From Acidobacteriota bacterium (lineage in GTDB: Bacteria > Acidobacteriota > Thermoanaerobaculia > Gp7-AA8): DNA of 64,000 nt. Location: NCBI GenBank assembly GCA_021325515.1, contig JAJPHC010000024.1:62001-126000 (forward strand), in the 5' to 3' direction. The notes under the pieces were generated by a model. That model was not told where the DNA came from. It saw only the letters and a program-made list of their open reading frames with translations, and did not search any database. Shown here one piece after another: positions 1 to 64,000 of this stretch. Every line of letters begins with the position of its first letter. The stretch's first letter is position 1. Made by a program: the position numbers and the translations under genes.

Positions 1-201
1 ATCATGACGGGAATGGGCGATGACGGAGCGGAGTCCATCCGGAAAGTGCGCGAGCGGGGAGGAAAAACGATCGCCGAATCGGCGGAAACCGCCATCATTT
101 TCGGTATGCCCGGCGAAGCGATCAAGACTGGCGCCATCGACGAAGTACTTCCGCTGCCGGAGATCCCGGCGGGCATCAGGCGGTTCTGCACCGGCGTGTA
201 G
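1..201 (+). CDS. cheB: Chemotaxis response regulator protein-glutamate methylesterase CheB, C-terminal fragment
   Basis: Partial gene, open at the left edge; only the last 66 codons are present. The remaining piece reads I-M-T-G-M-G-D-D-G-A and later I-F-G-M-P-G-E-A-I, which are the LTGMGxDG and xVFGMPxxA signatures near the end of the CheB methylesterase domain. CheB hydrolyses glutamyl methyl esters on chemoreceptors when its receiver domain is phosphorylated. The receiver domain and most of the catalytic triad lie outside the window. The next genes (a coiled-coil GAF protein and a CheY-like regulator) follow in the same direction, so this is probably the tail of a chemotaxis or chemosensory-like operon. 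The family call is secure; the pathway it serves cannot be seen. Confidence 0.9.
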   Translation: MMTGMGDDGAESIRKVRERGGKTIAESAETAIIFGMPGEAIKTGAIDEVLPLPEIPAGIRRFCTGV

Positions 202-269
202 GCCGTCCTGCACGTGACACGAACGGCTGAACCTATGTTAGTCTCAACGGGCCGCGTCCGAGGCAACTA

Positions 270-1091
270 ATGAGCGAAGAATCGAAAGCCGAGAAGTTCC
301 TCGAGCTGTTCAACAAGGGGAAAGAGTTCACGGAGGAACTGCTGCGCGAGAACCAGCGCCTCCGTTACCGCCTCGCCTCGATGGAGACTGAGCCTGCGAA
401 GAGCGGCGCCAGCACGGAAGAGATCCAGCGTCTGCGCGATCAGATCACGCAACTGACCGAGGAAAACAAGCGCATTCATGCCCGCTTCTCGGAGATCGAA
501 GAAGAGAACAAGGACTTCGCGAACCGCTACATCGAAATCGAAGAGCAGAACAACAACCTGGCGAACCTGTACGTCGCCAGCTATCAGTTGCACTCGACTC
601 TCGACTTCCGCGAAGTGATCCAGATCGTTCAGGAAATCGTCATCAACCTCATCGGTGCGGAAGCGTTCGCGATTCTGCTGCTCGACGAGAAGACGAACGA
701 ACTGAAGACCATCGCATCCGAGGGCGAAGACGTGATGCCCAACGTCGACCAGATCTCGATCCGTCTTGGCGACGGTGTGCTCGGTCAGGTGGCGAAGACG
801 GGCGAGAGCTATTACATCAATCAGGATCTGGACGCCAGCGCGGGCTCGATCACCATCGAGCGCCCGCTGGCCGCCGTTCCGCTGAAGATCAAGGAGCATG
901 TGATCGGCCTCATCGTGATCTACAAGCTCCTGCAGCAGAAGGACTCGTTCTCCGCTGTGGATTACGAGCTCTTCTCACTCCTCGCGGCGCATGCGGCGAC
1001 CGCGATTTTCTCGTCGAAACTCTATTCGCAGTCGGAGAGGAAGCTGAACACGATCCAGAGCTTCCTCGACCTGCTGACCACGACAAGCTGA
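270..1091 (+). CDS. Coiled-coil GAF domain sensor protein
   Basis: A 273-residue cytoplasmic protein with no signal peptide or membrane segment. Residues about 1-110 are rich in E, K, Q, L and N in heptad-like runs and should form a long coiled coil, probably for dimerisation. Residues about 115-260 form a GAF domain (motif around LGDGVLGQVAKTGES, then PLKIKEHVIGLIVIY), a fold that binds small ligands or acts as a redox or protein-interaction module. There is no kinase, GGDEF or output domain, so it is a stand-alone sensor or adaptor. A GAGG ribosome-binding site ends six bases before the ATG. It lies between cheB and a CheY-like regulator 15 bp downstream, suggesting a signal-input role in that chemosensory cluster. 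The ligand is unknown. Confidence 0.8.
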   Translation: MSEESKAEKFLELFNKGKEFTEELLRENQRLRYRLASMETEPAKSGASTEEIQRLRDQITQLTEENKRIHARFSEIEEENKDFANRYIEIEEQNNNLANLYVASYQLHSTLDFREVIQIVQEIVINLIGAEAFAILLLDEKTNELKTIASEGEDVMPNVDQISIRLGDGVLGQVAKTGESYYINQDLDASAGSITIERPLAAVPLKIKEHVIGLIVIYKLLQQKDSFSAVDYELFSLLAAHAATAIFSSKLYSQSERKLNTIQSFLDLLTTTS

Positions 1092-1112
1092 GGAAGAGGC
1101 CGAAAGTTGGGG

Positions 1113-1490
1113 ATGGATAACGCGAACTTCCTGGTCGTCGAAGACTCGCCGACCATGCGCCAGTTGATCTCGTTTTCGCTGAAGCGATTCAAGAACGCGA
1201 AGATCATCGAAGCAGTCGACGGCGTCGATGCGCTCAAGAAGCTCTCCGGCCCCGACAAGATCGATCTGATTCTGACCGACATCAACATGCCGGTCATGGA
1301 CGGATTGAAGCTGGTCTCGCTCGTGCGGCAGAACGCACAGCTCAAGGGCATTCCGATCATCATCATCACCACGGAAGGTGCTGAGGAAGATCGCGAGCGC
1401 GGCCTCGCGCTCGGCGCGAACGCTTACATCAGCAAGCCGATCCAGTCGTCGCATCTCATCAAGACGATCTCGGAACTGCTCGCCGTGTAG
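1113..1490 (+). CDS. CheY-like single-domain response regulator
   Basis: A 125-residue stand-alone receiver domain. The acidic pocket is E10-D11, the predicted phospho-acceptor is D56 (LILTDINMPVMDG), the switch threonine lies at 86-87 and the conserved lysine is K108 (YISKPI). It has no output domain and probably transmits by protein-protein contact, as CheY does. The ATG at 1113 is used here; a TTG at 1107 has better spacing to the AGGAAGAGG at 1091-1099, so the protein may carry two extra residues. It follows the GAF protein closely. The stop codon TAG is part of the GTGTAG end of a palindromic repeat element at 1485-1557, so the gene terminus coincides with the repeat boundary. Confidence 0.88.
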   Translation: MDNANFLVVEDSPTMRQLISFSLKRFKNAKIIEAVDGVDALKKLSGPDKIDLILTDINMPVMDGLKLVSLVRQNAQLKGIPIIIITTEGAEEDRERGLALGANAYISKPIQSSHLIKTISELLAV

Positions 1491-1557
1491 GACAGGCGCC
1501 CCCGCCTGTCCTTTCTGCCGGCGTCGAGTTGGACAGGCGAGGGCGCCTGTCCTACAC
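1485..1557. repeat. REP-like element, GTGTAGGACAGGCG family, paired inverted units
   Basis: Two units in inverted orientation separated by a short spacer. Each unit is itself a near-palindrome (GGACAGGCG, three bases, CGCCTGTCC), and the outer ends GTGTAGG and CCTACAC are complementary. Other copies occur at 9306-9404, 12724-12792 and 13667-13738. The element lies between two converging genes: its left GTGTAG supplies the stop codon of the upstream regulator and its right end abuts the stop of the M16 protease. It could act as a bidirectional terminator or mRNA end stabiliser. The family is typical of RAYT-mobilised REP/BIME sequences, but no transposase is in the window. Confidence 0.85.
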
Positions 1558-4500
1558 CTACGGCATCCAGAAGTCTCTGGCGTAGAGCCGGAACAATCTC
1601 GTGTCCGGTTCCGCGGCCCGAATGTACCGGTCGAAGGCATCGAGCTGCTTGTCCGGGCCGATCGCGAAGTACTGCGCGTTGGCGACGTCGCGCGCATGGA
1701 CGCTCGTGCTGTACTCCGGAATCGCGCGCGCATACACCGCGTCGCGGCGATCGAAGAGGAGGTCGCCGAGCTTCGGATCCTTCCGCAATTCGAGAATCGA
1801 CTCGCGGAATTTGCGCACCTCATCGGGCGGCATCCCGTCGGCGAGATTCGCAGCCATCGCTTCGGCGCGCGTCTCGTACGTCTGCGACGAGCGGAACTCG
1901 CCGAAGGCCTGCGCGATCGTGTAGTCGACGAGTGACGTATCGCGCGGCGAGCCTTTGATGGTATCGATCACGAAGCGGAGCGTCTGCGGGATCTCCGGCG
2001 TCCGCTCGGCGTAGTAGCCGATGCGTCCGTCGGAAAGACTTCCGCGGATTCCGTTGCTGTAGGCGAGGCCGGCGCCGATCGTCCTGATGAAGATGCCGTG
2101 CGCCCCGCCGCCGCCGTAGAGCCGCGAAGAGAGGAAGTCGATCTGCTTCTGCCGGTCGGCGAAATCGGAGTAGTGCGCGAGCGGCACGGACGTGATGATC
2201 ACGCCGCCCTTCATGTTCGGCGCGAAGAGCCCGACGTAGTACGGAGCTCCGCTGTCGTGCTCTGCGAGGCGAGCGTCGATTGCGCGCGTCGCAGGATACG
2301 AAACGGTCTCCGCCGGCGTGTCGCTGAGGGACGCGATGAGCGAGGCGATCTGCGGCGCGATGTTCTTCTGCATCGTGCTCGAGCCGGCCATCCACATGCG
2401 CGCGTTTGCGCGGTGCAGAATCGCGCGCCGCGTTTCGTCGAGTGCCGCCAGCGCCGCGGCGGGCAGCGTCGCGAGATCCTGCCGGATCGCGGAGGCGAGA
2501 TAGGCGACGTCGCCGGCGAGTGTCGCGTCGGGGATCTCGTTGAGCGACAGATCGAGATCTTTCATCGCTTCCTTCACGATCGCCGGCGCATCGCTCTTCG
2601 CCGTCAGTTGTGCTTCGAGCTCCGCCCGCGTCGTCACTTTGAGGTTGGCGAGGAATGCGTTGAGCGCCTCCTTGTCGGCAGGCGTGGCGTCCTTCAGCAT
2701 CCACTTCAGGCGCAGTGCGTTGTGCTCGCGCGTGAAGATCGAATCGGCGGCGAGATAGAGCGGGCTCGACTGCATCCGGTACGCGTTGGAGGGATTGAGC
2801 ACCCACGATTCTTCCGAGCCGAGAGGTGCATTGCGCAGACGCGCGAGCTCCTGATCGACCACGTCGCGGATGCGCGGCAGATTCTCCGGTCTCCAGTCGG
2901 GATGATTGAGCGCCAGCGACATCCACTCGATCGCGCGGCGCACTTCCTTCTCGCCGATCCCCGAGCCGCGCAGGGCGAGCTCGACGCGGTTCGTTCGCGG
3001 ATTGACCGACCAGTTGGCGTCGAGCGAGAGGATCTCCTTGCGCAGCCGCTCGCTCATCTCATCCCACGAGACCGGCTTCCCGTTCTCGATCACGCCGACG
3101 CGCGTGAGCAGCAGCGGCAGCAGCGACACGTACCGGAGGTGATCGGCCGGCACGGTGTTCGCGCGCAGTGCCAGACCGGCTTGCGCGCTCGTCATGTTTT
3201 CGAATCGCGAGGCGACCATCGGCACGCCGCTGATCGTCGATGAGCTGTACTGCAGTTGATCGTCGAGCGTCATCGGGGGCGATTTCACGAATGGCGTCCG
3301 CGCGACGTTCTTCGCCTCTTCGTCGATGCGATTCGAAGCTTCGTCGTACTCCTTCGAATAACGGCGCAGCGCTTCCTGCGTATCGGTCACGCCGTACTGT
3401 TTTGCGAGCCGCGCGGCTTCGGCGTTTGCACGCGCCACGCGCTCCGTCTCTTCGCGCGCGGCGAGTGCCTGCGACGGTTTGACGGCGACGACGTAGGGCT
3501 CGACGTGTGCGAGCTGCGCGCGCGTCAGCAGTTCGCGCCAGACGTTCTTCGATGCCGCGAGCTGTTTCCGCGCGTTCTCCGTCTCCGGCTTCATCGTCAC
3601 CGACTTGTGGAACACCGGTGCCCGTGCCAGCTCGAAGAGATGATCCATCCAGGAGGAGTGCGTGTTGCGCGCGCCGAAGCGCGGCGGGGTGTTCACGAAT
3701 TTCGCGAGATCGCGCTCACGCTCGACGAGCCGGCTTTCGACGCGATCGTTGAACTGCTTCAGTTCGTGGGAGCCGTCCGGCAGACTCGCGATGCGGTCGA
3801 TCTCGGCCATGACCTTCGCCCGGATCCCGGCGAGATTCTCCGGAGTCAGATTCGAAACGGCGACGTCCGTGAAGACGATCGTCACCGGCTGTCCCGGCTG
3901 CTCTTCGAAGTCGTTGAAGATCGATCGGGCGCCGATGTCCATCACGCGCGTCGAGCTGTCGATGAACATCTTGTAGAGGTTCGAAGTCGCGTCGCTCGCG
4001 ATGTTGTCGAGGAACAGCTGCAGGAGCACGACGTCGTTGACCGGCAGGTCGCGTGTTGCGGGCCACGTCAGCGCGACGGGACTCGGCTGCTGCTCGTTCT
4101 TCTGCGGATACTCGACGATCTCGATCTTTCCCGGAGGTGCAGGCTGCGCCTTCGGCAGGGAAGCGAATGTCTTCGTTTTCCGCGTCGAAGCCTCGGGCTC
4201 GACCGCGCGAAGGATCGCGGCGGTGCGTCTCAGCACTTCGTCGATCGGCAGGCTGTCCGGCACCGCGACGATCGAGCCCATGTTCGCGAGGTAGTAGTTC
4301 TCGTCGTGGAATCGCCGGATGTCTTCCGGCTTCATGGTGCGGATGCCGGACGGCTCGCCGCCCGATTCGAACGAGAGGGGATGCGCCGGTCCGTAGAGAA
4401 TCTGATTCAGCCGCAGGAAGAGCGTGAAGTACGGCTGCGGCATCGACGACATCATCTCGTTGTAGACGGTTCCCTTTTCTTCGAGCCGCAGCGTCTTGTC

Positions 4501-5019
4501 GGGATTTTCCGTCACGCCGAAGTTGCGGACTTCGCGGCGGATCTCTTCGTCGCTGTAGTTCGGGTGCAGCAGAGCGTTGAGCTGCGCGCGGTAGAGCTCG
4601 AAGAAGACATCCGGTCCGGCAGGCGTCGAGAAGTGATAGCTCGTGCGCCATTGCTGCGTGAAGGCGTTCATCTCGCCGAGCGACATCGTCAGCGCCGCCG
4701 AGTAGGCGCGGCCGACCGTTCCCTTCCCGAGCAGGAGATGCTCCTGCGTGTGCGGCTCGCCCTGCGTTGAGACCGGGAAGGAGTTCACCCAGGTGTAGGC
4801 CTGCGGCACCGACTCGATGCGCAGCAGATCGAGCGTGAAACCGCTGCGCCGGTGGACGAACTGCGCGCCCATCGGCTTGTTCGCATCGTTGAGATAGATC
4901 GCGTTGACGCGAAATCCCTCGACATCCTGATTCTTCGTCAGCTTCTCGAGATCGACTTCGGAGGCGTAGAGCAGGGTGGTCATGCAGCAGAGGAGGAACG
5001 CGCTGAGGATCGCTCGCAT
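1558..5019 (-). CDS. Secreted M16-family zinc metallopeptidase (presequence protease/M16C-like)
   Basis: About 1,153 residues, the two-half length expected of M16C/PreP-like proteases. The inverted zinc motif HxxEH is present as HTQEH at about residues 90-94. The start used is an internal ATG that begins a signal peptide (MRAILSAFLLCCMTTLLYAS); an in-frame upstream extension to 5079 lacks signal character and overlaps the divergent promoter region. Export to the periplasm or outside is therefore likely. Family members degrade unfolded peptides inside a closed chamber; the substrate here is unknown. A TACAAT hexamer on the minus strand at 5026-5031 lies only six bases before the ATG, so the mRNA may be nearly leaderless. 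It is divergent from the ferredoxin gene, and its 3' end abuts a repeat element. Confidence 0.86.
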   Translation of the reverse strand: MRAILSAFLLCCMTTLLYASEVDLEKLTKNQDVEGFRVNAIYLNDANKPMGAQFVHRRSGFTLDLLRIESVPQAYTWVNSFPVSTQGEPHTQEHLLLGKGTVGRAYSAALTMSLGEMNAFTQQWRTSYHFSTPAGPDVFFELYRAQLNALLHPNYSDEEIRREVRNFGVTENPDKTLRLEEKGTVYNEMMSSMPQPYFTLFLRLNQILYGPAHPLSFESGGEPSGIRTMKPEDIRRFHDENYYLANMGSIVAVPDSLPIDEVLRRTAAILRAVEPEASTRKTKTFASLPKAQPAPPGKIEIVEYPQKNEQQPSPVALTWPATRDLPVNDVVLLQLFLDNIASDATSNLYKMFIDSSTRVMDIGARSIFNDFEEQPGQPVTIVFTDVAVSNLTPENLAGIRAKVMAEIDRIASLPDGSHELKQFNDRVESRLVERERDLAKFVNTPPRFGARNTHSSWMDHLFELARAPVFHKSVTMKPETENARKQLAASKNVWRELLTRAQLAHVEPYVVAVKPSQALAAREETERVARANAEAARLAKQYGVTDTQEALRRYSKEYDEASNRIDEEAKNVARTPFVKSPPMTLDDQLQYSSSTISGVPMVASRFENMTSAQAGLALRANTVPADHLRYVSLLPLLLTRVGVIENGKPVSWDEMSERLRKEILSLDANWSVNPRTNRVELALRGSGIGEKEVRRAIEWMSLALNHPDWRPENLPRIRDVVDQELARLRNAPLGSEESWVLNPSNAYRMQSSPLYLAADSIFTREHNALRLKWMLKDATPADKEALNAFLANLKVTTRAELEAQLTAKSDAPAIVKEAMKDLDLSLNEIPDATLAGDVAYLASAIRQDLATLPAAALAALDETRRAILHRANARMWMAGSSTMQKNIAPQIASLIASLSDTPAETVSYPATRAIDARLAEHDSGAPYYVGLFAPNMKGGVIITSVPLAHYSDFADRQKQIDFLSSRLYGGGGAHGIFIRTIGAGLAYSNGIRGSLSDGRIGYYAERTPEIPQTLRFVIDTIKGSPRDTSLVDYTIAQAFGEFRSSQTYETRAEAMAANLADGMPPDEVRKFRESILELRKDPKLGDLLFDRRDAVYARAIPEYSTSVHARDVANAQYFAIGPDKQLDAFDRYIRAAEPDTRLFRLYARDFWMP

Positions 5020-5062
5020 GCGCGGATTGTATTTGTGCGGCGTGCCGGAGTAACCCGATGTT

Positions 5063-5075
5063 GTAAACTGTTTAC
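5063..5075. promoter_or_regulatory. Perfect GTAAAC-T-GTTTAC palindrome in a divergent intergenic region
   Basis: Thirteen bases with perfect dyad symmetry around a central T lie in the 65-bp gap between the divergent M16 protease (start 5019) and ferredoxin (start 5085), ten bases before the ferredoxin ATG. The size and position suit a dimeric repressor operator. The regulator is unknown, and no other copy was noticed in the window. Confidence 0.4.
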
Positions 5076-5084
5076 CCAAACGGC

Positions 5085-5558
5085 ATGCCTCATTTCATCA
5101 CCGACAAATGCATCGGGTGCGGCGTTTGCGAAATCAAATGCCCGACCAACACGATCTGGGGCGAGCAGAAGGGGCAGTTCTACATCCACCCCGACCGCTG
5201 CATCGACTGTTCCGTCTGCGGCATCTATTGCCCCGTCGATGCGATCCAGAATCAGCATGGCGACTTCATCCCTCGCGTAAAACCGAAGGAGATTCCGAAA
5301 GCCGAGGTCATCAAGGAGCTCTGTACGGGGTGCGAGTTCTGTGTCGACATCTGTCCGTTCGAGTGCATCCGCATGATCGATGCCGAGGACGAGACGCTGG
5401 CGAATCACTACAAAATCGCCTTCGTCGACAAGAACAAGTGCGTCGCATGCAGGCTCTGCGAATCGGTGTGCGACAAGGACGCGATCGTCGTCCCCGAGGC
5501 TCCGACGCAGCTCAAGACGTATCTGCCGGACTTCGTGGTATCGGGAACCGGCCGCTAG
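5085..5558 (+). CDS. Four-cluster [4Fe-4S] ferredoxin-type protein
   Basis: A 157-residue soluble protein containing four CxxCxxCxxxC/P motifs: CIGCGVCEIKCP, CIDCSVCGIYCP, CTGCEFCVDICP and CVACRLCESVCD. This arrangement predicts four [4Fe-4S] clusters in two bacterioferredoxin-like halves, as in electron-transfer subunits of oxidoreductases. No catalytic partner is encoded next to it: upstream is a divergent protease and downstream a HEAT-repeat protein. It is therefore best described as a free polyferredoxin electron carrier. A perfect palindrome lies just upstream of its start. The TAG stop directly precedes an AT-rich inverted repeat element. Confidence 0.85.
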   Translation: MPHFITDKCIGCGVCEIKCPTNTIWGEQKGQFYIHPDRCIDCSVCGIYCPVDAIQNQHGDFIPRVKPKEIPKAEVIKELCTGCEFCVDICPFECIRMIDAEDETLANHYKIAFVDKNKCVACRLCESVCDKDAIVVPEAPTQLKTYLPDFVVSGTGR

Positions 5559-5658
5559 GAGCGAAATTGAAAATTGAAAATTGAAAATTGGAAATGAGAC
5601 CGAGGCTTTGACAATTTTCAATTTTCAATTTTCAATTTTCAATTTTCAATTCCGCTCC
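5558..5658. repeat. AT-rich inverted repeat built from AATTGAAA units
   Basis: Left arm: about four tandem AATTGAAA-type units. Right arm: about five TTTCAATT units. The outer flanks GGAGCG and CGCTCC are also complementary, so the whole 101-bp block can fold into one long hairpin. It starts on the last base of the ferredoxin stop codon and ends one base before the ATG of the HEAT-repeat gene. The base composition differs sharply from the GC-rich surroundings. A second copy lies at 6492-6588, on the other side of the same gene. Confidence 0.9.
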
Positions 5659-6501
5659 ATGACCGATCTTCCCAAAGAGTCGCCCCGCACGATCCTCTTT
5701 CAGTTTGTCATTTTCCCGCTTGGGATCGTGGCGATCGGCGTCGGCATTTTTCTGCTGTTCGGGCTGCTTGCCACGGAGAAGAGCTCGATTCCCGATTACC
5801 TGAACGAGATCCGGTCGGGCAGTGCGCATGAGCGGGGCCATGCGGCCTATCAACTGTCGCGCTCGATCAATCGCGGTGAGGCGAAGAAGTACCCGAACCT
5901 CGAGCAGCAGGTCGCGTCGATCTACACGCAGTCGAAGAATGACGATCCGCGGATCCGCCAATATCTCGCGCTCGTCCTCGGCAAGCTCGAGGACAAGCGA
6001 GCGACGCCGGTGCTGCTCGACGGACTCAGCGACAAGGAGGCCGAGTCGCGCCTCTACGCGATCGTCGCCCTCGGCGAGCTGCGCGATCCGAGCGCAGTCC
6101 CGGCGCTGATCGCGGCGACGAAGGATGAGGACAAGGATGTCCGCAAGACAGCCGCGTTCGCTCTGGGTGAGATCGGCGATGCCCGCGCCGTGGATCCGCT
6201 CGCGGCCCTCGCCGAGGATCAGATTGCGGATGTCCGCTTCAATGCGGCGATGGCGCTGGCGCGATTTCACGACAAGCGCGCCCTCGGTCCGTTACGCGAG
6301 ATGCTCGATCGCTCCCGGCTGACGGCCTCGCACATGCGTGAGGATCAGGTCGAAGACGCGATGATCATGGCGATGGAGCCGTACGCGAAGCTCGCCGGTG
6401 CCGAAGCGCGCCCCGAGCTGGAGAAACTCTCGCACAGCGACCCGAGTCTGCGCGTGCAGGACGCCGCGAAACAAGCGGTGGCCGCGGCGGCGCGAAATTG
6501 A
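5659..6501 (+). CDS. Membrane-anchored HEAT-repeat protein
   Basis: About 280 residues. An N-terminal hydrophobic segment (about residues 13-35) should anchor the protein in the inner membrane. The rest consists of PBS-lyase-type HEAT repeats, visible as repeated units such as TPVLLDGLSDKEAESRLYAI, VPALIAATKDEDKDVRKTAA and VDPLAALAEDQIADVRFNAA. HEAT repeats form a curved protein-binding scaffold; no catalytic residues are evident. A longer ORF begins at 5581 but its first 26 residues are translated repeat DNA, so the ATG at 5659 is chosen. It is flanked on both sides by copies of the AATTGAAA element, and its TGA stop is inside the downstream copy. It sits just before the respiratory block but probably has its own transcript. 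Confidence 0.75.
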   Translation: MTDLPKESPRTILFQFVIFPLGIVAIGVGIFLLFGLLATEKSSIPDYLNEIRSGSAHERGHAAYQLSRSINRGEAKKYPNLEQQVASIYTQSKNDDPRIRQYLALVLGKLEDKRATPVLLDGLSDKEAESRLYAIVALGELRDPSAVPALIAATKDEDKDVRKTAAFALGEIGDARAVDPLAALAEDQIADVRFNAAMALARFHDKRALGPLREMLDRSRLTASHMREDQVEDAMIMAMEPYAKLAGAEARPELEKLSHSDPSLRVQDAAKQAVAAAARN

Positions 6502-6588
6502 AAAATTGAAAATTGAAAATTGAAAATGACGAGATGAGTCAACCCTCCGTTTCATTTTCAATTTTCAATTTTCAATTTTCAATTTCAC
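6492..6588. repeat. Second AATTGAAA inverted repeat element
   Basis: Left arm of about four AATTGAAA-type units and right arm of about five TTTCAATT units, separated by about 30 bp of unrelated sequence. The TGA stop codon of the HEAT-repeat gene (6499-6501) is formed by the AATTGA of the first unit, and the final Asn codon AAT also comes from it. Same family as 5558-5658. Confidence 0.88.
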
Positions 6589-6590
6589 CC

Positions 6591-6611
6591 GGTGACAACT
6601 GTCACCTTTTT
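6591..6611 (+). terminator. Compact intrinsic terminator candidate
   Basis: GGTGAC, a four-base loop AACT, GTCACC, then TTTTT. This is a short GC-containing stem followed by a U-run, placed after the AT-rich inverted repeat downstream of the HEAT-repeat gene and immediately before the -35 of the Rieske promoter candidate. The same dyad could alternatively be an operator for the respiratory block. Confidence 0.5.
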
Positions 6612-6613
6612 CG

Positions 6614-6642
6614 TTGACACGCCTCACTGATCGAGCGATAGT
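6614..6642 (+). promoter_or_regulatory. Sigma70-like promoter candidate for the respiratory block
   Basis: A perfect -35 TTGACA at 6614-6619, a 17-bp spacer and a -10-like GATAGT at 6637-6642. Transcription would start near 6649, about 27 bp before the ATG of the Rieske gene at 6676. The perfect -35, optimal spacing and position make it the likely start of the 14-kb respiratory transcript; the -10 matches only four of six consensus bases. Confidence 0.55.
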
Positions 6643-6675
6643 AGCGCCACCGGAAGCAACAGAACTCGGCTCCCG

Positions 6676-7248
6676 ATGTCGGAAGAAATCACGCCATATC
6701 AGGTGGTTCCGAAGACGCCCCTCGCGGGCAGCGCCGCGGCGGAAATCCGCGATCAGGGGGAGATTTCTCGACGCAGTTTCCCCTGGGTCCTCACCATCGC
6801 CTGGACGACGCTCAGCGCCGCGCTCGGCGGTCTCGCCAGCATCCTCGGCCGCTTCCTTTTTCCCAACGTCCTCTTCGAACCGGTGCAGAAATTCAAGGCC
6901 GGGCCGCCGGGCGATTACTCGGTCGGCGAAGTCGACGAACGGTGGAAGGACAAGTACGGCATCTGGATCGTGCGCAACGAAGAGATGATGTATGCGCTGA
7001 TCACCGTCTGCACCCATCTCGGCTGCACGCCCAACTGGCTTCCCTCGCAGAACAAGTTCAAATGCCCCTGCCACGGGAGTGGCTACTACCGGACCGGAGT
7101 GAATTTCGAAGGTCCCGCGCCGCGTCCTCTGGAGCGCGCGAAGATCTTCATCGATCCTGCCGACGGCCAGATCGTCGTCGACAAGTCGGTGCAGTTCCAT
7201 CAGGAACGCGGAGAGTGGACGAATCCTGATTCGTTTTTGAAAGTCTGA
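6676..7248 (+). CDS. Rieske [2Fe-2S] protein of a cytochrome bc/b6-type complex
   Basis: A 190-residue protein with the two Rieske cluster-binding boxes, CTHLGC at 112-117 and CPCHGS at 130-135. C112/H114 and C130/H133 should ligate the [2Fe-2S] centre; C117 and C132 should form the stabilising disulfide. An N-terminal stretch (about residues 35-62), preceded by a twin arginine (S-R-R-S-F), is the membrane anchor and fits Tat export. The protein takes electrons from quinol at the Qo site and hands them to the c-type cytochrome. It heads the block followed by the cytochrome b subunits. A TTGACA promoter candidate lies upstream. Confidence 0.95.
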   Translation: MSEEITPYQVVPKTPLAGSAAAEIRDQGEISRRSFPWVLTIAWTTLSAALGGLASILGRFLFPNVLFEPVQKFKAGPPGDYSVGEVDERWKDKYGIWIVRNEEMMYALITVCTHLGCTPNWLPSQNKFKCPCHGSGYYRTGVNFEGPAPRPLERAKIFIDPADGQIVVDKSVQFHQERGEWTNPDSFLKV

Positions 7249-7291
7249 AATCGGGCTCGCGGTCACAAACCCGCGCAACCTTGGGGAGAGA

Positions 7292-8077
7292 ATGGCGAAT
7301 CTGCGGAAATTACAGGAAGAAATCGTCAACTCGCAGATCTGGAAGTCGATCTTTCGCGTCGGCATCCCCAACACGAACCGCAAGCGAGTCCTCGCCGTTC
7401 TCGGCTCGCTGATCCTTCATCTGCATCCGGTCAAGGTCCGCCGCTCCGGCGTCCGCATGTCCTATACGTGGTGCATGGGCGGCACGTCGTTCTTCCTCTT
7501 TCTCGTCGAAACGGTCACCGGCCTGCTGCTGATGTTCTATTACCGGCCGACGATCGAGTACGCCTATCCCGACATCATGGACCTGCGCGAGCAGGCGCCG
7601 TTCGGCATCATGCGCGAGATGCACCGCTGGGGTGCACACGCGATGGTCATCGCGGTCTGGCTTCACATGTTCCGCGTCTTCATGACCGGCTCGTACAAAC
7701 CGCCGCGCGAGTTCAACTGGAACGTCGGCGTCGTCCTCCTCGTGCTCACGCTGCTGCTCTCCTTCACCGGCTATCTGCTGCCGTGGGATCAGCTCGCGAT
7801 CTGGGCCATCACGGTCGGATCGAACATGGCGCGCGCAACTCCCGGCGCCGGCAACGAAGGGCCCATGTCCGGCTTGATCAAGCTGGGAGACGTGCGTCTG
7901 ATCCATGCCGGCGACGACGCCCGCTTCGCGCTCATCGGCGGGCGAAGTATCGGGCCGTCGACGCTGCTGCGCTTCTACGTGCTGCACTGCATGGCAATCC
8001 CGTTAGCCGCGGGATTCCTGATGGCGATTCACTTCTGGCGCGTCCGAAAAGACGGCGGCATCTCGGGGCCGATGTGA
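7292..8077 (+). CDS. Cytochrome b6-like N-terminal cytochrome b subunit
   Basis: A 261-residue membrane protein equivalent to the four-helix heme-binding half of cytochrome b (split b6 form). Heme ligands are H111 and H125 in one helix (motif MHRWGAHAM to WLHMFR) and H232 and H247 in another. The second pair has fourteen intervening residues, the b6 spacing rather than the mitochondrial/proteobacterial thirteen. A 50-residue basic N-terminal extension precedes the first helix. Together with the Rieske protein and the next gene it forms the quinol-oxidising core. It is separated from the Rieske gene by 43 bp and from the next gene by 10 bp, so the three are surely co-transcribed. Confidence 0.93.
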   Translation: MANLRKLQEEIVNSQIWKSIFRVGIPNTNRKRVLAVLGSLILHLHPVKVRRSGVRMSYTWCMGGTSFFLFLVETVTGLLLMFYYRPTIEYAYPDIMDLREQAPFGIMREMHRWGAHAMVIAVWLHMFRVFMTGSYKPPREFNWNVGVVLLVLTLLLSFTGYLLPWDQLAIWAITVGSNMARATPGAGNEGPMSGLIKLGDVRLIHAGDDARFALIGGRSIGPSTLLRFYVLHCMAIPLAAGFLMAIHFWRVRKDGGISGPM

Positions 8078-8087
8078 GGAGGAATCG

Positions 8088-9311
8088 ATGACGTTCATCA
8101 AGGACTTCATCAACGTTCTTTCCGCAGCGTCGATCTCGTTCGTTCTCCTCTCCTCGGTCTTTGCCTTCATCGTCTACTTCAATCTCTTCGACGGAAAACT
8201 CAAGTCGAAGATCGGCGGCGGCTTCATCGGCTTCGGCGCGTTGCTCATCGTCGCCGGCCTCTTCATCAAGCCGCTGCTCTACCTCGGCATCACGTATTTC
8301 CTGATCATGTTCGTCCTCGCGCACCTCGGAGGACGTTTGTGGGATCACAAGACCGGACTCTGGATGCTGATCCTCGGAGGGGGATTCTTCGCCCTCTCGA
8401 TGCTCGACGGCAATTTCTATCTGATCGCGGCGAAGCCGGACAACGTTCCCATCGCTGCGATGATCTTCCTCCTCGGTTTCTTCACCTGGGTCGCGCTGCG
8501 CAAGGCGTATCTCAACGACCGGCAGATGCTCGCCGGCGGCATTCCGTGGGAGAAGACGGAGAGCGACGAGAAGCTCTTCACCTGGCCCGATCTCGTCTAC
8601 ACCGAGATGCTCTGCATGATCATCCTCACCATCGTGATGATCATCTGGTCGGTCGCGCTGCGCGCACCGCTCGAAGAAGCGGCGAATCCGACCTCGTCCC
8701 CCAATCCTGCGAAAGCGCCCTGGTACTTCCTCGGCCTGCAGGAGATGCTCGTGTACTTCGATCCCTGGCTCGCCGGCGTCGTGCTGCCGACGCTCATCAT
8801 CGTCGGCCTGATGGCGATTCCCTACATCGATACGAACCCGCGCGGCAACGGCTACTACTCCTTCCGCGAGCGGAAGTGGGAGCTCGGGATTTTTCTCTAC
8901 GGCTTCCTCGTGCTCTGGTCGTTCCTCATCATCACCGGCACCTTCCTGCGCGGACCGAACTGGAACTTCTTCGGACCGTATGAGTACTGGGATCCGAACA
9001 AGCTCGTTCCTCTGGTCAACGTCGATCTCTCCGAGATCATCTGGGTGAAGATGCTCGGGATGCCGTTGCCGAAGCTCTGGGTGATTCGCGAGATGTTCGG
9101 AATCATCTTTGTGCTCGGCTACCTCGGACTGCCGCCGCTGCTGGCGATCGGTCCCTTCCGCCGCTTCTACCAGAAGATGGGGCCGCCCCGTTACTACGTC
9201 GGGACCTTCCTCTTCCTTTTCATGATGTCGCTGCCGATCAAGATGGTTCTGCGGTGGCTCTTCAATCTGAAGTACATCGTCCATATCCAGGAGATCTTCT
9301 TCAATGTGTAG
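8088..9311 (+). CDS. Long subunit-IV-like cytochrome b C-terminal protein with extra N-terminal membrane domain
   Basis: 407 residues, far longer than the roughly 160 of a standard subunit IV. The C-terminal half (from about residue 165) is the cytochrome b C-terminal domain, with a Qo motif A-P-W-Y at 210-213 where PEWY is usual, followed by the conserved stretch GTFLRGPNWNFFGP. The N-terminal 150 residues contain about five additional hydrophobic helices with no recognised domain. The missing Glu of PEWY matters because that residue takes part in quinol deprotonation; variants are known in other split complexes. The TAG stop is supplied by the GTGTAG end of the repeat at 9306-9404. Confidence 0.85.
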   Translation: MTFIKDFINVLSAASISFVLLSSVFAFIVYFNLFDGKLKSKIGGGFIGFGALLIVAGLFIKPLLYLGITYFLIMFVLAHLGGRLWDHKTGLWMLILGGGFFALSMLDGNFYLIAAKPDNVPIAAMIFLLGFFTWVALRKAYLNDRQMLAGGIPWEKTESDEKLFTWPDLVYTEMLCMIILTIVMIIWSVALRAPLEEAANPTSSPNPAKAPWYFLGLQEMLVYFDPWLAGVVLPTLIIVGLMAIPYIDTNPRGNGYYSFRERKWELGIFLYGFLVLWSFLIITGTFLRGPNWNFFGPYEYWDPNKLVPLVNVDLSEIIWVKMLGMPLPKLWVIREMFGIIFVLGYLGLPPLLAIGPFRRFYQKMGPPRYYVGTFLFLFMMSLPIKMVLRWLFNLKYIVHIQEIFFNV

Positions 9312-9404
9312 GACAGGCGCCCCCGCCTGTCCCGAACAGGCGAAGTGCGAACCGGCGAGGCGTGGACAGGCGAGGCGCGGACAGGCGAGGCGCCTGTCCT
9401 ACAC
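9306..9404. repeat. REP-like element, GTGTAGGACAGGCG family, expanded copy
   Basis: Outer ends GTGTAGGACAGGCGCC and GGCGCCTGTCCTACAC are complementary. Between them lie extra partial units (GGACAGGCGAGGCG, GAACAGGCGA and similar), so this copy is longer than those at 1485-1557 and 13667-13738. It overlaps the stop codon of the subunit-IV-like gene and ends about 19 bp before the start of the octaheme cytochrome gene. Confidence 0.85.
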
Positions 9405-9422
9405 AAGGACGGGCCAAACAGC

Positions 9423-12400
9423 GTGAAACCACAGGAACCGATCCCGCACAACTACCCGATGCCGAGGCTGAACGCGATCTTCGCGTGGTCGGCGCTCGGG
9501 CTTCTGTTTGCGACGGGCCTCATGGTCGCGTACGACTACGTGCGCGGCTGGAAGTGGTTCCAGGTGGAGTTTCTCCGCATCCAGCAGCAGCGGATCGAAG
9601 CGGAATTGACGGCGGCGCAGGCGGCTGCCAACAAGGATCAGCTCAAGGCGCTCGACGAACAGATCGACCAGCAGACGATGGCGATCGCTGCGCATCGCAA
9701 TCAATACCTGATCGCGCAGAAGGAGCTCGATCGCCAGGAGGGACGCCACTACGCTGCGGACGAGGACTATCGCTTCGCGAAGGCGGTCCTCGACGCGAAG
9801 CGCTACGAAGCGGAAGCGGCGAATCTGCAGAAGGCTTCCGATCGCGCCGCGAAGCAGCGTGAGTTCGAAGCGATGACGAAGCGTGTCAACGACCTGCAGC
9901 TCATCCTGCAGCAGGTCACACGCGACCGCGACGCCGCGAAGGAACGCGTCAACCAGTGGCTGAAGAAGATCGATGACGCGGAGGCGAAGAAGAAAGACCT
10001 CAACGCGCAGATCGATCTCCTGACGAAGCAACTGGAGACCGTCGATCTCAAGAGGCCGAACAATCTGCTCCTCAATCTGCCGATGCTCGACTTCATCAGC
10101 CCGACGCTGAAGATCGATCAGGTCGTGCTGCCGGATCTCTTCGTCGACGTCAATTACATGCACATCCCGCGCGTCGACCGCTGCCAGACATGCCATCGCG
10201 CGATCGATCGCCCCGGCTTCGAGTCGAAGAAGGAAGCGGCCAGGCTCTCCGCCGAGCTGCAGAAGAAACTCGACACGTATCAGATCGCCGCCGAGAAGCG
10301 GAAGGACACGGAAGCGCGCATCGCGCAGCTCAAGCGGATTCAGGACGCGCCGGAAGACATCCTCAATCCGTGGCGCACGCATCCGCGTCTCGACCTCTTC
10401 GTCGGCTCGGCTTCGAAGCATCCGCTGCTCGAGTTCGGCTGCACGTCGTGCCATCACGGACAGGATCGCGCGACGGAGTTCGGCCGCGCGGGGCACGTCC
10501 CGCCCAATCCGAAGATGGAGCATCGCTGGAAAGGGACGTGGAACGTCGCGCACCGCCAGTGGGGCTGGGAAGAGAACGAGTTCAACGAGTCGCCGATGTT
10601 CCCCCGCCAGTACTACGAGGCGGGCTGCATCAAGTGCCACTCGAATCAGGTGCAGGTCAACACGGAAACCGATCGCCGCACCGCGCCGGGCAAAGTAGCG
10701 GGCGACGACGTCACGAAGGCGATGCAGACGGTCGAGCTTTACGGCTGCTACGCCTGCCACAAGATCAGCACCTGGCGCTTTACCGATCTTCGCAAGCCCG
10801 GCCCCGATCTCACCGGTATCGCGGAGAAGACGACACCGGAATGGGCGGTGCGCTGGATCAGCGAGCCGCACGACTTCCGCTCGACGACGCGCATGCCGTC
10901 GTTCTTCTACCAGCGCAACATGATCGGGCCGTACGTGCCGGCTGGCGAGAAGGCGCAGAACATCAGGAATCAGAACGCGGAGATTCACGCGATCGTCGCC
11001 TATCTCTTCGCGAAGTCGACGCACCGCGTCTGGCAGGCGCCGCCCAGCGCCGGCGATGCCGCGCGCGGCAAGGCGCTCGTCGAAAGCGTCGGCTGTCTCG
11101 CCTGCCACGTCCAGTCGGAGCAGATCAAGGACGAGAAGACGGGCGAGATCCGCCTCGCGCGCCGTGACGACTATCCGCTCGAGCGCAACTACGGCTTCAA
11201 CTTCACCGGCGTCGGCACCAAGACGCATCCCGCGTGGATCTACAACTGGATCCGGAATCCGAAGGCGTACTACAGCGAAGCGCCGATGCCGTCGCTGAGG
11301 CTGACGGATCAGGAGGCCTCGGACATCACCGCGTATCTCATGTCGCTGCAGAAGCCGCAGTTCATGATGAAGCGCGTCGATGCGGCCGATCCGAAGGCGG
11401 TGCACGATCTCGCCAAGGGCTACCTCCTCAACACGATGAGCGACGTCGATGCCGAGGCGAAGCTGAAGTCGATGTCGATGAACGATCAACTGGTGTATCT
11501 CGGCCAGCGATCGATCGAGAAGTACGGCTGCTACTCCTGCCACAACATCCAGGGCTTCGAAGGGCTGAAGCCGATCGGCACCGAGCTGACGATCGAAGGC
11601 TCGAAGGCGCTGCATCTGTTCGACTTCGGTTTCGTGCACAAGTACCAGCACGAATCGGGGAAGACGGAAGAAGTGCAGCACAACGTGCCGTCGTGGATCT
11701 ACAACAAGGTTCGCAGCCCGCGCGTGTATGACGACCAGCGCGCGAAGGGATACAACGACAAGCTGAAGATGCCGAACTTCCACCTCAGCGAGGAGGAGGC
11801 GCGGCTCATCACGATGGTCGTGGCCGGCATGACGAAGGACATGGTCGCGAGCAATCGCGTCGCGGCCATGGATGCGCGCAACCGGCTGATCGAAGAAGGC
11901 CGCAAGCGCGTCTCGCAGCACAACTGCCGCGCGTGTCACATCGTCGATGGCAGCGGCCGCGCGATCGCGGCGCTGATTTCCGATACGAACTTCCTGCCGC
12001 CGGATCTGACGCCCGAGGGTGGACGCGCGCAGTCGCCGTTCCTCTTCAACTTCCTGAAGGATCCGACGACGATGAAGATCCGGCCGTGGCTCAGCGTCCG
12101 GATGCCGACGTTCCACTTCGACGACCAGGAAACGAACGCGCTCGTGGCGTACTTCGCGAATGAAGCGAAGGCTCCGATGTTCGATACGACGCGCGTGGCG
12201 AATCCGCCGGCGCAGAACATCGCGATCGGGCGCGAAGTATTCACGATGCTGCGCTGTTCGCAGTGCCATTCGACCGCGCCGGTGAATCCGGAGAATCCTC
12301 CGGTGCCGGACATCGCGAACGCGCAGTCGCTCGCGCCCAATCTCACGCTGGCGCGCGTCCGTCTGCGCCATGAGTGGATCCCCGACTGGATCCGCCGGCC

Positions 12401-12815
12401 GGGCGAGATGATTCCGTCGACGCGCATGCCGGCGAACTTCCCGCACGACAACGAGACGGGCGGCTTCAAGTCGCCGCTGGCGGGGGCCATCGACACGCCG
12501 GCGTTCGCCACGCAGAAGGCAGCGCTCCTCCCGTACTTCCACAACGACGAAAAAGAGCTGCGCCGCACGATGAGCGACGCGGTGGCCCTGACCGACTACC
12601 TGCGCGACTACATCTGGTCCATCGGGATCAAAGAGATGCGGCCCGCGGGAGAGGGCGGGGTGACAGTCACGCCGTTGCCGTCCATGCCGGCGGCTCCGGC
12701 ACCGAAGACCGGCGCGTTGGAAAAAGCGCCCCGGCCTGTCGGTGCAGGAAAGGCGCTGCCTGTCGGTGTAGGACAGGCGCCCCCGCCTGTCCCGGGATTC
12801 AGGCCAACCAAATAA
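9423..12815 (+). CDS. Membrane-anchored octaheme c-type cytochrome with coiled-coil stalk
   Basis: About 1,130 residues from a GTG start; an upstream in-frame extension is translated repeat DNA. One hydrophobic segment at about residues 18-37 is an uncleaved anchor. Residues about 45-225 are a long Q/A/E/K-rich coiled coil. Eight CxxCH heme-binding motifs follow, at about residues 254, 340, 402, 442, 558, 703, 835 and 945, several embedded in mono-heme cytochrome c-like domains. It directly follows the Rieske and cytochrome b genes, so it is the likely electron acceptor of that complex, replacing cytochrome c1 or f. The last 30 residues are encoded by degenerate copies of the REP-like repeat (G-V-G-Q-A-P-P-P-V-P), so the C-terminus has been extended or replaced by repeat DNA. 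Confidence 0.9.
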   Translation: MKPQEPIPHNYPMPRLNAIFAWSALGLLFATGLMVAYDYVRGWKWFQVEFLRIQQQRIEAELTAAQAAANKDQLKALDEQIDQQTMAIAAHRNQYLIAQKELDRQEGRHYAADEDYRFAKAVLDAKRYEAEAANLQKASDRAAKQREFEAMTKRVNDLQLILQQVTRDRDAAKERVNQWLKKIDDAEAKKKDLNAQIDLLTKQLETVDLKRPNNLLLNLPMLDFISPTLKIDQVVLPDLFVDVNYMHIPRVDRCQTCHRAIDRPGFESKKEAARLSAELQKKLDTYQIAAEKRKDTEARIAQLKRIQDAPEDILNPWRTHPRLDLFVGSASKHPLLEFGCTSCHHGQDRATEFGRAGHVPPNPKMEHRWKGTWNVAHRQWGWEENEFNESPMFPRQYYEAGCIKCHSNQVQVNTETDRRTAPGKVAGDDVTKAMQTVELYGCYACHKISTWRFTDLRKPGPDLTGIAEKTTPEWAVRWISEPHDFRSTTRMPSFFYQRNMIGPYVPAGEKAQNIRNQNAEIHAIVAYLFAKSTHRVWQAPPSAGDAARGKALVESVGCLACHVQSEQIKDEKTGEIRLARRDDYPLERNYGFNFTGVGTKTHPAWIYNWIRNPKAYYSEAPMPSLRLTDQEASDITAYLMSLQKPQFMMKRVDAADPKAVHDLAKGYLLNTMSDVDAEAKLKSMSMNDQLVYLGQRSIEKYGCYSCHNIQGFEGLKPIGTELTIEGSKALHLFDFGFVHKYQHESGKTEEVQHNVPSWIYNKVRSPRVYDDQRAKGYNDKLKMPNFHLSEEEARLITMVVAGMTKDMVASNRVAAMDARNRLIEEGRKRVSQHNCRACHIVDGSGRAIAALISDTNFLPPDLTPEGGRAQSPFLFNFLKDPTTMKIRPWLSVRMPTFHFDDQETNALVAYFANEAKAPMFDTTRVANPPAQNIAIGREVFTMLRCSQCHSTAPVNPENPPVPDIANAQSLAPNLTLARVRLRHEWIPDWIRRPGEMIPSTRMPANFPHDNETGGFKSPLAGAIDTPAFATQKAALLPYFHNDEKELRRTMSDAVALTDYLRDYIWSIGIKEMRPAGEGGVTVTPLPSMPAAPAPKTGALEKAPRPVGAGKALPVGVGQAPPPVPGFRPTK
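12724..12792. repeat. REP-like element inside the octaheme cytochrome reading frame
   Basis: One good unit (12766-12792) and two decayed units (from 12724) of the GTGTAGGACAGGCG family lie in the 3' end of the coding region. Here the frame avoids the TAG (GGT GTA GGA CAG), so translation reads through and yields a Pro/Gly/Ala/Val-rich tail before the stop at 12813-12815. Confidence 0.75.
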
Positions 12816-12831
12816 AGGAGAAGAGATTTCC

Positions 12832-13656
12832 ATGAAGAAGTTCGTATCGTTGATGTTCGCGGCCACCATGGTTCTGGCCGTCGCCTGCGGTAAGGGAAAA
12901 GAAGCAGAGTCGAAGGAAGAGGGCGAAGACGATCAGGCGCCGCAGACCGCGAGCGCTCCGTCGACCGCCGGTTCCGCCGCGCCCGCTGCAACCGCCGCCG
13001 CGGCGCCTGTCTCTGCCGATGCAGCGACGCTCGCCGGCACCGTGAAGTTCGAAGGCGCGGCACCGAAGATGGCCGCGATTCAGATGGGCGCCGATCCCTA
13101 CTGCCAGTCGCAGCATCAGACGCCGGTGCAGGATGAAGAAGTCGTGGTCGGACCGGCAGGCGAGCTCGCGAACGTGTTCGTCTACATCAAGAATCCGCCA
13201 GCCGGAAACTATCCGGCTCCCGCGGCGCCGGTCACGCTCGATCAGAAGGGCTGCCGCTATTACCCGCACGTCAGCGGCATCCAGGTCGGCCAGAAGCTCT
13301 CGATCAAGAACGACGATGCCACGCTGCACAACGTGCATGCGATGCCCTCGGTGAACTCGCAGTTCAACGAAGGCCAGCCGGTGCAGGGAATGGTCGCCGA
13401 CAAAACGTTCGACAAGCCGGAAGTGACGCCCTTCAAGATCAAGTGCGACGTCCATGGCTGGATGAAGTCGTACATGGCCGTGATGCCGCATCCGTTCTAC
13501 GCAGTCTCCGCGCCGGATGGGAAGTTCACGATCGCCAATCTCCCGCCGGGCACGTACACACTCGTCGCGTGGCACGAGAAGTACGGACAGCAGGAGCAGA
13601 GCATCACCGTCGCGCCGAAAGAATCGAAAGCAGTTTCGTTCACCTTCAAGGGGTAA
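12832..13656 (+). CDS. Cupredoxin-like lipoprotein with amicyanin-type copper loop
   Basis: 274 residues. A lipobox LAVAC gives a lipidated Cys19, followed by an acidic and then an Ala/Pro-rich linker (20-65). The core contains a probable type-1 copper site: His166 (in DDATLHNVH) and the loop C205-x2-H208-x2-M211 (CDVHGWM), the spacing found in amicyanin. Cys91 and Cys141 could form a disulfide. Residues about 220-272 resemble the transthyretin-like carboxypeptidase regulatory fold. It lies between the octaheme cytochrome and the oxidase genes, so I infer it shuttles electrons from the octaheme protein to the CuA of the oxidase. A good GGAGAAGAG ribosome-binding site precedes the ATG. Confidence 0.75.
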   Translation: MKKFVSLMFAATMVLAVACGKGKEAESKEEGEDDQAPQTASAPSTAGSAAPAATAAAAPVSADAATLAGTVKFEGAAPKMAAIQMGADPYCQSQHQTPVQDEEVVVGPAGELANVFVYIKNPPAGNYPAPAAPVTLDQKGCRYYPHVSGIQVGQKLSIKNDDATLHNVHAMPSVNSQFNEGQPVQGMVADKTFDKPEVTPFKIKCDVHGWMKSYMAVMPHPFYAVSAPDGKFTIANLPPGTYTLVAWHEKYGQQEQSITVAPKESKAVSFTFKG

Positions 13657-13666
13657 TGAGAAACGT

Positions 13667-13738
13667 GTGTAGGACAGGCGCCCTCGCCTGTCCCTAGCGG
13701 TTCCAAAGGGAGGACAGGCGAGGGCGCCTGTCCTACAC
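13667..13738. repeat. REP-like element, GTGTAGGACAGGCG family, paired inverted units
   Basis: Same architecture as 1485-1557: two inverted near-palindromic units with complementary ends GTGTAGG and CCTACAC and a spacer of about 18 bp. It fills most of the gap between the cupredoxin lipoprotein and oxidase subunit I genes and would form a strong hairpin inside the transcript. Confidence 0.87.
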
Positions 13739-13754
13739 CAGATTGAGGAGTCGT

Positions 13755-15620
13755 ATGGCTCAGAAACGACAAGTCCGGGTCGGATCGCAGTGGATGTACG
13801 CGAGGGACGCCGAGAAGGCGCTCTCCGAAGCACTGCGCGTGATGAAGGAGGAAGAGGGACACCACGAGTCCTTCATCACGAAGTACGTCTTCTCGCAGGA
13901 TCACAAGTGGATCGGCGTCCAGTACGGAGTGACGGCGCTCTGCTTCCTGCTCTTCGGCTTCTTCCTGATGATCATGATGCGGCTGCAGCTCGGCTGGCCG
14001 GGCGAGCCGTTCTGGGTCATCAAGATGTTCTTCCACGGCGACGGCAAGCTGCTCCCCGAGCAGTACAACCAGCTCGGCGCGATGCATGGAACGATCATGG
14101 TCTTCCTCGCGATCGTGCCGCTCGCCGTCGGCGCCTTCGGCAACTACGTCGTCCCTCTGCAGATCGGCGCGCCCGACATGGCGTTCCCGAAGCTCAACAT
14201 GGCGAGCTACTGGTGCTATCTGCCGGGCGGCCTCGTCATGCTCGCCAGCATGTTCCTGCTGCAGACCAAGGGCGGCGCGGCGCAGTCGGGCTGGACGTCG
14301 TATCCGCCTCTCTCGGATATCGCATCACAAGGTCAGACGTGGTGGCTGGTCGGCATGATCTTCCTCATCACGTCCTCACTCCTCGGCTCCGTCAATTTCA
14401 TCGTCACGATCATTCAACTGCGCGCGAAGGGGATGACGTGGGATCGCCTGCCGTTCTTCGTCTGGGCGCAGTTCGTCACGTCGTTCCTTCTCCTGCTCGC
14501 GTTCCCGCCGCTCGAAGCCGCGGGCGTGCTGCAGCTGATGGATAGAGTCGCGGGCACGAGCTTTTTCCTCCCCAGCGGTCTCGTCGTCAGTGGTGAGGTG
14601 CTGAAGAACGCGGGCGGCGGCAATCCGCTGCTCTGGCAGCATCTCTTCTGGTTCCTCGCGCACCCCGAGGTGTACGTGTTGATCCTGCCGGCGATGGGAA
14701 TCGTGGCGGAGATCATCGCGAACAACACGCGCAAGTCGCTGTGGGGTTACCGCTCCATGGTCGGCGCTTCGATCTTCCTCGGCTTCATGTCGTTCATCGT
14801 CTGGGCGCACCACATGTTCATGACGGGCATGGGGCAGGCGCTCAGCGCCTTCTTCCAGACGACGACGATGATCATCTCGATCCCGTCGGTGATCATCCTG
14901 AGCGCGCTCTTCATCACGCTGTGGGGCGGTTCGATCCGCTTCAACGTGCCGATGCTCTTCGCGCTCGCGTTCCTCCCGATGTTCGGCATCGGCGGACTGA
15001 CGGGACTGCCGCTCGGCCTCGCGACGACGGACATTCATCTGCACGACACCTACTACGTCATCGGGCACTTCCACTACGTGGTGGCGCCGGGAACGATCTT
15101 CGCGATGTTCGCCGGCATCTACTACTGGTTCCCGAAGGTCACCGGGCGGATGCTGAACGAGAAGCTCGGGAAGCTGCATTTCTGGAGCTCGTTCGTCTTC
15201 ATCAACGGCATCTTCATGCCGATGTTCTATCAGGGCCTCGCCGGCGTCTCGCGCCGTTTGTATGACGGCGGCATCCAGTACGCGCATGCGAAGGAAGCGG
15301 CGTCGGCGACGAATCCGTTCATGTCGGCTTGCGCGGTCGGGCTCTTCCTCAGCCAGCTGCCGTTCATCTACAACTTCTTCACGAGCATCAAGTGGGGAGA
15401 GCGCGTCGGCGCGAATCCGTGGCAGGCGAACACGCTGGAGTGGGTGGCGACGACCTCGCCTCCGCTGGGTCATGGCAACTTCACGACGGTGCCGGTTGTT
15501 TATCGCGGACCGTACGACTACAGCCTGCCGGGATCGGCCGATGACTATCTGCCGCAGACCACCCCCGAACCGGGAACCGTCGCAGCGCCAGTGATTGCGC
15601 CCGCGCCGGTGGTGGCGTAA
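13755..15620 (+). CDS. ctaD: Cytochrome c oxidase subunit I (heme-copper oxidase, aa3 type)
   Basis: About 621 residues, twelve predicted helices. Ligands are in place: H111 and H440 for heme a, H438 for heme a3, and H303, H352 and H353 for CuB, with Y307 in position for the His-Tyr crosslink. E305 in AHPEVY is the proton-pumping glutamate of A1-type oxidases. The enzyme reduces O2 to water while pumping protons. The ATG at 13755 is preceded by GAGGAG at the proper distance; a TTG twelve bases upstream is unlikely. Order in the block is I, III, IV, two small proteins, then II, which differs from the common II-I-III order. Residues 1-45 form a hydrophilic N-terminal extension. Confidence 0.96.
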   Translation: MAQKRQVRVGSQWMYARDAEKALSEALRVMKEEEGHHESFITKYVFSQDHKWIGVQYGVTALCFLLFGFFLMIMMRLQLGWPGEPFWVIKMFFHGDGKLLPEQYNQLGAMHGTIMVFLAIVPLAVGAFGNYVVPLQIGAPDMAFPKLNMASYWCYLPGGLVMLASMFLLQTKGGAAQSGWTSYPPLSDIASQGQTWWLVGMIFLITSSLLGSVNFIVTIIQLRAKGMTWDRLPFFVWAQFVTSFLLLLAFPPLEAAGVLQLMDRVAGTSFFLPSGLVVSGEVLKNAGGGNPLLWQHLFWFLAHPEVYVLILPAMGIVAEIIANNTRKSLWGYRSMVGASIFLGFMSFIVWAHHMFMTGMGQALSAFFQTTTMIISIPSVIILSALFITLWGGSIRFNVPMLFALAFLPMFGIGGLTGLPLGLATTDIHLHDTYYVIGHFHYVVAPGTIFAMFAGIYYWFPKVTGRMLNEKLGKLHFWSSFVFINGIFMPMFYQGLAGVSRRLYDGGIQYAHAKEAASATNPFMSACAVGLFLSQLPFIYNFFTSIKWGERVGANPWQANTLEWVATTSPPLGHGNFTTVPVVYRGPYDYSLPGSADDYLPQTTPEPGTVAAPVIAPAPVVA

Positions 15621-15629
15621 GGAGAGCGA

Positions 15630-16247
15630 ATGTCAGCAGAAGCTCACGGACACATGGAGATCCCATTCACCGTTCACGCACGGCCCGACACGGGCCTGTA
15701 CAACGGCAAGCTGGGAGTGTGGTTGTTTCTCGCTTCGGAAGTCATGCTGTTCGGCGCGCTCTTTTCGTCGCTGATCCTGATTCGCACCGGATCCACGACG
15801 CCGTGGCCTGAAGGATGGAAAGAGCTGCATGTCTACCCGGCGATGATCAACACGTTCGTGCTCATCGCGTCGAGTGTGTTCGTCATCATGGCCTGGGCGA
15901 ATCTTCGGTTGCGCAAACCGAAGGTCGCGCGAATGTGGATTGCCGCAACGCTGCTTTGCGGCTTTGCGTTCATGGGCATCAAGGGGTACGAGTACTCGCT
16001 CAGCTTCGCGCATCACCACTTCCCGAAGACGAACAACTTCTTCGCGATCTACTTCACGATGACCGGTCTGCACGGCCTGCACGTACTGGGAGGGATGGTG
16101 GTGTTCGCCTACTTCCTGACGAAGGGCTGGAGCATGCACGAGCACGAGTACCAGCGCTTCACGAACCGGATCGAGATCGTCGGCCTCTACTGGCACTTCG
16201 TCGATCTCGTCTGGATCTTCCTCTTCCCGACGCTGTATCTGCTGTAG
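15630..16247 (+). CDS. ctaE: Cytochrome c oxidase subunit III
   Basis: 205 residues with five predicted transmembrane helices, the short form of subunit III found with bacterial caa3/aa3 oxidases. Typical sequence features include KLGVWLFLASEVMLFGAL near the N-terminus, FAIYFTMTGLHGLHVLGG in the middle and GLYWHFVDLVWIFLFP near the end. Subunit III stabilises the catalytic core and the proton uptake path. It begins nine bases after subunit I with a GGAGAG ribosome-binding site and is followed nine bases later by subunit IV. Confidence 0.94.
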   Translation: MSAEAHGHMEIPFTVHARPDTGLYNGKLGVWLFLASEVMLFGALFSSLILIRTGSTTPWPEGWKELHVYPAMINTFVLIASSVFVIMAWANLRLRKPKVARMWIAATLLCGFAFMGIKGYEYSLSFAHHHFPKTNNFFAIYFTMTGLHGLHVLGGMVVFAYFLTKGWSMHEHEYQRFTNRIEIVGLYWHFVDLVWIFLFPTLYLL

Positions 16248-16256
16248 GAGACGTGC

Positions 16257-16613
16257 ATGAGCGACCACGCGATCGAGCAACACGACAATCAAGAACATCA
16301 CGACGACCACGATTCACCGGAGAACATCCAGAAGGAGATTCGCAAGTACCTCGGAGTCTTCCTGGCGCTCGTTGCGGGCACGATTCTCACCGTCTGGGTG
16401 CGGCTAGGACCTCTGCATCTGCCGGAGGGGCAGGCCATCCTCGTCGCGCTCATCATCGCGTTCGTGAAAGGTTCGCTCGTGGCGGGCTTCTTCATGCATC
16501 TGCTGAACGAGAAGAAGCTGATCTACAGCGTGCTGATTCTCACCGTCTTCTTCTTCGCAGTGCTGATGTATCTCCCGGTGACCGAGGTTCTCGGCAAGTT
16601 CGGATACCACTAA
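16257..16613 (+). CDS. Cytochrome c oxidase subunit IV, prokaryotic type
   Basis: 118 residues. A His/Asp/Glu-rich N-terminal tail (about 1-30) is followed by three hydrophobic helices, matching the COX4_pro family of small accessory subunits in bacterial aa3/caa3 oxidases. The sequence FVKGSLVAGFFMHL around residues 75-88 is characteristic. The role is assembly or stability of subunit I-III contacts; no cofactors are expected. The stop codon TAA is directly followed by the ATG of the next small gene. Confidence 0.85.
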   Translation: MSDHAIEQHDNQEHHDDHDSPENIQKEIRKYLGVFLALVAGTILTVWVRLGPLHLPEGQAILVALIIAFVKGSLVAGFFMHLLNEKKLIYSVLILTVFFFAVLMYLPVTEVLGKFGYH

Positions 16614-16793
16614 ATGTCCCTGCGCATCTTCCACATCATCTTCGTGATGATCTGTGTCGCGTTCTCGATCTGGGTCGGTGTGTGGGGGATTCGCAATCAT
16701 TCGATCGTTCTCACAGTCGTCTTCTTCGCCAGCGCCGTGGTGCTCGCGTATTACGGAACCAGGGTGTACGGAAAACTGAGGGATCTACCGTGA
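16614..16793 (+). CDS. Small two-helix membrane protein of the oxidase cluster
   Basis: A 59-residue ORF that begins on the base after the subunit IV stop and ends overlapping the next start by GTGA. It contains two hydrophobic segments (about residues 4-24 and 30-46) joined by a short GIRNHS loop, and a basic C-terminus. No family is recognised. The tight spacing, codon use matching the neighbours and overlap with the next gene support a real gene. It is probably a small accessory subunit or assembly factor of the oxidase; this is inferred from position alone. Confidence 0.65.
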   Translation: MSLRIFHIIFVMICVAFSIWVGVWGIRNHSIVLTVVFFASAVVLAYYGTRVYGKLRDLP

Positions 16794-17092
16794 CAGGCAG
16801 CAGACAGCAGTCAGCAAACAGCCCGATGGGACTCGCTCACGCAGCGCGCGTGATCGCGGCTGCGGTTTTCTGCCTCGTGCCTGCTGCCTGGATCAACGCC
16901 TGCCCTGTCTGTTTCGGCAACAGCTCGTCGCCGCTGGCGAAGGCAACCGACAACGGCGTTCTCTTTCTGCTGGTGATCGTCGGCGCGGTTCAACTCGGCT
17001 TCATCGCTTTATTCGTGACGTTCTGGCTCCGTGCGCGCGCATTGCGCCGCCGCCGCGAATCATTCCACCTCATCGAAGGGGGAGCTCACTGA
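16790..17092 (+). CDS. Small CPVCF-motif membrane protein of the oxidase cluster
   Basis: About 100 residues from a GTG that overlaps the previous stop (GTGA) and has a GAGGGA ribosome-binding site 5-6 bases upstream. An ATG at 16826 is an alternative start giving 88 residues. It has an N-terminal signal-like helix ending INA, a CPVCFGNSSSP motif just after it, one further transmembrane helix and a basic tail. The CxxC pair on the outer face could be a redox or metal site, perhaps linked to CuA assembly. No function is established. The first twelve codons are made of CAGGCAGCAG-like repeat sequence, which makes the exact start uncertain. Confidence 0.62.
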   Translation: MTGSRQQSANSPMGLAHAARVIAAAVFCLVPAAWINACPVCFGNSSSPLAKATDNGVLFLLVIVGAVQLGFIALFVTFWLRARALRRRRESFHLIEGGAH

Positions 17093-17093
17093 C

Positions 17094-17855
17094 ATGCAAG
17101 AATTTCTCGCCAAGTACATGCCTCCGATCGCATCCGCGCACGGTGCGGATCTCGACCGGCTGAACGCCTGGGTGCACGTGCTGATGCTCGTGCTCTTCGT
17201 CTTCTGGGCGGCGTACTTCGTCTTCGTGCTCTGGCGCTTCAGCGCCAAGAATCATCCGAAGGCGGACCATCACGGCATGAAGTCGCACTGGTCGACCTAT
17301 GGCGAAGGCGCCATCGTGGTGGCCGAGGCGGTGTTGCTGCTCGTGTTCTCGATCCCGCTGTGGGGGAAGTGGACCAGCAAGCCGGCGCCGGAAACGAATC
17401 CCCTGGAAATTCATCTGATGGCGGAGCAGTTTGCGTGGAACATCCACTATCCGGGACCGGATGGCATTTTCGGCAGACGGAAAGCGGAGCTCATCTCCTC
17501 CAGCAATCCCGTCGGTCTCGATCCGAACGATCCGGCCGGCAAAGACGACATCGTCATGATCAACCAACTGCACGTCGAGAAGGACCGGCCTGTGATCGTT
17601 CACATCTCCTCCAAAGATGTGATTCACAGCTTCTTCCTTCCCGTCATGCGCGTGAAGCAGGATGCGATCCCCGGGATGGACGTTCCGGTTCACTTCACCC
17701 CGATCAAGACGAACGACGGCGCGACGTGGGAAATCGCCTGCGCCCAGCTCTGCGGTCTGAGCCATTACCGGATGCGCGGGCAGCTCTTTGTCGATACACA
17801 CGACGAGTTCGTGAAGTGGATGAAATCGCAGGCTCCGGCACAGCCGGGAAGTTGA
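17094..17855 (+). CDS. ctaC: Cytochrome c oxidase subunit II with CuA site
   Basis: 253 residues. Two N-terminal transmembrane helices (about 24-48 and 72-92) precede a periplasmic cupredoxin domain. The binuclear CuA ligands are complete: H178 (HSFFLP), C216 and C220 (CAQLCG), H224 and M227. There is no fused cytochrome c domain, so electrons must arrive from a separate donor, plausibly the cupredoxin lipoprotein or octaheme cytochrome upstream. The ATG at 17094 follows an AAGGGGGAG ribosome-binding site; an upstream in-frame extension to 17031 overlaps the preceding gene and is not used. Confidence 0.95.
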   Translation: MQEFLAKYMPPIASAHGADLDRLNAWVHVLMLVLFVFWAAYFVFVLWRFSAKNHPKADHHGMKSHWSTYGEGAIVVAEAVLLLVFSIPLWGKWTSKPAPETNPLEIHLMAEQFAWNIHYPGPDGIFGRRKAELISSSNPVGLDPNDPAGKDDIVMINQLHVEKDRPVIVHISSKDVIHSFFLPVMRVKQDAIPGMDVPVHFTPIKTNDGATWEIACAQLCGLSHYRMRGQLFVDTHDEFVKWMKSQAPAQPGS

Positions 17856-17857
17856 GG

Positions 17858-17863
17858 TATAAA
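17858..17863 (+). promoter_or_regulatory. TATAAA -10-like box directly before heme A synthase
   Basis: TATAAA ends eight bases before the ATG of the heme A synthase gene, inside the 16-bp gap after oxidase subunit II. If used, the transcript would start at or very near the start codon, giving a leaderless mRNA and letting heme A/O synthesis be expressed apart from the oxidase subunits. No clear -35 was identified. Confidence 0.35.
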
Positions 17864-17871
17864 GCCCCCGG

Positions 17872-18861
17872 ATGATCTCAGTAGCCCCTACACCAGCATG
17901 GCTTCGACTCTTTGCAAAGATAGTCGCGGTCCTTACTTTGTTCCTGATCTTCGCGGGAGCCATGGTCACGTCGACCGGCTCCGGCTTGTCCGTTCCTGAT
18001 TGGCCGCTGAACTACGGCGTGCTGATCCCGAAGATGGTCGGCGGCGTGTTGTACGAAGCCGGGCATCGCCTGATCGCAGGCAGCGTCGGATTCCTCACGG
18101 TCGTCCTTGCAGTCTGTCTGCAATTCTTCGAGCCGAAGAAGTTCGTCCGCAAGCTCGGCTGGTGTTCCGTCGGCGCAGTGATTTTCCAGGGCGTTCTCGG
18201 CGGAATGACGGTGCTGTTTCTCCAGCCGCACGCGCTGTCGATTGCGCACGCGGCCGTCGCCGAAATCTTCTTCTGCCTCAATGTCTCGATCGCCTACTTC
18301 ACGCACACGATGCGCGTCCCACTCGCCCCGCGCGAGCGGGGAGAGGGGCCGGGGGTGAGGGGCCTAAGCCTCGCTCTCGTCGCCGTGGTCTACTCACAGA
18401 TCCTCCTCGGCGCCCTGGTCAGACACCTCGGCGCGGGCACAGCGATCCCCGACTTCCCGCTCTCGAACGGCCGCATCATCCCATCGTTCAACAGCGGTCT
18501 CATCGCCGCGAACTTCGCGCACCGCGCGGGCGCGCTCGCGGTGACGATTCTGATTCTCACGATCGCGACGCATTGTTTCCGCGGGAAGCAGTTCCGGGGC
18601 TACGCGACGCTTCTCCTCGCGCTGCTCGGCACGCAGATCTTCCTCGGCGCGAAAGTCGTCTGGGACTACGCGGCGAATCAGGCGCTCTACCACTCGCTCG
18701 TCGGCCAGGCCGCCGTGCATCACGCATCGATCACCAGCATGCACGTGATGACCGGCGCTGCGATGCTGGCAACCTCGCTGATGTTCGCGTTCAGCACGCG
18801 CTGGATGGGCGTGCGCGTGCAGAAGCGCGAGATGGACCATGCGCTGGAGATCGCGGCATGA
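17872..18861 (+). CDS. ctaA: Heme A synthase (COX15/CtaA family)
   Basis: 329 residues with eight predicted helices. Conserved histidines are visible in EAGHRLIAG, LQPHALSIAHAA, NFAHRAGAL and VHHASITSMHVM, matching the paired-His heme sites of the family. The enzyme oxidises the C8 methyl of heme O to give heme A for the aa3 oxidase encoded upstream. Between helices four and five about 16 residues (L-A-P-R-E-R-G-E-G-P-G-V-R-G) come from a GC-rich palindromic repeat at 18318-18365 that has inserted in frame. The 3' end overlaps the next gene by ATGA. Confidence 0.93.
   Translation: MISVAPTPAWLRLFAKIVAVLTLFLIFAGAMVTSTGSGLSVPDWPLNYGVLIPKMVGGVLYEAGHRLIAGSVGFLTVVLAVCLQFFEPKKFVRKLGWCSVGAVIFQGVLGGMTVLFLQPHALSIAHAAVAEIFFCLNVSIAYFTHTMRVPLAPRERGEGPGVRGLSLALVAVVYSQILLGALVRHLGAGTAIPDFPLSNGRIIPSFNSGLIAANFAHRAGALAVTILILTIATHCFRGKQFRGYATLLLALLGTQIFLGAKVVWDYAANQALYHSLVGQAAVHHASITSMHVMTGAAMLATSLMFAFSTRWMGVRVQKREMDHALEIAA
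18318..18365. repeat. GC-rich palindromic repeat inserted in the heme A synthase frame
   Basis: A CTCGCCCC/GCGAGCGGGGAGAG core followed by GGGGCCGGGGGTGAGGGG. It encodes an Arg/Gly/Pro-rich loop of about 16 residues interrupting an otherwise normal membrane protein between two helices. Similar elements are common as dispersed intergenic repeats in high-GC soil bacteria (general knowledge); only one copy was seen in this window. Confidence 0.6.
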
Positions 18862-19724
18862 GCGCCGTCCTCGCGCTGTCGCGCGACTATCTCGAGCTCT
18901 CGAAAGCGCGCATCGTGATGATGGTGCTGATCACGACGGCGGCGGGCTATCTCGCCGGTGCTCAGCGCGTCGACGCAGTCGCGCTGATCAACGTCCTCCT
19001 CGGCACCGCGCTTGTGGCCGCGGGGACGAATGCACTCAATCAGTATGTGGAGCGCGAGCATGACGCGAAGATGCGCCGCACGCGCCTTCGTCCATTGCCT
19101 GACGGCCGCATCACGCCGTCGAGCGCGCTCGTCTTCTCCACTCTGATCGCGATCGCCGGCACGCTCTACCTCGGCATGATGGTCAACTGGTTGACTGCCT
19201 TCCTCGGCGCGTTCACGCTGACGAGCTACATCTTCGTCTACACGCCGCTCAAGCGCATTTCGACCGCCTGCACGATCATCGGCGCCGTGCCGGGCGCGAT
19301 CCCGCCGCTCATGGGCTGGACCGCGGCAACCGGTTCGCTGGCGATCGGCGGCTGGATTCTCTTCGGCATTCTCTTCTTCTGGCAGCTTCCGCACTTCATG
19401 GCGATCAGCTGGATCTATCGCGAAGACTACGGCCGCGCGGGATTCGAGATGACCTCGGTCCGCGACGAGGACGGAACCGCGACGGCGCGCCAGGCCGTCA
19501 TCTGGTCCCTCGCGCTGCTCGCCGTCAGCATCGCTCCGGCCTTCGCCGGGATGAGTGGTGCCGTCTATCTCATCGGCGCGATCGCCTCATCGATGGCGAT
19601 CCTCGTCATGGCTCTCCGCTTCTTCTTCGATCGGACGAACAAGACCGCGATGAAGCTGTTCATGGCCTCCAACATCTATCTCATCGTCGTGATGACGATG
19701 CTCGTGGTCTCCGCGCGTTCATGA
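18858..19724 (+). CDS. ctaB: Protoheme IX farnesyltransferase (heme O synthase)
   Basis: 288 residues, polytopic UbiA-family prenyltransferase. The first Asp-rich motif region reads NQYVEREHDAKMRRT followed by RLRPLP, the CtaB/COX10 signature; the second is YREDYGRAGFEM. It attaches a farnesyl group to heme B to give heme O, the substrate of CtaA. The ATG overlaps the ctaA stop (ATGA), and the end overlaps the Sco1 gene by four bases, so the assembly genes are translationally coupled. Confidence 0.95.
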   Translation: MSAVLALSRDYLELSKARIVMMVLITTAAGYLAGAQRVDAVALINVLLGTALVAAGTNALNQYVEREHDAKMRRTRLRPLPDGRITPSSALVFSTLIAIAGTLYLGMMVNWLTAFLGAFTLTSYIFVYTPLKRISTACTIIGAVPGAIPPLMGWTAATGSLAIGGWILFGILFFWQLPHFMAISWIYREDYGRAGFEMTSVRDEDGTATARQAVIWSLALLAVSIAPAFAGMSGAVYLIGAIASSMAILVMALRFFFDRTNKTAMKLFMASNIYLIVVMTMLVVSARS

Positions 19725-20281
19725 TCCGCCGCCTCGCGCTCTGCGCGCTGCTTCTCACCGCCTGCCATCATTCCTCCGATCTGCCGCGCTTGTTCGAAGT
19801 GCCGAGTGCGCATCTCGTCGCCGAGACGGGGAAGCCCGTCGATCTCGCTGCCAACAAGGGCTACGTCACCGTCTACGACTTCATCTTCACGAACTGTGCG
19901 GCGTCCTGTCCCGTGATGACGGGCGCGTTGCGCAGGATTACGGCGAAGGTGCCGAAGGACGCGAAGGTGCGCTTCGTCTCGATCAGCGTCGATCCGAAGC
20001 GCGATACGCCTGCCGTGCTCGCCGAGTACGCGAAGAAAGTGCGCAATGACGATCGCTGGATGTTTCTCACCGGCGATCGCGATGCGATCGTGAAGCTCTC
20101 CGTCGACGGCTTCAAGCTCGCCGCGGGTGGTGATCCGCAGCCCGGCGCAGAGCCGCTGCTGCACAGCTCGAAATTCGCGATCGCCGACAAGGATGGCTGG
20201 ATCCGCGAGTATTGCGACTCGAACGACGACAACGTCGTCGACCATGTCGCGGCGACCGTGAAGGATCTGGTGCGCGAGTGA
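19721..20281 (+). CDS. SCO1/SenC-family copper chaperone lipoprotein
   Basis: 186 residues. Lipobox LLTAC gives lipidated Cys15, so it faces the periplasm. The thioredoxin-like domain has the copper-binding CxxxC pair C59/C63 (TNCAASCP) and the distal His148 (LLHSSKF), the full SCO ligand set. SCO proteins deliver copper to, or reduce, the CuA site of oxidase subunit II. Position at the end of the oxidase cluster, overlapping ctaB and the DUF420 gene, agrees with this role. Confidence 0.92.
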   Translation: MIRRLALCALLLTACHHSSDLPRLFEVPSAHLVAETGKPVDLAANKGYVTVYDFIFTNCAASCPVMTGALRRITAKVPKDAKVRFVSISVDPKRDTPAVLAEYAKKVRNDDRWMFLTGDRDAIVKLSVDGFKLAAGGDPQPGAEPLLHSSKFAIADKDGWIREYCDSNDDNVVDHVAATVKDLVRE

Positions 20282-20700
20282 CGCACATCTGGCCGGCGGT
20301 TAACGCGACGCTCAATGGGCTCAGCGGTGTTTTTCTCCTGACGGCATTCATTCTCATTCGCCGGAAGAAGGTCGAGGCGCACAAACGCTTCATGCTCGCG
20401 GCTTGCACGACGTCGCTCGTGTTTCTCGCGAGTTATCTCGCGTATCACTCCGTGGCCGGAACCACGCGATTCGCGGGCGCCGGCTGGAGCCGTCCTGTCT
20501 ACTTCACGCTGCTCCTGACGCACACCGTGCTCGCGGCGGTCATCGTTCCCCTCGCCATCATCAGTGTTTTCAATGGTCTGAAGATGCGCGTGGAGACTCA
20601 CCGGCGCTTCGCGAAGGTGACGTTCCCGCTCTGGATGTACGTCTCCATCACCGGGGTGCTGGTCTACTTTTTCCTCTATCAGTGGTTCCCGTCGCGTTAG
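20278..20700 (+). CDS. DUF420 family membrane protein
   Basis: 140 residues from a GTG that overlaps the Sco1 stop (GTGA). Four predicted transmembrane helices. The pattern of histidines, H in KKVEAHKRFML, LAYHSVAG, LLTHTVLA and VETHRRFAK, matches DUF420 proteins, which often sit beside Sco1 and cytochrome oxidase genes and are related to CtaM-type factors. A role in oxidase maturation is likely but not proven. It ends the respiratory block; the next gene (Nudix) starts 11 bp later. Confidence 0.82.
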   Translation: MTHIWPAVNATLNGLSGVFLLTAFILIRRKKVEAHKRFMLAACTTSLVFLASYLAYHSVAGTTRFAGAGWSRPVYFTLLLTHTVLAAVIVPLAIISVFNGLKMRVETHRRFAKVTFPLWMYVSITGVLVYFFLYQWFPSR

Positions 20701-20711
20701 CATGAGCGGCG

Positions 20712-21260
20712 ATGTCTCGCCGTGAGCGTCTCCTCGAACAACTGCTGGTTCACCGGCCCGCTGATGAGGCCGAGGAGAGGAACGTCTCGCAGGTCGTCAA
20801 GTTGTTGACCACTGCCGCCGATCCTTTTTCCCGCTCGCATTTCGAGCCGGGCCACATCACCGCCAGTTGCTTCATCGTCGACGGGGAAGGCCGCCTGCTC
20901 CTGCATCACCACAAGCGTCTCAACCGCTGGCTGCAGATGGGCGGGCACGTCGACGAGGGAGAGCATCCGGTGCAGGCTGCGCGGCGCGAGGGGTGGGAGG
21001 AATCGGGCCTCGCGGATCTGGTCATCGAGGAGCAGATTCTCGACGTGGATGTTCATCCGATTCCCGCGTCGAAGGGCGATCCGCTTCATCATCACTTCGA
21101 TGTGAGGTACGTGGCACGCACGGAATCGCCTCTCTCCATCAATATCCGGCCTGACGAATCGAACGAGCTGGCGTGGTTCACCATGGAGCGTGCTGCAGCC
21201 ATGATGGACGCGCCCGAATCGGTACGCGTAATCGAGAAGTTGTTGAGGAGTGTCGTGTGA
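20712..21260 (+). CDS. Nudix hydrolase
   Basis: 182 residues with a Nudix box starting GGHVDEGEHP and ending REGWEESGL (about residues 76-99). The catalytic REUxEE core is present, but the U position is Gly rather than a bulky aliphatic residue. The family hydrolyses nucleoside diphosphates linked to other moieties; the substrate cannot be read from sequence. The following pdxH gene overlaps its stop (GTGA), suggesting coupled translation. Confidence 0.88.
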   Translation: MSRRERLLEQLLVHRPADEAEERNVSQVVKLLTTAADPFSRSHFEPGHITASCFIVDGEGRLLLHHHKRLNRWLQMGGHVDEGEHPVQAARREGWEESGLADLVIEEQILDVDVHPIPASKGDPLHHHFDVRYVARTESPLSINIRPDESNELAWFTMERAAAMMDAPESVRVIEKLLRSVV

Positions 21261-21877
21261 GTGAATATGCCCATGGCCAGTTGCTCGAGAGCGATCTCGA
21301 TCCGAGTCCCTTCACGCAGTTCGGAAAATGGTTCGAGGAAGCGCAGCAGAAACAGCCGGATCTGCCGGAGGGGATGAGCGTCGCCACGGCCCTGCCGGAT
21401 GGCAGTGTCTTCAATCGCATCTGCCTGTTGAAAGGCTTCGATACGCGGGGCTTCGTTTTCTTCACCAACTACAACAGTCACAAGGCTGCGCAACTGCACG
21501 AGAATCCGCGTGCGGCGCTCTGCTGGTGGTGGCCCGCGCTCGGGCGGTCCGTGCGTGTCGAGGGCGCCGTGGTCCGCACGACCGAGGAAGAATCGGATGA
21601 GTATTTCGCGACGCGTCCTCGTGGCAGCCAGCTCGGCGCGTGGGCCTCGGATCAGTCGAAGGTGATCATGGGGCGCGGCGATCTCGACGAGCGGTACCGC
21701 CAGCTCGAGGCGACCTATCGCGATTCGCCGGTGCCGCGGCCGCCGCACTGGGGCGGCTATCGCGTGATCCCGGTGATGTTCGAGTTCTGGCAGGGACGCG
21801 CGGATCGTCTTCACGATCGCTTCGTCTACAGGCTTCGTGATCCGAATGACTGGATCATCGAGCGTCTCGCTCCATGA
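21257..21877 (+). CDS. pdxH: Pyridoxamine 5'-phosphate oxidase
   Basis: 206 residues from GTG. Family landmarks: RICLLKGFDTRGFVFFTNY (FMN contact region), CWWWPALGRSVRVEG, the SQLGAWASDQS segment and the C-terminal FWQGRADRLHDR motif that binds FMN and PLP. The enzyme oxidises pyridoxine or pyridoxamine 5'-phosphate to pyridoxal 5'-phosphate with O2. The ATG of the next gene overlaps its stop. Start chosen because it overlaps the Nudix TGA; the longer ORF upstream is a shadow of that gene. Confidence 0.95.
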   Translation: MSEYAHGQLLESDLDPSPFTQFGKWFEEAQQKQPDLPEGMSVATALPDGSVFNRICLLKGFDTRGFVFFTNYNSHKAAQLHENPRAALCWWWPALGRSVRVEGAVVRTTEEESDEYFATRPRGSQLGAWASDQSKVIMGRGDLDERYRQLEATYRDSPVPRPPHWGGYRVIPVMFEFWQGRADRLHDRFVYRLRDPNDWIIERLAP

Positions 21878-22275
21878 AAAAGCGGATTCTCTTTCTCTGC
21901 ACCGGCAACGCCGCGCGCAGCCAGATGGCGGAAGGCCTCGCGCGCGCGTTTCACGGAGATGAGTGGGAAGTCGTCTCCGCCGGATCGCGTCCAGCAGGAT
22001 GGGTTCATCCGAACGCCATCCGGGCTCTCGCGGAGATCGGAATCGACATCAGCGACGCGCGGTCGAAATCTGCCGATCAGTTCATCGATCAACCATTCGA
22101 CATCGTCGTGACGGTGTGCGATTCCGCCGCGCTCGATTGTCCGGCATGGCCGGGAGCGAAACGCCTCGAGCACTGGCCGATCGAAGACCCAACATTCGGA
22201 GAGGGAACGAGCCAGGACCGATTCGCGAAAACAAGGGACGAGCTGAAGTCACGCATCGACGACCTTCTCGGGTGA
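21874..22275 (+). CDS. arsC: Thioredoxin-coupled arsenate reductase (ArsC, LMW-PTP fold)
   Basis: 133 residues. The P-loop C9-x5-R15-S (CTGNAARS) is the LMW protein-tyrosine-phosphatase active site, and a second pair C82/C89 (VCDSAALDCP) matches the redox relay cysteines of thioredoxin-dependent ArsC, where C10, C82 and C89 act in turn. The family reduces arsenate to arsenite using thioredoxin. No arsenite efflux pump or ArsR regulator is adjacent, so its role in resistance is uncertain. ATGA overlap with pdxH. Confidence 0.85.
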   Translation: MKKRILFLCTGNAARSQMAEGLARAFHGDEWEVVSAGSRPAGWVHPNAIRALAEIGIDISDARSKSADQFIDQPFDIVVTVCDSAALDCPAWPGAKRLEHWPIEDPTFGEGTSQDRFAKTRDELKSRIDDLLG

Positions 22276-22421
22276 GGGGGCGTTCGCGTCCGGGTTCTCT
22301 CCGCCGCGGGGGGCCCGTGACGCATCTTCCGTTCGAGAGCTCGATCGGCGTCGCGTTGATATCGCATACCTCGGAGGGTACCTCGGGCTACAGCTCGTAG
22401 ATTTTTCGGCGTTGGGTGGCC
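22276..22421. other. Convergent intergenic region with a short direct repeat
   Basis: 146 bp between the stops of arsC and the MFS gene. It contains a direct repeat TACCTCGG (TACCTCGGAGGG then TACCTCGGGCTA), GC-rich tracts and ATTTTTC near the MFS stop. A related ACCTCGGGCTAC string occurs at about 62252. No gene or convincing terminator hairpin was found. Confidence 0.3.
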
Positions 22422-23729
22422 TTACTCCGCGCCGGTAGCTGTGGCCTGTTCCACGGGCTCTCCGGCTCCTGACTGTTGGGCGATGATCAACGCTCGCGCT
22501 TCGCCGCGGAGTTGCGGCAGGCGGATCGCGAACACGATGGATCCGAGGATCGTGAGCACCGCGCCGGCGGCGACGGTCCTCGGTGCGCCGGCGTGCTCGG
22601 CCATCGAGCCGGCGACCAGCGCACCGATGGGGCCCAGGCCGACGAACATCATCGTGTAGACGGACATCACGCGGCCGCGCAGCTCATCGCGGACCATCGA
22701 CTGGATCAGCGTATTCGACGAGGCCATCTGCACCATCATCGAGATTCCGAGGGGCACGAGCACGATGATCGAGAGAACGAAATTCTTCGAGAAAGCGAAC
22801 GCCAGCGCCGACGCGCCGAACGCAAACGACGCGATCGCGACCCAGCGTCCGAGGCCGCGCACGCTCGAGCGCATCGCGAGCATCACGGAGCCGACCAGTG
22901 CACCGATGCCCGAAGCGCCCATGAGGATTCCGAGTCCGCGCGCCCCTTGATGCAGGATCTGATCTGCGAAGACCGGCATCAGTACGGTGTACGGCATCCC
23001 TGCGAAGCTCACGAGACCGAGCAGGAGCAGCAGAGCGCGAATGGGAGTGGTCGTCGCGACGTAGTGAAATCCCTCGACGATGTTCTCCCATGGAGAGCCG
23101 CTGATCGACTGCGGTACAAGCCGCGGCAGCGACATCATCAGGAGTCCGATGATCACCGCGATGTAACTCACCGCATTGGCGAAGAAGCACCAGCCTTCGC
23201 CGATCGCCGCAACGAGCAGTCCCGCGATCGCAGGACCGACGATGCGCGCGCCGTTGAACATGGACGAGTTCAGCGCGATCGCATTCATCAGATCCTCGCG
23301 TTCGACCATCTGCACGAGAAACGCCTGCCGCACCGGCACGTCGAAAGCGTTCACGATCCCCAGCAGTGCCGCCAGCATGAAGATCTCCCATTCGCGGATG
23401 ACATTCGTGAGCGTGAGCGCCGCGAGCACGAACGCGAGAATCATCGACGCGCTCTGCGTCAGCACCAGCACGCGCCGCCGGTCGTATCGATCCGCGACGT
23501 GGCCGCCGAACGGTCCGAAGAACAGAGAGGGAATCTGCCCCGCGAATCCGATTGCGCCGAGGAGCAGCGCGGAGTGCGTGAGGCGGTAGATGAGCCACGA
23601 CTGCGCCACCTGCTGCATCCATGTTCCCGTCAGCGAGATCAACTGTCCGGCGAAGAAGAGCCGGAAGTTTCGATGGCGCAAGGCGCGTAACGGATGTGCG
23701 TTGGCTGGTTTAGATGTTTCCTGTGACAT
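22422..23729 (-). CDS. MFS transporter (EntS/MFS_3-like)
   Basis: 435 residues, twelve predicted helices. The N-terminal RNFRLFFAGQLISLTGTWMQ and the loop 2-3 motif GGHVADRYDRRRVLV are typical of the MFS_3 subgroup that includes enterobactin exporter-like and multidrug transporters. The substrate is unknown. Its start overlaps the end of the upstream lipid-kinase gene by 20 bp, so the two are probably co-transcribed from the minus strand. Confidence 0.88.
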   Translation of the reverse strand: MSQETSKPANAHPLRALRHRNFRLFFAGQLISLTGTWMQQVAQSWLIYRLTHSALLLGAIGFAGQIPSLFFGPFGGHVADRYDRRRVLVLTQSASMILAFVLAALTLTNVIREWEIFMLAALLGIVNAFDVPVRQAFLVQMVEREDLMNAIALNSSMFNGARIVGPAIAGLLVAAIGEGWCFFANAVSYIAVIIGLLMMSLPRLVPQSISGSPWENIVEGFHYVATTTPIRALLLLLGLVSFAGMPYTVLMPVFADQILHQGARGLGILMGASGIGALVGSVMLAMRSSVRGLGRWVAIASFAFGASALAFAFSKNFVLSIIVLVPLGISMMVQMASSNTLIQSMVRDELRGRVMSVYTMMFVGLGPIGALVAGSMAEHAGAPRTVAAGAVLTILGSIVFAIRLPQLRGEARALIIAQQSGAGEPVEQATATGAE

Positions 23730-24597
23730 CGGGCAACAACACCTTCAGCGACGAGGGTCTCACACGGACATTCAAGGTCTCCGCCAGCGTAAACGGCTCG
23801 CCATCGAGGTGCACCGGTCCGGCGCTCCTTCGGCGAATGACGATCTCTTTTCCCTGCGCCGACGTGACTTCCTTCGCGCGGTCGATCGTCCCGCGGAACA
23901 ACTGCAGCGTCAGCCACGGCGCGCGCAACAGCGACACGTCCGCGATGGTCACCACATCGAGCACGCCATCTCTCACCGACGCGCACGGTGCGATCTTCGC
24001 GTCGTTGCCGTACTGGCAGGTGTTGGCGACCGCGATGAGCTTCGCATGGACGCTCGATCGCGCCCCGTCGATCTCCACCTCGTACTCCTCCGCGCGGTAG
24101 GCGAGGATCTCGCGCACGCCGACGCGGACGTAGGTCGCAAGCCCTCGCGTTCCGGCCACGGCAAAGCGGTCGGCGATCCACGCATCGAGCCCCACTCCCA
24201 TCGTCCCGAGGAACGTAATCCCGTTCACCTCGGCGGTGTCGATCGCGGCGATCGTTCGTTTCGAGCAGGCGCGCAGCGACTGCGCCGGATCCATCGGCAG
24301 CCCGATGTGCCGCGCGAAGCCGTTGCCCGATCCGATGGGAAGCACGCCGAGTGCGACCTCGCGTCCGACGAGGCGCTTCGCGATCTCGTGCACGGTCCCA
24401 TCGCCGCCGACGGCGTACACGACATCGACGCCGCCGCGTTCCGCCGCATCGATGATCCGATCGAGATCTTCTTTCCGCTCGCACGGCGCGATGTCGAACG
24501 CGACCTCTTCGCCGCTGCATGCCCTGCGGATCAACGCGGCGATGTCGTATTTGCGCGCGGTGCCGGAGCGCGTGTTGATGAGGAAGAGACTCTTCAC
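23710..24597 (-). CDS. Diacylglycerol/sphingosine kinase-family lipid kinase
   Basis: 295 residues from GTG. The catalytic domain shows the nucleotide-binding motif VYAVGGDGTVHE and GSGNGFARH, both diagnostic of the DAGK/YegS/BmrU family. These enzymes phosphorylate membrane lipids such as diacylglycerol. The GTG overlaps the stop of the upstream membrane-protein gene (GTGA) and the 3' end overlaps the MFS gene by 20 bp, giving a compact three-gene minus-strand operon. Confidence 0.9.
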   Translation of the reverse strand: MKSLFLINTRSGTARKYDIAALIRRACSGEEVAFDIAPCERKEDLDRIIDAAERGGVDVVYAVGGDGTVHEIAKRLVGREVALGVLPIGSGNGFARHIGLPMDPAQSLRACSKRTIAAIDTAEVNGITFLGTMGVGLDAWIADRFAVAGTRGLATYVRVGVREILAYRAEEYEVEIDGARSSVHAKLIAVANTCQYGNDAKIAPCASVRDGVLDVVTIADVSLLRAPWLTLQLFRGTIDRAKEVTSAQGKEIVIRRRSAGPVHLDGEPFTLAETLNVRVRPSSLKVLLPDVTGNI

Positions 24598-25244
24598 ACG
24601 CGAGCCTCGCGATGACGATCGATCTGCGCCGCCCAGAACGGGAGAATCCAGAGCGAGAGCGTCATCCATGCGACGATCTTTACGTTCGGCGGCGGCGGTC
24701 CCATCAGATTGGTTGCGTAGATCAGCGCGAGGAGACCGGCGAAGATCCAGATTGAGACGGAGCCGGTGCGATCTTTCGCACGCGTCGTGCGAAGGTAGAG
24801 CGCGAAGCCTGCGAGATACATCAGCGATTCGATGAGAATCGCGGCTGCCGGATGGTTCCAGAGGCCGAGGCCCACTTTCGGTCCCGCCGGCCAGAGCGGC
24901 ATGTCGGGCGCGTGCGTGATGAAGTCGAGCACCCAGTGGCTCACGACGAGAAGCGCCACGACGATCGCGCCGCGCGCGAACCGCGTGCGCCACCAGTAGC
25001 CTGCCGCGAACAGCAAGGCCCAGACGATCGACATCAATAGGCTGTGCGACCAGGGGTAGTCATAGAAGTCGAGCGGTGTGAGCTTCGTGTTGCCGGGTGC
25101 GATTCGCACATGCTCGATGCCCAGCAGCAGAAAGATCGGCCAGAGGAGATCGAGCAGGTTCGGAGCCGCGATGAGGATCCCGAGTCCAACGCGCGGTGCG
25201 GCTCGTTTCGCGCCGAAGGAGAGGGCGTCGTGACCGATGAACAT
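24594..25244 (-). CDS. Conserved six-helix membrane protein with paired histidines
   Basis: 216 residues, about six hydrophobic segments. Conserved-looking polar positions are H in FIGHDALSFG, the YDYPWSHSLL motif and SHWVLDFITHAPD. The arrangement resembles DUF457/YdjM-like membrane proteins, sometimes labelled metal-dependent hydrolases; the His/Asp set could bind a metal, but the activity is unproven. It starts the minus-strand operon with the lipid kinase and MFS gene, which hints at lipid or envelope metabolism. Confidence 0.65.
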   Translation of the reverse strand: MFIGHDALSFGAKRAAPRVGLGILIAAPNLLDLLWPIFLLLGIEHVRIAPGNTKLTPLDFYDYPWSHSLLMSIVWALLFAAGYWWRTRFARGAIVVALLVVSHWVLDFITHAPDMPLWPAGPKVGLGLWNHPAAAILIESLMYLAGFALYLRTTRAKDRTGSVSIWIFAGLLALIYATNLMGPPPPNVKIVAWMTLSLWILPFWAAQIDRHREARV

Positions 25245-25298
25245 CGCTCTTCACTTTATGCGGTTGGCGCTGGATTTGCGACTGCCGGTGAGTGGGTC

Positions 25299-25820
25299 AT
25301 GCGCATCGTTACCGCTCTTCTCGTCGTGTCGGCGATCGCGGCGGGTTGTTCCCGCTCCGGCGCACACGCTGAGGCCGCATTCAGCGCGCCGGCGTTTCTC
25401 ATCGCCGTGCAGCGCGCGACGACGTCGCAGGATGGACTCGCGATCCTCGCCGCGCATCGCGGCCGTCTGCCCGAGACGCGGCAGTTGGGCGGCATCATCC
25501 ATCGTGAGGATGGAGAGCTGCGGCGCACGCTTGCCGCACTCGCGAAGAAGAAGAATGTCCCGCTGCCCGACGACCTCGAGTCGAAGAAGGCTGCGCTCGC
25601 GCAGAATCTCGAGATTCTGGCCGGTGAAGTGTTCGATCGAGGTTACGCGCTGGCCGAAGTGCAGGACCTCGCGGCGTTGCGCGCACAACTGGTTCGCGCG
25701 TCGCGATCGGGGGATGCCGACTGCGCCGCATTTGCGAATCGCTATCTGCCGCAGATCGATGAGCAGCGTTCTCTCGCCGCGAATCTCCTCAAGCGGCTCG
25801 GCGGCTCGCCGTTCCATTGA
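25299..25820 (+). CDS. DUF4142-like lipoprotein
   Basis: 173 residues. N-terminus MRIVTALLVVSAIAAGCS has a lipobox with Cys17. The body is helical and resembles the DUF4142 ferritin-like fold, seen in LPDDLESKKAAL and LAGEVFDRGYALAEVQ. No metal ligands are convincing. The ATG at 25299 is preferred over the longer ORF from 25044, whose N-terminus is antisense to the neighbouring membrane protein. Its TGA and the facing TCA of MarC form one TGATCA, so the two genes converge with no gap. Confidence 0.65.
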   Translation: MRIVTALLVVSAIAAGCSRSGAHAEAAFSAPAFLIAVQRATTSQDGLAILAAHRGRLPETRQLGGIIHREDGELRRTLAALAKKKNVPLPDDLESKKAALAQNLEILAGEVFDRGYALAEVQDLAALRAQLVRASRSGDADCAAFANRYLPQIDEQRSLAANLLKRLGGSPFH

Positions 25821-26486
25821 TCACGCCGAGTGCATGATCTCGAGCATCACCGGCTTCACGCCGTTGATGATGAACTGAATGCCGATGGCACCGAGGAGGA
25901 GCGACATGATCTTGGCGAAGACGAGACGGCCGCGATCGCCGATGACGTGCGAGATCGGATCGGCTGCCAGCAGCACGGCGTAGGAAAGCGCGCCCACGGC
26001 GATGATCGCGATCATCACGGCCAGCTTCGCTTCCACGCCGGGGTAGAGGTTGACGAGCACCATGACCGAGCTGATCGCCCCCGGCCCGGAGAGCATCGGC
26101 ACGGCGATGGGGACGACAGCGATCGAAGTCGGATCGATCTCCGCCTTCTTCTGATCGCTGTCCTCCATTCTCTTTTCACCGCCCGCGTTGTACTCGCGGC
26201 GATCGTCATCGACCAGCGTGCGCATCGCGTTCGTCAGGAAGATCACGCCGCCCATGATTTGAAATGCGGGCACCGTGATGCCGAAGAACTTGAAGACGTA
26301 GTTGCCGGCGAGGAGGAATGTCGTGAGCACGACGATGCAGGCGATGCCCGCCACGAGCGCGACGCTCGCCCGCGTTCGCCGCGAGATGCCGCCCGTGAGT
26401 GCGACGAACGACGGAATCACCGCGAGTGGGTTCACCATCGTGATGAGCGCGATGAACGAGAGGATGATGACTTTCGACAGCGGCAT
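25821..26486 (-). CDS. MarC-family integral membrane protein
   Basis: 221 residues, six predicted helices, beginning MPLSKVIILSFIALITMVNP, the conserved MarC N-terminus, with PMLSGPGAISSVMVL as the second hallmark. The family is widespread and of unsettled function, no longer thought to be a multidrug pump. Upstream codons in the same frame (to 26576) are translated repeat DNA and are excluded. Its promoter region is occupied by the GTGCGGACG repeat cluster. Confidence 0.88.
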   Translation of the reverse strand: MPLSKVIILSFIALITMVNPLAVIPSFVALTGGISRRTRASVALVAGIACIVVLTTFLLAGNYVFKFFGITVPAFQIMGGVIFLTNAMRTLVDDDRREYNAGGEKRMEDSDQKKAEIDPTSIAVVPIAVPMLSGPGAISSVMVLVNLYPGVEAKLAVMIAIIAVGALSYAVLLAADPISHVIGDRGRLVFAKIMSLLLGAIGIQFIINGVKPVMLEIMHSA

Positions 26487-26818
26487 GGAAGTGATGATTG
26501 TAAGTGGAGTGCGGACGCCTCGTCCGCACATCGTGATGCTCCCTGTCCTCCGCCGCGGCAAGGGCGAGACCGGCAAGAGGAACCCCGCGCCGTACTGATG
26601 TTAAGAGTGGAGTGCGGACGCCTCGTCCGCACATCGTCAATTCATGTGCGGACGGGGGCGTCCGCACTCCTCCGCCGCGGCAAGGGCGAGACCGGCAAGA
26701 GGATTCCCGCGCCGTACTGATGTTAAGAGTGGAGTGCGGACGCCTCGTCCGCACCCCACGTCGATCATGTGCGGACGAGACGTCCGCACCCCACGTCGAT
26801 CATGTGCGGACGAGGTGG
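26487..26818. repeat. Cluster of GTGCGGACGAGGCGTCCGCAC palindromic repeats with an 87-bp duplication
   Basis: Six copies of a palindrome whose core is GTGCGGACG, a short centre, CGTCCGCAC: about 26506-26529, 26609-26632, 26646-26670, 26731-26754, 26769-26789 and a truncated copy from 26804. An 87-bp block is directly duplicated at 26546-26632 and 26668-26754 with only two mismatches; it also carries GCAAGGGCGAGACCGGCAAGAGG. The cluster fills the gap between marC and addA, and the last copy encodes the C-terminal residues and stop of addA. Another copy lies in the addA frame at 28050-28073. Irregular spacing and palindromic units argue against CRISPR. Confidence 0.9.
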
Positions 26819-29800
26819 TCACTCTCCTCGTCGATGTACCAGACGAGGCCGCCGCATTCGCGGCCGGTGATGGCGGTGATCGCCTCGCAATAGCGCTGCA
26901 CCTGCATCAGATGCTCGTCCGACGGCTTCCCGCTCTTGTAGTCGATGACGATCTCGCGGCCGTTTTCGCGGATGAGCCGGTCGATGCGGCTCTCGCGCTC
27001 CGCGATCCGAACCGGCAGCTCGCGGCCGATCGTCTCCGCCGCGGCGATTCTTCGAAACGTCTCCGAGCGCGCCAGCGTCTGCAGCCGTTGCTTAACCTGC
27101 GAAACGACGGCAGGCGATGCTCCCAGCTCCGCCGCCGCGAGCGCGAGAACGGCAAGCGGATCCGATGCGCCGTCCCACAATTCCAGCACCCGATGCAGAA
27201 GAATGCCGGGCGAGCGATCGCGGCGGACAGGGACATCGAGCACTTCGATCGAAGGCAGCGGAGTGAGCAGCGGCTCCGCGAGCTCGTTCGACGCCAGCTC
27301 CGCTTCGAGCCGCCTGTCGACGAGCCGGCGCCGCGTCCGCATTTCCGCTCCGCGCGCAGCGACTTTCTCGAATGCGACTTCGATTCCGTTCAGCGTCCGC
27401 AGCACGCGCCCTTCTTCCCACCATCCCCCGAACGATTCCTTTGCAAATCCGAAGGCCTCGGCGAGACAACTGAAGAATCCCATCTTCGAGAACGAGCTCG
27501 TGTTGCAGACGAACACGACCTCGCGCTTCGCGCGCGTCACCGCAACGTAGAACAGACGCCGCATCTCCGCCGCCTCGCGGTCGCTGCCGATTTCCCCCAG
27601 CCAGTGCGCGTTGAGCGTTTCGAACTGGCCGCGCATCACGAGCGCTTTTGGCTCTTCCGTCAGGAAGATCTCCGGCGATTTCGTCGGGAAGACGAGGTCG
27701 GGAAGAATGACAGTGCCGAACTCGAGCCCTTTCGCCGCATGCACGGTGAGGATGCGCACCGCATCGCGCGAATCATCGAGCAGCGACGGTTCCATCTCCT
27801 CGGGATCGGCACGGCGGCGCGCGATCTCGTCCACGAACTGGCGCACGGAGCCGCCGCTCTTCTGGTCGTAATCGAAGGCGACGGAGCGAAGATGCTCGAT
27901 GTGGCGCTTCGAGCGAACGCCGTCGGCGGCAGCATCGAAGACCTCCTCGATCCCGGTCGTCTCGATGATGTGATCGATGAGCTGCGTGATCGTGAGCTGA
28001 TGCGATTGCGCGCGGAACGAGTCGAGAACGGCGGTGAACGCGCTCCATTGTGCGGACGAGGCGTCCGCGCTCCGCAACAACCCAGACGCGATCTCCTCAT
28101 CCGTCAGCGCGAAGTAGGGAGTCCTCGCTGCGCTGATCGCCGCGCCGCGATCGAATGGATAGGCGATCGCCCGCAGCACCGCGATGAGATCGACCGGCGC
28201 ACGGCGATCGAGGAACTGCCGCGTCGGCGGCAGCACATAGTCGATCCCGTATCGATCGAGCGTGTCGAGATAGTCGTCGATCTTCGTGAGGCGGCGAAAG
28301 AGAATCGCGTATTGCCGCAGTTCCCCGCCGCGCGCGCGGATCCACTCGGCGATCGACTCCGCCTCACAGAAATGGCGGTCGCCCTTTTCGTCGTGCTCCG
28401 CGTGCAGAAACGTGATCGGCGCGTCGATGGAGGAAGTGGCCTCCGGGCGCCCGGCGCGCAGCTTGTGGTAGCGCGGACGGAAGACGTTCACGTCATCCGG
28501 AAGCTCGGGAAAGAGGATCGTGAAGAGCTCGTTGATCGCCTCCAGCAGTCGCGGATCGCTTCGATATTGATCGCGGATAATGCGATGCTCGGCGCCATGC
28601 GCGATGAGCTGCTGCGTCATCTGCGCGTACGTCTCCGGATCGGCGCGGCGGAATCCGTAGATCGACTGCTTCGGGTCGCCGACGACGATCGTTTTCCCCG
28701 GCACGAGCTCGCCGTAGCGATCGCGCGCCAGCCGGTCGATGATGCGTGCCTGCGTCCGGTCCGTGTCCTGAAACTCATCGACGAACAGGTAGTCGAACTG
28801 GCCGCGGATCTGTTCGAGCACTGCGTCGTCGTCGAGCAGCTTCAGCGTGCGCACGAGGAGATCGTCGAAGTCGACGACGCCGAGCTTCTGCTTCTCCGCA
28901 TCGAGAAAGGCGATGAAGCGCTCCGCCATCGACAGCAGCGCGAGCGCCGCACGGTGGCTGACGAGGACGTCGTACATCGACGCATCCTTCTTTTCCGAAG
29001 GACCGCGAAGGATTTTCAGCGCGGCGGCAACGCGTTCGTTGGCGCGCCCCTTCGGCAGATTGCGCGCACGGATCTCCGGCGCGATCGGCTCGAGGTATTC
29101 GATCCAGTGATCGATCGATCCGCGCGTGGGCGGATGCGCCGCGACCCAGCGGCCGATCGCGCCGTCAGGCACGGACTGCAGCGCGGCGATCAGCCGGTCC
29201 TCGAGCTGCGTGAAATCCGAGCCCGCCGCGGCGCGCTCGAAAACGAGGTCGCGGCGCTCGGCGAGCGAGAAGATCGCGTCGCGGATCTGAAAGAGATAGC
29301 CGCTGTGCCGCAGGAGGAACGACCATTCCTCCAGCGTTTCCTCCGCGGGATGCAGCCGCGTCTCTTCATCGACCCACGCGTCGTAGAGCTGCGAGTGGAG
29401 CAGGGAACGCTCGAAGCCTTCGATGATCTTGAAGCGCGGATCGAGTCCTGCTTCGATCGGGAATTGCCGCAGCAGCGACTGGCAGAAAGAGTGGATCGTC
29501 TGCGACCGCAGCGAATCGATGCGCTCGAGCTGCGTGGCGCATGCGCGCTGCCACTCGGCGCGGCGATCGGGCGGCACGGCCAGCAGCGGGTTCGGAGAGC
29601 CGGCGGGCCAGACGACCTCTCCGCCGCGCGAGAAGCTCTCCTCCAGCTCGATCATCGCTTCGCGAATGCGGTCCGCGATTTCGCCCGCTGCCTTCTCCGT
29701 GAAGGTGACGAGCACGATCCGCTCCGGCGCGAGCGCTTCGTTCTCCAGCATCAGCTTCAGCACTTCGCCGACGATCGCCGTCGTCTTGCCGGTGCCGGCG

Positions 29801-29871
29801 CCGGCCTCGATCACGAGGTTGCGCCGCGTCGCGGCCGGCCGCGGTGTGAAGAGAGAAAGTTGTGAGGTCAT
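26800..29871 (-). CDS. addA: UvrD-like helicase/nuclease, AddA-type
   Basis: 1,023 residues. Superfamily 1 helicase motifs in order: Walker A EAGAGTGKTTAIV, motif Ia LVTFTEKAAGEI, Walker B VDEFQDTDRTQ, motif III GDPKQSIYGFRRAD, motif V ILTVHAAKGLEF and motif VI YVAVTRAKREV. The C-terminus carries a RecB-family nuclease motif (EIVIDYKSGK then QVQRYCEAI). With the next gene it forms an AddAB-type double-strand-break resection enzyme. A GTGCGGACG repeat is inserted in frame (about 28050-28073, protein RSADASSAQW), and the last residues H-L-V-R-T plus the TGA lie in another repeat copy. ATGA overlap with addB. Confidence 0.9.
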   Translation of the reverse strand: MTSQLSLFTPRPAATRRNLVIEAGAGTGKTTAIVGEVLKLMLENEALAPERIVLVTFTEKAAGEIADRIREAMIELEESFSRGGEVVWPAGSPNPLLAVPPDRRAEWQRACATQLERIDSLRSQTIHSFCQSLLRQFPIEAGLDPRFKIIEGFERSLLHSQLYDAWVDEETRLHPAEETLEEWSFLLRHSGYLFQIRDAIFSLAERRDLVFERAAAGSDFTQLEDRLIAALQSVPDGAIGRWVAAHPPTRGSIDHWIEYLEPIAPEIRARNLPKGRANERVAAALKILRGPSEKKDASMYDVLVSHRAALALLSMAERFIAFLDAEKQKLGVVDFDDLLVRTLKLLDDDAVLEQIRGQFDYLFVDEFQDTDRTQARIIDRLARDRYGELVPGKTIVVGDPKQSIYGFRRADPETYAQMTQQLIAHGAEHRIIRDQYRSDPRLLEAINELFTILFPELPDDVNVFRPRYHKLRAGRPEATSSIDAPITFLHAEHDEKGDRHFCEAESIAEWIRARGGELRQYAILFRRLTKIDDYLDTLDRYGIDYVLPPTRQFLDRRAPVDLIAVLRAIAYPFDRGAAISAARTPYFALTDEEIASGLLRSADASSAQWSAFTAVLDSFRAQSHQLTITQLIDHIIETTGIEEVFDAAADGVRSKRHIEHLRSVAFDYDQKSGGSVRQFVDEIARRRADPEEMEPSLLDDSRDAVRILTVHAAKGLEFGTVILPDLVFPTKSPEIFLTEEPKALVMRGQFETLNAHWLGEIGSDREAAEMRRLFYVAVTRAKREVVFVCNTSSFSKMGFFSCLAEAFGFAKESFGGWWEEGRVLRTLNGIEVAFEKVAARGAEMRTRRRLVDRRLEAELASNELAEPLLTPLPSIEVLDVPVRRDRSPGILLHRVLELWDGASDPLAVLALAAAELGASPAVVSQVKQRLQTLARSETFRRIAAAETIGRELPVRIAERESRIDRLIRENGREIVIDYKSGKPSDEHLMQVQRYCEAITAITGRECGGLVWYIDEESDHLVRT
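28050..28073. repeat. GTGCGGACG-family palindrome inside the addA frame
   Basis: GTGCGGACGAGGCGTCCGC followed by GCTCC, differing from the intergenic copies at one base near the end. It is read in frame on the minus strand and adds about eight residues between helicase motifs, without a stop or frameshift. Confidence 0.75.
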
Positions 29872-32576
29872 GCGAGAAGCGTCCGCGGATCCTTGTACTG
29901 CGTGACGGCGTACTTCTCCTCCGGTTCATGCTTCGTGCGGCAGGAGTGATTCACGGGACAGTACTTGCAGGAGTTGAAATCCTCGTCGCGCTCGTTGGGG
30001 AACGCCGGGAACCGTCCCTGGCTGATCGCGTTCGCGAAGAGGTCGAGCGTTTCGGTGATGCCCGCGCGCTTCTCCGCGAGGTCGAACTCGAACGAGGAAG
30101 GCCGCAGCCCCGCGACGAGCGGCTTGATCGCGCCGCGGACATCCTCGTTCTGCAGAAAGCGCGACGCGGCCATCGCATACAGCGCGAGCTGGAGACGCAC
30201 GCCGCGATCGATCTTGTCGGCGAGCTTCTGATGCCGCGTCGCCTTGCCCGATTTGTAGTCGACGACGCGAAGGCGTCCCGCGCCGGCATCGATGCGATCG
30301 ATCGAGCCTTCCACGCGAATCGGTGTGCCGGCCGCGTCGATGATGAACGGCTCCGGATGATCCGCGTTCCCGCGGGCCGCGTACTTCGATCCGAAGCGGA
30401 ACTCGAAGTACTTCGGCAGCAGGTTCTGCTCGGAGAGATCGGCGAAGTCTCGCGCGATGAAATCGCGGAGGATTCGCTTCGTCGTGCCGCGCTCGATCGT
30501 CCGCATCGTACGGTTGAACGGCGGCACTTTCTCTTCGATCTCGTCGAATGCGGCGTCGACCAGCGACTCGAGCTTCGACACGAGCTCGCGCGGCAGCATC
30601 GGCAGGCCTTGCGCGGCGTCGATGATCTCCTCGCGTCTCAGCGAACGATAGAACCGCTCGAGGATCCGATGGTCGAGCGTTCCCTTGTCGCGATGGTTGA
30701 TCTGCAGCTCGCGCTCCGGATCGTCGATGTCGGTGACGGCGAGGATGCGCTTGAGGAGAAATTTCTGAGGGCATTCGCCGAAGTCCTCGAGGTGTGTCGG
30801 CGTGACTGCCGCAAGCTGTTCGGCGAAGTGAGAGCGGAGAGCAGGAGAGGTGAAGTAGCCGTCGAACACGCTCGCCGTGCCGGATCTCGAAAGAAGCTGC
30901 AGCTGTCGCGTGCGGGACGTAGGCCGGATCGTGCGGATGGGACTGACGGAACGGATGGCACCGGAGAGATACCGCGATTTTCTCAGCACTTTTCCGAAGC
31001 CATCGCTCTTCGCGTACGACGCCGTCACCTGTTCGCCGGCTGTCGCCGCGATGCTGAAGAGCAGTTTCTCTTCCTCTCGTCCCGTTCCGATCTCGCGCAG
31101 GCCCAGCAGGCGGCGATCGCCGTCGGGCAGCAGCGGATCTGCCGTGCGCCGCTGCGGGAAGAGCTCGTCCTGCGCTCGGGCGATGAAGAGGTGCTCGAAC
31201 GTCCGGCCGCGCAGTTTCATCACGTCGCCGAAGAATACGTTTCCCGGCGCGCGCGTCGCGAGCGTTCGTTGTTCCAGCGCATCGATGACCGCGGCGTTGT
31301 CGAAGCGGATCTTCCATGCCGCGGCGCGGCGGAAGATTTCCGCGACAGCCGCCACTTCGTCGATCGCTGCGAGATCCCGCTCGGTCTCGAAGCGGAAGAG
31401 CGCGCTCGCGCGATCCAGCAGTTCGACGGCCGGCGTTTCGGTGATCGTCTCGAGCTCTGCGACGAGTGCGATGTAGTCGTCGACCGCGTGTCTCGTGCCG
31501 CGCAGGAGGCGCAGCTCGTCGCTGGTGCCGGCGGCGATGCGCGCTCGCCGCGTCTCGGCATCCGCTTCATCGACGCGAATCCGCGTCCTGACGCGCAGAC
31601 CGTCGCGAATCAGCTCGAGGACTTCCGCGCGCGGAAAGCCGAGCTCGCGCAGTTTCATGAGGCGGACGAGCGAGCGGCCGATGCGGTGCGCGATCAGCGG
31701 CGTCTCCTCTTCGCACGTCGTGCCGAAGCCGCGCGCCGCGGCGAAGCGGTTCACGAGGCGGGCGTCATACGGATCGATCGCACGCGCGGTGATGCCGATC
31801 GCGTTCGGCGCAACGCCGGCATCGAGCAGCCGGCGCACTTCCTCGCAGATCGATTCCAGCTCCGTGTGCCGCGTGTCGTACTCGTCGATGCGCGGTGCGG
31901 GAGGCTCCGAGGCGATGTCGGGAACGTAGAGGATGGAGGGGGAGATCGCGTCGATCAGCCGCCGCTGCATGCCGGTCATGTCGTAGAAGCCGGCGACGAT
32001 CTGCGGCGGCAGTGTCGATTTCGGCGCGAGTGCTGCTGCGCGATCCAGGAGATCGGCGGCGTCGATCGCGCCGAGCTTCGCGATCAGGCGCTCGTACTCG
32101 TACCAGACGCGGAGAATCGTGCGTGTGCGCCGCGCGTTTCGCAGCGATCGCTCCGCGCTGCGGATTCTGCGCTCGAGAACGACGAGCGTGAATCCGCTGT
32201 CGCGCACGTCGCGGTAGGAGCGCTCGAGCATCGAAGCGATGCCGCGGCTCTCGAGCATCGCATCGTCGACGAGCCGCACCGCGGCGCGCATCGCGAGGCG
32301 GCGCTCACCATCAGAAGGAAGGCGCGGAAACTCGCCCGCTCCGTTCACGATGCGGCGCGCAAGCGTCTCCAGTGTCTGGATCTGCAGTCCCGCGACGCCG
32401 TTCGGAATCGCGGCGAGCAGCTCGCGCGTGATCGCGCTGGCGAGGCCGCCTGATGCCACGACGACCTCTTCGTCCCATGGCGAAAGAGGCTCCCGACCGG
32501 CGCGTGCCGCGGCAAGGCGGCTCGCGATTTCGCTGGCAATTTGACGATAGGGCGCGCGGCGGAGGGACGAGGACAT
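29868..32576 (-). CDS. addB: AddB-type PD-(D/E)XK nuclease with Fe-S cluster
   Basis: About 902 residues from the ATG at 32576; an in-frame GTG at 32588 is an alternative. The N-terminal half is a degenerate helicase-like region without a Walker A. The C-terminal third has the RecB-type nuclease motif (GSIDRIDAGAGRLRVVDYKS) and four cysteines for a [4Fe-4S] cluster: one in DFGECPQKF and three in NSCKYCPVNHSC, as in Bacillus AddB. It pairs with AddA in recombination-linked end processing. About 28 bp of a GATGGGACTGA-type repeat (30936-30964) are in frame in the middle of the protein. A TAAAAT hexamer at 32589-32594 suggests a near-leaderless transcript. Confidence 0.82.
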   Translation of the reverse strand: MSSSLRRAPYRQIASEIASRLAAARAGREPLSPWDEEVVVASGGLASAITRELLAAIPNGVAGLQIQTLETLARRIVNGAGEFPRLPSDGERRLAMRAAVRLVDDAMLESRGIASMLERSYRDVRDSGFTLVVLERRIRSAERSLRNARRTRTILRVWYEYERLIAKLGAIDAADLLDRAAALAPKSTLPPQIVAGFYDMTGMQRRLIDAISPSILYVPDIASEPPAPRIDEYDTRHTELESICEEVRRLLDAGVAPNAIGITARAIDPYDARLVNRFAAARGFGTTCEEETPLIAHRIGRSLVRLMKLRELGFPRAEVLELIRDGLRVRTRIRVDEADAETRRARIAAGTSDELRLLRGTRHAVDDYIALVAELETITETPAVELLDRASALFRFETERDLAAIDEVAAVAEIFRRAAAWKIRFDNAAVIDALEQRTLATRAPGNVFFGDVMKLRGRTFEHLFIARAQDELFPQRRTADPLLPDGDRRLLGLREIGTGREEEKLLFSIAATAGEQVTASYAKSDGFGKVLRKSRYLSGAIRSVSPIRTIRPTSRTRQLQLLSRSGTASVFDGYFTSPALRSHFAEQLAAVTPTHLEDFGECPQKFLLKRILAVTDIDDPERELQINHRDKGTLDHRILERFYRSLRREEIIDAAQGLPMLPRELVSKLESLVDAAFDEIEEKVPPFNRTMRTIERGTTKRILRDFIARDFADLSEQNLLPKYFEFRFGSKYAARGNADHPEPFIIDAAGTPIRVEGSIDRIDAGAGRLRVVDYKSGKATRHQKLADKIDRGVRLQLALYAMAASRFLQNEDVRGAIKPLVAGLRPSSFEFDLAEKRAGITETLDLFANAISQGRFPAFPNERDEDFNSCKYCPVNHSCRTKHEPEEKYAVTQYKDPRTLLA
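30936..30964. repeat. GATGGGACTGA-type repeat inside the addB frame
   Basis: About 25 of 28 positions match the repeat tract downstream of the giant secreted protein gene (52967-52996 region). On the minus strand it encodes part of G-A-I-R-S-V-S-P-I-R-T-I-R-P, between the helicase-like and nuclease parts of AddB. Being a multiple of three it keeps the frame. Confidence 0.6.
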
Positions 32577-32645
32577 TGAGTTATTCACATTTTATCCGCA
32601 AGGAGCGGCATGAATCGCGCAATCTCCGACGCATAATGCGCTTCC

Positions 32646-33119
32646 ATGGGCAAACGCGACGTCCGCGTGATCGTCGTTCGCAAGCGTGTCACCGCGCTGC
32701 TGCTCGTCGCCGTGTCGGCTGCGATGCTGGCGCTCGTCTGGTATCTCTCAGGAAAGACGTATGCGAGCGAGAGCCGGGGCGCGGTCGAGGAAGCGCAGAC
32801 GCTGCTGCACTTTCACGCATCGTCCGACACCAGGCTGATCGCGGCGTCGATGCCGCTTCTTGCCGACGTGCTGGCGTTCCTCCCCTGGGGGTTTCTCGCG
32901 TTCATGCTGGTGAATCGCGAGGGACGGCCGCGCTCGCGCTGCTATCTCATCGCCGGCGCGGGTGCCCTTCTGTTCGCTCTGGCGATGGAGACATGGCAAT
33001 TCCTTCTTCCGACTCGTGTCACGAGCTATGGCGACGCAATCTTCAACTGCGCGGGCGCGATGCTGGGCGCCGCACTCGCGCACGCGCGCGTCTGTGTACA
33101 GTTCCGCTTCGTTGTTTAG
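32646..33119 (+). CDS. VanZ-like family membrane protein
   Basis: 157 residues with about four hydrophobic segments. VanZ-family landmarks are DVLAFLPWGFLAF and ETWQFLLPTRVTSYGDAIFN followed by CAGAMLGAAL, with the conserved E-x2-Q, R and D-x3-N positions. VanZ confers low teicoplanin resistance in enterococci, but most family members have unknown roles. The gene is divergent from addB across 69 bp. A CATAAT hexamer at 32632-32637 ends eight bases before the ATG, suggesting a leaderless transcript. Confidence 0.8.
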   Translation: MGKRDVRVIVVRKRVTALLLVAVSAAMLALVWYLSGKTYASESRGAVEEAQTLLHFHASSDTRLIAASMPLLADVLAFLPWGFLAFMLVNREGRPRSRCYLIAGAGALLFALAMETWQFLLPTRVTSYGDAIFNCAGAMLGAALAHARVCVQFRFVV

Positions 33120-33136
33120 ATGTCGCCTGATCAGTC

Positions 33137-33508
33137 ATGGCCATGATTCTCATTGTCGAAGATGATCCGAATGTCGCCCGCCTGGTGGGCCTGGTGCTGA
33201 CGCGCAACGGGCATCAGTCCGAAGTCGTGTCGGATGGCGACGCCGCGCTGCGGCGCGTGCGCGAGATCCGCCCGGACATCATTTTTGCTGACCTCGGTAT
33301 CAAGGGAATGTCGGGCCAGACTCTCTGCTCGACGCTGAAGAGTGAGGAAGCCACGCGATCGATTCCCTACATCATCCTCTCCGGCGACCGCGATCTCGCT
33401 GAAAAGGCTCAGGACTGCGGCGCCGACGACTACATGGGCAAACCTTTTGAATTCGATGATCTCCTTCGACTCGTAGCCAAATATGCTCAAAGCCGAACGA
33501 CCGATTGA
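33137..33508 (+). CDS. Single-domain response regulator
   Basis: 123 residues, receiver domain only. Acidic pocket E8-D9-D10, phospho-acceptor D52 (IIFADLGIKGMSG), conserved K102 (MGKPFEF). No output domain and no kinase beside it. The following gene begins 26 bp before this stop in another frame, so the two are translationally coupled; the partner is a tail-anchored membrane protein, the likely target or effector. Confidence 0.85.
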   Translation: MAMILIVEDDPNVARLVGLVLTRNGHQSEVVSDGDAALRRVREIRPDIIFADLGIKGMSGQTLCSTLKSEEATRSIPYIILSGDRDLAEKAQDCGADDYMGKPFEFDDLLRLVAKYAQSRTTD

Positions 33509-34094
33509 ATCCCCCTACGGGAGCGATCCCGTAGCACGCCTGATGAAGCGCCTCACCGATGAGGGCTTCACGACCGATCAGACCGAACAGGAGTGGACCG
33601 AGTTCGGTGAGATCATCTTCCGCCGCGCGGAAAAAATCTCGTTCGCGTCGGGCGAGACGATCTTCATCTTCACGCGCGTGCCGGAGATCAACGAGCGCAT
33701 CCTGCGCCAGACTTCGCAGGCCGTCGTCCACTCCTACAGCGCGCGCAGCGTGTCGCAGAAGGCGCTGTCGGTGCTGCAGTCTACGACCGTCTATCACTGT
33801 CTCGTCTCCGAAAGCGAGCAGCCGCACAACGAGACGCTGAATCCGTTCATCACGCGCACAGGCGGCGCGACGTTCATTCCGGTGGTGATCGTCCCCGAGA
33901 TCAATGAGGTTCTCTATCCGGTGCTCGAAGAGAAGGTCGGCTCGATCCGCCCCCGCGTGCAGTACCTGCAATACCTCCTCGGCGAACGCCGCGAGAACGT
34001 GAACATGCACAGGATGACGGTGCAGGCGTTCTATGTGTCGATCGCCGTAGTCGCGCTCCTGCTGATCGCGATCGGGTTGTCGTTCGTCCACTGA
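33483..34094 (+). CDS. Tail-anchored protein of unknown function
   Basis: 203 residues with no signal peptide. The soluble part (1-175) has mixed alpha/beta character and the C-terminus carries a single hydrophobic helix (VQAFYVSIAVVALLLIAIGL) followed by four residues, typical of a tail anchor. No domain is recognised. It overlaps the response regulator gene by 26 bp and is followed 55 bp later by a ClpX-like ATPase, so the three may act together at the inner membrane. This is inferred from context only. Confidence 0.6.
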   Translation: MLKAERPIESPYGSDPVARLMKRLTDEGFTTDQTEQEWTEFGEIIFRRAEKISFASGETIFIFTRVPEINERILRQTSQAVVHSYSARSVSQKALSVLQSTTVYHCLVSESEQPHNETLNPFITRTGGATFIPVVIVPEINEVLYPVLEEKVGSIRPRVQYLQYLLGERRENVNMHRMTVQAFYVSIAVVALLLIAIGLSFVH

Positions 34095-34134
34095 ACAGGC
34101 AGCAGGAGTGCCTGTTGCCTGTCGCCTGGTCTGA
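34095..34134. repeat. CAGGCAGCAG-type repeat with dyad symmetry
   Basis: AACAGGCAGCAGGAGTGCCTGTTGCCTGTCGCCTGG includes AACAGGCA and TGCCTGTT as inverted halves. Related strings are at 16793-16823 and 38455-38486. It fills the gap between the tail-anchored protein and the ClpX-like gene. Confidence 0.5.
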
Positions 34135-34149
34135 TATCTTCCCCCGCGT

Positions 34150-35196
34150 ATGTCCACCTTCCCGCTCCGTCCTCGCGACGTCTTCGAGGAGCTGCGCCGG
34201 ACCGTCGTCGGTCAGGACGAAGCCATTCGCGAGCTCTCCGTGGCGCTGGTGAAGCACCTCGTCGGGCATCCCGCGCCGAACATTCTCCTGATCGGCAATT
34301 CGGGATCGGGCAAGACGACGCTCATGCGCGCCGTCGAGCACTTCCTCGCATCGCGGCCGGAGTTGCGGACGTACTACGCGAACGTCGTCCGCATCAACGC
34401 GAACGTGCTGGCGGAAGAGCATCAGGGTTACGGGAAGGCCGTCCTCGGCCGGTTGTATACGAATGCGCGGAAGGCGATGGGGGAGGGCGCGTCGCAGGAG
34501 GATCTCCTCCGCTCCGTGGAGCACGGCATCGTCTTCATCGACGAGGTCGACAAGATCCGCGCGCAGGTGAGCGGGCAGCCGAACGTGCGCGGCATCGTGG
34601 CGCAGGAAGCGCTGCTCACTCTGATGGAGAACGAGAACGTGGAGTTCGAGATCGATGGCGAGCGCCACGCCGTGAACTCTTCGAATGTGCTCTTCGTCGC
34701 CGGCGGTGCGTTCGAGGAGTTGTACGACGCGGTGCTGCGCCGCGCCACGATCGGCCAGGATGTCGCGCCGATGAAGCCCGTCGTCGTCGTCTCCGCGAGC
34801 GGCGAGGTGCGCGAGGAACTGCCGTTCCATCTGCGCGACTACCTCCGCTACGACGACCTCTTCCGCTACGGGATGACGCCGCAGTTCACGTCGCGCTTCG
34901 AGTCGATCGTCGTGCTGAACGATCTGGCCGAAGGGGATCTGGCGAGGATCTTCGTGGAGCCCGAAGGCTCGATCTTTCGCGCATCGCGCGACTACTTCAA
35001 ACGATTCGGAATCGATCTGCAGATCACGCGCGGTGCACTCATGGCCATCGCCTGGGAAGCCTCCCAGCAAAAGCGCCTCGGCGCACGCGCGCTGCGCGAG
35101 ACCTACCGCCGCATCATCAGCGCGATGGAGTTCGAGCCCGCCAACGGCGGAGTGCTGACGATCGATGAACAGATGGTGAAAAAAGCAAAAAGGTGA
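34150..35196 (+). CDS. ClpX-like AAA+ ATPase without zinc-binding domain
   Basis: 348 residues. Walker A is GNSGSGKTT (49-57), Walker B IVFIDEVDKI, followed by the ClpX/HslU-like segment QEALLTLMENENVEFEIDG and sensor-2 motif GARALRETYRR. It resembles the ClpX AAA+ module, but the N-terminal four-Cys zinc domain is absent and no I/L-G-F ClpP-docking loop is visible, so it may not feed a ClpP protease. The end overlaps a possible GTG start of ftsY. Its neighbours, a tail-anchored protein and the SRP receptor, point to work on membrane or membrane-bound proteins. Confidence 0.78.
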   Translation: MSTFPLRPRDVFEELRRTVVGQDEAIRELSVALVKHLVGHPAPNILLIGNSGSGKTTLMRAVEHFLASRPELRTYYANVVRINANVLAEEHQGYGKAVLGRLYTNARKAMGEGASQEDLLRSVEHGIVFIDEVDKIRAQVSGQPNVRGIVAQEALLTLMENENVEFEIDGERHAVNSSNVLFVAGGAFEELYDAVLRRATIGQDVAPMKPVVVVSASGEVREELPFHLRDYLRYDDLFRYGMTPQFTSRFESIVVLNDLAEGDLARIFVEPEGSIFRASRDYFKRFGIDLQITRGALMAIAWEASQQKRLGARALRETYRRIISAMEFEPANGGVLTIDEQMVKKAKR

Positions 35197-35228
35197 GCGT
35201 GCGCCCGCGCGACCGCGAATCCAGACAT

Positions 35229-36152
35229 ATGGCCGAAAAGACATTCTTTCAGAAACTGAAGCGCGGGTTGTTCATGACCCACACCGAGATCATCGAGAAG
35301 GTGAAGGAGTCGATGACTCCCGATCTCCCGATCGATCAGAAGGCGATCGATGGACTCGAAGAGGGGCTCCTCGGCGCCGATGTTGGCGCCGAGCTGACGA
35401 TGTCGCTCATCGAGCGCATCGAGGAGCGCGTCCGCACCGAGAAGATCTCGAAGATCGAGCGGCTTACGGAAGTGATGCGCGAGGAAACGAGGTCGCTGAT
35501 TCCGCGGCGTGAGGCGCAGACGATCGACGTGTCGCGCGCGAAGCCGTTCGTCATCCTCATCGTCGGCGTGAATGGCGCGGGAAAGACGACGACGATCGCG
35601 AAGCTCGCGCAGCGCTGGACGGGCGAAGGGAAGAAAGTGATTCTCGGCGCGGCCGACACGTTCCGCGCCGCCGCCATCGAGCAGCTCGAGCTATGGGCGA
35701 ACCGCGTCGGCGTGGAGATCGTGAAGCACAAGGCGGGCTCCGATCCCGGTGCGGTCGCGCATGACACCGTGACGGCGGCGAAGTCGCGCGGGGCCGACGT
35801 CGTCCTGATCGATACCGCGGGACGCCTGCACAACAAATCGCATCTCATGCAGGAGCTGTCGAAGATCCGGCGCGTCGTGGAGAAGGAATTGCCCGGCGCG
35901 CCGCACGAGACGCTGCTGGTGATCGACGGGACGACGGGGCAGAACGGCGTCAATCAGGCCGCCGCGTTCCTCGATGCGGCGAAGATCACCGGCATGGTGG
36001 TCACGAAGCTCGACGGCACGGCCAAGGGCGGCGTGATTCTCTCGATCATGCGCCAGTTCGACATCCCGGTGAAGTTCGTCGGAGTGGGCGAGGGAGCGGA
36101 TGATCTGATTCCGTTCGATCCGGCGGCGTATGTGGATACGCTGTTCGAATAG
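35229..36152 (+). CDS. ftsY: Signal recognition particle receptor FtsY
   Basis: 307 residues from the ATG at 35229 (MAEKTFFQKLKRGL). GTPase motifs: G1 GVNGAGKTTTIAKLA, DTFRAAAIEQL, G3 DTAGRLHNK, G4 TKLDGTAKGG. The N-domain four-helix bundle precedes the G domain; the acidic A domain is almost absent. FtsY docks ribosome-SRP complexes at the membrane for co-translational insertion. A GTG at 35193 would overlap the ClpX-like stop and add twelve residues; the family N-terminus favours 35229. Confidence 0.95.
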   Translation: MAEKTFFQKLKRGLFMTHTEIIEKVKESMTPDLPIDQKAIDGLEEGLLGADVGAELTMSLIERIEERVRTEKISKIERLTEVMREETRSLIPRREAQTIDVSRAKPFVILIVGVNGAGKTTTIAKLAQRWTGEGKKVILGAADTFRAAAIEQLELWANRVGVEIVKHKAGSDPGAVAHDTVTAAKSRGADVVLIDTAGRLHNKSHLMQELSKIRRVVEKELPGAPHETLLVIDGTTGQNGVNQAAAFLDAAKITGMVVTKLDGTAKGGVILSIMRQFDIPVKFVGVGEGADDLIPFDPAAYVDTLFE

Positions 36153-36208
36153 AGGTTTCGCGGAAGCCAACACCGCGACGCACTGCAGCGGATAGTTAGA
36201 CGACGCGG

Positions 36209-36649
36209 CTATGACCAGTGGATGTTGACTGAAATCGTGAATCTGACGCGAACTGGTGTTCCACGAAGAGTCGCAGGCTTGAAGCGCCACTTCCGAACAG
36301 CTTCGGCGGCTTCGTGTGCTCCCAGCGTTTCGGGGTTGCTCAGGATACGCACGGCTTCGACTTGGCCGTTTGCCGAGATGATTGCTTCCAGAAGGATTGC
36401 TCCACCGACTCGCTGGTTCCGGGTGATGGGAGGAAAGTCGGGCTCTACCCGACTGATGACAACGGGAGCGGTGACGCCGTTCCCGACAAGCAGTGGTTCG
36501 GCCGGGCTGGGCTGAGTGAGGGTGCGGGCGGTTGCGGTCCGTTCTGGTCGGATCCCGACGCGCATCTCCTGCGGCTGACCGCACGCCAACACGAGCAGAA
36601 GCGCCGCGAGAGCACCGTTCTGCGTGGTCTTTTCCGGCCCGGCTGACAT
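36209..36649 (-). CDS. Lipoprotein with TonB C-terminal (energy transducer-like) domain
   Basis: About 146 residues from the ATG at 36649; an ATG at 36664 would add five. N-terminal lipobox region LLLVLACGQ, then a proline/threonine linker and a TonB-C domain (VVISRVEPDFPPITRN, GGAILLEAIISANGQVE, AAEAVRKWRFKPATLRG). There is no inner-membrane TonB helix, so it is likely a lipidated periplasmic protein using this fold for binding rather than for energy coupling. It follows the 2Fe-2S protein gene and converges with ftsY. Confidence 0.72.
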   Translation of the reverse strand: MSAGPEKTTQNGALAALLLVLACGQPQEMRVGIRPERTATARTLTQPSPAEPLLVGNGVTAPVVISRVEPDFPPITRNQRVGGAILLEAIISANGQVEAVRILSNPETLGAHEAAEAVRKWRFKPATLRGTPVRVRFTISVNIHWS

Positions 36650-36677
36650 TCTGTGGTTCAGCAACGTGCTGCTGGTG

Positions 36678-37025
36678 TTACCGCTCTTTCTTCACGGCGG
36701 CCGAAGATCCGGCGAGAAACTCGCGAACGTCGAGCTCGAGATCCTCGCGCGCGATGCCGTCGCCCATGATTCCGTCGTACACCGCCTGCGCGAGTGCGCG
36801 GTCGAGATGGGAGTAGACGACGCCGTCCGCGATCATGTTCGGGCCGTGATCGCAGAGGTCGAGGCAGGATACGGCGCAGACGCGCACCGTGGACTTGCGT
36901 CCCTTCTTCTTGTTGTAGTGCTTCAGCTCCGCCTGGATGCACTCGCCGCGTTCTTCGCCGCGGTCCGGGTCGCTGCATCGTGCGCCGGTGCACACCAGGA
37001 AGTGCTTCTCGAATGGATATTTCAT
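36678..37025 (-). CDS. Thioredoxin-like [2Fe-2S] ferredoxin
   Basis: 115 residues starting MKYPFEKHFLVC. Cysteines in FLVCTGARCSD, VRVCAVSCLDLCDHGPN match the (2Fe-2S) ferredoxin/NuoE-like thioredoxin fold, with four ligands from the C-C...C-C set. The VYSHL and ALAQAVYDG region is also usual. The electron partner is unknown. The ATG overlaps the stop of the phosphohexomutase gene by one base (TGATG). Confidence 0.82.
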   Translation of the reverse strand: MKYPFEKHFLVCTGARCSDPDRGEERGECIQAELKHYNKKKGRKSTVRVCAVSCLDLCDHGPNMIADGVVYSHLDRALAQAVYDGIMGDGIAREDLELDVREFLAGSSAAVKKER

Positions 37026-38422
37026 CAGGCGACGAATTTCTTGCCCGCGTCGATGATGTTCTTCAGATCCTTCGGCGAGCATGCCTCCGCGTAGATGCGT
37101 GCGACATGTTCCGTGCCGGAGAGCCGGAAGAGGATCCAGTTCGACTGGTCGAAGATCAGCTTGACGCCGTCGAGCGTGTTCACCTGCGTGATCTTCAATC
37201 CGCCCAGCTCGGACGGCGGATTTTCGAGACGCGTCGCGAGCGACTCCTTCAACTGAGGCGTGAGCTTCATGTCGATCCGCTTCGAGTAGAAGTAGCCGAA
37301 CTCCTGATACACGTCTTCGATCAACTGGCTCAGCTTCCTGCCGGTGCGCGCGATCATCTCCGCCACGAGCAGGCAGGCGAGGATGCCGTCCTTCTCCGGC
37401 AGATGGTGATACATCGACATGCCTGCGCTCTCTTCGCCGCCCATGGCGATCTTGTCGGCGGAGATCAGCTCGCCGATGTACTTGAATCCGACGGGCGTCT
37501 CGTACAGCGGCACATTGAGCTTCTTCGCGATCGCGTCGAAGAGATGCGTCGTAGCCACGGTGCGCGCCAGTCCTCCCGGGATCTCGCGATAGCGCTTGAG
37601 ATAGAGCGCGACGAGCGCCAGCACCACGTTGGGTGATACGAAGCGGTTGCGGTCATCGATGATTCCGAAGCGGTCCGCATCTCCGTCGGTCGCGAGGCCG
37701 AGGTCGAATTTCTCCTTCGTGACGAGACTGCGCAGCTCGGCGAGGTTCTTCTCGTTGCACTCCGGCGAGAAGCCGCCGAAATAAGGATCGCGGAAGTTGT
37801 GAATGATCCGGACTTCGACGCCTGCTTCGAGAAGAAAGTAATCGAGATAGTCGCGCGACGTGCCGTAGAGCGAATCGATCGCGATGCGAAGGCCGGCCTT
37901 GCGGATCGCATCGACATCGACCTTCTGCTTCAGCTCGTTGAGGTAGCGGTCCTTCGGATCGATGTGCTCGATCAACTCCGATTTCTCGTAGACGTCGAGC
38001 CGGTCGTTCTTCTCCATCACCGCGTGGATCTCGCTCTCGATCTGCTTCGTGATCTCGGGCAGCGCCGGCGCCCCGTTCGATGTGGAGAACTTCAGACCGT
38101 TGTACTCGGGAGGGTTGTGCGAGGCCGTGAAATTGATCGCGCCCATCGCTTTGCGGCGGACGGTTTCGTATGCGGCGCACGGCGTCGGGACGTCGCGCGT
38201 GCAGAGATAGGCCTGAATGCTGTTGAAGGCCAGCAGCTTCGCGGCTTCCGCCGCGAACTTCTCCGAGAGGAATCGCGTGTCGTACGCAACGACGACGCCC
38301 GATCCCTTCTGCTGTGTCCTGCGCAGATAGTTGGCAATTCCCTGCGTGGCGATGCGGACGGCCTCGAACGTGAAATCCTCGCCGATGACGCCGCGCCAGC
38401 CAGAGGTCCCGAACTTGATCAT
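37025..38422 (-). CDS. Phosphoglucomutase/phosphomannomutase family protein
   Basis: 465 residues from the ATG giving MIKFGTSGWRG; the in-frame extension to 38548 covers repeat and promoter DNA. Alpha-D-phosphohexomutase motifs: catalytic serine loop TASHNPPEYNG, metal loop DGDADRFG, sugar loop GGEESAG and phosphate-binding RLSGTE. It interconverts hexose 1- and 6-phosphates; substrate preference (glucose, mannose or glucosamine) cannot be assigned by eye. Confidence 0.92.
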   Translation of the reverse strand: MIKFGTSGWRGVIGEDFTFEAVRIATQGIANYLRRTQQKGSGVVVAYDTRFLSEKFAAEAAKLLAFNSIQAYLCTRDVPTPCAAYETVRRKAMGAINFTASHNPPEYNGLKFSTSNGAPALPEITKQIESEIHAVMEKNDRLDVYEKSELIEHIDPKDRYLNELKQKVDVDAIRKAGLRIAIDSLYGTSRDYLDYFLLEAGVEVRIIHNFRDPYFGGFSPECNEKNLAELRSLVTKEKFDLGLATDGDADRFGIIDDRNRFVSPNVVLALVALYLKRYREIPGGLARTVATTHLFDAIAKKLNVPLYETPVGFKYIGELISADKIAMGGEESAGMSMYHHLPEKDGILACLLVAEMIARTGRKLSQLIEDVYQEFGYFYSKRIDMKLTPQLKESLATRLENPPSELGGLKITQVNTLDGVKLIFDQSNWILFRLSGTEHVARIYAEACSPKDLKNIIDAGKKFVA

Positions 38423-38454
38423 TCCCTCTCCCGGGGGATCGAACGTTAACATAA

Positions 38455-38486
38455 TCAGGCAGCAGGCAGCAGGCGCCAGCATGCAG
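38455..38486. repeat. CAGGCAGCAGGCAGCAG-type repeat
   Basis: Tandem GGCAGCA units between the divergent phosphohexomutase and RR-EAL genes, with a partial complement (CTGCTGCTTCCTG) about 20 bp further on. The same family appears at 16793-16823 and 34095-34134. Confidence 0.5.
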
Positions 38487-38563
38487 CGCCGATCTCCCCC
38501 CGCTGCTGCTTCCTGAATATCCCTTCTCTTCTGGCTTGTTTTCCGCAATCATCAAATACAAAT

Positions 38564-40240
38564 ATGAGTGAGCGGCCGGCCGTCCTCATCGCCGACGACA
38601 ACGAAGACGTGGCGATGCTGCTGAAGAGTTACCTTCGGCCGCTTGAATGCGACTTTCTGATCGCACGCGACGGCGACGAAGCGCTGGCCGTCGCGCAGAA
38701 TCTTCTGCCTGAGCTCGTTCTTCTCGACGTGATGATGCCCAAGCGCAGCGGCTGGGAAGTCTGCCAGGCGCTCAAGGCCGTGCATCGCACCTCGCGCATC
38801 GCGGTCGTGCTCGTCACGGGACGTGGTGAAGTGAAAGACCGCCTCACCGGCCTGCAGGTCGGTGCCGACGACTATCTCGTCAAACCGTTCAATCGCGACG
38901 AAGTCGTCAAGCGCTGCAAGGCTCTGCTCGACCGCGCGAAGCTCAAGACCGCCGCGCAGGAAGCCAGGCGCGGACAGGTGGAGAATCTCCTGATCGATCG
39001 CGCCACCGGACTGCCGACGGTCACCATGCTGCTCGATCGCGTGAAGGAGATGCTGATCGATCAGGGCGAGGCCGGCATCGTCTTCATCGACATCGAACAG
39101 TACGAAGCGATCGAAGTCGAGTACGGCTGGGCGTTCTTCGATGAATTCCTGCGCCGCGTTGCCGCCTGCATCAACGAAGAGACCAGAAAATATTTTCCGA
39201 GCGCACACATCGCGGCCCACCGCGTCGGCGGATCGAGTTTCTTTCTCTTCTTTCCGACGCTCGGCATGTCGCACGACTTCGACACGATCTCGAGGGAGCT
39301 GCGCGAGACGCTCGTGCGTGTCCTTCGCGCGCAGTTCCCGAATGTGTCCAGCGATCAGATCGGCTTCTTTGTCGGTGGGACGCGCATCGAGTACCGGCCG
39401 CAGATCCGTCTCGAGAGGCAGGTCTATCACGGCATGCAGATCGCGGCCGACGCGGTGCGCGATGCCGAGGTGCTTCGGAAGAAGCAGTTGACGCGGGAGC
39501 TGCGCGACATCATTCGCCGCAAGCGCGTGACCACGCTGTTCCAGCCGATCACACGGGCCGGCGACGGCACCGTCTTCGGCTATGAGGTCCTGACGCGCGG
39601 CCCGGCCCACTCCTCGTTCCGCAACTCGGACATGCTCTTCTCCTACGCGCGCGAGGCGAAGCTTGCCTGGGCTCTCGAAGCGATCGCGCTGGAAGTCGCG
39701 CTGAAGCGCCTGCGCGAGGTCGATCTGCTCGACCGGAAGTTCCTCGTCAATCTCGAAGCGGAGATGTTCGGCCAGTCGGAGTTCCGCATTCACGAAGTCT
39801 CGTCGTTCTTCGCCGAGCATCGCGGGCACTTCGTGCTCGAGCTCACCGAGCGGGCCGCGATCGAAGACTACGCGACCTTTCGCCAGGTTCTCGACGAATT
39901 TCGCAGCAAGGACATCGAAGTCGCGATCGATGACGCCGGCTCCGGCTACGCGTCGCTGGAAGCGATCGCCGAGCTCGCGCCCGACTATCTGAAGGTGACC
40001 AAGTCGCTCGTCTCAGCGGTCGCCTCCGAGCCGATCAAGCAGGATCTCGTGAAGATGCTCGTCGAGCTCGCGGCGAAGATCGGCGCGAAGACGATCGCCG
40101 AGGGGATCGAGACGGTGGAAGAGTACGAGACCTGCCGCGAGCTCGGAATCGATCTGCTGCAGGGCTACTACATCGCGCACCCGCAGGAGCAATTGCGGAG
40201 CGGCGACGCCGAAGCGGCGAGGTCGCTGCTGCGGGGCTGA
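38564..40240 (+). CDS. Response regulator with degenerate GGDEF and EAL domains
   Basis: 558 residues. Receiver domain (1-120): acidic D11-D12, phospho-acceptor D55, K107. A GGDEF-like domain follows (about 135-290) whose signature is G-G-S-S-F, so it should not make c-di-GMP. The EAL domain (about 305-545) has E-V-L in place of EAL, but metal and catalytic positions look retained: NLE, ELTE, IDDAGSGY, K in YLKVTKSL, AEGIE and LLQGYY. It is therefore probably a c-di-GMP phosphodiesterase gated by phosphorylation. It is divergent from the phosphohexomutase gene and monocistronic. Confidence 0.88.
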   Translation: MSERPAVLIADDNEDVAMLLKSYLRPLECDFLIARDGDEALAVAQNLLPELVLLDVMMPKRSGWEVCQALKAVHRTSRIAVVLVTGRGEVKDRLTGLQVGADDYLVKPFNRDEVVKRCKALLDRAKLKTAAQEARRGQVENLLIDRATGLPTVTMLLDRVKEMLIDQGEAGIVFIDIEQYEAIEVEYGWAFFDEFLRRVAACINEETRKYFPSAHIAAHRVGGSSFFLFFPTLGMSHDFDTISRELRETLVRVLRAQFPNVSSDQIGFFVGGTRIEYRPQIRLERQVYHGMQIAADAVRDAEVLRKKQLTRELRDIIRRKRVTTLFQPITRAGDGTVFGYEVLTRGPAHSSFRNSDMLFSYAREAKLAWALEAIALEVALKRLREVDLLDRKFLVNLEAEMFGQSEFRIHEVSSFFAEHRGHFVLELTERAAIEDYATFRQVLDEFRSKDIEVAIDDAGSGYASLEAIAELAPDYLKVTKSLVSAVASEPIKQDLVKMLVELAAKIGAKTIAEGIETVEEYETCRELGIDLLQGYYIAHPQEQLRSGDAEAARSLLRG

Positions 40241-40248
40241 ACCTTTCC

Positions 40249-40266
40249 GTGTGACATCTCTCACAC
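40249..40266. promoter_or_regulatory. CRP-like binding site
   Basis: GTGTGA, six bases (CATCTC), TCACAC: a perfect dyad identical to the CRP-family core TGTGA-N6-TCACA, extended one base each side. It lies 69 bp upstream of the ATG at 40336, in front of the unknown protein and acyl-CoA dehydrogenase genes, and 9 bp after the RR-EAL stop. A CRP/FNR-family regulator is the natural candidate; none is encoded in the window. It could also act as a weak hairpin. Confidence 0.6.
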
Positions 40267-40335
40267 ACCAGCACCGCATCCGCCACATACCAATTGTGTC
40301 CCCCTGGCTACGCTTCGTCGCTGAGGTGAACTGCC

Positions 40336-41133
40336 ATGACAGCGATCGAATATCCGCCTGTTGCCCGCAATGCGCGGACGCATCGGACCATTGATTTCTA
40401 TGCGGCGGGAGAAGCTGGCGCGGCGCTGCGCGCTGCGGCGGCAGCGACCGGCGATCCGCTGCTCGCGGCGGCCAGCGCGTTGCTTCAGGATTCCGGCGAT
40501 GCATCCGCCGCGGATCGCCTCCGCACTGCGGTGATGTCGCCGGACGTTCTCGCGATCATGCCGCAGTGGATCCGCGAATTGCGCGAAGTCGCCTCGGTCT
40601 CGCCCGACAGCGGCGCATGCACCGTCGCCACGGCGCTGAAGCTCTGGCTCTGGACGGCACGGCATTTCCGTTCCGGCGAATTGCCGGTCGTCTTCGACGA
40701 GCTTGGGGAGACGCTCGCTGCGCTGCTCGCCGCGCGCTGTCTCGCGCTCGATGTCGCGATTCACACCGATGAGCTGCGCCGCGATCTTTCGCATGTCTAC
40801 GCCGCGCGCGTTTCCGCAACGGCCGGCGCTTCCTGCGCGGAGCTCGTCTTCGGCTATCGCCGCCACCTCGTGTGGGATGAAGAAGGCTGCGCCGCGTGCT
40901 ACAGCAGCGAAGAGCTCGATGGCCTCGAGGCCTTCCTGCCTGGTTTCGCCAGCGGCGGCCGCAGCACGATGGACGTCATCGAATCGGATGGCTCGCATCC
41001 GGCGAAGCGCGGCCCATGTGCAAACTTCAATGGACTCGACATGTTCGTCGGACTGCGCAACCAGCTCGATGCATGTCTGACCGGCGCACGCATCGCGAAG
41101 GATCGCGCCGCCGCGATCATCGGGAGGGCCTGA
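40336..41133 (+). CDS. Protein of unknown function upstream of an acyl-CoA dehydrogenase
   Basis: 265 residues, soluble, no signal peptide, Ala-rich and mostly helical by eye. Cysteines are clustered in DEEGCAACYSS (about residues 182-192) and a further Cys lies in GPCANF, so a metal site is possible. No family is recognised. Its TGA overlaps the ATG of the acyl-CoA dehydrogenase gene (TGATG), so the two proteins are probably made together and may form a complex. A CRP-like site precedes it. Confidence 0.6.
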   Translation: MTAIEYPPVARNARTHRTIDFYAAGEAGAALRAAAAATGDPLLAAASALLQDSGDASAADRLRTAVMSPDVLAIMPQWIRELREVASVSPDSGACTVATALKLWLWTARHFRSGELPVVFDELGETLAALLAARCLALDVAIHTDELRRDLSHVYAARVSATAGASCAELVFGYRRHLVWDEEGCAACYSSEELDGLEAFLPGFASGGRSTMDVIESDGSHPAKRGPCANFNGLDMFVGLRNQLDACLTGARIAKDRAAAIIGRA

Positions 41134-42686
41134 TGACAAGGCTCGATCCGGGTGATCTCGAGCTCATCGTCGACACGCTGAAGGACTTCACCGATCGCAA
41201 TACGCCGCTCGAGCAGCGGATGCATTGGGATGAAACGGACACCTGTCCCGCCGATGTTGTGCGGGCGATGCTCGGACCCGAAGTCGGACTCCATCTGCCG
41301 TTCCTGCCCGCGGAGTATGGCGGGATGGGGGGCGGCGCCTACGACATCTACCGGCTGTCGTGCGAGTTCGCGCAAATCGATCTCGGACTCGCGACGTCGA
41401 TGCTCGCTGTCGCACTCGGCACCGATCCGATCCGCGTCGGCTGCACGGAGCCCCAGAAGGCGAAGTGGCTGCCGCGCATCGCAGGCGAAGGCCTGATCGT
41501 CGCGTATGCCGTCACGGAACCGGAAGCGGGATCGAATGTGCAAAACGTGCAGACGCAGGCGAGGCCGGTCACCGATGCCGCAGGCAACGTCACGCACTAC
41601 TCGCTGAACGGCGTGAAGCAGTTCATCTCCAACGGTTCGATTGCCGATCTCTACACCGTGCTCGCAAAGGCGCCCGGCGGTCCTTCGTTTTTCATCGTCG
41701 AGCGTGGCACTCCCGGACTCACTCCGGGGAAACATGAAGTGAAGCACGGCATTCGTCTGTCCGACACCGCGCAGGTGATCTTCGAAGATGTGATCGTGCC
41801 CGCCGATCAGTTGATCGGATCGAAGGAAGGCGAAGGTCTCTCACAGGCCAACGAAGTCTTCGGCTTCACTCGTCTCATGGTTGCCGGCTTCGGCCTCGGC
41901 GCCGGCATTCGCGCGTTGAACAAGGCGATCGCGTATTCGAAACAGCGGCGCCAGATGGGCACGCTGCTTTGTGAGAAGCAGGGATACACACACAAGCTGC
42001 TCGTGCCGAACAGCGTGCGGCTCGCCGTGGCGCGCGCCTACATCGAGCACGTCGCCGATCTGCTCGACAACGGCACGACGGATCGCCAGATCGAAGGGGC
42101 GATCGCCAAGATCTTTGCGACCGAGGCGGGGAACATCGCGGCGGATGACGCGGTGCAGGCGCTCGGTGGTTATGGGTACTGCGTCGAGTACGAGGTGGAG
42201 AAGATCCGCCGCGACGCGCGCATTCTCCGCATCTACGAAGGAACGACGGAGATTCTGCAGAACATCGTCGGTCTCTATCGCATGCGCGAGAGTGTGCGCA
42301 GCAAGGGAACGTACTACGGCGCGATGGCGGATCAGGTCGAGCCGTTCGCGGACGCAGGCGGCGCCGCCGTCGCGCGCACCGCGCGATTTCTGTCCAGCGC
42401 ACTCGACCACATCTTTCGCGAGAAGGTCGCGCGCCAGCAGTACGTGCTGTTCGAGGCCGCGACGTCGATCGTCGAAGTCGAAACGGCAGTGGCGATGGTG
42501 CGCGCAGCCGGCATCTCCGGCGACGAGCTGCTGAAGGCGCAGTCGCGCGTCTGGGCGCGCGAGATCGCGCTGACGGTGCCAATGCGCTTCGCGCGCGTCA
42601 CCGACGGCCTGCCGTTCGCGCTCGACTCACAGGAAGGCCGCCTCGCCGACATGGACCTGATCGCGAAGCAGATCACCTCTCCTTAA
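41133..42686 (+). CDS. Acyl-CoA dehydrogenase
   Basis: 517 residues. FAD and substrate motifs: AYAVTEPEAGSNV, the LNGVKQFISNGS stretch, the FGFTRLMVAGFGLG helix and ALGGYGYCVEYEVEKIRRD followed by IYEGTTEIL, whose Glu is the catalytic base position. The protein exceeds the usual 380 residues by a C-terminal extension of about 120 residues, as in long-chain or VLCAD-like and DUF1974-bearing members. It oxidises acyl-CoA to trans-2-enoyl-CoA. The TAA stop lies in the TTAA that begins the long inverted repeat at 42683. Confidence 0.9.
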   Translation: MTRLDPGDLELIVDTLKDFTDRNTPLEQRMHWDETDTCPADVVRAMLGPEVGLHLPFLPAEYGGMGGGAYDIYRLSCEFAQIDLGLATSMLAVALGTDPIRVGCTEPQKAKWLPRIAGEGLIVAYAVTEPEAGSNVQNVQTQARPVTDAAGNVTHYSLNGVKQFISNGSIADLYTVLAKAPGGPSFFIVERGTPGLTPGKHEVKHGIRLSDTAQVIFEDVIVPADQLIGSKEGEGLSQANEVFGFTRLMVAGFGLGAGIRALNKAIAYSKQRRQMGTLLCEKQGYTHKLLVPNSVRLAVARAYIEHVADLLDNGTTDRQIEGAIAKIFATEAGNIAADDAVQALGGYGYCVEYEVEKIRRDARILRIYEGTTEILQNIVGLYRMRESVRSKGTYYGAMADQVEPFADAGGAAVARTARFLSSALDHIFREKVARQQYVLFEAATSIVEVETAVAMVRAAGISGDELLKAQSRVWAREIALTVPMRFARVTDGLPFALDSQEGRLADMDLIAKQITSP

Positions 42687-42787
42687 GTTGGTTTTCGGGG
42701 GTCACACCTGGAAAATCAACTTAACTCGCGAACGTTGGCACGCCGTTAAGTTGATTTTCCAGGTGTGACCCCCGAAAACCAACTTAA
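42683..42787. repeat. Perfect 42-bp-arm inverted repeat with 21-bp loop
   Basis: Left arm 42683-42724 and right arm 42746-42787 are exact reverse complements, each beginning TTAAGTTG and ending CAACTTAA; the loop is CTCGCGAACGTTGGCACGCCG. Within each arm is GGGGGTCACACCTGGAAAA. The outer TTAA of the left arm contains the stop of the acyl-CoA dehydrogenase and the outer TTAA of the right arm contains the stop of the convergent HzsA-related gene. Arms this long and perfect point to a recently acquired mobile (MITE/REP-like) unit that may act as a bidirectional terminator. Confidence 0.93.
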
Positions 42788-44907
42788 CGGGCGGCGCGGC
42801 GTCTTGGGGTGGCGGGTTGCGACGATTTCCAGGCTCGCAGCAGCGAGCGGAGGGCTTCCGGCGAGTTCGTGGGTGGTGCGGCTCCCGTCTGATCCTTCGT
42901 GTTGACGCCGTGACACGAGCCGCAGACGCGGACCTCACTCGGCTGGAACGTCAGCCAGTAGCGCTCGCGCACGACGGGCGTGCCGCCCGGATCGGTGAGC
43001 TGCCAGCTCATCGCGCGATGCGCCGGCACGAGCGCGGCGAATGAGCCGTCGCTCGCGATCTGCACGCTCGACGGCGACGCGTCGTGCATCGTGCGCGCAA
43101 GCACCCGCCGTCCTTCGCGCGGCGACTTCGTTCCGCCGAGTCCCCGCACCTGATCGCCCTGGAAGAGCTGCAGTTGCGCGACGTCGAACGTCTTGCTGTT
43201 TCCGGCGATCCTCTGCGTCGAGGTACCCGCGACGCGCAGGTTGTACGGCTGCTGTTTGTCCGCCGCATCGCGCGTCGTCACATTGCGGCTGACGATCATC
43301 GCGAGATTGCGCGCGGCGAGGCTCGCGCGGAACGCGGCAGGATCGACATTCTCTTCGCGGAAGATCTTCGCCTCCGGCTCATCGAGCGGGGTCGTGCGCC
43401 GCGCGGGCCGCGTGCGCGCCCGCACCTCCACCGGATTCAACTCCCACAGTTCCCCGTTGTACGTCACGAGCGCGTCGGGGTCGTAGTACGACACATTGGC
43501 CTGAATGCCCGGCGTCAGCGGGTCGCCCGGAACATACGTCCCGTTCTGCGCGGCCATCATTCGGATGCGAAATCCATAGCGCGACTTCGGCGCCGTGCGC
43601 GAGCCTTCATTCGCGTCTTCGCGCAGCTCGCTCGCATGCACCGCGAGCAGCGTTCCATCCGCCAGCGGCAGCGGATCGCGATAGTGGCCGGACGCATCGG
43701 CGGGCGCGGCTCCTTCCGGGATGTCGCGCGTCGATCGCGGCGTGATGTACGTGATTGCGATTTTGTCCGCGGTCCGCGACGGCTCGGCCGCGAAGCTCAC
43801 GATCTGCCCCGATCCATGCGTGCGGAACTCCGGCGCATCGACGGCGTAGTACGTTCCCGGCTGCGCCGGCGATTCGCGGATCTGCAGCACGTTCTCGACT
43901 TCGTTTTTGTTCGCACGATTCGCGCTCACGCCGTAGAACTCGGAAAGCCCCGCGTCATTCATGCTCACATCGAAGTAGTTGAACAGCTCATGCCGTCCGA
44001 TGTGATTGATCGTCTCCTCGGACGTCCCATCCTCGTTCATTTCCCAGGGAAAGAACTGGTTGATCGAGATTCCCTGCAGATTCGTGCCGGCCAGCAGATC
44101 GGTGCGGCTGCTGCGCGGCTCCGGAAAAATCTCGACGCGCTGCTCGAGCCGCGCCGCATTCGCCGACTCGTCCGCGTAGTCGAATGTCCCGTAATCCCCA
44201 CCTTCGACTGCATCCGCGTCCGCCTGCTGATCGCGCTGCAGATGATCCCAGCGCGTGAAGATCACGCGGCCGAAGCTGTCGATCGACGGCGTGAAGAGCC
44301 CCGACGGCGTGTGGTTGAGCAGCTTGAGATCGCCGCTGTTCGGATCGAGACTCCAGAGGCCGGTGACGACGGGCGCCTCCTCATATTCATCGAGCTGCGG
44401 ATAGAGATGACGCTCGCCGTTGCGCGGGCGGTCGGAGGTGAAGAGGATGCGATCGTCGGTGCCGTAGAACGGACTGACGTTGTTGTAGTTCGCCGGCTGA
44501 TTCGGAATTCTGCGGATCACCGGCGTTTCGTTCTCGCCGAGGCCGGTGATTTCGTAGATTTGCCAGTGGTAGGTTTCCCAGACGTACTGCTGCGTCGGCG
44601 CGCCGGTCACCATGCTGAAGAGCGCCTTCGTTCCGCTCCAGTGCACGGCAGGCTCACGGACAGCGATGGAGCTCTTCCCCTGCATGCCGCTGTTGCCGTA
44701 GCCCGCCGCGCGCGTCAGGTTCTTCAGCGTCCCGTCGGGATAGCGAATCCAGAGATCGCCGCCGCGCGGCGCCTCGGCGACCGCCGCCTGCTGATTGCCG
44801 AACGTCGACGCGACCGTCGTGAAATCCGCCGGTACAGGCACCTGCGTCACGAACAGGATCGGGTTGGCGAGCGCGGCAGCCAGGATCAGCGATTTCATCG
44901 CCTTCAT
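42784..44907 (-). CDS. HzsA-related secreted PD40/cytochrome c protein
   Basis: About 707 residues. N-terminal signal-like segment (MKAMKSLILAAALANPILF), with a second ATG at 44898 preceded by GATAAT seven bases upstream. The middle contains PD40/beta-propeller blades (YGTDDRILFTSDRPRNGERH and FGRVIFTRWDHLQRDQQ), and the C-terminus one CxxCH heme motif (CGSCHG). Architecture and motifs match HzsA-related proteins, homologous to the alpha subunit of anammox hydrazine synthase but widespread outside anammox bacteria; hydrazine chemistry should not be assumed. It is divergent from the giant protein gene across 107 bp. Confidence 0.72.
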   Translation of the reverse strand: MKAMKSLILAAALANPILFVTQVPVPADFTTVASTFGNQQAAVAEAPRGGDLWIRYPDGTLKNLTRAAGYGNSGMQGKSSIAVREPAVHWSGTKALFSMVTGAPTQQYVWETYHWQIYEITGLGENETPVIRRIPNQPANYNNVSPFYGTDDRILFTSDRPRNGERHLYPQLDEYEEAPVVTGLWSLDPNSGDLKLLNHTPSGLFTPSIDSFGRVIFTRWDHLQRDQQADADAVEGGDYGTFDYADESANAARLEQRVEIFPEPRSSRTDLLAGTNLQGISINQFFPWEMNEDGTSEETINHIGRHELFNYFDVSMNDAGLSEFYGVSANRANKNEVENVLQIRESPAQPGTYYAVDAPEFRTHGSGQIVSFAAEPSRTADKIAITYITPRSTRDIPEGAAPADASGHYRDPLPLADGTLLAVHASELREDANEGSRTAPKSRYGFRIRMMAAQNGTYVPGDPLTPGIQANVSYYDPDALVTYNGELWELNPVEVRARTRPARRTTPLDEPEAKIFREENVDPAAFRASLAARNLAMIVSRNVTTRDAADKQQPYNLRVAGTSTQRIAGNSKTFDVAQLQLFQGDQVRGLGGTKSPREGRRVLARTMHDASPSSVQIASDGSFAALVPAHRAMSWQLTDPGGTPVVRERYWLTFQPSEVRVCGSCHGVNTKDQTGAAPPTNSPEALRSLLRAWKSSQPATPRRRAAR

Positions 44908-45014
44908 TATCGGGCCCGGCCATCGCGAAAACGTGCGCCCCGTCACCGCGGGAGCAGGAGCGAGGCATACAATGGCGAGGGTTTCCGGACAATTCGACTT
45001 TCTCGGAGGTGGCC

Positions 45015-48000
45015 GTGCGTTCCAACGTACTGAAGCTATCCTTTGGCGCGAGCCTCGCTGCAATCGCCACTCTCGCTGCGGTTACGCTGCTCTTCACGGC
45101 AGCGCCTGCGCAGGCGACGACGTATGTGACCTCGAGCAGCGGCTCGTGGAACCAGCCGACGGTCTGGACTCCGAATGGGATTCCCGGCGCATCCGACACG
45201 GCGACGATTCCCTGCTGCTTCACCGTCAATCTCGACAGCTCGCGAAGCATCGGCAGCCTCTCCGTCGCCGGAACGCTCAATCTCTCCACCTTCACGCTGA
45301 GCGCGACGAACGCGCCGAGTCTCACCGGCACGATCTCCGGAACGAGCCCCGGCAAATTGACGATCAGCGGCACGGGCGACTGGTCGGCCGGCACGTGGGA
45401 CAGCTCGGGAACGGTGGAAGTCCTTCCCGGCGGAACGCTGACCATCAGCAGCGGATTGGCGAAGACGCTGCAGAACGGTTTTCAGTTGGTGGCGAGCGGC
45501 AACGTCGTCTGGAGCGGCGGAACGATCCTGGACAACACCGGCAGCCTGATCTCGATCCCCAGCGGCGGTGTCTTCGACTGCCAGAGCGACAACACGATCG
45601 CGCAGAACTCCGGCAACGGCTCCGTGATCAACAGCGGCACGTTCCAGAAAACGGCGGGCACCGGCACGACGACGGTCAGCTCCGGCGTTCCCTTCTCGAG
45701 CAGCGGGCGCCTCCAGGGTTCCTCGGGCAGCTTCGATATTCAATCGCTCACGCTGAACAGCGGCGCGATTCTCGGCAACGGATTCTCGATCAACAGCGGC
45801 ACGACGAGAATCGGCGGCGCATCGCAGGTCGAATCGGGAGCGACCGTCACCTTCAACGGCGGAACGCTCGCCGGTCCGCTGAGCGGCTCGGCCGGTCTAA
45901 CCGTCAACGGCACCCTCAACTGGACGGGCGGCACGATGGATGGTGCGGGCGGCAGTGTGACGATCGCCGCCGGCACCAACTCGACGATCAGCGGCGGAAC
46001 GACCAAAGTTCTCTCGAACAGTTTTCAATTGATCATCCCCGGCACGATGACGTGGACCGGCGGATCGATTCTGATCAACACGACCAGTCTGCTCAGCATC
46101 CCGAGCGGCGGCGTCTTCGATTGCCAGAACGACGGCGTGATCTCACAGAACTCCGGCAACGGCTCGATCAGCAACAGCGGCACGTTCAAGAAGACCGCCG
46201 GTCCCGCAACGGCGACAGTCGGCTCCGGCGTGCCGTTCACCAGCGACGGGCGGATTCAGGTCTCCAGCGGCAGCTTCGACATCCAGAACCTCACGCTCAA
46301 CACCGGCGCGATTCTCGGCAACGGCTTCTCGATCAACAGCGGCACGACGACGATCGCCGGCGCTTCGCAGATTGAGAACGGCGCGACCGTCACACTTGCC
46401 GGCGGCACGCTCTCCGGAACGTCGACTCTAACCGTCAACGGCACCCTGAACTGGACGGGCGGCGTGATGAACGGCGCCGGCGGAGCCGTCAGCGTTCCGG
46501 CGGGAAAGATGCTCAACATCAGCGGCGCCGCAACGAAGACGATGCAGAACGGTTTCCAGGTCCTCGTCTCCGGAACCGCGACGTGGAGCGGCGGCACGAT
46601 CCTCGACAATACCGGCAGTCTGCTCAGCATTCAGAGCGGAGGTCTGTTCGACTCGCAGGCGAACAACTCGATCACGCAGAATTCCGGCGCCGGCTCGGTC
46701 TCCAATGCCGGCACGTTCCGCAAGACGAATGGCGGCGTCGATGTCGTCGGCTCCGGCGTGCCGTTCGACAACAGCGGCGTCCTGCAGGAGATCTCCGGCA
46801 CCTTCAACATCCAGACGTTGAATCTTCACCCCGGCTCGGTCATCGCCGGACTGACGATCAGCAGCGGCACGACCTCGGTTCTCGGCGCGTCGACGGTGCA
46901 GACCGGAAAGACGCTCAGCATGACCGGCGGCACGCTCAACGGAAGTGCGACGCTGACCGTCAACGGCACGCTCGATTTCAGCGGCGGTGCGATGTCGGGC
47001 GGCGCCGTCGTCGATGTCGTCTCCGGCGGCTTGTTCCTCTTCAGCGGCACAGCGACGAAGACGCTGCAGAACGGCTTCGATCTGAATGTCTTCGGCACCG
47101 CGCGCTGGACCGGAGGCTCGATCCTCGACAACACCTCGACGACGTTCGATATCCAGCCCGGCGGCACGTTCGACATCCAGACCGACGACGTGATCACGCA
47201 GAATTCCGGCAACGGCACGATCAGCAACGCCGGCACGATTCTCAAATCGGCAGGGACGGGCGCCGCGGTCGTCGCAGCGGGCGTTCCGGTGACGAGCTCC
47301 GGCGCGATCAATATTCAGAGCGGGACGTTCTCGGCCGCGAATCTCACACTGGCCGCCGGCACGACGATCGCGGGTAGCGGCCTCACGATCAACAGCGGCA
47401 CCACCAGCGTCAACGGCGCGTCCACCGTGCAGAGCGGAGCGACGTTGAACCTCGCTTCTGGAGGAGTGCTCGGCGGGGGAGCGGCGCTCACGGTCAATGG
47501 AACGCTGTCGTGGACGGGCGGCACGATGGATGGCCTGAACGCCAGCGCGACCATCGCGTCCGGCGGAGTGCTGAACATCACGACCGCAACGACCAAGGTG
47601 CTGAGCAACGGCTTCAATCTGAACATCGCCGGCACCGCGAACTGGAGCGGCGGCACGATTCTCGACAACACCGGAGCGGTGCTGCACGTGCTGTCGGGTG
47701 GCCTGTTCAATTCGCAGAGCAACGACGTCATCACGCAGAACTCCGGCGCTGGGACGATCGTCAATGACGGGATCTTCCGCAAGTCGGCAGGCGGCGGAAC
47801 GACGACGACCGGCGCCAGCGTTGCCTTCGCGAACAACAACCGCATCGAGATCATCAACGGCAATTCCGATTTTCAGAATCTGACGCTGAACAACGGCTCT
47901 GTGATCTCCGGCAGCGGATTCACGCTCGTCAACGGCACGACGAACATCGCCGGCCCGAGCTCGGTCGAAGCGGGAGCGACGATGACGATCGCGAGCGGCA

Positions 48001-51000
48001 CGCTCTCCGGCACCGCCGATCTCGCCATCAACGGCACGTTGAACTGGACGGGCGGCGTGATGAACGGCGCCGGTGGCAGCGTCACGATCGCCAGCGGAAC
48101 CACGTCAACCATCAGCACCGCCACGACCAAGGTGCTGCAGAACAGCTTCACGCTGAACGTGGCCGGGACGCTCAACTGGACCGGCGGGACGATCCTCGTC
48201 AATACGAGCAGTCTGCTCAACATTCAATCGGGCGGCGTGTTCGATTCGAAGTCCGACGACGTGATCACGCAGAATTCGGGAGCGGGGTCGATTACCAATG
48301 CCGGAACCTTCCGGAAATCGGCCGGCACGGGGACGACCACCATCGGTGTCAACGTTCCCTTCTCCAACAACGCCCGCATCGACATCACCTCCGGTACCAG
48401 CGATTTCCAGCAGCTCTTCCTCAACAGCGGTGCGTTCATCACCGGCAGCGGCTTCCGCGTCGCGAACGGAGCGACGACCATCTCCGGACCCTCCTCGGTG
48501 CAGAGCGGCGCGACGATGACCGTCGCCGGCGGAACGCTCAATGGCAGTTCGACTCTAACCATCAACGGCACCCTGAGCTGGAGCGGCGGTACGATGGACG
48601 GGGGAGCGACCCTCGCCGTGGCTCCCGCCGGTGTGGCGAATCTCATCGGCACCACGAAGGTGTTGTCGAACGGGTTCTCGTTCAAGAACGGCGGCACCGT
48701 GCATTGGACTGCCGGATCGATTCTCGATAACACCAGCGCGATCCTGCACAACCTGGCGGGCGGCGTCTTCCAGATCGAGTGCGATGACGTGATCACGCAG
48801 AACTCCGGCGCAGGCTCGATCCTCAACGCCGGCATCCTGCGCAAGCTAACCACCAGCGGCACCACGACGATCGGCAGCGGCGTTCCCTTCACCAGCACCG
48901 GCGAGATCGACATGCAGACCGGCATCCTGCAGGTCACGAATCCAACGTTCAACAGCACGTCCGTCCTCCGCGCCAGTCTCGCCGGCACGACCGCGCTGAC
49001 TCAGTACGGCCGCCTGGCGGTCACCGGCGCCGTCTCCATCAACGGCACGCTCGCCGTCAGCCTCCTCGGCGGCTACACGCCGAACAACGGCGACAGCTAT
49101 ACGCCGCTCACCTTCGCATCGCGCGGCACCACCGATTTCAGCGGAACCAGTTACCAGCCCTACGGCGGCGGCAGCGGCGGAACGTTTACCTACAGCTACA
49201 CCCCCTCGTCGCTCGTGCTCACGGCGGTTGTCAGCACCGATCTCTCCGCCAGTCAGAGCGCGCCGGCCAGCGTGCTCCACGGCCAGAACGCGACGTTCAC
49301 CATCACGGTCAGCAACAATGCTCTCGCGAACGCGACGAACGTCGTCCTCAACGACACCTTCTCCGGCGGGTCGTTCGTTTCCGTCACTCCGAGCAGCGGC
49401 ACTTGCAGCGGCACAGGTCCCATCACCTGCAACTTCGGCACGATTCCGGTCAACACGAGCGTGACCGTCACGCTCGTCCTCAACGCGAATGCGGTCGGCA
49501 CGATCACGAATACCGCGAGCGTCACGGCGACGGAGTCGGATCCGAACACGACCAACAACACGGTGACGAACAACGTGACGGTGAATCCCGACGCCGATCT
49601 GTCGCTCGCGATCACCGACGCTCCCGATCCGGTCAATCCGGGTGCGAGCACGACCTACACTGTGACGCTGGCCAACGGCGGACCCGATGCCGCATCGACG
49701 GTCAGCGTCAGCCTCACACTCTCGGGCGGAACGATCGCCAGCGTGACGAGCGGCTCGTTCAGTTGCAGCGTTGTCGGTGCAGTCTCGACGTGCTCCGCGG
49801 CGAGCCTTGCTCCCGGTTCCTACACGATCAGCCTGACGGGAACGGCCGGGGCGAGCGGCGTGATGACGCTCAACGGCAGCGCGAGCTCAACGACCGCCGA
49901 TCCTGCGCCGGGCAACGAAAGCGCGTCGCAGTCGACGACGATCAACGCGACCGATCTCTCGATCGTGAAGAGCGGACCGTCGACGGCATTGCCGGGCTCG
50001 CAGATCACCTACACGATCTCCGTCACGAACCTCGGGCCGATCGTCGCGAATGCAGTCGTCGTCGATGACATCCCGCCGTCGCGCCTCACCTTCGTTGCGA
50101 ACAGCGGCGCCTGCACGACGCCCTTCCCCTGCACGATCCCGTCGCTCGCCGTCGGACAGACGATCACCATCTCGGCGAAGTACACGGTCGGGCAGACGGG
50201 CGCCAGCCCGATCACGAACGTCGCGAACGTCACTGCATCGACCGCCGATTCGAATGCGTCGAACAACAGCTCGTCGAAGACGACCACCATCGGATGTCCG
50301 ACGACGATTCCGAACACCGTGGCTCCTGCCGATGGCGCGACAGGTATCGCGACGAGCGGCACGCTCAACTGGGCCGCCGCCGACGCGCTCGCGTATCGCA
50401 TCTTCCTCGGTCCCGCGGGCAGCGGATGCAGCATCGAGTTCGGATCGTCCGGCACGAACAGCATCGCGTATTCGGGACTCAATCCCGGCACGGACTACGA
50501 GTGGCGCGTCGAAGCGCTGCGCTCCGGCTGTCCGGTGCGGACCTCTTCCTGCTCGAAGTTCCGAACTGCATCGAGTTGTGTGACCGCGCCGCCCGTGCTG
50601 CTCGCGCCGGTGAACGGCAGCGCCGCGCTCTCGCCGGTCGAGTTCAAGTGGAGCAGTGTGGCCAATGCGACCGAGTATCAGCTCTGGGTCGCGACGGGCA
50701 GCGGCGCTGCCGTCAAACTGGCGACGACGGCGACGACGTCGTTCATCGCGACGATCGACGACGGACCGGCGCAGTGGTACGTCATCGCGATCACTCCCGA
50801 TTGCGGCGCGCTGCAGTCGGCGACCGGCTCGTTCAACAATTGCAATCGTCCCGTCGCGCCCATCGCCAGCGTCGTCGGCGCGGCAACCTCGGGGCAGACT
50901 TACAAGGTCGAATGGAACGCGGTGCTCAATGCCGTGAGCTATGAGCTCGAGGAGTCCGAGACCGAGGATTTCAGCGCGCCGCTGAGGAAGAGCCTGACGG

Positions 51001-52931
51001 CGAGGAGCGTGCCGTTCACGCACATCACCGATGTCAGCAAGGCGTTCTACTACCGCGTGCATGCGTTCAGCGCATGCACGAGTGAGCCCGGCCCGTTCTC
51101 GGAGCCGGTGCGCGTCGTCCTGATTCCGCTGCCGGCGCGCACGCAGAAGAATCCCGCCGTCAACGTTCCCGCCGGCAACACCGACAAGGTCGTGCAGGAA
51201 GTCTTCATTCCGGGCCAGGCTAACCAGACGTTGCAGTTCACCGCGACTGTCGACCGGCCGTGGCTGACCGTCGCGCCGGCGAATGGTCCGCTTCCGCCGG
51301 AAGGTGTGACGCTGAAGATCACCGCCTCGCCCGGCGTGCTGCCGAACGGCACGTTCACGGCGTCGCTCATCGTCGTGATCACGACGCCTTCCTCCTCGCG
51401 CTACGGCGCGCAGGGTTCGTCGACGGTCACCGTTCCCGTGTCGGTCAATGTCGTGACACCCGTTTCGCCGGTGCCGCAGAAGAACGCCCCATCCGCGGAC
51501 TCGTTGATCATTCCGAGCATCGGCCACCTCGATGGCATCAACTCGCATTGGCAGTCGGACATCCGCGTGACGAACATCGGCGGCCAGTTGCAGAAGTACG
51601 CGCTGATCTTCTCGCCGTCGGATCCGAAGGCCGGCGTGAAGCAGACGACGATCGACGTCGATGCCGGCGCGACGACCGCGCTCGATGACATCGTCCGGAA
51701 CTGGTACGGCATCGGGACGCTCGGAGATGCCGCGAGCGGCATCCTCGAGATCCGGCCGCTTACCTCTGCGGCCAAAGGCCCGGAGGCGACGACGCCTTCC
51801 GTATCGCGGGCGACACTGGTCTCGAGCCGCACCTACAACGCGACCTCGGCCGGAACGCTGGGGCAGTTCATCCCGGCGATTCCCTACACGAGCTTCATCG
51901 CCAAACCGTCGCAGGGCTCGTCGCCTCTTCTCAGCCTTCAGCAGATTGCGCAGTCGAGCGCATTCCGTACGAACGTCGGACTGATCGAGGGGTCGGGGCA
52001 GAGCGCTTCCGCAGTTCTCGCGGTGTTCGACGATGCTGCAAAGAAGCTCCTCGAGCTGCCGTTCGATCTGAAGGCTAACCAGCAGTTGCAGCTCAGCGGC
52101 CTCCTGGCGCAGAACAACATCTCGCTCAAGGACGGCCGGATCGAAGTGCGGGTCACGAAGGGCGACGGCCGCGTGACCGCCTACGCCTCGACGATCGACA
52201 ATCTGACCAACGATCCGCTGCTCGTTGCACCCGTGCAGATCGGACAGACGCTCGCGTCGAAATGGGTCGTGCCCGGTGTCGCGGACCTCACGAACTCGAT
52301 TGCGCACTGGCAGACCGACATGCGTCTTTTCAACAGCGGTGCGAGTCCGCAAACCGTCACGCTCACATTCCTGCCGCAGGGCGGCGGCGAGCCCGCTTCG
52401 GCGTCGGTCACGATTCCTCCATCTCAGGTCGCAGCGCTCGACGCGATCGTCTCGTCGCTCTTCGGCAAATCGAACGCCGGCGGCATGGTGCAGGTGACTA
52501 CGCCGGCCGATGCGCCGCTGATCATCACCGGCCGTACCTACAACCAGACGGGCAACGGCACGCTGGGGCAGTTCACGCCGGCGGTCACGCTCGCGGATGG
52601 TGCAGCGGCCGGCGGCCGCAGCCTCAACATCCTGCAGGTCGAAGACTCCGTTCGCTATCGCACGAACCTCGGCCTCGCCGAGTTGAACGGCAAGCCGGTC
52701 ACGGTCGAGGTCCAGGTCGTTCTGCCCGACTCGAAGGTCACGCCCACGGTGCAGATCCCGCTGGCCGCGAACGAGTTCCGCCAGTCAGCGATCATCCGCG
52801 AGCTCGGCCTGGGCAACGTCTACAACGCGCGCATCAACATCCGAGTGATCGGCGGAGATGGCGTCGTGACCGCGTATGCGTCGGTGATCGACCAGGAGAC
52901 GCAGGACCCGACGTACGTAGCCGCGCAGTAG
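45015..52931 (+). CDS. Giant secreted repeat protein (beta-helix repeats, DUF11, FN3-like, BACON-like domains)
   Basis: 2,638 residues from the GTG at 45015, five bases after GGAGG. A signal peptide ends near AQATT. Residues about 150-1315 contain seven degenerate copies of a 172-182-residue unit with the core NWTGGTILxNT, SGGVFD, VITQNSG, NAGTFRK, SGVPF, very Ser/Thr/Gly/Asn-rich and suited to a right-handed beta-helix. Then come three DUF11/CARDB-like domains (about 1410-1750), two or three FN3-like domains, a BACON-like domain (VDRPWLTVAPANG) and repeated C-terminal domains with INSHWQSDIRVTN and IAHWQTDMRLFN. It ends VTAYASVIDQETQDPTYVAAQ. Likely a surface adhesin or matrix protein. Confidence 0.85.
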   Translation: MRSNVLKLSFGASLAAIATLAAVTLLFTAAPAQATTYVTSSSGSWNQPTVWTPNGIPGASDTATIPCCFTVNLDSSRSIGSLSVAGTLNLSTFTLSATNAPSLTGTISGTSPGKLTISGTGDWSAGTWDSSGTVEVLPGGTLTISSGLAKTLQNGFQLVASGNVVWSGGTILDNTGSLISIPSGGVFDCQSDNTIAQNSGNGSVINSGTFQKTAGTGTTTVSSGVPFSSSGRLQGSSGSFDIQSLTLNSGAILGNGFSINSGTTRIGGASQVESGATVTFNGGTLAGPLSGSAGLTVNGTLNWTGGTMDGAGGSVTIAAGTNSTISGGTTKVLSNSFQLIIPGTMTWTGGSILINTTSLLSIPSGGVFDCQNDGVISQNSGNGSISNSGTFKKTAGPATATVGSGVPFTSDGRIQVSSGSFDIQNLTLNTGAILGNGFSINSGTTTIAGASQIENGATVTLAGGTLSGTSTLTVNGTLNWTGGVMNGAGGAVSVPAGKMLNISGAATKTMQNGFQVLVSGTATWSGGTILDNTGSLLSIQSGGLFDSQANNSITQNSGAGSVSNAGTFRKTNGGVDVVGSGVPFDNSGVLQEISGTFNIQTLNLHPGSVIAGLTISSGTTSVLGASTVQTGKTLSMTGGTLNGSATLTVNGTLDFSGGAMSGGAVVDVVSGGLFLFSGTATKTLQNGFDLNVFGTARWTGGSILDNTSTTFDIQPGGTFDIQTDDVITQNSGNGTISNAGTILKSAGTGAAVVAAGVPVTSSGAINIQSGTFSAANLTLAAGTTIAGSGLTINSGTTSVNGASTVQSGATLNLASGGVLGGGAALTVNGTLSWTGGTMDGLNASATIASGGVLNITTATTKVLSNGFNLNIAGTANWSGGTILDNTGAVLHVLSGGLFNSQSNDVITQNSGAGTIVNDGIFRKSAGGGTTTTGASVAFANNNRIEIINGNSDFQNLTLNNGSVISGSGFTLVNGTTNIAGPSSVEAGATMTIASGTLSGTADLAINGTLNWTGGVMNGAGGSVTIASGTTSTISTATTKVLQNSFTLNVAGTLNWTGGTILVNTSSLLNIQSGGVFDSKSDDVITQNSGAGSITNAGTFRKSAGTGTTTIGVNVPFSNNARIDITSGTSDFQQLFLNSGAFITGSGFRVANGATTISGPSSVQSGATMTVAGGTLNGSSTLTINGTLSWSGGTMDGGATLAVAPAGVANLIGTTKVLSNGFSFKNGGTVHWTAGSILDNTSAILHNLAGGVFQIECDDVITQNSGAGSILNAGILRKLTTSGTTTIGSGVPFTSTGEIDMQTGILQVTNPTFNSTSVLRASLAGTTALTQYGRLAVTGAVSINGTLAVSLLGGYTPNNGDSYTPLTFASRGTTDFSGTSYQPYGGGSGGTFTYSYTPSSLVLTAVVSTDLSASQSAPASVLHGQNATFTITVSNNALANATNVVLNDTFSGGSFVSVTPSSGTCSGTGPITCNFGTIPVNTSVTVTLVLNANAVGTITNTASVTATESDPNTTNNTVTNNVTVNPDADLSLAITDAPDPVNPGASTTYTVTLANGGPDAASTVSVSLTLSGGTIASVTSGSFSCSVVGAVSTCSAASLAPGSYTISLTGTAGASGVMTLNGSASSTTADPAPGNESASQSTTINATDLSIVKSGPSTALPGSQITYTISVTNLGPIVANAVVVDDIPPSRLTFVANSGACTTPFPCTIPSLAVGQTITISAKYTVGQTGASPITNVANVTASTADSNASNNSSSKTTTIGCPTTIPNTVAPADGATGIATSGTLNWAAADALAYRIFLGPAGSGCSIEFGSSGTNSIAYSGLNPGTDYEWRVEALRSGCPVRTSSCSKFRTASSCVTAPPVLLAPVNGSAALSPVEFKWSSVANATEYQLWVATGSGAAVKLATTATTSFIATIDDGPAQWYVIAITPDCGALQSATGSFNNCNRPVAPIASVVGAATSGQTYKVEWNAVLNAVSYELEESETEDFSAPLRKSLTARSVPFTHITDVSKAFYYRVHAFSACTSEPGPFSEPVRVVLIPLPARTQKNPAVNVPAGNTDKVVQEVFIPGQANQTLQFTATVDRPWLTVAPANGPLPPEGVTLKITASPGVLPNGTFTASLIVVITTPSSSRYGAQGSSTVTVPVSVNVVTPVSPVPQKNAPSADSLIIPSIGHLDGINSHWQSDIRVTNIGGQLQKYALIFSPSDPKAGVKQTTIDVDAGATTALDDIVRNWYGIGTLGDAASGILEIRPLTSAAKGPEATTPSVSRATLVSSRTYNATSAGTLGQFIPAIPYTSFIAKPSQGSSPLLSLQQIAQSSAFRTNVGLIEGSGQSASAVLAVFDDAAKKLLELPFDLKANQQLQLSGLLAQNNISLKDGRIEVRVTKGDGRVTAYASTIDNLTNDPLLVAPVQIGQTLASKWVVPGVADLTNSIAHWQTDMRLFNSGASPQTVTLTFLPQGGGEPASASVTIPPSQVAALDAIVSSLFGKSNAGGMVQVTTPADAPLIITGRTYNQTGNGTLGQFTPAVTLADGAAAGGRSLNILQVEDSVRYRTNLGLAELNGKPVTVEVQVVLPDSKVTPTVQIPLAANEFRQSAIIRELGLGNVYNARINIRVIGGDGVVTAYASVIDQETQDPTYVAAQ
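45454..48960 (+). repeat. Seven tandem 515-545-bp coding repeats
   Basis: Coding repeat units begin near 45454, 46000, 46530, 47045, 47590, 48125 and 48650. They are divergent enough that protein similarity is clearer than DNA identity, although short DNA strings such as CTAACCGTCAACGGCACC recur. Expansion or contraction by recombination is possible. Confidence 0.8.
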
Positions 52932-52938
52932 CGGTAGT

Positions 52939-53010
52939 GGTCCCATCGGTCCCATCCGTCCCATGGGACTGATGGGACGGATGGGACGGATGGGACGGAT
53001 GGGGGACGGG
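52939..53010. repeat. ATGGGACGG 9-bp tandem repeat with inverted half
   Basis: Left side: TCCCATCGG, TCCCATCCG and TCCCAT. Right side: GGGACTGATGGGACGG then further ATGGGACGG copies. The two halves are complementary and would fold into a strong hairpin just after the giant gene, perhaps acting as its terminator. A related in-frame copy lies in addB at 30936-30964. Confidence 0.8.
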
Positions 53011-53042
53011 AGCCTGCTGTGTTTCAATAGCTAGCTCTTTTC

Positions 53043-53954
53043 ATGGACCGCATCCGCATCGTTTTTCTTGGCACGAGCGGCGGGATGCCTTCCCGCGAGC
53101 GCAACGTGGCCAGCGTCGCGCTGGTGATGGATGGCCACGTGCTGCTCTTCGATTGCGGCGACGGGACGCAGCGGCAGTTGATGAAATGCGAGGACGTCCG
53201 CTCCGGCGCGGTCGAGGCGATCTTCATCACGCACCTCCATGGCGATCATCTCTTCGGTCTGCCCGGTCTCCTCTCGTCGCTCGGCATGGGAGGCAGGCGC
53301 GAGCCGATCAGCGTCTACGGTCCGGCAGGCATCGCGGGATTTCTGACGAGCATTCCGTACTATCGGGTGCCGTACGAAGTGAACGTCGTCGAGGTCGCGC
53401 CGGGCGAAGTGCTCCGCGGGCGCGGCTTTCGCGTGAGCTGCGCGCCCGTCGTGCATCACGCGCCGTGCGTCGCGTACCGGATCGACGAAGACGATCATCC
53501 GGGGAAGTTCGATGCGGTGCGCGCGAGCGAGCTGGGCGTCCCATCGGGACCGCTGTTCGGCGAGCTGCAACGCGGAGTTAGTGTCACGCTCGGCGATGGC
53601 CGCGTCGTGCGCAGCGAGGAGGTCGTGGGGCCGCCGCGCCCGGGCCGCAGCATTGTTTACTGCACCGACACGCGCCCCTGCGAATCGGCCGTCGCGCTGG
53701 CTCGCGGCGCCGATGTCCTGATTCACGAGTCGACCTACGACAATGCCCTGCAGGCGGAGGCGGCGGCGAGGGATCATGCGACCGCGGCGGAGGCGGCGGA
53801 CGTCGCGCGCCAGGCCGGCGCCGGCCGGCTGATCCTCACGCACTTCAGTCCGCGCTACGAGTCCGTCGAGCTGCTCGTCGCCGAAGCGGCGGCGGTCTTT
53901 GCCAACGTCGATGCCGCGGCCGACTTCAAGGTCTTCGAGATCCCGCGCGCGTGA
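53043..53954 (+). CDS. rnz: Ribonuclease Z
   Basis: 303 residues of the metallo-beta-lactamase fold. Motif HLHGDH at 64-69, LFDCGDGTQRQL before it, D in YCTDTRP and H in ILTHFSPRY supply the zinc ligands. The exosite and HEAT/HST-like loop (GFLTSIPYYRVPYEV) match RNase Z/ElaC rather than generic hydrolases. It trims the 3' ends of tRNA precursors. Stand-alone gene following the giant-protein terminator region. Confidence 0.93.
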   Translation: MDRIRIVFLGTSGGMPSRERNVASVALVMDGHVLLFDCGDGTQRQLMKCEDVRSGAVEAIFITHLHGDHLFGLPGLLSSLGMGGRREPISVYGPAGIAGFLTSIPYYRVPYEVNVVEVAPGEVLRGRGFRVSCAPVVHHAPCVAYRIDEDDHPGKFDAVRASELGVPSGPLFGELQRGVSVTLGDGRVVRSEEVVGPPRPGRSIVYCTDTRPCESAVALARGADVLIHESTYDNALQAEAAARDHATAAEAADVARQAGAGRLILTHFSPRYESVELLVAEAAAVFANVDAAADFKVFEIPRA

Positions 53955-53966
53955 CGGGCCGCGCGA

Positions 53967-55127
53967 TCACCGGCTTTCTGCTGCGTGGACACTTCGTGCC
54001 GCCGAAGTAGCGCCGGCTTCGATGCGATTGCGCCCCGCTTCCTTCGCGCGATACAGCGCGTCGTCGGCGCGGCGCATCACGTCGAACAGCCCTTCGCCGG
54101 GAGTCCATTCGGCGATGCCGGCGGAAATCGTCATCTGCGATCCTGCCTCGACCGCAGTTCGCAGACGTTCGGCGCCGGTCATCGCGCTCGCCATGTCGGC
54201 ATGCGGCATCAGCACGACGAACTCGTCGCCGCCGAAGCGGCTGATGGTGTCTTCTTCGCGCAGACAGGCGCGCACGATCTGTGTGAGCGAGCGGAGTGCC
54301 GCGTCGCCCGCCTCGTGCCCCTGCTCGTCATTCACATGCTTGAAGTGATCGATGTCGATGACGAGCAGCGACAGGCTGTGCCCGTGGCGCTCGGCGGCTT
54401 TGATCTCGCGATTCGCGATCGACTCGAGACTGCGCCGGTTGTGCACGCCCGTGAGCGGATCCATCGAGGCGAGGTAGGCGAGCTCGCGGTCTAACCGGTC
54501 GGTGCACATCAGTGCGAAACCGAGAGAGGACACCACGGGTGCAACGGCCGCGCATACATAGACGACGATGACCGTGATCAGCGCCGACTGGCCTGCGAAC
54601 AGAATCCAGATGGCGCGGCAGAACAGGGTCGCCCCCGCCACTGCCAGCGTCGCCGCCGTCAGCCTCTGGCTCCTCGGCCTCCGCGATCCTTCCGCCTTCA
54701 CGCGGAGCGCTGCGCCGCTGGCGAGGGCGAGGACGAACGCGAACAGGAGCGAAGTCGCGATCATGCGCTGATCGCGGTCGGGGCGTACGAACGTGAAGAC
54801 GATCGACGTCAGCGTCACGAAGACGAGAGGGATGTAGGCGAGCGGCCGTGCACGCCGGCCGCCGAATGCGCCGAGGGCGCGCTCACATTCGGCGAATCCG
54901 AGAACCACGAGCGTGTTGCCGAGGACTACGCCGATCGCGTCGCTGATCGTGCCGCGCATGCCGGCAAGCATCCAGCCCACCGCCTGAATCGCGATCCCCG
55001 CCGCCCAGATGCGGAGGCTCGCTCCGATCGCCGCGATGTCCGTCCGCAGCGAGAACGCGAGAGCGAGAGCCACGGACGCGCTGGTGAGCGCCGACACCAT
55101 CGTCAGGGTAGGGACGTCGACCGACAT
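53967..55127 (-). CDS. Membrane diguanylate cyclase (GGDEF)
   Basis: 386 residues. The N-terminal 200 residues hold about six to seven transmembrane helices of an unclassified sensor domain. The C-terminal GGDEF domain is intact (FGGDEFVVLMP), with DIDHFKHVND upstream and a probable I-site REED five residues before the GGDEF, so product inhibition is likely. It should make c-di-GMP. Divergent from the CDF transporter gene (37-bp gap). Confidence 0.92.
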   Translation of the reverse strand: MSVDVPTLTMVSALTSASVALALAFSLRTDIAAIGASLRIWAAGIAIQAVGWMLAGMRGTISDAIGVVLGNTLVVLGFAECERALGAFGGRRARPLAYIPLVFVTLTSIVFTFVRPDRDQRMIATSLLFAFVLALASGAALRVKAEGSRRPRSQRLTAATLAVAGATLFCRAIWILFAGQSALITVIVVYVCAAVAPVVSSLGFALMCTDRLDRELAYLASMDPLTGVHNRRSLESIANREIKAAERHGHSLSLLVIDIDHFKHVNDEQGHEAGDAALRSLTQIVRACLREEDTISRFGGDEFVVLMPHADMASAMTGAERLRTAVEAGSQMTISAGIAEWTPGEGLFDVMRRADDALYRAKEAGRNRIEAGATSAARSVHAAESR

Positions 55128-55164
55128 TTCGCACCCGGCATGAACAGTGTAGGACGATTTCGCG

Positions 55165-56115
55165 ATGGCAACATCGTTTCGCCGCTCCCGCGCCGCGCTG
55201 AAACAACTCGAGCATGGAGAGAGCATCCGCACGATTCTGATCGCGCTGCTGGCGAACCTGATCATCGCCGTGGCGAAGCTCGCCGCCGGACTCATCACCG
55301 GATCGACCGGCATGCTCGCGGAGTCCGCGCACTCGTTCGCCGATTCGCTGAATGAAGTCCTCCTGGCGTGGTCGCTGCGCCGCGCGCGCAAGCCGCCCGA
55401 CCGCCGCCATCCCCTCGGCCATGGACGGGAACAGTTCCTCTGGGCGCTGATGGCGGCGATTGCGTCGTTCATCATCGGCGGCTGCTTCTCGGTCGGGATG
55501 GCGCTGTACCGCCTGATGCATGCCGGTGGGACGGAGCACATGCTCGCCGCGTGGATCGTGCTCGCCGTGTCGTTCGTCGCCGAGGGGATCTCGCTCGTGC
55601 AGAGCGTGAGGCAGGCGCGGGCGGATGCACAGGAACAAGGGCACCGTTTCTGGCCGCATCTTCTCCATTCGAGCGATCCGATCGTGCGCGCGATCGTCAT
55701 CGAGGACTCCGCGGCGATGGCGGGCCTCGTGCTGGCCGCGGGCGGGCTGCTCGTGTCGGCGTACACGGGGAACAGCACCGCGGATTCGATCGCGTCGCTG
55801 ATGATCGGTGTGCTGCTCGCGATCACGGCGTTCGGTCTCGCGCGTCCGCTCGCAGATTTTCTGATCGGACGTTCGCTCGCGCCGGAGTATCTCGACGAGC
55901 TGCGCAGACTCGTCCAGGCCTCGCCCGCGGTCGCGGAAGTGCTCGCGATGCAGGCGGTGTACATCGGCCCGCGCGAGGTGATCGTCGCGGCGAAGATCCG
56001 GCCGGATTCCGGCGTGAGTGTGGAGGAGGTCGCCCGCGCGATGGATGAGCTCGATGCGGCGCTGCGGGGAGCGTCGCCGGTGGTCGCCGATGTCTATCTC
56101 GATTTGACGGCGTGA
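55165..56115 (+). CDS. Cation diffusion facilitator (CDF) family transporter
   Basis: 316 residues with six predicted helices and a cytoplasmic C-terminal domain. TM2 has the zinc-site motif AESAHSFADSLNE (HxxxD) and TM5 has IEDSAAMAG; the interhelical loop contains HPLGHGREQFLWAL, shared by FieF/ZitB-like proteins. Exports divalent metals such as Zn2+ or Fe2+ by proton antiport. Divergent from the GGDEF gene. Confidence 0.92.
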   Translation: MATSFRRSRAALKQLEHGESIRTILIALLANLIIAVAKLAAGLITGSTGMLAESAHSFADSLNEVLLAWSLRRARKPPDRRHPLGHGREQFLWALMAAIASFIIGGCFSVGMALYRLMHAGGTEHMLAAWIVLAVSFVAEGISLVQSVRQARADAQEQGHRFWPHLLHSSDPIVRAIVIEDSAAMAGLVLAAGGLLVSAYTGNSTADSIASLMIGVLLAITAFGLARPLADFLIGRSLAPEYLDELRRLVQASPAVAEVLAMQAVYIGPREVIVAAKIRPDSGVSVEEVARAMDELDAALRGASPVVADVYLDLTA

Positions 56116-56170
56116 AGCCGGCCTCGCGGCGGGCCCGCTCCGCGCCATGATCCAATCCGGACTGGACTGT

Positions 56171-56188
56171 TACCACGGTACCGTGGTA
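56171..56188. promoter_or_regulatory. Perfect 18-bp palindrome before an RHH-like gene
   Basis: TACCACGGTACCGTGGTA is fully self-complementary. It lies ten bases before the ATG at 56199; GTACC is repeated again in the remaining gap (TTTGTACCATG). This spacing and symmetry suit an operator for the ribbon-helix-helix-like protein encoded immediately downstream, that is autoregulation. There is no other gene start nearby. Confidence 0.55.
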
Positions 56189-56198
56189 CCTTTGTACC

Positions 56199-56468
56199 AT
56201 GATTGAAATCGAACGTTCCCAGACCGGCGTCCGCATGGAAAAGCGCATCCTGAAAGTCCTCAAAGGCCTCGCCGAGTATCACGACATCTCCCTCGGCGAT
56301 CTGCTGGAGGGAATCGTCCTGCACGTGTTCGAGGGGAAGACGCCCTTCGGGCCGGAGTCGCTGAAGAAGATCGCCGAGTTGAAGAAGGTGTATCACCTCG
56401 ATCTCGACGCGACGGCCTCGCACAAGCTGATCGAGAGCAGTGCGGAGAAACGAAAGGCGCGCAAGTGA
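56199..56468 (+). CDS. Small ribbon-helix-helix-like protein
   Basis: 89 residues. A short strand (TGVRMEK, 9-15), a helix (about 15-28) and a second helix (about 31-45) are laid out as in Arc/MetJ-type DNA-binding proteins; the C-terminal half is a basic helical tail. No significant family is recalled. It has no visible ribosome-binding site, consistent with a leaderless transcript, and overlaps the next gene by GTGA. The palindrome just upstream supports a role as an autoregulator. Confidence 0.55.
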   Translation: MIEIERSQTGVRMEKRILKVLKGLAEYHDISLGDLLEGIVLHVFEGKTPFGPESLKKIAELKKVYHLDLDATASHKLIESSAEKRKARK

Positions 56469-56854
56469 ACGCGGCGGATGTCGCGTTCGCCCGCGCATTC
56501 GAGCGCGGCGAGGTGGAGGAGTTTCATCACGCCGATCACGTGCGCCTGGCCTGGGTCTATCTCCGCGAGCAGCCGCTTCTGGGAGCGATCGGGCAGTTCA
56601 CGGAGGCGCTCCAGCGCTTCGCCGCACGGCATGGGGCGAGTGCTCTCTACCACGAGACGATCACGTGGGCGTACCTGCTGCTGATCCACGAACGGATGAG
56701 CGGGGAGGAGTCGTTCGAGGAGTTCCGCGGGGCAAACCCGGAGCTCTTCCGGTGGAAGCCATCCGTCATCGACGCGCTCTACCGGCCGGAGACGATCGCG
56801 TCGGAGCGGGCGCGGAGGATGTTCGTGCTGCCGGATGCGAGGAATGGCGGCTGA
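56465..56854 (+). CDS. Conserved protein of unknown function with His cluster
   Basis: 129 residues from GTG. Helical; conserved-looking histidines H21, H22, H25 in EEFHHADHVRLAW and H63-E64 in YHETITWAYLLLIH, a pattern seen in a widespread uncharacterised family and suggestive of a metal site. Translation is coupled to the RHH-like gene. The pair resembles a regulator-effector unit in layout (small DNA-binding protein first, overlap, operator), but nothing identifies it as a toxin. Confidence 0.6.
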   Translation: MNAADVAFARAFERGEVEEFHHADHVRLAWVYLREQPLLGAIGQFTEALQRFAARHGASALYHETITWAYLLLIHERMSGEESFEEFRGANPELFRWKPSVIDALYRPETIASERARRMFVLPDARNGG

Positions 56855-56886
56855 CGGCCGGCGGTTCGAAATACTTGGGAGCCCAT

Positions 56887-57207
56887 ATGATTTCGAACGA
56901 ACGATTCCTCTCTGCCTTTTCCATCCTGATCGCCTTCATCGGCGTGGTCTTTCTCGTCGGTGATGCGGTCGTCCGTGACTACGCGCTGGTCTTCGCCGCG
57001 CTCGCTGCGCTCTCGATCGCCGCTGCCCTGTCGATCGTCCTGGTGCCGCGTCCGCGCGGCGAAGGGGATGATGCGTGGGAGAGCGTGGCGTGGGGCAAAT
57101 GGTTCGTCGCCGCGGTCTACGCGTCGATCGCAGCGGCGTGCATCGTCGCGGTGATCCACACACCGGATGCGGCGCGCGTGGCGCATGCGCTGCGAGCGGC
57201 TCTGTAA
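56887..57207 (+). CDS. Small three-helix membrane protein
   Basis: 106 residues, three hydrophobic segments (about 7-25, 30-50 and 73-93). The loop PRPRGEGDDAWESVAWGKW separates helices two and three. GGGAG precedes the ATG by seven bases. No family recognised. It lies between the RHH-like pair and the tRNA gene. Confidence 0.55.
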   Translation: MISNERFLSAFSILIAFIGVVFLVGDAVVRDYALVFAALAALSIAAALSIVLVPRPRGEGDDAWESVAWGKWFVAAVYASIAAACIVAVIHTPDAARVAHALRAAL

Positions 57208-57215
57208 ATCCCCGC

Positions 57216-57244
57216 TTGCCGCAAGCCCGCTCCGCCCCTATAAT
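57216..57244 (+). promoter_or_regulatory. Sigma70-type promoter of tRNA-Ala
   Basis: -35 TTGCCG (57216-57221), 17-bp spacer, perfect -10 TATAAT (57239-57244). Transcription would start near 57251, leaving a leader of about 60 nt before the mature tRNA at 57313. It is the best promoter match in the window. Confidence 0.75.
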
Positions 57245-57312
57245 CGCGACCTCTTCCGGGAAGGAATGTTCGCCGCAGACAGCGAGTTACGGCGGATACT
57301 TCCAAGCAATGT

Positions 57313-57389
57313 GGGGCTGTAGCTCAGTTTGGGAGAGCGCCTGAATCGCACTCAGGAGGTCGTCGGTTCGATCCCGATCAGCTCCACCA
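57313..57389 (+). tRNA. tRNA-Ala (anticodon CGC)
   Basis: 77 bases including encoded CCA. Acceptor stem GGGGCTG pairs with CAGCTCC (one G-U), D arm GCTCAG...GAGC, anticodon stem CCTGA/TCAGG with loop ATCGCAC giving anticodon CGC (reads GCG), variable loop AGGTC, and a T arm with GGTTCGATCC. It has its own promoter and terminator, so it is monocistronic. GCG alanine codons are abundant in this GC-rich genome. Confidence 0.97.
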
Positions 57390-57408
57390 ATCCAAATCGA
57401 CGAGTTGG

Positions 57409-57448
57409 AAACGGGAGCGGGTGAAAGCCCGCTCCCGTTTCTGTTTTT
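57409..57448 (+). terminator. Intrinsic terminator after tRNA-Ala
   Basis: A perfect 13-bp stem (57409-57421 with 57428-57440, AAACGGGAGCGGG and its complement) with a 6-base loop TGAAAG, followed by CTGTTTTT. The A-rich side on the opposite strand lets the same hairpin serve the convergent methyltransferase gene, whose stop is at 57448. Confidence 0.9.
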
Positions 57449-58365
57449 CAAGTGACGTCGATGCGGACGACCAGGTAGGGATTGAAAGGCGAAGATGCCA
57501 ACCAGCGCAATGGGCGATGGTTCATGGCTTGAAAGAACGCCTCGGCGGGCGTGGCCAGCAGACGGCCGAACCAGCGTGCGCGCGATTGACGAAATCGCAG
57601 TCTGCCAAATGGACTGACCGCCTCGACGCCTGCTGTGGATCTGATGCTGCGCACAAGGCGGCGGATCTCACCGAAGGCCGGCAGAAAGCCTTCGGTCCAC
57701 GAGTGAAATCGCGGCTCTGCGACGGTTGTACCGTGCCAGAAGTCGATGGGGAACGATCCGTTCGGGCAGTCGATGTACACGTGCCCTTCCGGCCTGCACA
57801 CGCGCATCAGTTCCCGCAGAAACGCGCGGCGGAGATCATCGCGTTCCGGCAATGGTCTTACTCGATACGTGGGATCGCGGTATTCGGTCACGCCGATGTG
57901 CTCGATGACGCCCGAGGAAAGAACGACATCGAAATACCCGTCGGGGAAAGGGGTACGCATCGCGTCGGCTACAACCAGCCGTTCTCGATGTTTGCGCTCC
58001 TGCCACTGCCATTTGCGAAGAGCCGAGAGATCCAATCCCCATGCGTCGTATCCATCGTCGACGAGAGTGTCGACCCCGATTCCATTTCCGGCGCCGCAGT
58101 CGAGGACCGTCTTCGCTCCATGACGAACAAGAAGCGGTTCGTAGAACTCCCTGATCCGGCTGATGGTGCCCGCGAATTCCTGTTCCAGGCCGCTGATGGC
58201 ATTGGGCGTGAGCTCGCCGGGCCCGGAGAACGAGTCGTAGTAGTGGCCCTCGCTGAAGTCAGGCGTCGCGCCGTCCGTTGAAAACCGGCGTCCGCACTGC
58301 GAACAATCGAGGGCGTCCACCGCGCTGTTGAGAGGCACCCGGCAATACGGGCAGAGAAACGTCAT
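57448..58365 (-). CDS. Class I SAM-dependent methyltransferase with N-terminal zinc ribbon
   Basis: 305 residues. The N-terminus is a two-CxxC zinc ribbon (CPYC at 5-8, CSQCG near 21). The SAM-binding motif I is VLDCGAGNGIGVDTL, followed by LDLS and the motif region YFDVVLSSGVIEHIG. A substrate-linked C-terminal region follows. The substrate is unknown; zinc-ribbon methyltransferases of this kind often act on sugars, lipids or quinones. It ends at the tRNA terminator. Confidence 0.85.
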   Translation of the reverse strand: MTFLCPYCRVPLNSAVDALDCSQCGRRFSTDGATPDFSEGHYYDSFSGPGELTPNAISGLEQEFAGTISRIREFYEPLLVRHGAKTVLDCGAGNGIGVDTLVDDGYDAWGLDLSALRKWQWQERKHRERLVVADAMRTPFPDGYFDVVLSSGVIEHIGVTEYRDPTYRVRPLPERDDLRRAFLRELMRVCRPEGHVYIDCPNGSFPIDFWHGTTVAEPRFHSWTEGFLPAFGEIRRLVRSIRSTAGVEAVSPFGRLRFRQSRARWFGRLLATPAEAFFQAMNHRPLRWLASSPFNPYLVVRIDVT

Positions 58366-58428
58366 CCGTCCGCCCCATCATCGTCAAGGATGCTCTATCA
58401 ATCAATCCAGGATTCGTCGGTCAGGTTC

Positions 58429-58459
58429 AATACGAGCCGCCGAAAAGGCGGCTCGTATT
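58429..58459. terminator. Hairpin downstream of the gene remnant
   Basis: A perfect 13-bp stem (58429-58441 with 58447-58459, AATACGAGCCGCC) and a 5-base loop GAAAA. It sits just beyond the stop of the C-terminal gene remnant on the minus strand. No U-run follows on either side, so it may be a processing or stability hairpin rather than a full intrinsic terminator. Confidence 0.5.
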
Positions 58460-58471
58460 GTCTGCACTGTT

Positions 58472-58555
58472 TCACTGCGCCGGAATATACGTCGGATCCT
58501 GAGTCCGATTGTCGACGGCGGAGGCGTACGCGGTGACGCGCACTGTGGCGCGTGC
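58472..58555 (-). pseudogene. C-terminal remnant of a secreted repeat-protein gene
   Basis: The minus strand reads A-T-V-R-V-T-A-Y-A-S-A-V-D-N-R-T-Q-D-P-T-Y-I-P-A-Q then stop. This closely matches the last residues of the giant protein at 45015-52931 (R-V ... VTAYASVIDQETQDPTYVAAQ). There is no start codon or upstream domain in frame: the reading frame runs back into the SGNH hydrolase gene in the wrong frame. I interpret it as the end of a decayed paralogue left after a deletion that brought the hydrolase gene next to it. Confidence 0.65.
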
Positions 58556-58611
58556 TCTGTTCGGTGCGGGAGCGACGTCGAGTGGTTCGTTGACCCGGGG
58601 CGCCGTTCGCT

Positions 58612-59334
58612 CTAACGCTGCGTTGCAGCAGCGCGAGGCGCCTGCGCGAGTGCGCGGTCGAGCGCCTCGTTGATCACCGCGGTCCAGAGCGCGTAGCCGC
58701 GGTCGTTCGGATGAAAGCGGTCTTCGCTGAAGAGTGACGGGTCCTTGCGAAAGAGGGGGCCGGTTTTCTCGGCAATCGGCGCGAAGGTCAGCTCGTAGCG
58801 CGCGGCATAGCGTTGCACGATCGCGTTGAGCCGATGCGTGCGAAACGCAGCCAGAGGGCGGAGGAGACGCGGAATGCGCGGCGGCGCGGCCATGTCGGCG
58901 CTGCCGGTGACGACGATCTTCGCAGTGGGGTTCGCGGCGCGAATGGCATCGAGCACTCGTCCGTAATCGCGCTCGAAGCTGCGCGATGACGTCAGGTGAA
59001 TGACATCGTTCGGCGCGACGTCGAGCAGCACGACGTCGGCGCGCTCGAGATCGACACGGGGAAGCTGCTCGGTGAGCACGTCGTGAATTCGCGCGCCGGA
59101 GACGGCGGCATTGATCAACTCGACGCGGCCGCGCATCGCGAGATGGCGCGCCGACTCGACGGCCAGGCCATGCTCGTAATCGCCGCCGACGGCCACCGCG
59201 GTGCTGTCGCCGAGGATGAGGTAGTGAAGCGTCGTGGGTCCGTCGCCGAAAAGACGCGGCGTCGAATCGGCGCGAGGAGACGCGCCGCTCGAACAACCGG
59301 CGAAGAGGAGGAAGAGAAGGCTTGCGGCGCGCAT
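58612..59334 (-). CDS. SGNH/GDSL-type hydrolase lipoprotein
   Basis: 240 residues from the ATG giving MRAASLLFLLFAGCSSG, a lipoprotein signal with lipobox Cys. Catalytic blocks: GDSTAVAVG (Ser), SGARIHD (Gly block), APNDVIHL (Asn block) and DRFHPNDRGYAL (Asp-His). Likely a periplasmic or outer-membrane esterase/lipase acting on acyl or acetyl groups; substrate unknown. An upstream ORF extension to 59397 lacks signal character. Confidence 0.88.
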   Translation of the reverse strand: MRAASLLFLLFAGCSSGASPRADSTPRLFGDGPTTLHYLILGDSTAVAVGGDYEHGLAVESARHLAMRGRVELINAAVSGARIHDVLTEQLPRVDLERADVVLLDVAPNDVIHLTSSRSFERDYGRVLDAIRAANPTAKIVVTGSADMAAPPRIPRLLRPLAAFRTHRLNAIVQRYAARYELTFAPIAEKTGPLFRKDPSLFSEDRFHPNDRGYALWTAVINEALDRALAQAPRAAATQR

Positions 59335-59393
59335 GGTAGAAGTACGAACGCGCGGCGTTGCCGGACTCACCGCGCCTGATTTGGGTTCCTGCG

Positions 59394-60116
59394 TCAATGC
59401 GCGGGGACCTTCGCGTTCAACTCCTCGAACCAGTTCAGCACGACATCGATGCGCGACGGCACCGCGCGCGGATCGAGTTGCAGCAGCAGAAAACGTCCGT
59501 CGGGTCCGATCGAGTAGCCCGGCTGAAATGTGCTTCGCCCCGGCGCCGCATGAATCTCGAACAACTTCCGCGGATCGCTCGCCGTGATGGTGCCGGCGGT
59601 ATTCGCAACACTCGCGGCCATGAAGGCATCGCCATGCTTGAAGTAGATCTCTTTTCCGTCGGGCGACCAGCGCGGCGCGATTCCACCCTCCGTCGAAACC
59701 GCGACCGCGTCTCCCGGACGTCCGAACGGACGCACGTAAATCTCATCGCGGCCGCTCTCGTCCGAGAGGTAGGCGACCATGCTGCCGTCCGGTGAGAACT
59801 GTCCGCCGACGGAGCTCGACGATGGGCCCTCGAGAAACGGCCGCACGGTTCCATCCGGCGCGAGCGTCATCAACGCCGCCCCGGTGCGTCCCTTGATTCT
59901 TTCGTTGAACATCAGCGTGCCGTCGGGCGCGAACGACGCAGGAAACTGATTTCCCTTGCGCGTCAGCACGCGCACCGCCGCGCCGCCGCTCGCGGGAACG
60001 GAGTAGATCTCCCAGTCGCCGCTCCGGTTCGATGCGAAGAACAGACGCTTGCCGTCGCGAGACCAGAGCGCGTAGGCACTCACTCCTTCATGATCGAAGG
60101 TGAGATGCGTCTTCGT
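59394..60116 (-). CDS. Out-of-frame C-terminal part of the kinase-PD40 protein
   Basis: About 240 residues of PD40/TolB-like beta-propeller blades (LWSRDGKRLFFASNRSGDWE, GGQFSPDGSMVAYLSDESG, PRWSPDGKEIYFKHGD) and the usual C-terminus ending in VLNWFEELNAK, typical of the end of this protein family. It lacks its own start codon and continues the kinase protein exactly at the frameshift near 60117. It is best considered the same gene as 60080-62044. Confidence 0.75.
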   Translation of the reverse strand, partial: TKTHLTFDHEGVSAYALWSRDGKRLFFASNRSGDWEIYSVPASGGAAVRVLTRKGNQFPASFAPDGTLMFNERIKGRTGAALMTLAPDGTVRPFLEGPSSSSVGGQFSPDGSMVAYLSDESGRDEIYVRPFGRPGDAVAVSTEGGIAPRWSPDGKEIYFKHGDAFMAASVANTAGTITASDPRKLFEIHAAPGRSTFQPGYSIGPDGRFLLLQLDPRAVPSRIDVVLNWFEELNAKVPAH

Positions 60117-62044
60117 CCCGCGATGAAGATCCTCACCCAGAGCGTGTCGTCCTTGTCGGCAAAGACGACTCTTCCGCCATCGGGAGAAATGGTTGGATCG
60201 ATCAGCGACACCTGCTTGTCCGAGGCGGAAGTGAACTGTCCGTCGCGGGCCGCCCAGACGAGAGTGCCCAGCATCGCGTCGCCCGGCACGTAGACGAGCG
60301 TGCCGTTGTCGGAGACGGCGAACCACGAATCGGCCCACGCCATCGTGGAGAGCACATCGTCGATGACGAACGTCTGCGGCGTGACTTCGCGCGGCTTTTC
60401 GGGATCGAAGCGCGCGGCGCGAACGCCACGCGGTCCCGATTGCAGCAGATGTCCCGATGCTGCGTAGCGTGCAGACCAGCTCCCGCTCGCGATGGAGCTC
60501 CACTTGCGCGTCTCGAGATCGAGGATCGCCGGACCGCGCGCCACGGAATCGGCAGCGGCCCAGATGGTGAAGAGGAGATGGCGGCCGCCGGGCAGCAACT
60601 GAGGACGGCCGTGGCCATATCCCGCCGCGCCTTCGTCGGGCACCGTGAGCTGCTCGCTCTTTCCGCCGGAAGCCGGGATGCGCAGAAGACCGGAGGAGAG
60701 CCCGGGCACGAAGACGATCGAGTCGTCTTCGCCCCACGTTGCGCCGATCGGCTGGCTGGAGACATCGGCGATCGGCGTCGGCGCTCCTCCCGCGATCGTG
60801 ACGACGAGCAGCTTGCCGTGCGCGAAGAAGCCGGCGCGTTTTCCATCGGGCGAGAAGAACGGTTGCTGCGCCCCCTCACTCTCCGGAATCAACAGCGCGT
60901 CGAATCGATCGAGTGCGCGGATATAGAGCCGGTCCACGCTGCTCGAGTCATGCGCGGTGTATGCGATGAGCCTTCCGTCGCGCGAGATCGCGGGGCCGCC
61001 TGCACCGCTGAGGACGAGTCCCGGCGCGAGCGCGATCGACAGCCGCGTGACGCCCTGGCGGGGAGTGGGGCGGAATCGCATCGACAGGAAAACGCCGGCG
61101 CCGGCGGACAACAGTGCGATGCCCGCGAGCAGCGCGATGCGCAGAACGGGGGAGCGCCCCGGCGCGGCTTCGGCCGGCGGATCGGAGGATGGTGCGCTGA
61201 GAGCGAGGCGTGCCTCGCCGATGTCGCGAAGACGCATTCTCGGATCGCGCTCGAGGCAGCGGCCGATGAGCCGTCTGACCGCGACCGGCGTGCCGGCCGG
61301 CAGCGCTTCGAGATCGACGTGCTCGCGGAGCACCGCGGCGAGCGTGTCGCTGACCGTGTCGCCGCTGAAGAGCCGCCGTCCGGTCAGCATCTCGTAGAGC
61401 ACGACGCCGAACGACCAGATGTCGCTGCGCTTGTCCACCTGCTTTCCGCGCGCCTGCTCGGGCGACATGTACGCGGCGGTGCCGAGGATCATGCCGGCAT
61501 CGGTCACGGGGCGCGCGATGGTCGGCGAGTTCGCGAGACTCGCGTCGCCCGGCGCCGGATCGTCTTCGTACGCTTTGGCGAGACCGAAATCGAGAATCTT
61601 CAGCGTGCCGTCGGGTGTGACCTTCAGATTCGCCGGCTTGAGGTCGCGATGGACGACGCCTCTCTCATGAGCGGTCTCGAGGCCGTCGGCCATCTGCCGC
61701 GCGAGCTCGATGGCCTCGTCGATCGGAATGGCGCCGCGCGTCAGCCGCGACGCGAGATCCTCTCCCTCGACCAGCTCGAGTGCGAGGCCGATGACGCCGT
61801 TCGATTCTTCGAGGCCGTAGATTGCAGCGATGTGCGGATGATTGAGCGAGGCGAGGACCTGCGCTTCGCGCCGGAATCGCGCGACGCGTTCCTTGTCCTG
61901 CGCGAAGCGCGCCGGCAGCACCTTGATGGCGGCATCGCGATTCAAACGCTTGTCGCGCGCGCGGAAGACTTCACCCATCCCGCCCGCGCCGATGGGCGCG
62001 AGGATCTCGTAGGAGCCGATGTGCACACCGGACTGGAGAGTCAT
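60080..62044 (-). CDS. Serine/threonine protein kinase with PD40 repeats, frameshifted
   Basis: Residues 1-270 are a Hanks-type kinase: [13 protein letters not shown]41, [25 protein letters not shown] transmembrane helix (about 305-325) is followed by an extracellular PD40 propeller. The frame stops early at 60080, while the homologous propeller continues at 59394-60116 in another frame. One missing G in the run complementary to CCC at 60117-60119 restores a protein of about 883 residues, the normal length. So it is either a real inactivating frameshift or an assembly error. TATACT on the minus strand at 62068-62073 is a likely -10. Confidence 0.88.
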
Positions 62045-62291
62045 TGGTGAAGGACGCGATCGCAGGAAGTATAGCGAACGGGGGCCGTTGACCGAGCCTT
62101 CGCGTCATCCGCCGGAATGGCTAACCACGCGTTGCAGCGGGACGATCGCGGAGCGCCGTTCCATCGGAATCGGGGATCAGGCGTAGAATCGGCGGCACAG
62201 CGAACGAACTACCGTCCTTTCCCGCCCGTGCGGGCGAGGAGCGCGCGAACCTCGGGCTACCACGTCGAACGACGTCAGGAAGGAGATCGTC
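62045..62291. other. Divergent intergenic region
   Basis: 247 bp between the kinase and the next gene. It holds a minus-strand -10-like TATACT (AGTATA at 62068-62073), an ACCTCGGGCTAC string shared with 22370-22392, a small inverted repeat ACGTC-GAAC-GACGT (about 62261-62274) and the AGGAAGGAG ribosome-binding site for the ATG at 62292. No gene was found. Confidence 0.4.
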
Positions 62292-63278
62292 ATGAGGCAA
62301 ATGATCGCTGTGGCATTCACTCTTCTTTTCACGCAAGCGTCGATCGCCGCTTCCGCCACCGGCAAACTCACCGTCGACGGGAAGACGATCAGCGTCGCGT
62401 ACGCATATGCGGTCTCCTGTCCCGACACATTCGACGAGACGAAGCCGGCGTATCTCCTGCTGCTCAGCGAGAAGGCATTGCCCGCCGGTTCGATTCAGGC
62501 CGCCGACACGGCAGACGGCCTCGGCGAGAAGAGCGTCCGCTCGCTGCTCGACAGCGGCATCGCATTGAAGATCTCCCTCGACAAGAACTACCACATGACC
62601 GTGCGCCATCCCGGTCTGCAGGGGAGAGAAGTGCAGGAGTCGGGAATGGGCTTGGGCCTGACGCTCACTGCATTCGGCCCCGATCGCGTTGCGGGAACCT
62701 TCGCCTCATCGTCGGGAATGCTCGAGAAATCGCGCGGCGACGGCGGCGTACAGGAGATCGGAATGAATCATAAGGCGCAGTTCAAGATCGCCTTCGACGC
62801 GCCGGTCGAGCGACAGTTCCCGCTCGAGCAGGTCTACACGCTCGGCGCGAGCGCACGCAAACTGCCGGGCGGAGGAGGCGAACCGGGAAAGGCGTGGATT
62901 GCCGCGGCGTGTAAACCGATGCCGGCGATGCCGAATCTCAAGGATCCCAAAGCAGTCGAGAAGTTCCTGCGGGATCAGGGGATGACGGACAAGGATCTGC
63001 AGGAAGAGGTCGCGCGCCAGTCGAAGCTCGAAGGCCACGCCGTGACCCGCGAGCAGGCGATCAGGAAGATGGCGGAGATGATGACGGCGATGGCGGATCT
63101 CGCAGCCGCGATGGTGCTCAAGGACTGCAAAGTTCTGAGCGGCTCCGCCGACGACAAGGTCGCGGTGATTACGGTCGAGGCCACGACCGACGGCGCGCGC
63201 CAGCGCACGGACGTCACGCTGGTCAGGGAAAACGGCGCCTGGACGGTGAAGAAGACCGCCGCTTGGCGCGCACCGTGA
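62292..63278 (+). CDS. Secreted protein of unknown function
   Basis: 328 residues. A signal peptide (MRQMIAVAFTLLFTQASIA-AS) is followed by a beta-rich domain (about 20-200) and an alpha segment (about 225-290) with a DKDLQEEVARQSK-like helix, then a final short domain with VAVITVEATTDGARQRTDVT and ENGAWTVKKTAAW, resembling a lumazine-binding/DUF4878-type NTF2-like ending. Cysteines in VSCPD, AACKPM and LKDCKV may form disulfides. A strong AGGAAGGAG precedes the start. Function unknown. Confidence 0.7.
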   Translation: MRQMIAVAFTLLFTQASIAASATGKLTVDGKTISVAYAYAVSCPDTFDETKPAYLLLLSEKALPAGSIQAADTADGLGEKSVRSLLDSGIALKISLDKNYHMTVRHPGLQGREVQESGMGLGLTLTAFGPDRVAGTFASSSGMLEKSRGDGGVQEIGMNHKAQFKIAFDAPVERQFPLEQVYTLGASARKLPGGGGEPGKAWIAAACKPMPAMPNLKDPKAVEKFLRDQGMTDKDLQEEVARQSKLEGHAVTREQAIRKMAEMMTAMADLAAAMVLKDCKVLSGSADDKVAVITVEATTDGARQRTDVTLVRENGAWTVKKTAAWRAP

Positions 63279-63292
63279 TCTCAGTAGACGAC

Positions 63293-64000
63293 CTATTCGA
63301 GGAGCTGCGCGATTTTCGCGTAGTACTCGCGCGCCTTCCCGATCTCGCCCTCGAGCTGCGCGGCGCGTGCCGCGCCTGCGAGTCCGTTCAGGCGATTCGG
63401 TGCGCTCTTCAGCGAGGTCTCGAATGCGCCCAGTGCGGCTGACGGCTCGTTCAACTCGAGCAGCAGCTCGCCGAGCATCTCGCGTGCGGGGATGATCGCG
63501 CCGGGCGTGACGGGACTCTTGTCCATCGAGTCTTCGAGATCGGCTGCGCTCTGCATGAGCGTGCGCGCGTCGCCATTGCGCTCCTCCGCGCGCGCGAGCC
63601 ACGCCTGGGCTTCCTGCTGCTGGACCTCCACCTGCTCCGCCCAGTAGGGATTTTTCTGGTCGAGCAGCGTCTGATGCAGTTGCGCGAGGCGCGCGATCGA
63701 TTCCATGGCCTTCGCCGTTTCGTGCAGGCGTGCGGCGCCGAGCGCGCGTGCGAAATGGGTGAGCGATTCCGCGTAGGCGTACTGGCTCCAGGGAAGTGCG
63801 TCGAGGAGGGGCAGCGCCATCGCTTCGCGCCAGCGTCTCCGCTCGATCGCATAACGCGCCGGCACCGCAGCGAGTGCGTAGAACGCGGCGAAGTTTTCCG
63901 TGTCGAGCTTCTTCACGCCGCGCAATTGCTCGACGAGCCCTCGCACCTTTTCGTCTTCTCCGCGCTGCAGCCAGGCGTAGGTGAGGTAGTCGTATGCGTG
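63293..64000 (-). CDS. TPR-like helical repeat protein, C-terminal part
   Basis: Partial: open at the right edge, 235 codons visible. Ala/Glu/Leu-rich helical pairs, for example SAALGAFETSLKSAPNRLNG and LAGAARAAQLEGEIGKAREYY, are typical tetratricopeptide repeats, which bind other proteins. The N-terminus, which may carry a signal or other domain, is beyond 64000. It converges with the secreted protein gene, 14 bp between stops. Confidence 0.72.
   Translation of the reverse strand, partial: HAYDYLTYAWLQRGEDEKVRGLVEQLRGVKKLDTENFAAFYALAAVPARYAIERRRWREAMALPLLDALPWSQYAYAESLTHFARALGAARLHETAKAMESIARLAQLHQTLLDQKNPYWAEQVEVQQQEAQAWLARAEERNGDARTLMQSAADLEDSMDKSPVTPGAIIPAREMLGELLLELNEPSAALGAFETSLKSAPNRLNGLAGAARAAQLEGEIGKAREYYAKIAQLLE

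Follow-up and report, generated by a model that had tools for sequence, protein, structure and literature searches.

In E. coli and other bacteria, REPs near stop codons affect translation. Their position adjoining the 3' ends of genes, at distances under 20 bp, was described by Di Nocera et al. (2013; PMC3733652), and REPs of the GTAG type were found to supply a TAG stop codon often. The same study describes the TIRYT/TIRtron tyrosine transposases, which are flanked by GGGGWSAS terminal inverted repeats; several TIRtrons are from Acidobacteria, and some have moderately abundant dispersed copies. In a later survey, most TIRYTs were assigned to TnpA_Y1 subclass 2.1, and no REP-like sequences were found beside subclass 2.1 genes (PMC6006769). 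REPINs are known from Pseudomonas fluorescens (Bertels and Rainey 2011; PMC3116915).

The DNA analysed here, referred to as the window, is a stretch of 64,000 nucleotides. Between two convergent genes at 42683-42787 it contains two exact 42-bp inverted arms separated by a 21-bp loop, and the stop codons of both genes lie within the outer TTAAs, exactly as an earlier note on this DNA had claimed (Table 1). That note missed a palindrome at the level of the single arm: each 42-bp arm on its own is imperfectly palindromic, its 14-bp stem having one mismatch and enclosing a 14-nt loop. Since each arm is thus a REP-like hairpin, the arm pair has the structure of a REPIN, and we consider it very probable that the feature belongs to a RAYT-linked family of 94 copies. 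Folded as RNA, the whole element forms a single continuous hairpin of -80.5 kcal/mol (z -16). A search against Rfam gave no match to a known RNA family.

Table 1. Positions of the repeat element, the flanking genes and the linked transposase gene (window coordinates unless another contig or locus is named)
Feature	Position	Strand	Remarks
Left REP-like arm	42683-42724	+	42 bp, TTAAGTTGGTTTTCGGGGGTCACACCTGGAAAATCAACTTAA; 5' GGGGG-side end outward
Core of left arm	42697-42715	+	GGGGGTCACACCTGGAAAA
Loop of the putative REPIN	42725-42745		21 bp, CTCGCGAACGTTGGCACGCCG
Right REP-like arm	42746-42787	-	Exact reverse complement of left arm; core at 42755-42773
TAA stop of acyl-CoA dehydrogenase gene	42684-42686	+	Within outer TTAA of element
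TAA stop of convergent right-hand gene	42784-42786	-	TTA on forward strand; within outer TTAA of element
Acyl-CoA dehydrogenase gene, left flank	41133-42686	+	ACAD N, middle and C-terminal domains; start (41133) predicted from codon usage
Right flanking ORF	42784-45063	-	Longest ORF, matching the HZS_alpha middle domain weakly; codon usage puts the uncertain true start at about 44265
IS200-like Y1 transposase (RAYT)	C40:246875-247828 (L047:1873-2832)		319 aa

Two further observations concern other parts of the window. A 2640-aa ORF at 45009-52931 has many repeated segments and, judged by eye, apparently encodes a large surface- or adhesin-like protein. A 28-bp stretch, GCCGTACTGATGTTAAGAGTGGAGTGCG, occurs twice in identical form, 122 bp apart, at 26601 and 26723.

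The core of the arm was found in 94 copies in the 5.38-Mb genome (at most 3 mismatches), most of them exact, and a reversed control pattern gave no match in the same genome. Hence, the window hairpin is not a product of chance. When every copy was read, the copies fell into 55 arrays, namely 28 of the type +-, 4 of the type ++-, one +--, one -- and 21 singles. Arm mismatches are absent in 14 of the 33 inverted pairs, so the perfect arms of the window locus are typical of the family. The near-identity of the copies makes a young age plausible, and concerted evolution could also account for it.

The inner ends of the copies are nearly constant (CTTAAC), and nearly all copies have TTAA at the outer end. 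At about half of the 5'-outward ends the TTAA is preceded by CG, whatever the gene context. Consequently, the complete end of the element reads about CGTTAAG, its outer boundary being ragged, and gene ends reading CGT-TAA look element-derived. The ends of the copies are CGTTAAG...CTTAACG, and the full end of the 42-bp hairpin is about CGTTAAGTTGG...CAACTTAACG. The gaps between neighbouring REPs, inverted or tandem, measure only 2-4, 7-11, 20-21 or 31-32 bp and lie near multiples of 10.5 bp with a vector strength of 0.84 (39 gaps, L023-L071). The motif CGGCGTGCCA, present on one strand of the window loop, is common to many other 21-bp loops of the genome, which points to common descent as part of the reason for this pattern; the other length classes are not obviously covered by it. 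A pattern scan of contigs from other genomes gave mostly single matches in unrelated phyla, which are probably due to chance. Among related records that bear the core are assemblies of Acidobacteria and Thermoanaerobaculia, which makes an Acidobacteria-like host likely.

Seven matches to Y1 transposases were found in the same genome. One of them, here termed the RAYT, is bracketed by the repeat in inverted orientation, with one + copy upstream and two - copies downstream; the nearer downstream copy overlaps the gene and provides its stop codon. The protein matches Pfam Y1_Tnp, the NCBIfam model REP_Tyr_transpos (NF047646; E 1.7e-21, 76.7 bits against a curated cut-off of 80) and the TnpA_REP structure 4er8 of the PDB (E 1e-4). 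It carries the HUH motif NHYH at residue 59, FQ (FQGRF) at 98 and YLVLNP with the Tyr at 119, followed by a long C-terminal extension. A C-terminal HTH was not detected in it; of its homologues, the one at L087 matches Bac_DnaA_C with a score above the cut-off of that model, and the one at L074 gives a weak HTH match. Homologues of the RAYT exist in 37 of the 39 genera searched. Many full-length ones adjoin GGGGTCA[G/C] repeats of their own, and where these occur on both sides they are inverted and usually share the same variant tail. At six homologue loci (L078, L081, L082, L085, L090 and L099) the transposase stop codon is a TGA inside the downstream TGACCCC. That gene and repeat recur side by side in different genera is our main argument that transposase and repeats belong together. 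Separately, a second Y1 transposase in the C51:603131-603451 region (L010) lies amid several GGGGTCAGACCT/GGGGTCAGGCCT repeats on both strands; since these repeats surround the gene, the genome probably holds a second RAYT/repeat set.

The family has what characterizes REPIN/RAYT systems: a short, high-copy repeat that occurs chiefly in hairpin-forming inverted doublets, and a cognate Y1 (HUH) transposase gene with copies of this repeat on its flanks. As in P. fluorescens, inverted doublets dominate a genome-wide population, the spacer is less conserved and a RAYT is associated, whereas the present family has 42-bp arms, loops in the four length classes given above and no GTAG foot. A GT[AG]G foot of the classical GTAG/GGAG kind is absent from the ends of the copies, and therefore the family is not a canonical GTAG REP in spite of its REPIN organization. 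Inverted GGGGTCAC repeats on both sides of the Y1 transposase fit the GGGGWSAS definition of TIRYTs. For this reason the family appears to match the known TIRYT/TIRtron type, as judged by the repeat motif and by a comparison of transposases at the level of motifs. Further shared properties with TIRtrons are moderately abundant dispersed copies, which occur as singles, dimers and groups, and a repeat that extends into the 3' end of the transposase gene. In contrast to TIRtrons, almost all copies here are near-identical and hairpin-forming, and most arrays supply stop codons of genes; the remark on stop codons in PMC3733652 refers to GTAG REPs and TAG, not to the GGGGWSAS type. The RAYT resembles TnpA_Y1 subclass 2.1 in its NHYH, FQ and Y---NP motifs and its long C-terminal extension, but here a 94-copy hairpin family accompanies it. 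Like the REPs near stop codons of E. coli and other bacteria (PMC3733652), the copies are found at 3' ends of genes; unlike in those, the element brings its own TAA, and this stop falls at the native C-terminus.

For all arrays the adjacent genes were called by a codon-usage model trained on the window. It assigned a gene that points away from the element to 40 of the 110 array sides, and some of these calls may be wrong. The TAA of the outer TTAA is the stop codon of a gene at 41 sides, which belong to 36 of the 55 arrays, in 5 arrays on both sides. The preference for gene ends proposed in the earlier note is therefore strong, and the note's view of a possibly mobile element is supported, since the family is dispersed and apparently mobile. 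The genes that run into an element do so in frame b in 41 cases, in frame a in 12 and in frame c in one or two (p 5e-10 versus equal frames). Frame b would meet the TAA at once, and frame a would reach a stop after 2 or 13 residues; the third frame is mostly open. In seven frame-a genes, at L024, L036, L042, L056, L057 and L058, the predicted, repeat-encoded tail ends in GVTPG(K/N)ST and is usually the 13-residue LSWFSGVTPGKST. The other five end through TTAAGTTGA. The TTAAGTTGAG variant, which causes an early frame-a end, occurs in two copies only, both of them in frame-a genes. A further 14 genes stop 3-230 bases before an array. By their C-terminal sequences, several of the genes whose stop codon lies in the element look like those of Era, ArgJ, ClpB, TypA and YbeY.

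None of 117 element-free genes ends in NNTTAA, as opposed to 42 of the 56 genes that abut an element. Outside the elements, TTAA occurs 5 times in the window and 7 times in 178 kb of loci. A pre-existing TTAA at native stop codons is thus an unlikely target. Depletion of TTAA is not special to the source genome, since sister genera are similarly depleted.

A search of six sister genomes with C-terminal segments of the flanking proteins gave usable orthologues for 16 families. The median difference in protein length lies between -3 and +2 residues in all 16 families and within one residue in 13; the orthologues stop with TGA (43), TAG (18) or TAA (10). In G009, the orthologue of the acyl-CoA dehydrogenase (80% identity) terminates in HAITA-TGA compared with KQITSP-TAA in the window, so that its TGA is one codon earlier, and no element follows the gene. 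Orthologues of the right-hand gene share 60-75% identity; those at L177 and L185 have a TGA two codons later, and the 47 bases displayed beyond it contain no element. The arms are neither unique in the genome nor conserved at this locus in these relatives, the two findings that, according to the earlier note, would have spoken against a mobile element. The cross-genus comparison of the orthologous locus, which that note had suggested, found no element beyond either gene. Since the orthologues end at the same place without an element at the window locus, the element appears to have replaced the native stop codons almost without truncation. A native stop codon on the far side was not visible in the single elements inspected, which implies some loss at the junctions. 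In the sister genus G001, about 13 loci carry two related repeats, several of them 0-20 bp past native stop codons, as in AAC TAG followed directly by TTAAGTTGGGGTCACATC, which begins TTAAG; docking at gene ends is thus wider than the source genome. The G001 orthologues of two flanking genes (L027L and L051L) also end at repeats, but at other versions of them; a shared ancestral insertion is one possible reading of these two cases.

We favour, on the evidence of sequence, a mobile repeat that survives where it is harmless. As in RAYT/REP and TIRYT/TIR systems, the Y1 (HUH) transposase would copy the family in the form of single-stranded DNA, and copies would persist where the element itself closes the reading frame at the native C-terminus. 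A clean, lossless insertion would leave the native stop codon beyond the element; small deletions or another route would therefore be needed. When transcribed, the inverted pair would give each of the two convergent mRNAs a very stable 3'-terminal hairpin, which may influence mRNA decay or termination.

That the RAYT machinery targets stop codons, or a motif concentrated there, with the TAA of the element replacing the stop and protein length being kept, is a different view of the insertion rule and does not touch the identity as a REPIN; the alternative to it is random insertion followed by selection. Such targeting would readily account for the narrow placement within 3 residues of the orthologue ends in 16 of 16 families, for the arrays whose TAA serves both flanking genes and for the G001 repeats next to native stops, and the near-identical copies would have left little time for selection. 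Against it stand the 12 frame-a genes with their tails, some arrays located 3-32 bp downstream of intact stop codons and the rarity of TTAA at native stops, where it could hardly be the target; the confinement of TTAAGTTGAG to two frame-a genes is what selection would predict. On balance, we regard targeting of stop codons as a serious but rather unlikely explanation.

A function for the host has also to be weighed. If the element were a host-made bidirectional transcription terminator or 3'-end stabilizer that had spread and been retained in this role, its mobility being secondary, its position would make sense, since convergent genes flank 24 of the 55 arrays and a further 21 have one incoming and one outgoing neighbour, and so would the stability of the hairpin. 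However, the T-run that follows the G+C-rich hairpin of an intrinsic terminator was looked for and is lacking, as is any terminator-like site; the 42-bp unit also occurs singly and in triplets, a transposase gene is bracketed by the repeat, and the repeats of sister genera differ and occupy few sites. We consider this origin improbable, and a role as a double terminator, as suggested in the earlier note, would be conjectural. Its narrower form, an ordinary intrinsic terminator unique to the gene pair of the window, fits the position between two convergent genes, but it is refuted by the 94 genome copies; the absence of the element after the orthologous genes and again the missing T-run also speak against it, and it can practically be dismissed.

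With the mobile repeat as the preferred reading, the genome holds a large REPIN-like population tied to the GGGGWSAS/TIRYT branch of Y1 transposases, and in about 41 cases, 16 of them with orthologues, a mobile hairpin would have become the stop codon of an ordinary gene. These takeovers are unusual in their number and precision, and so is a clear hairpin population on the TIRYT branch. The family thereby offers a testable case of how bacteria tolerate small mobile DNA, either through aimed insertion or through selection for the right protein end. If targeting of stop codons proved true, the mobile element would carry its own safe-harbour rule, with gene ends as the harbour.
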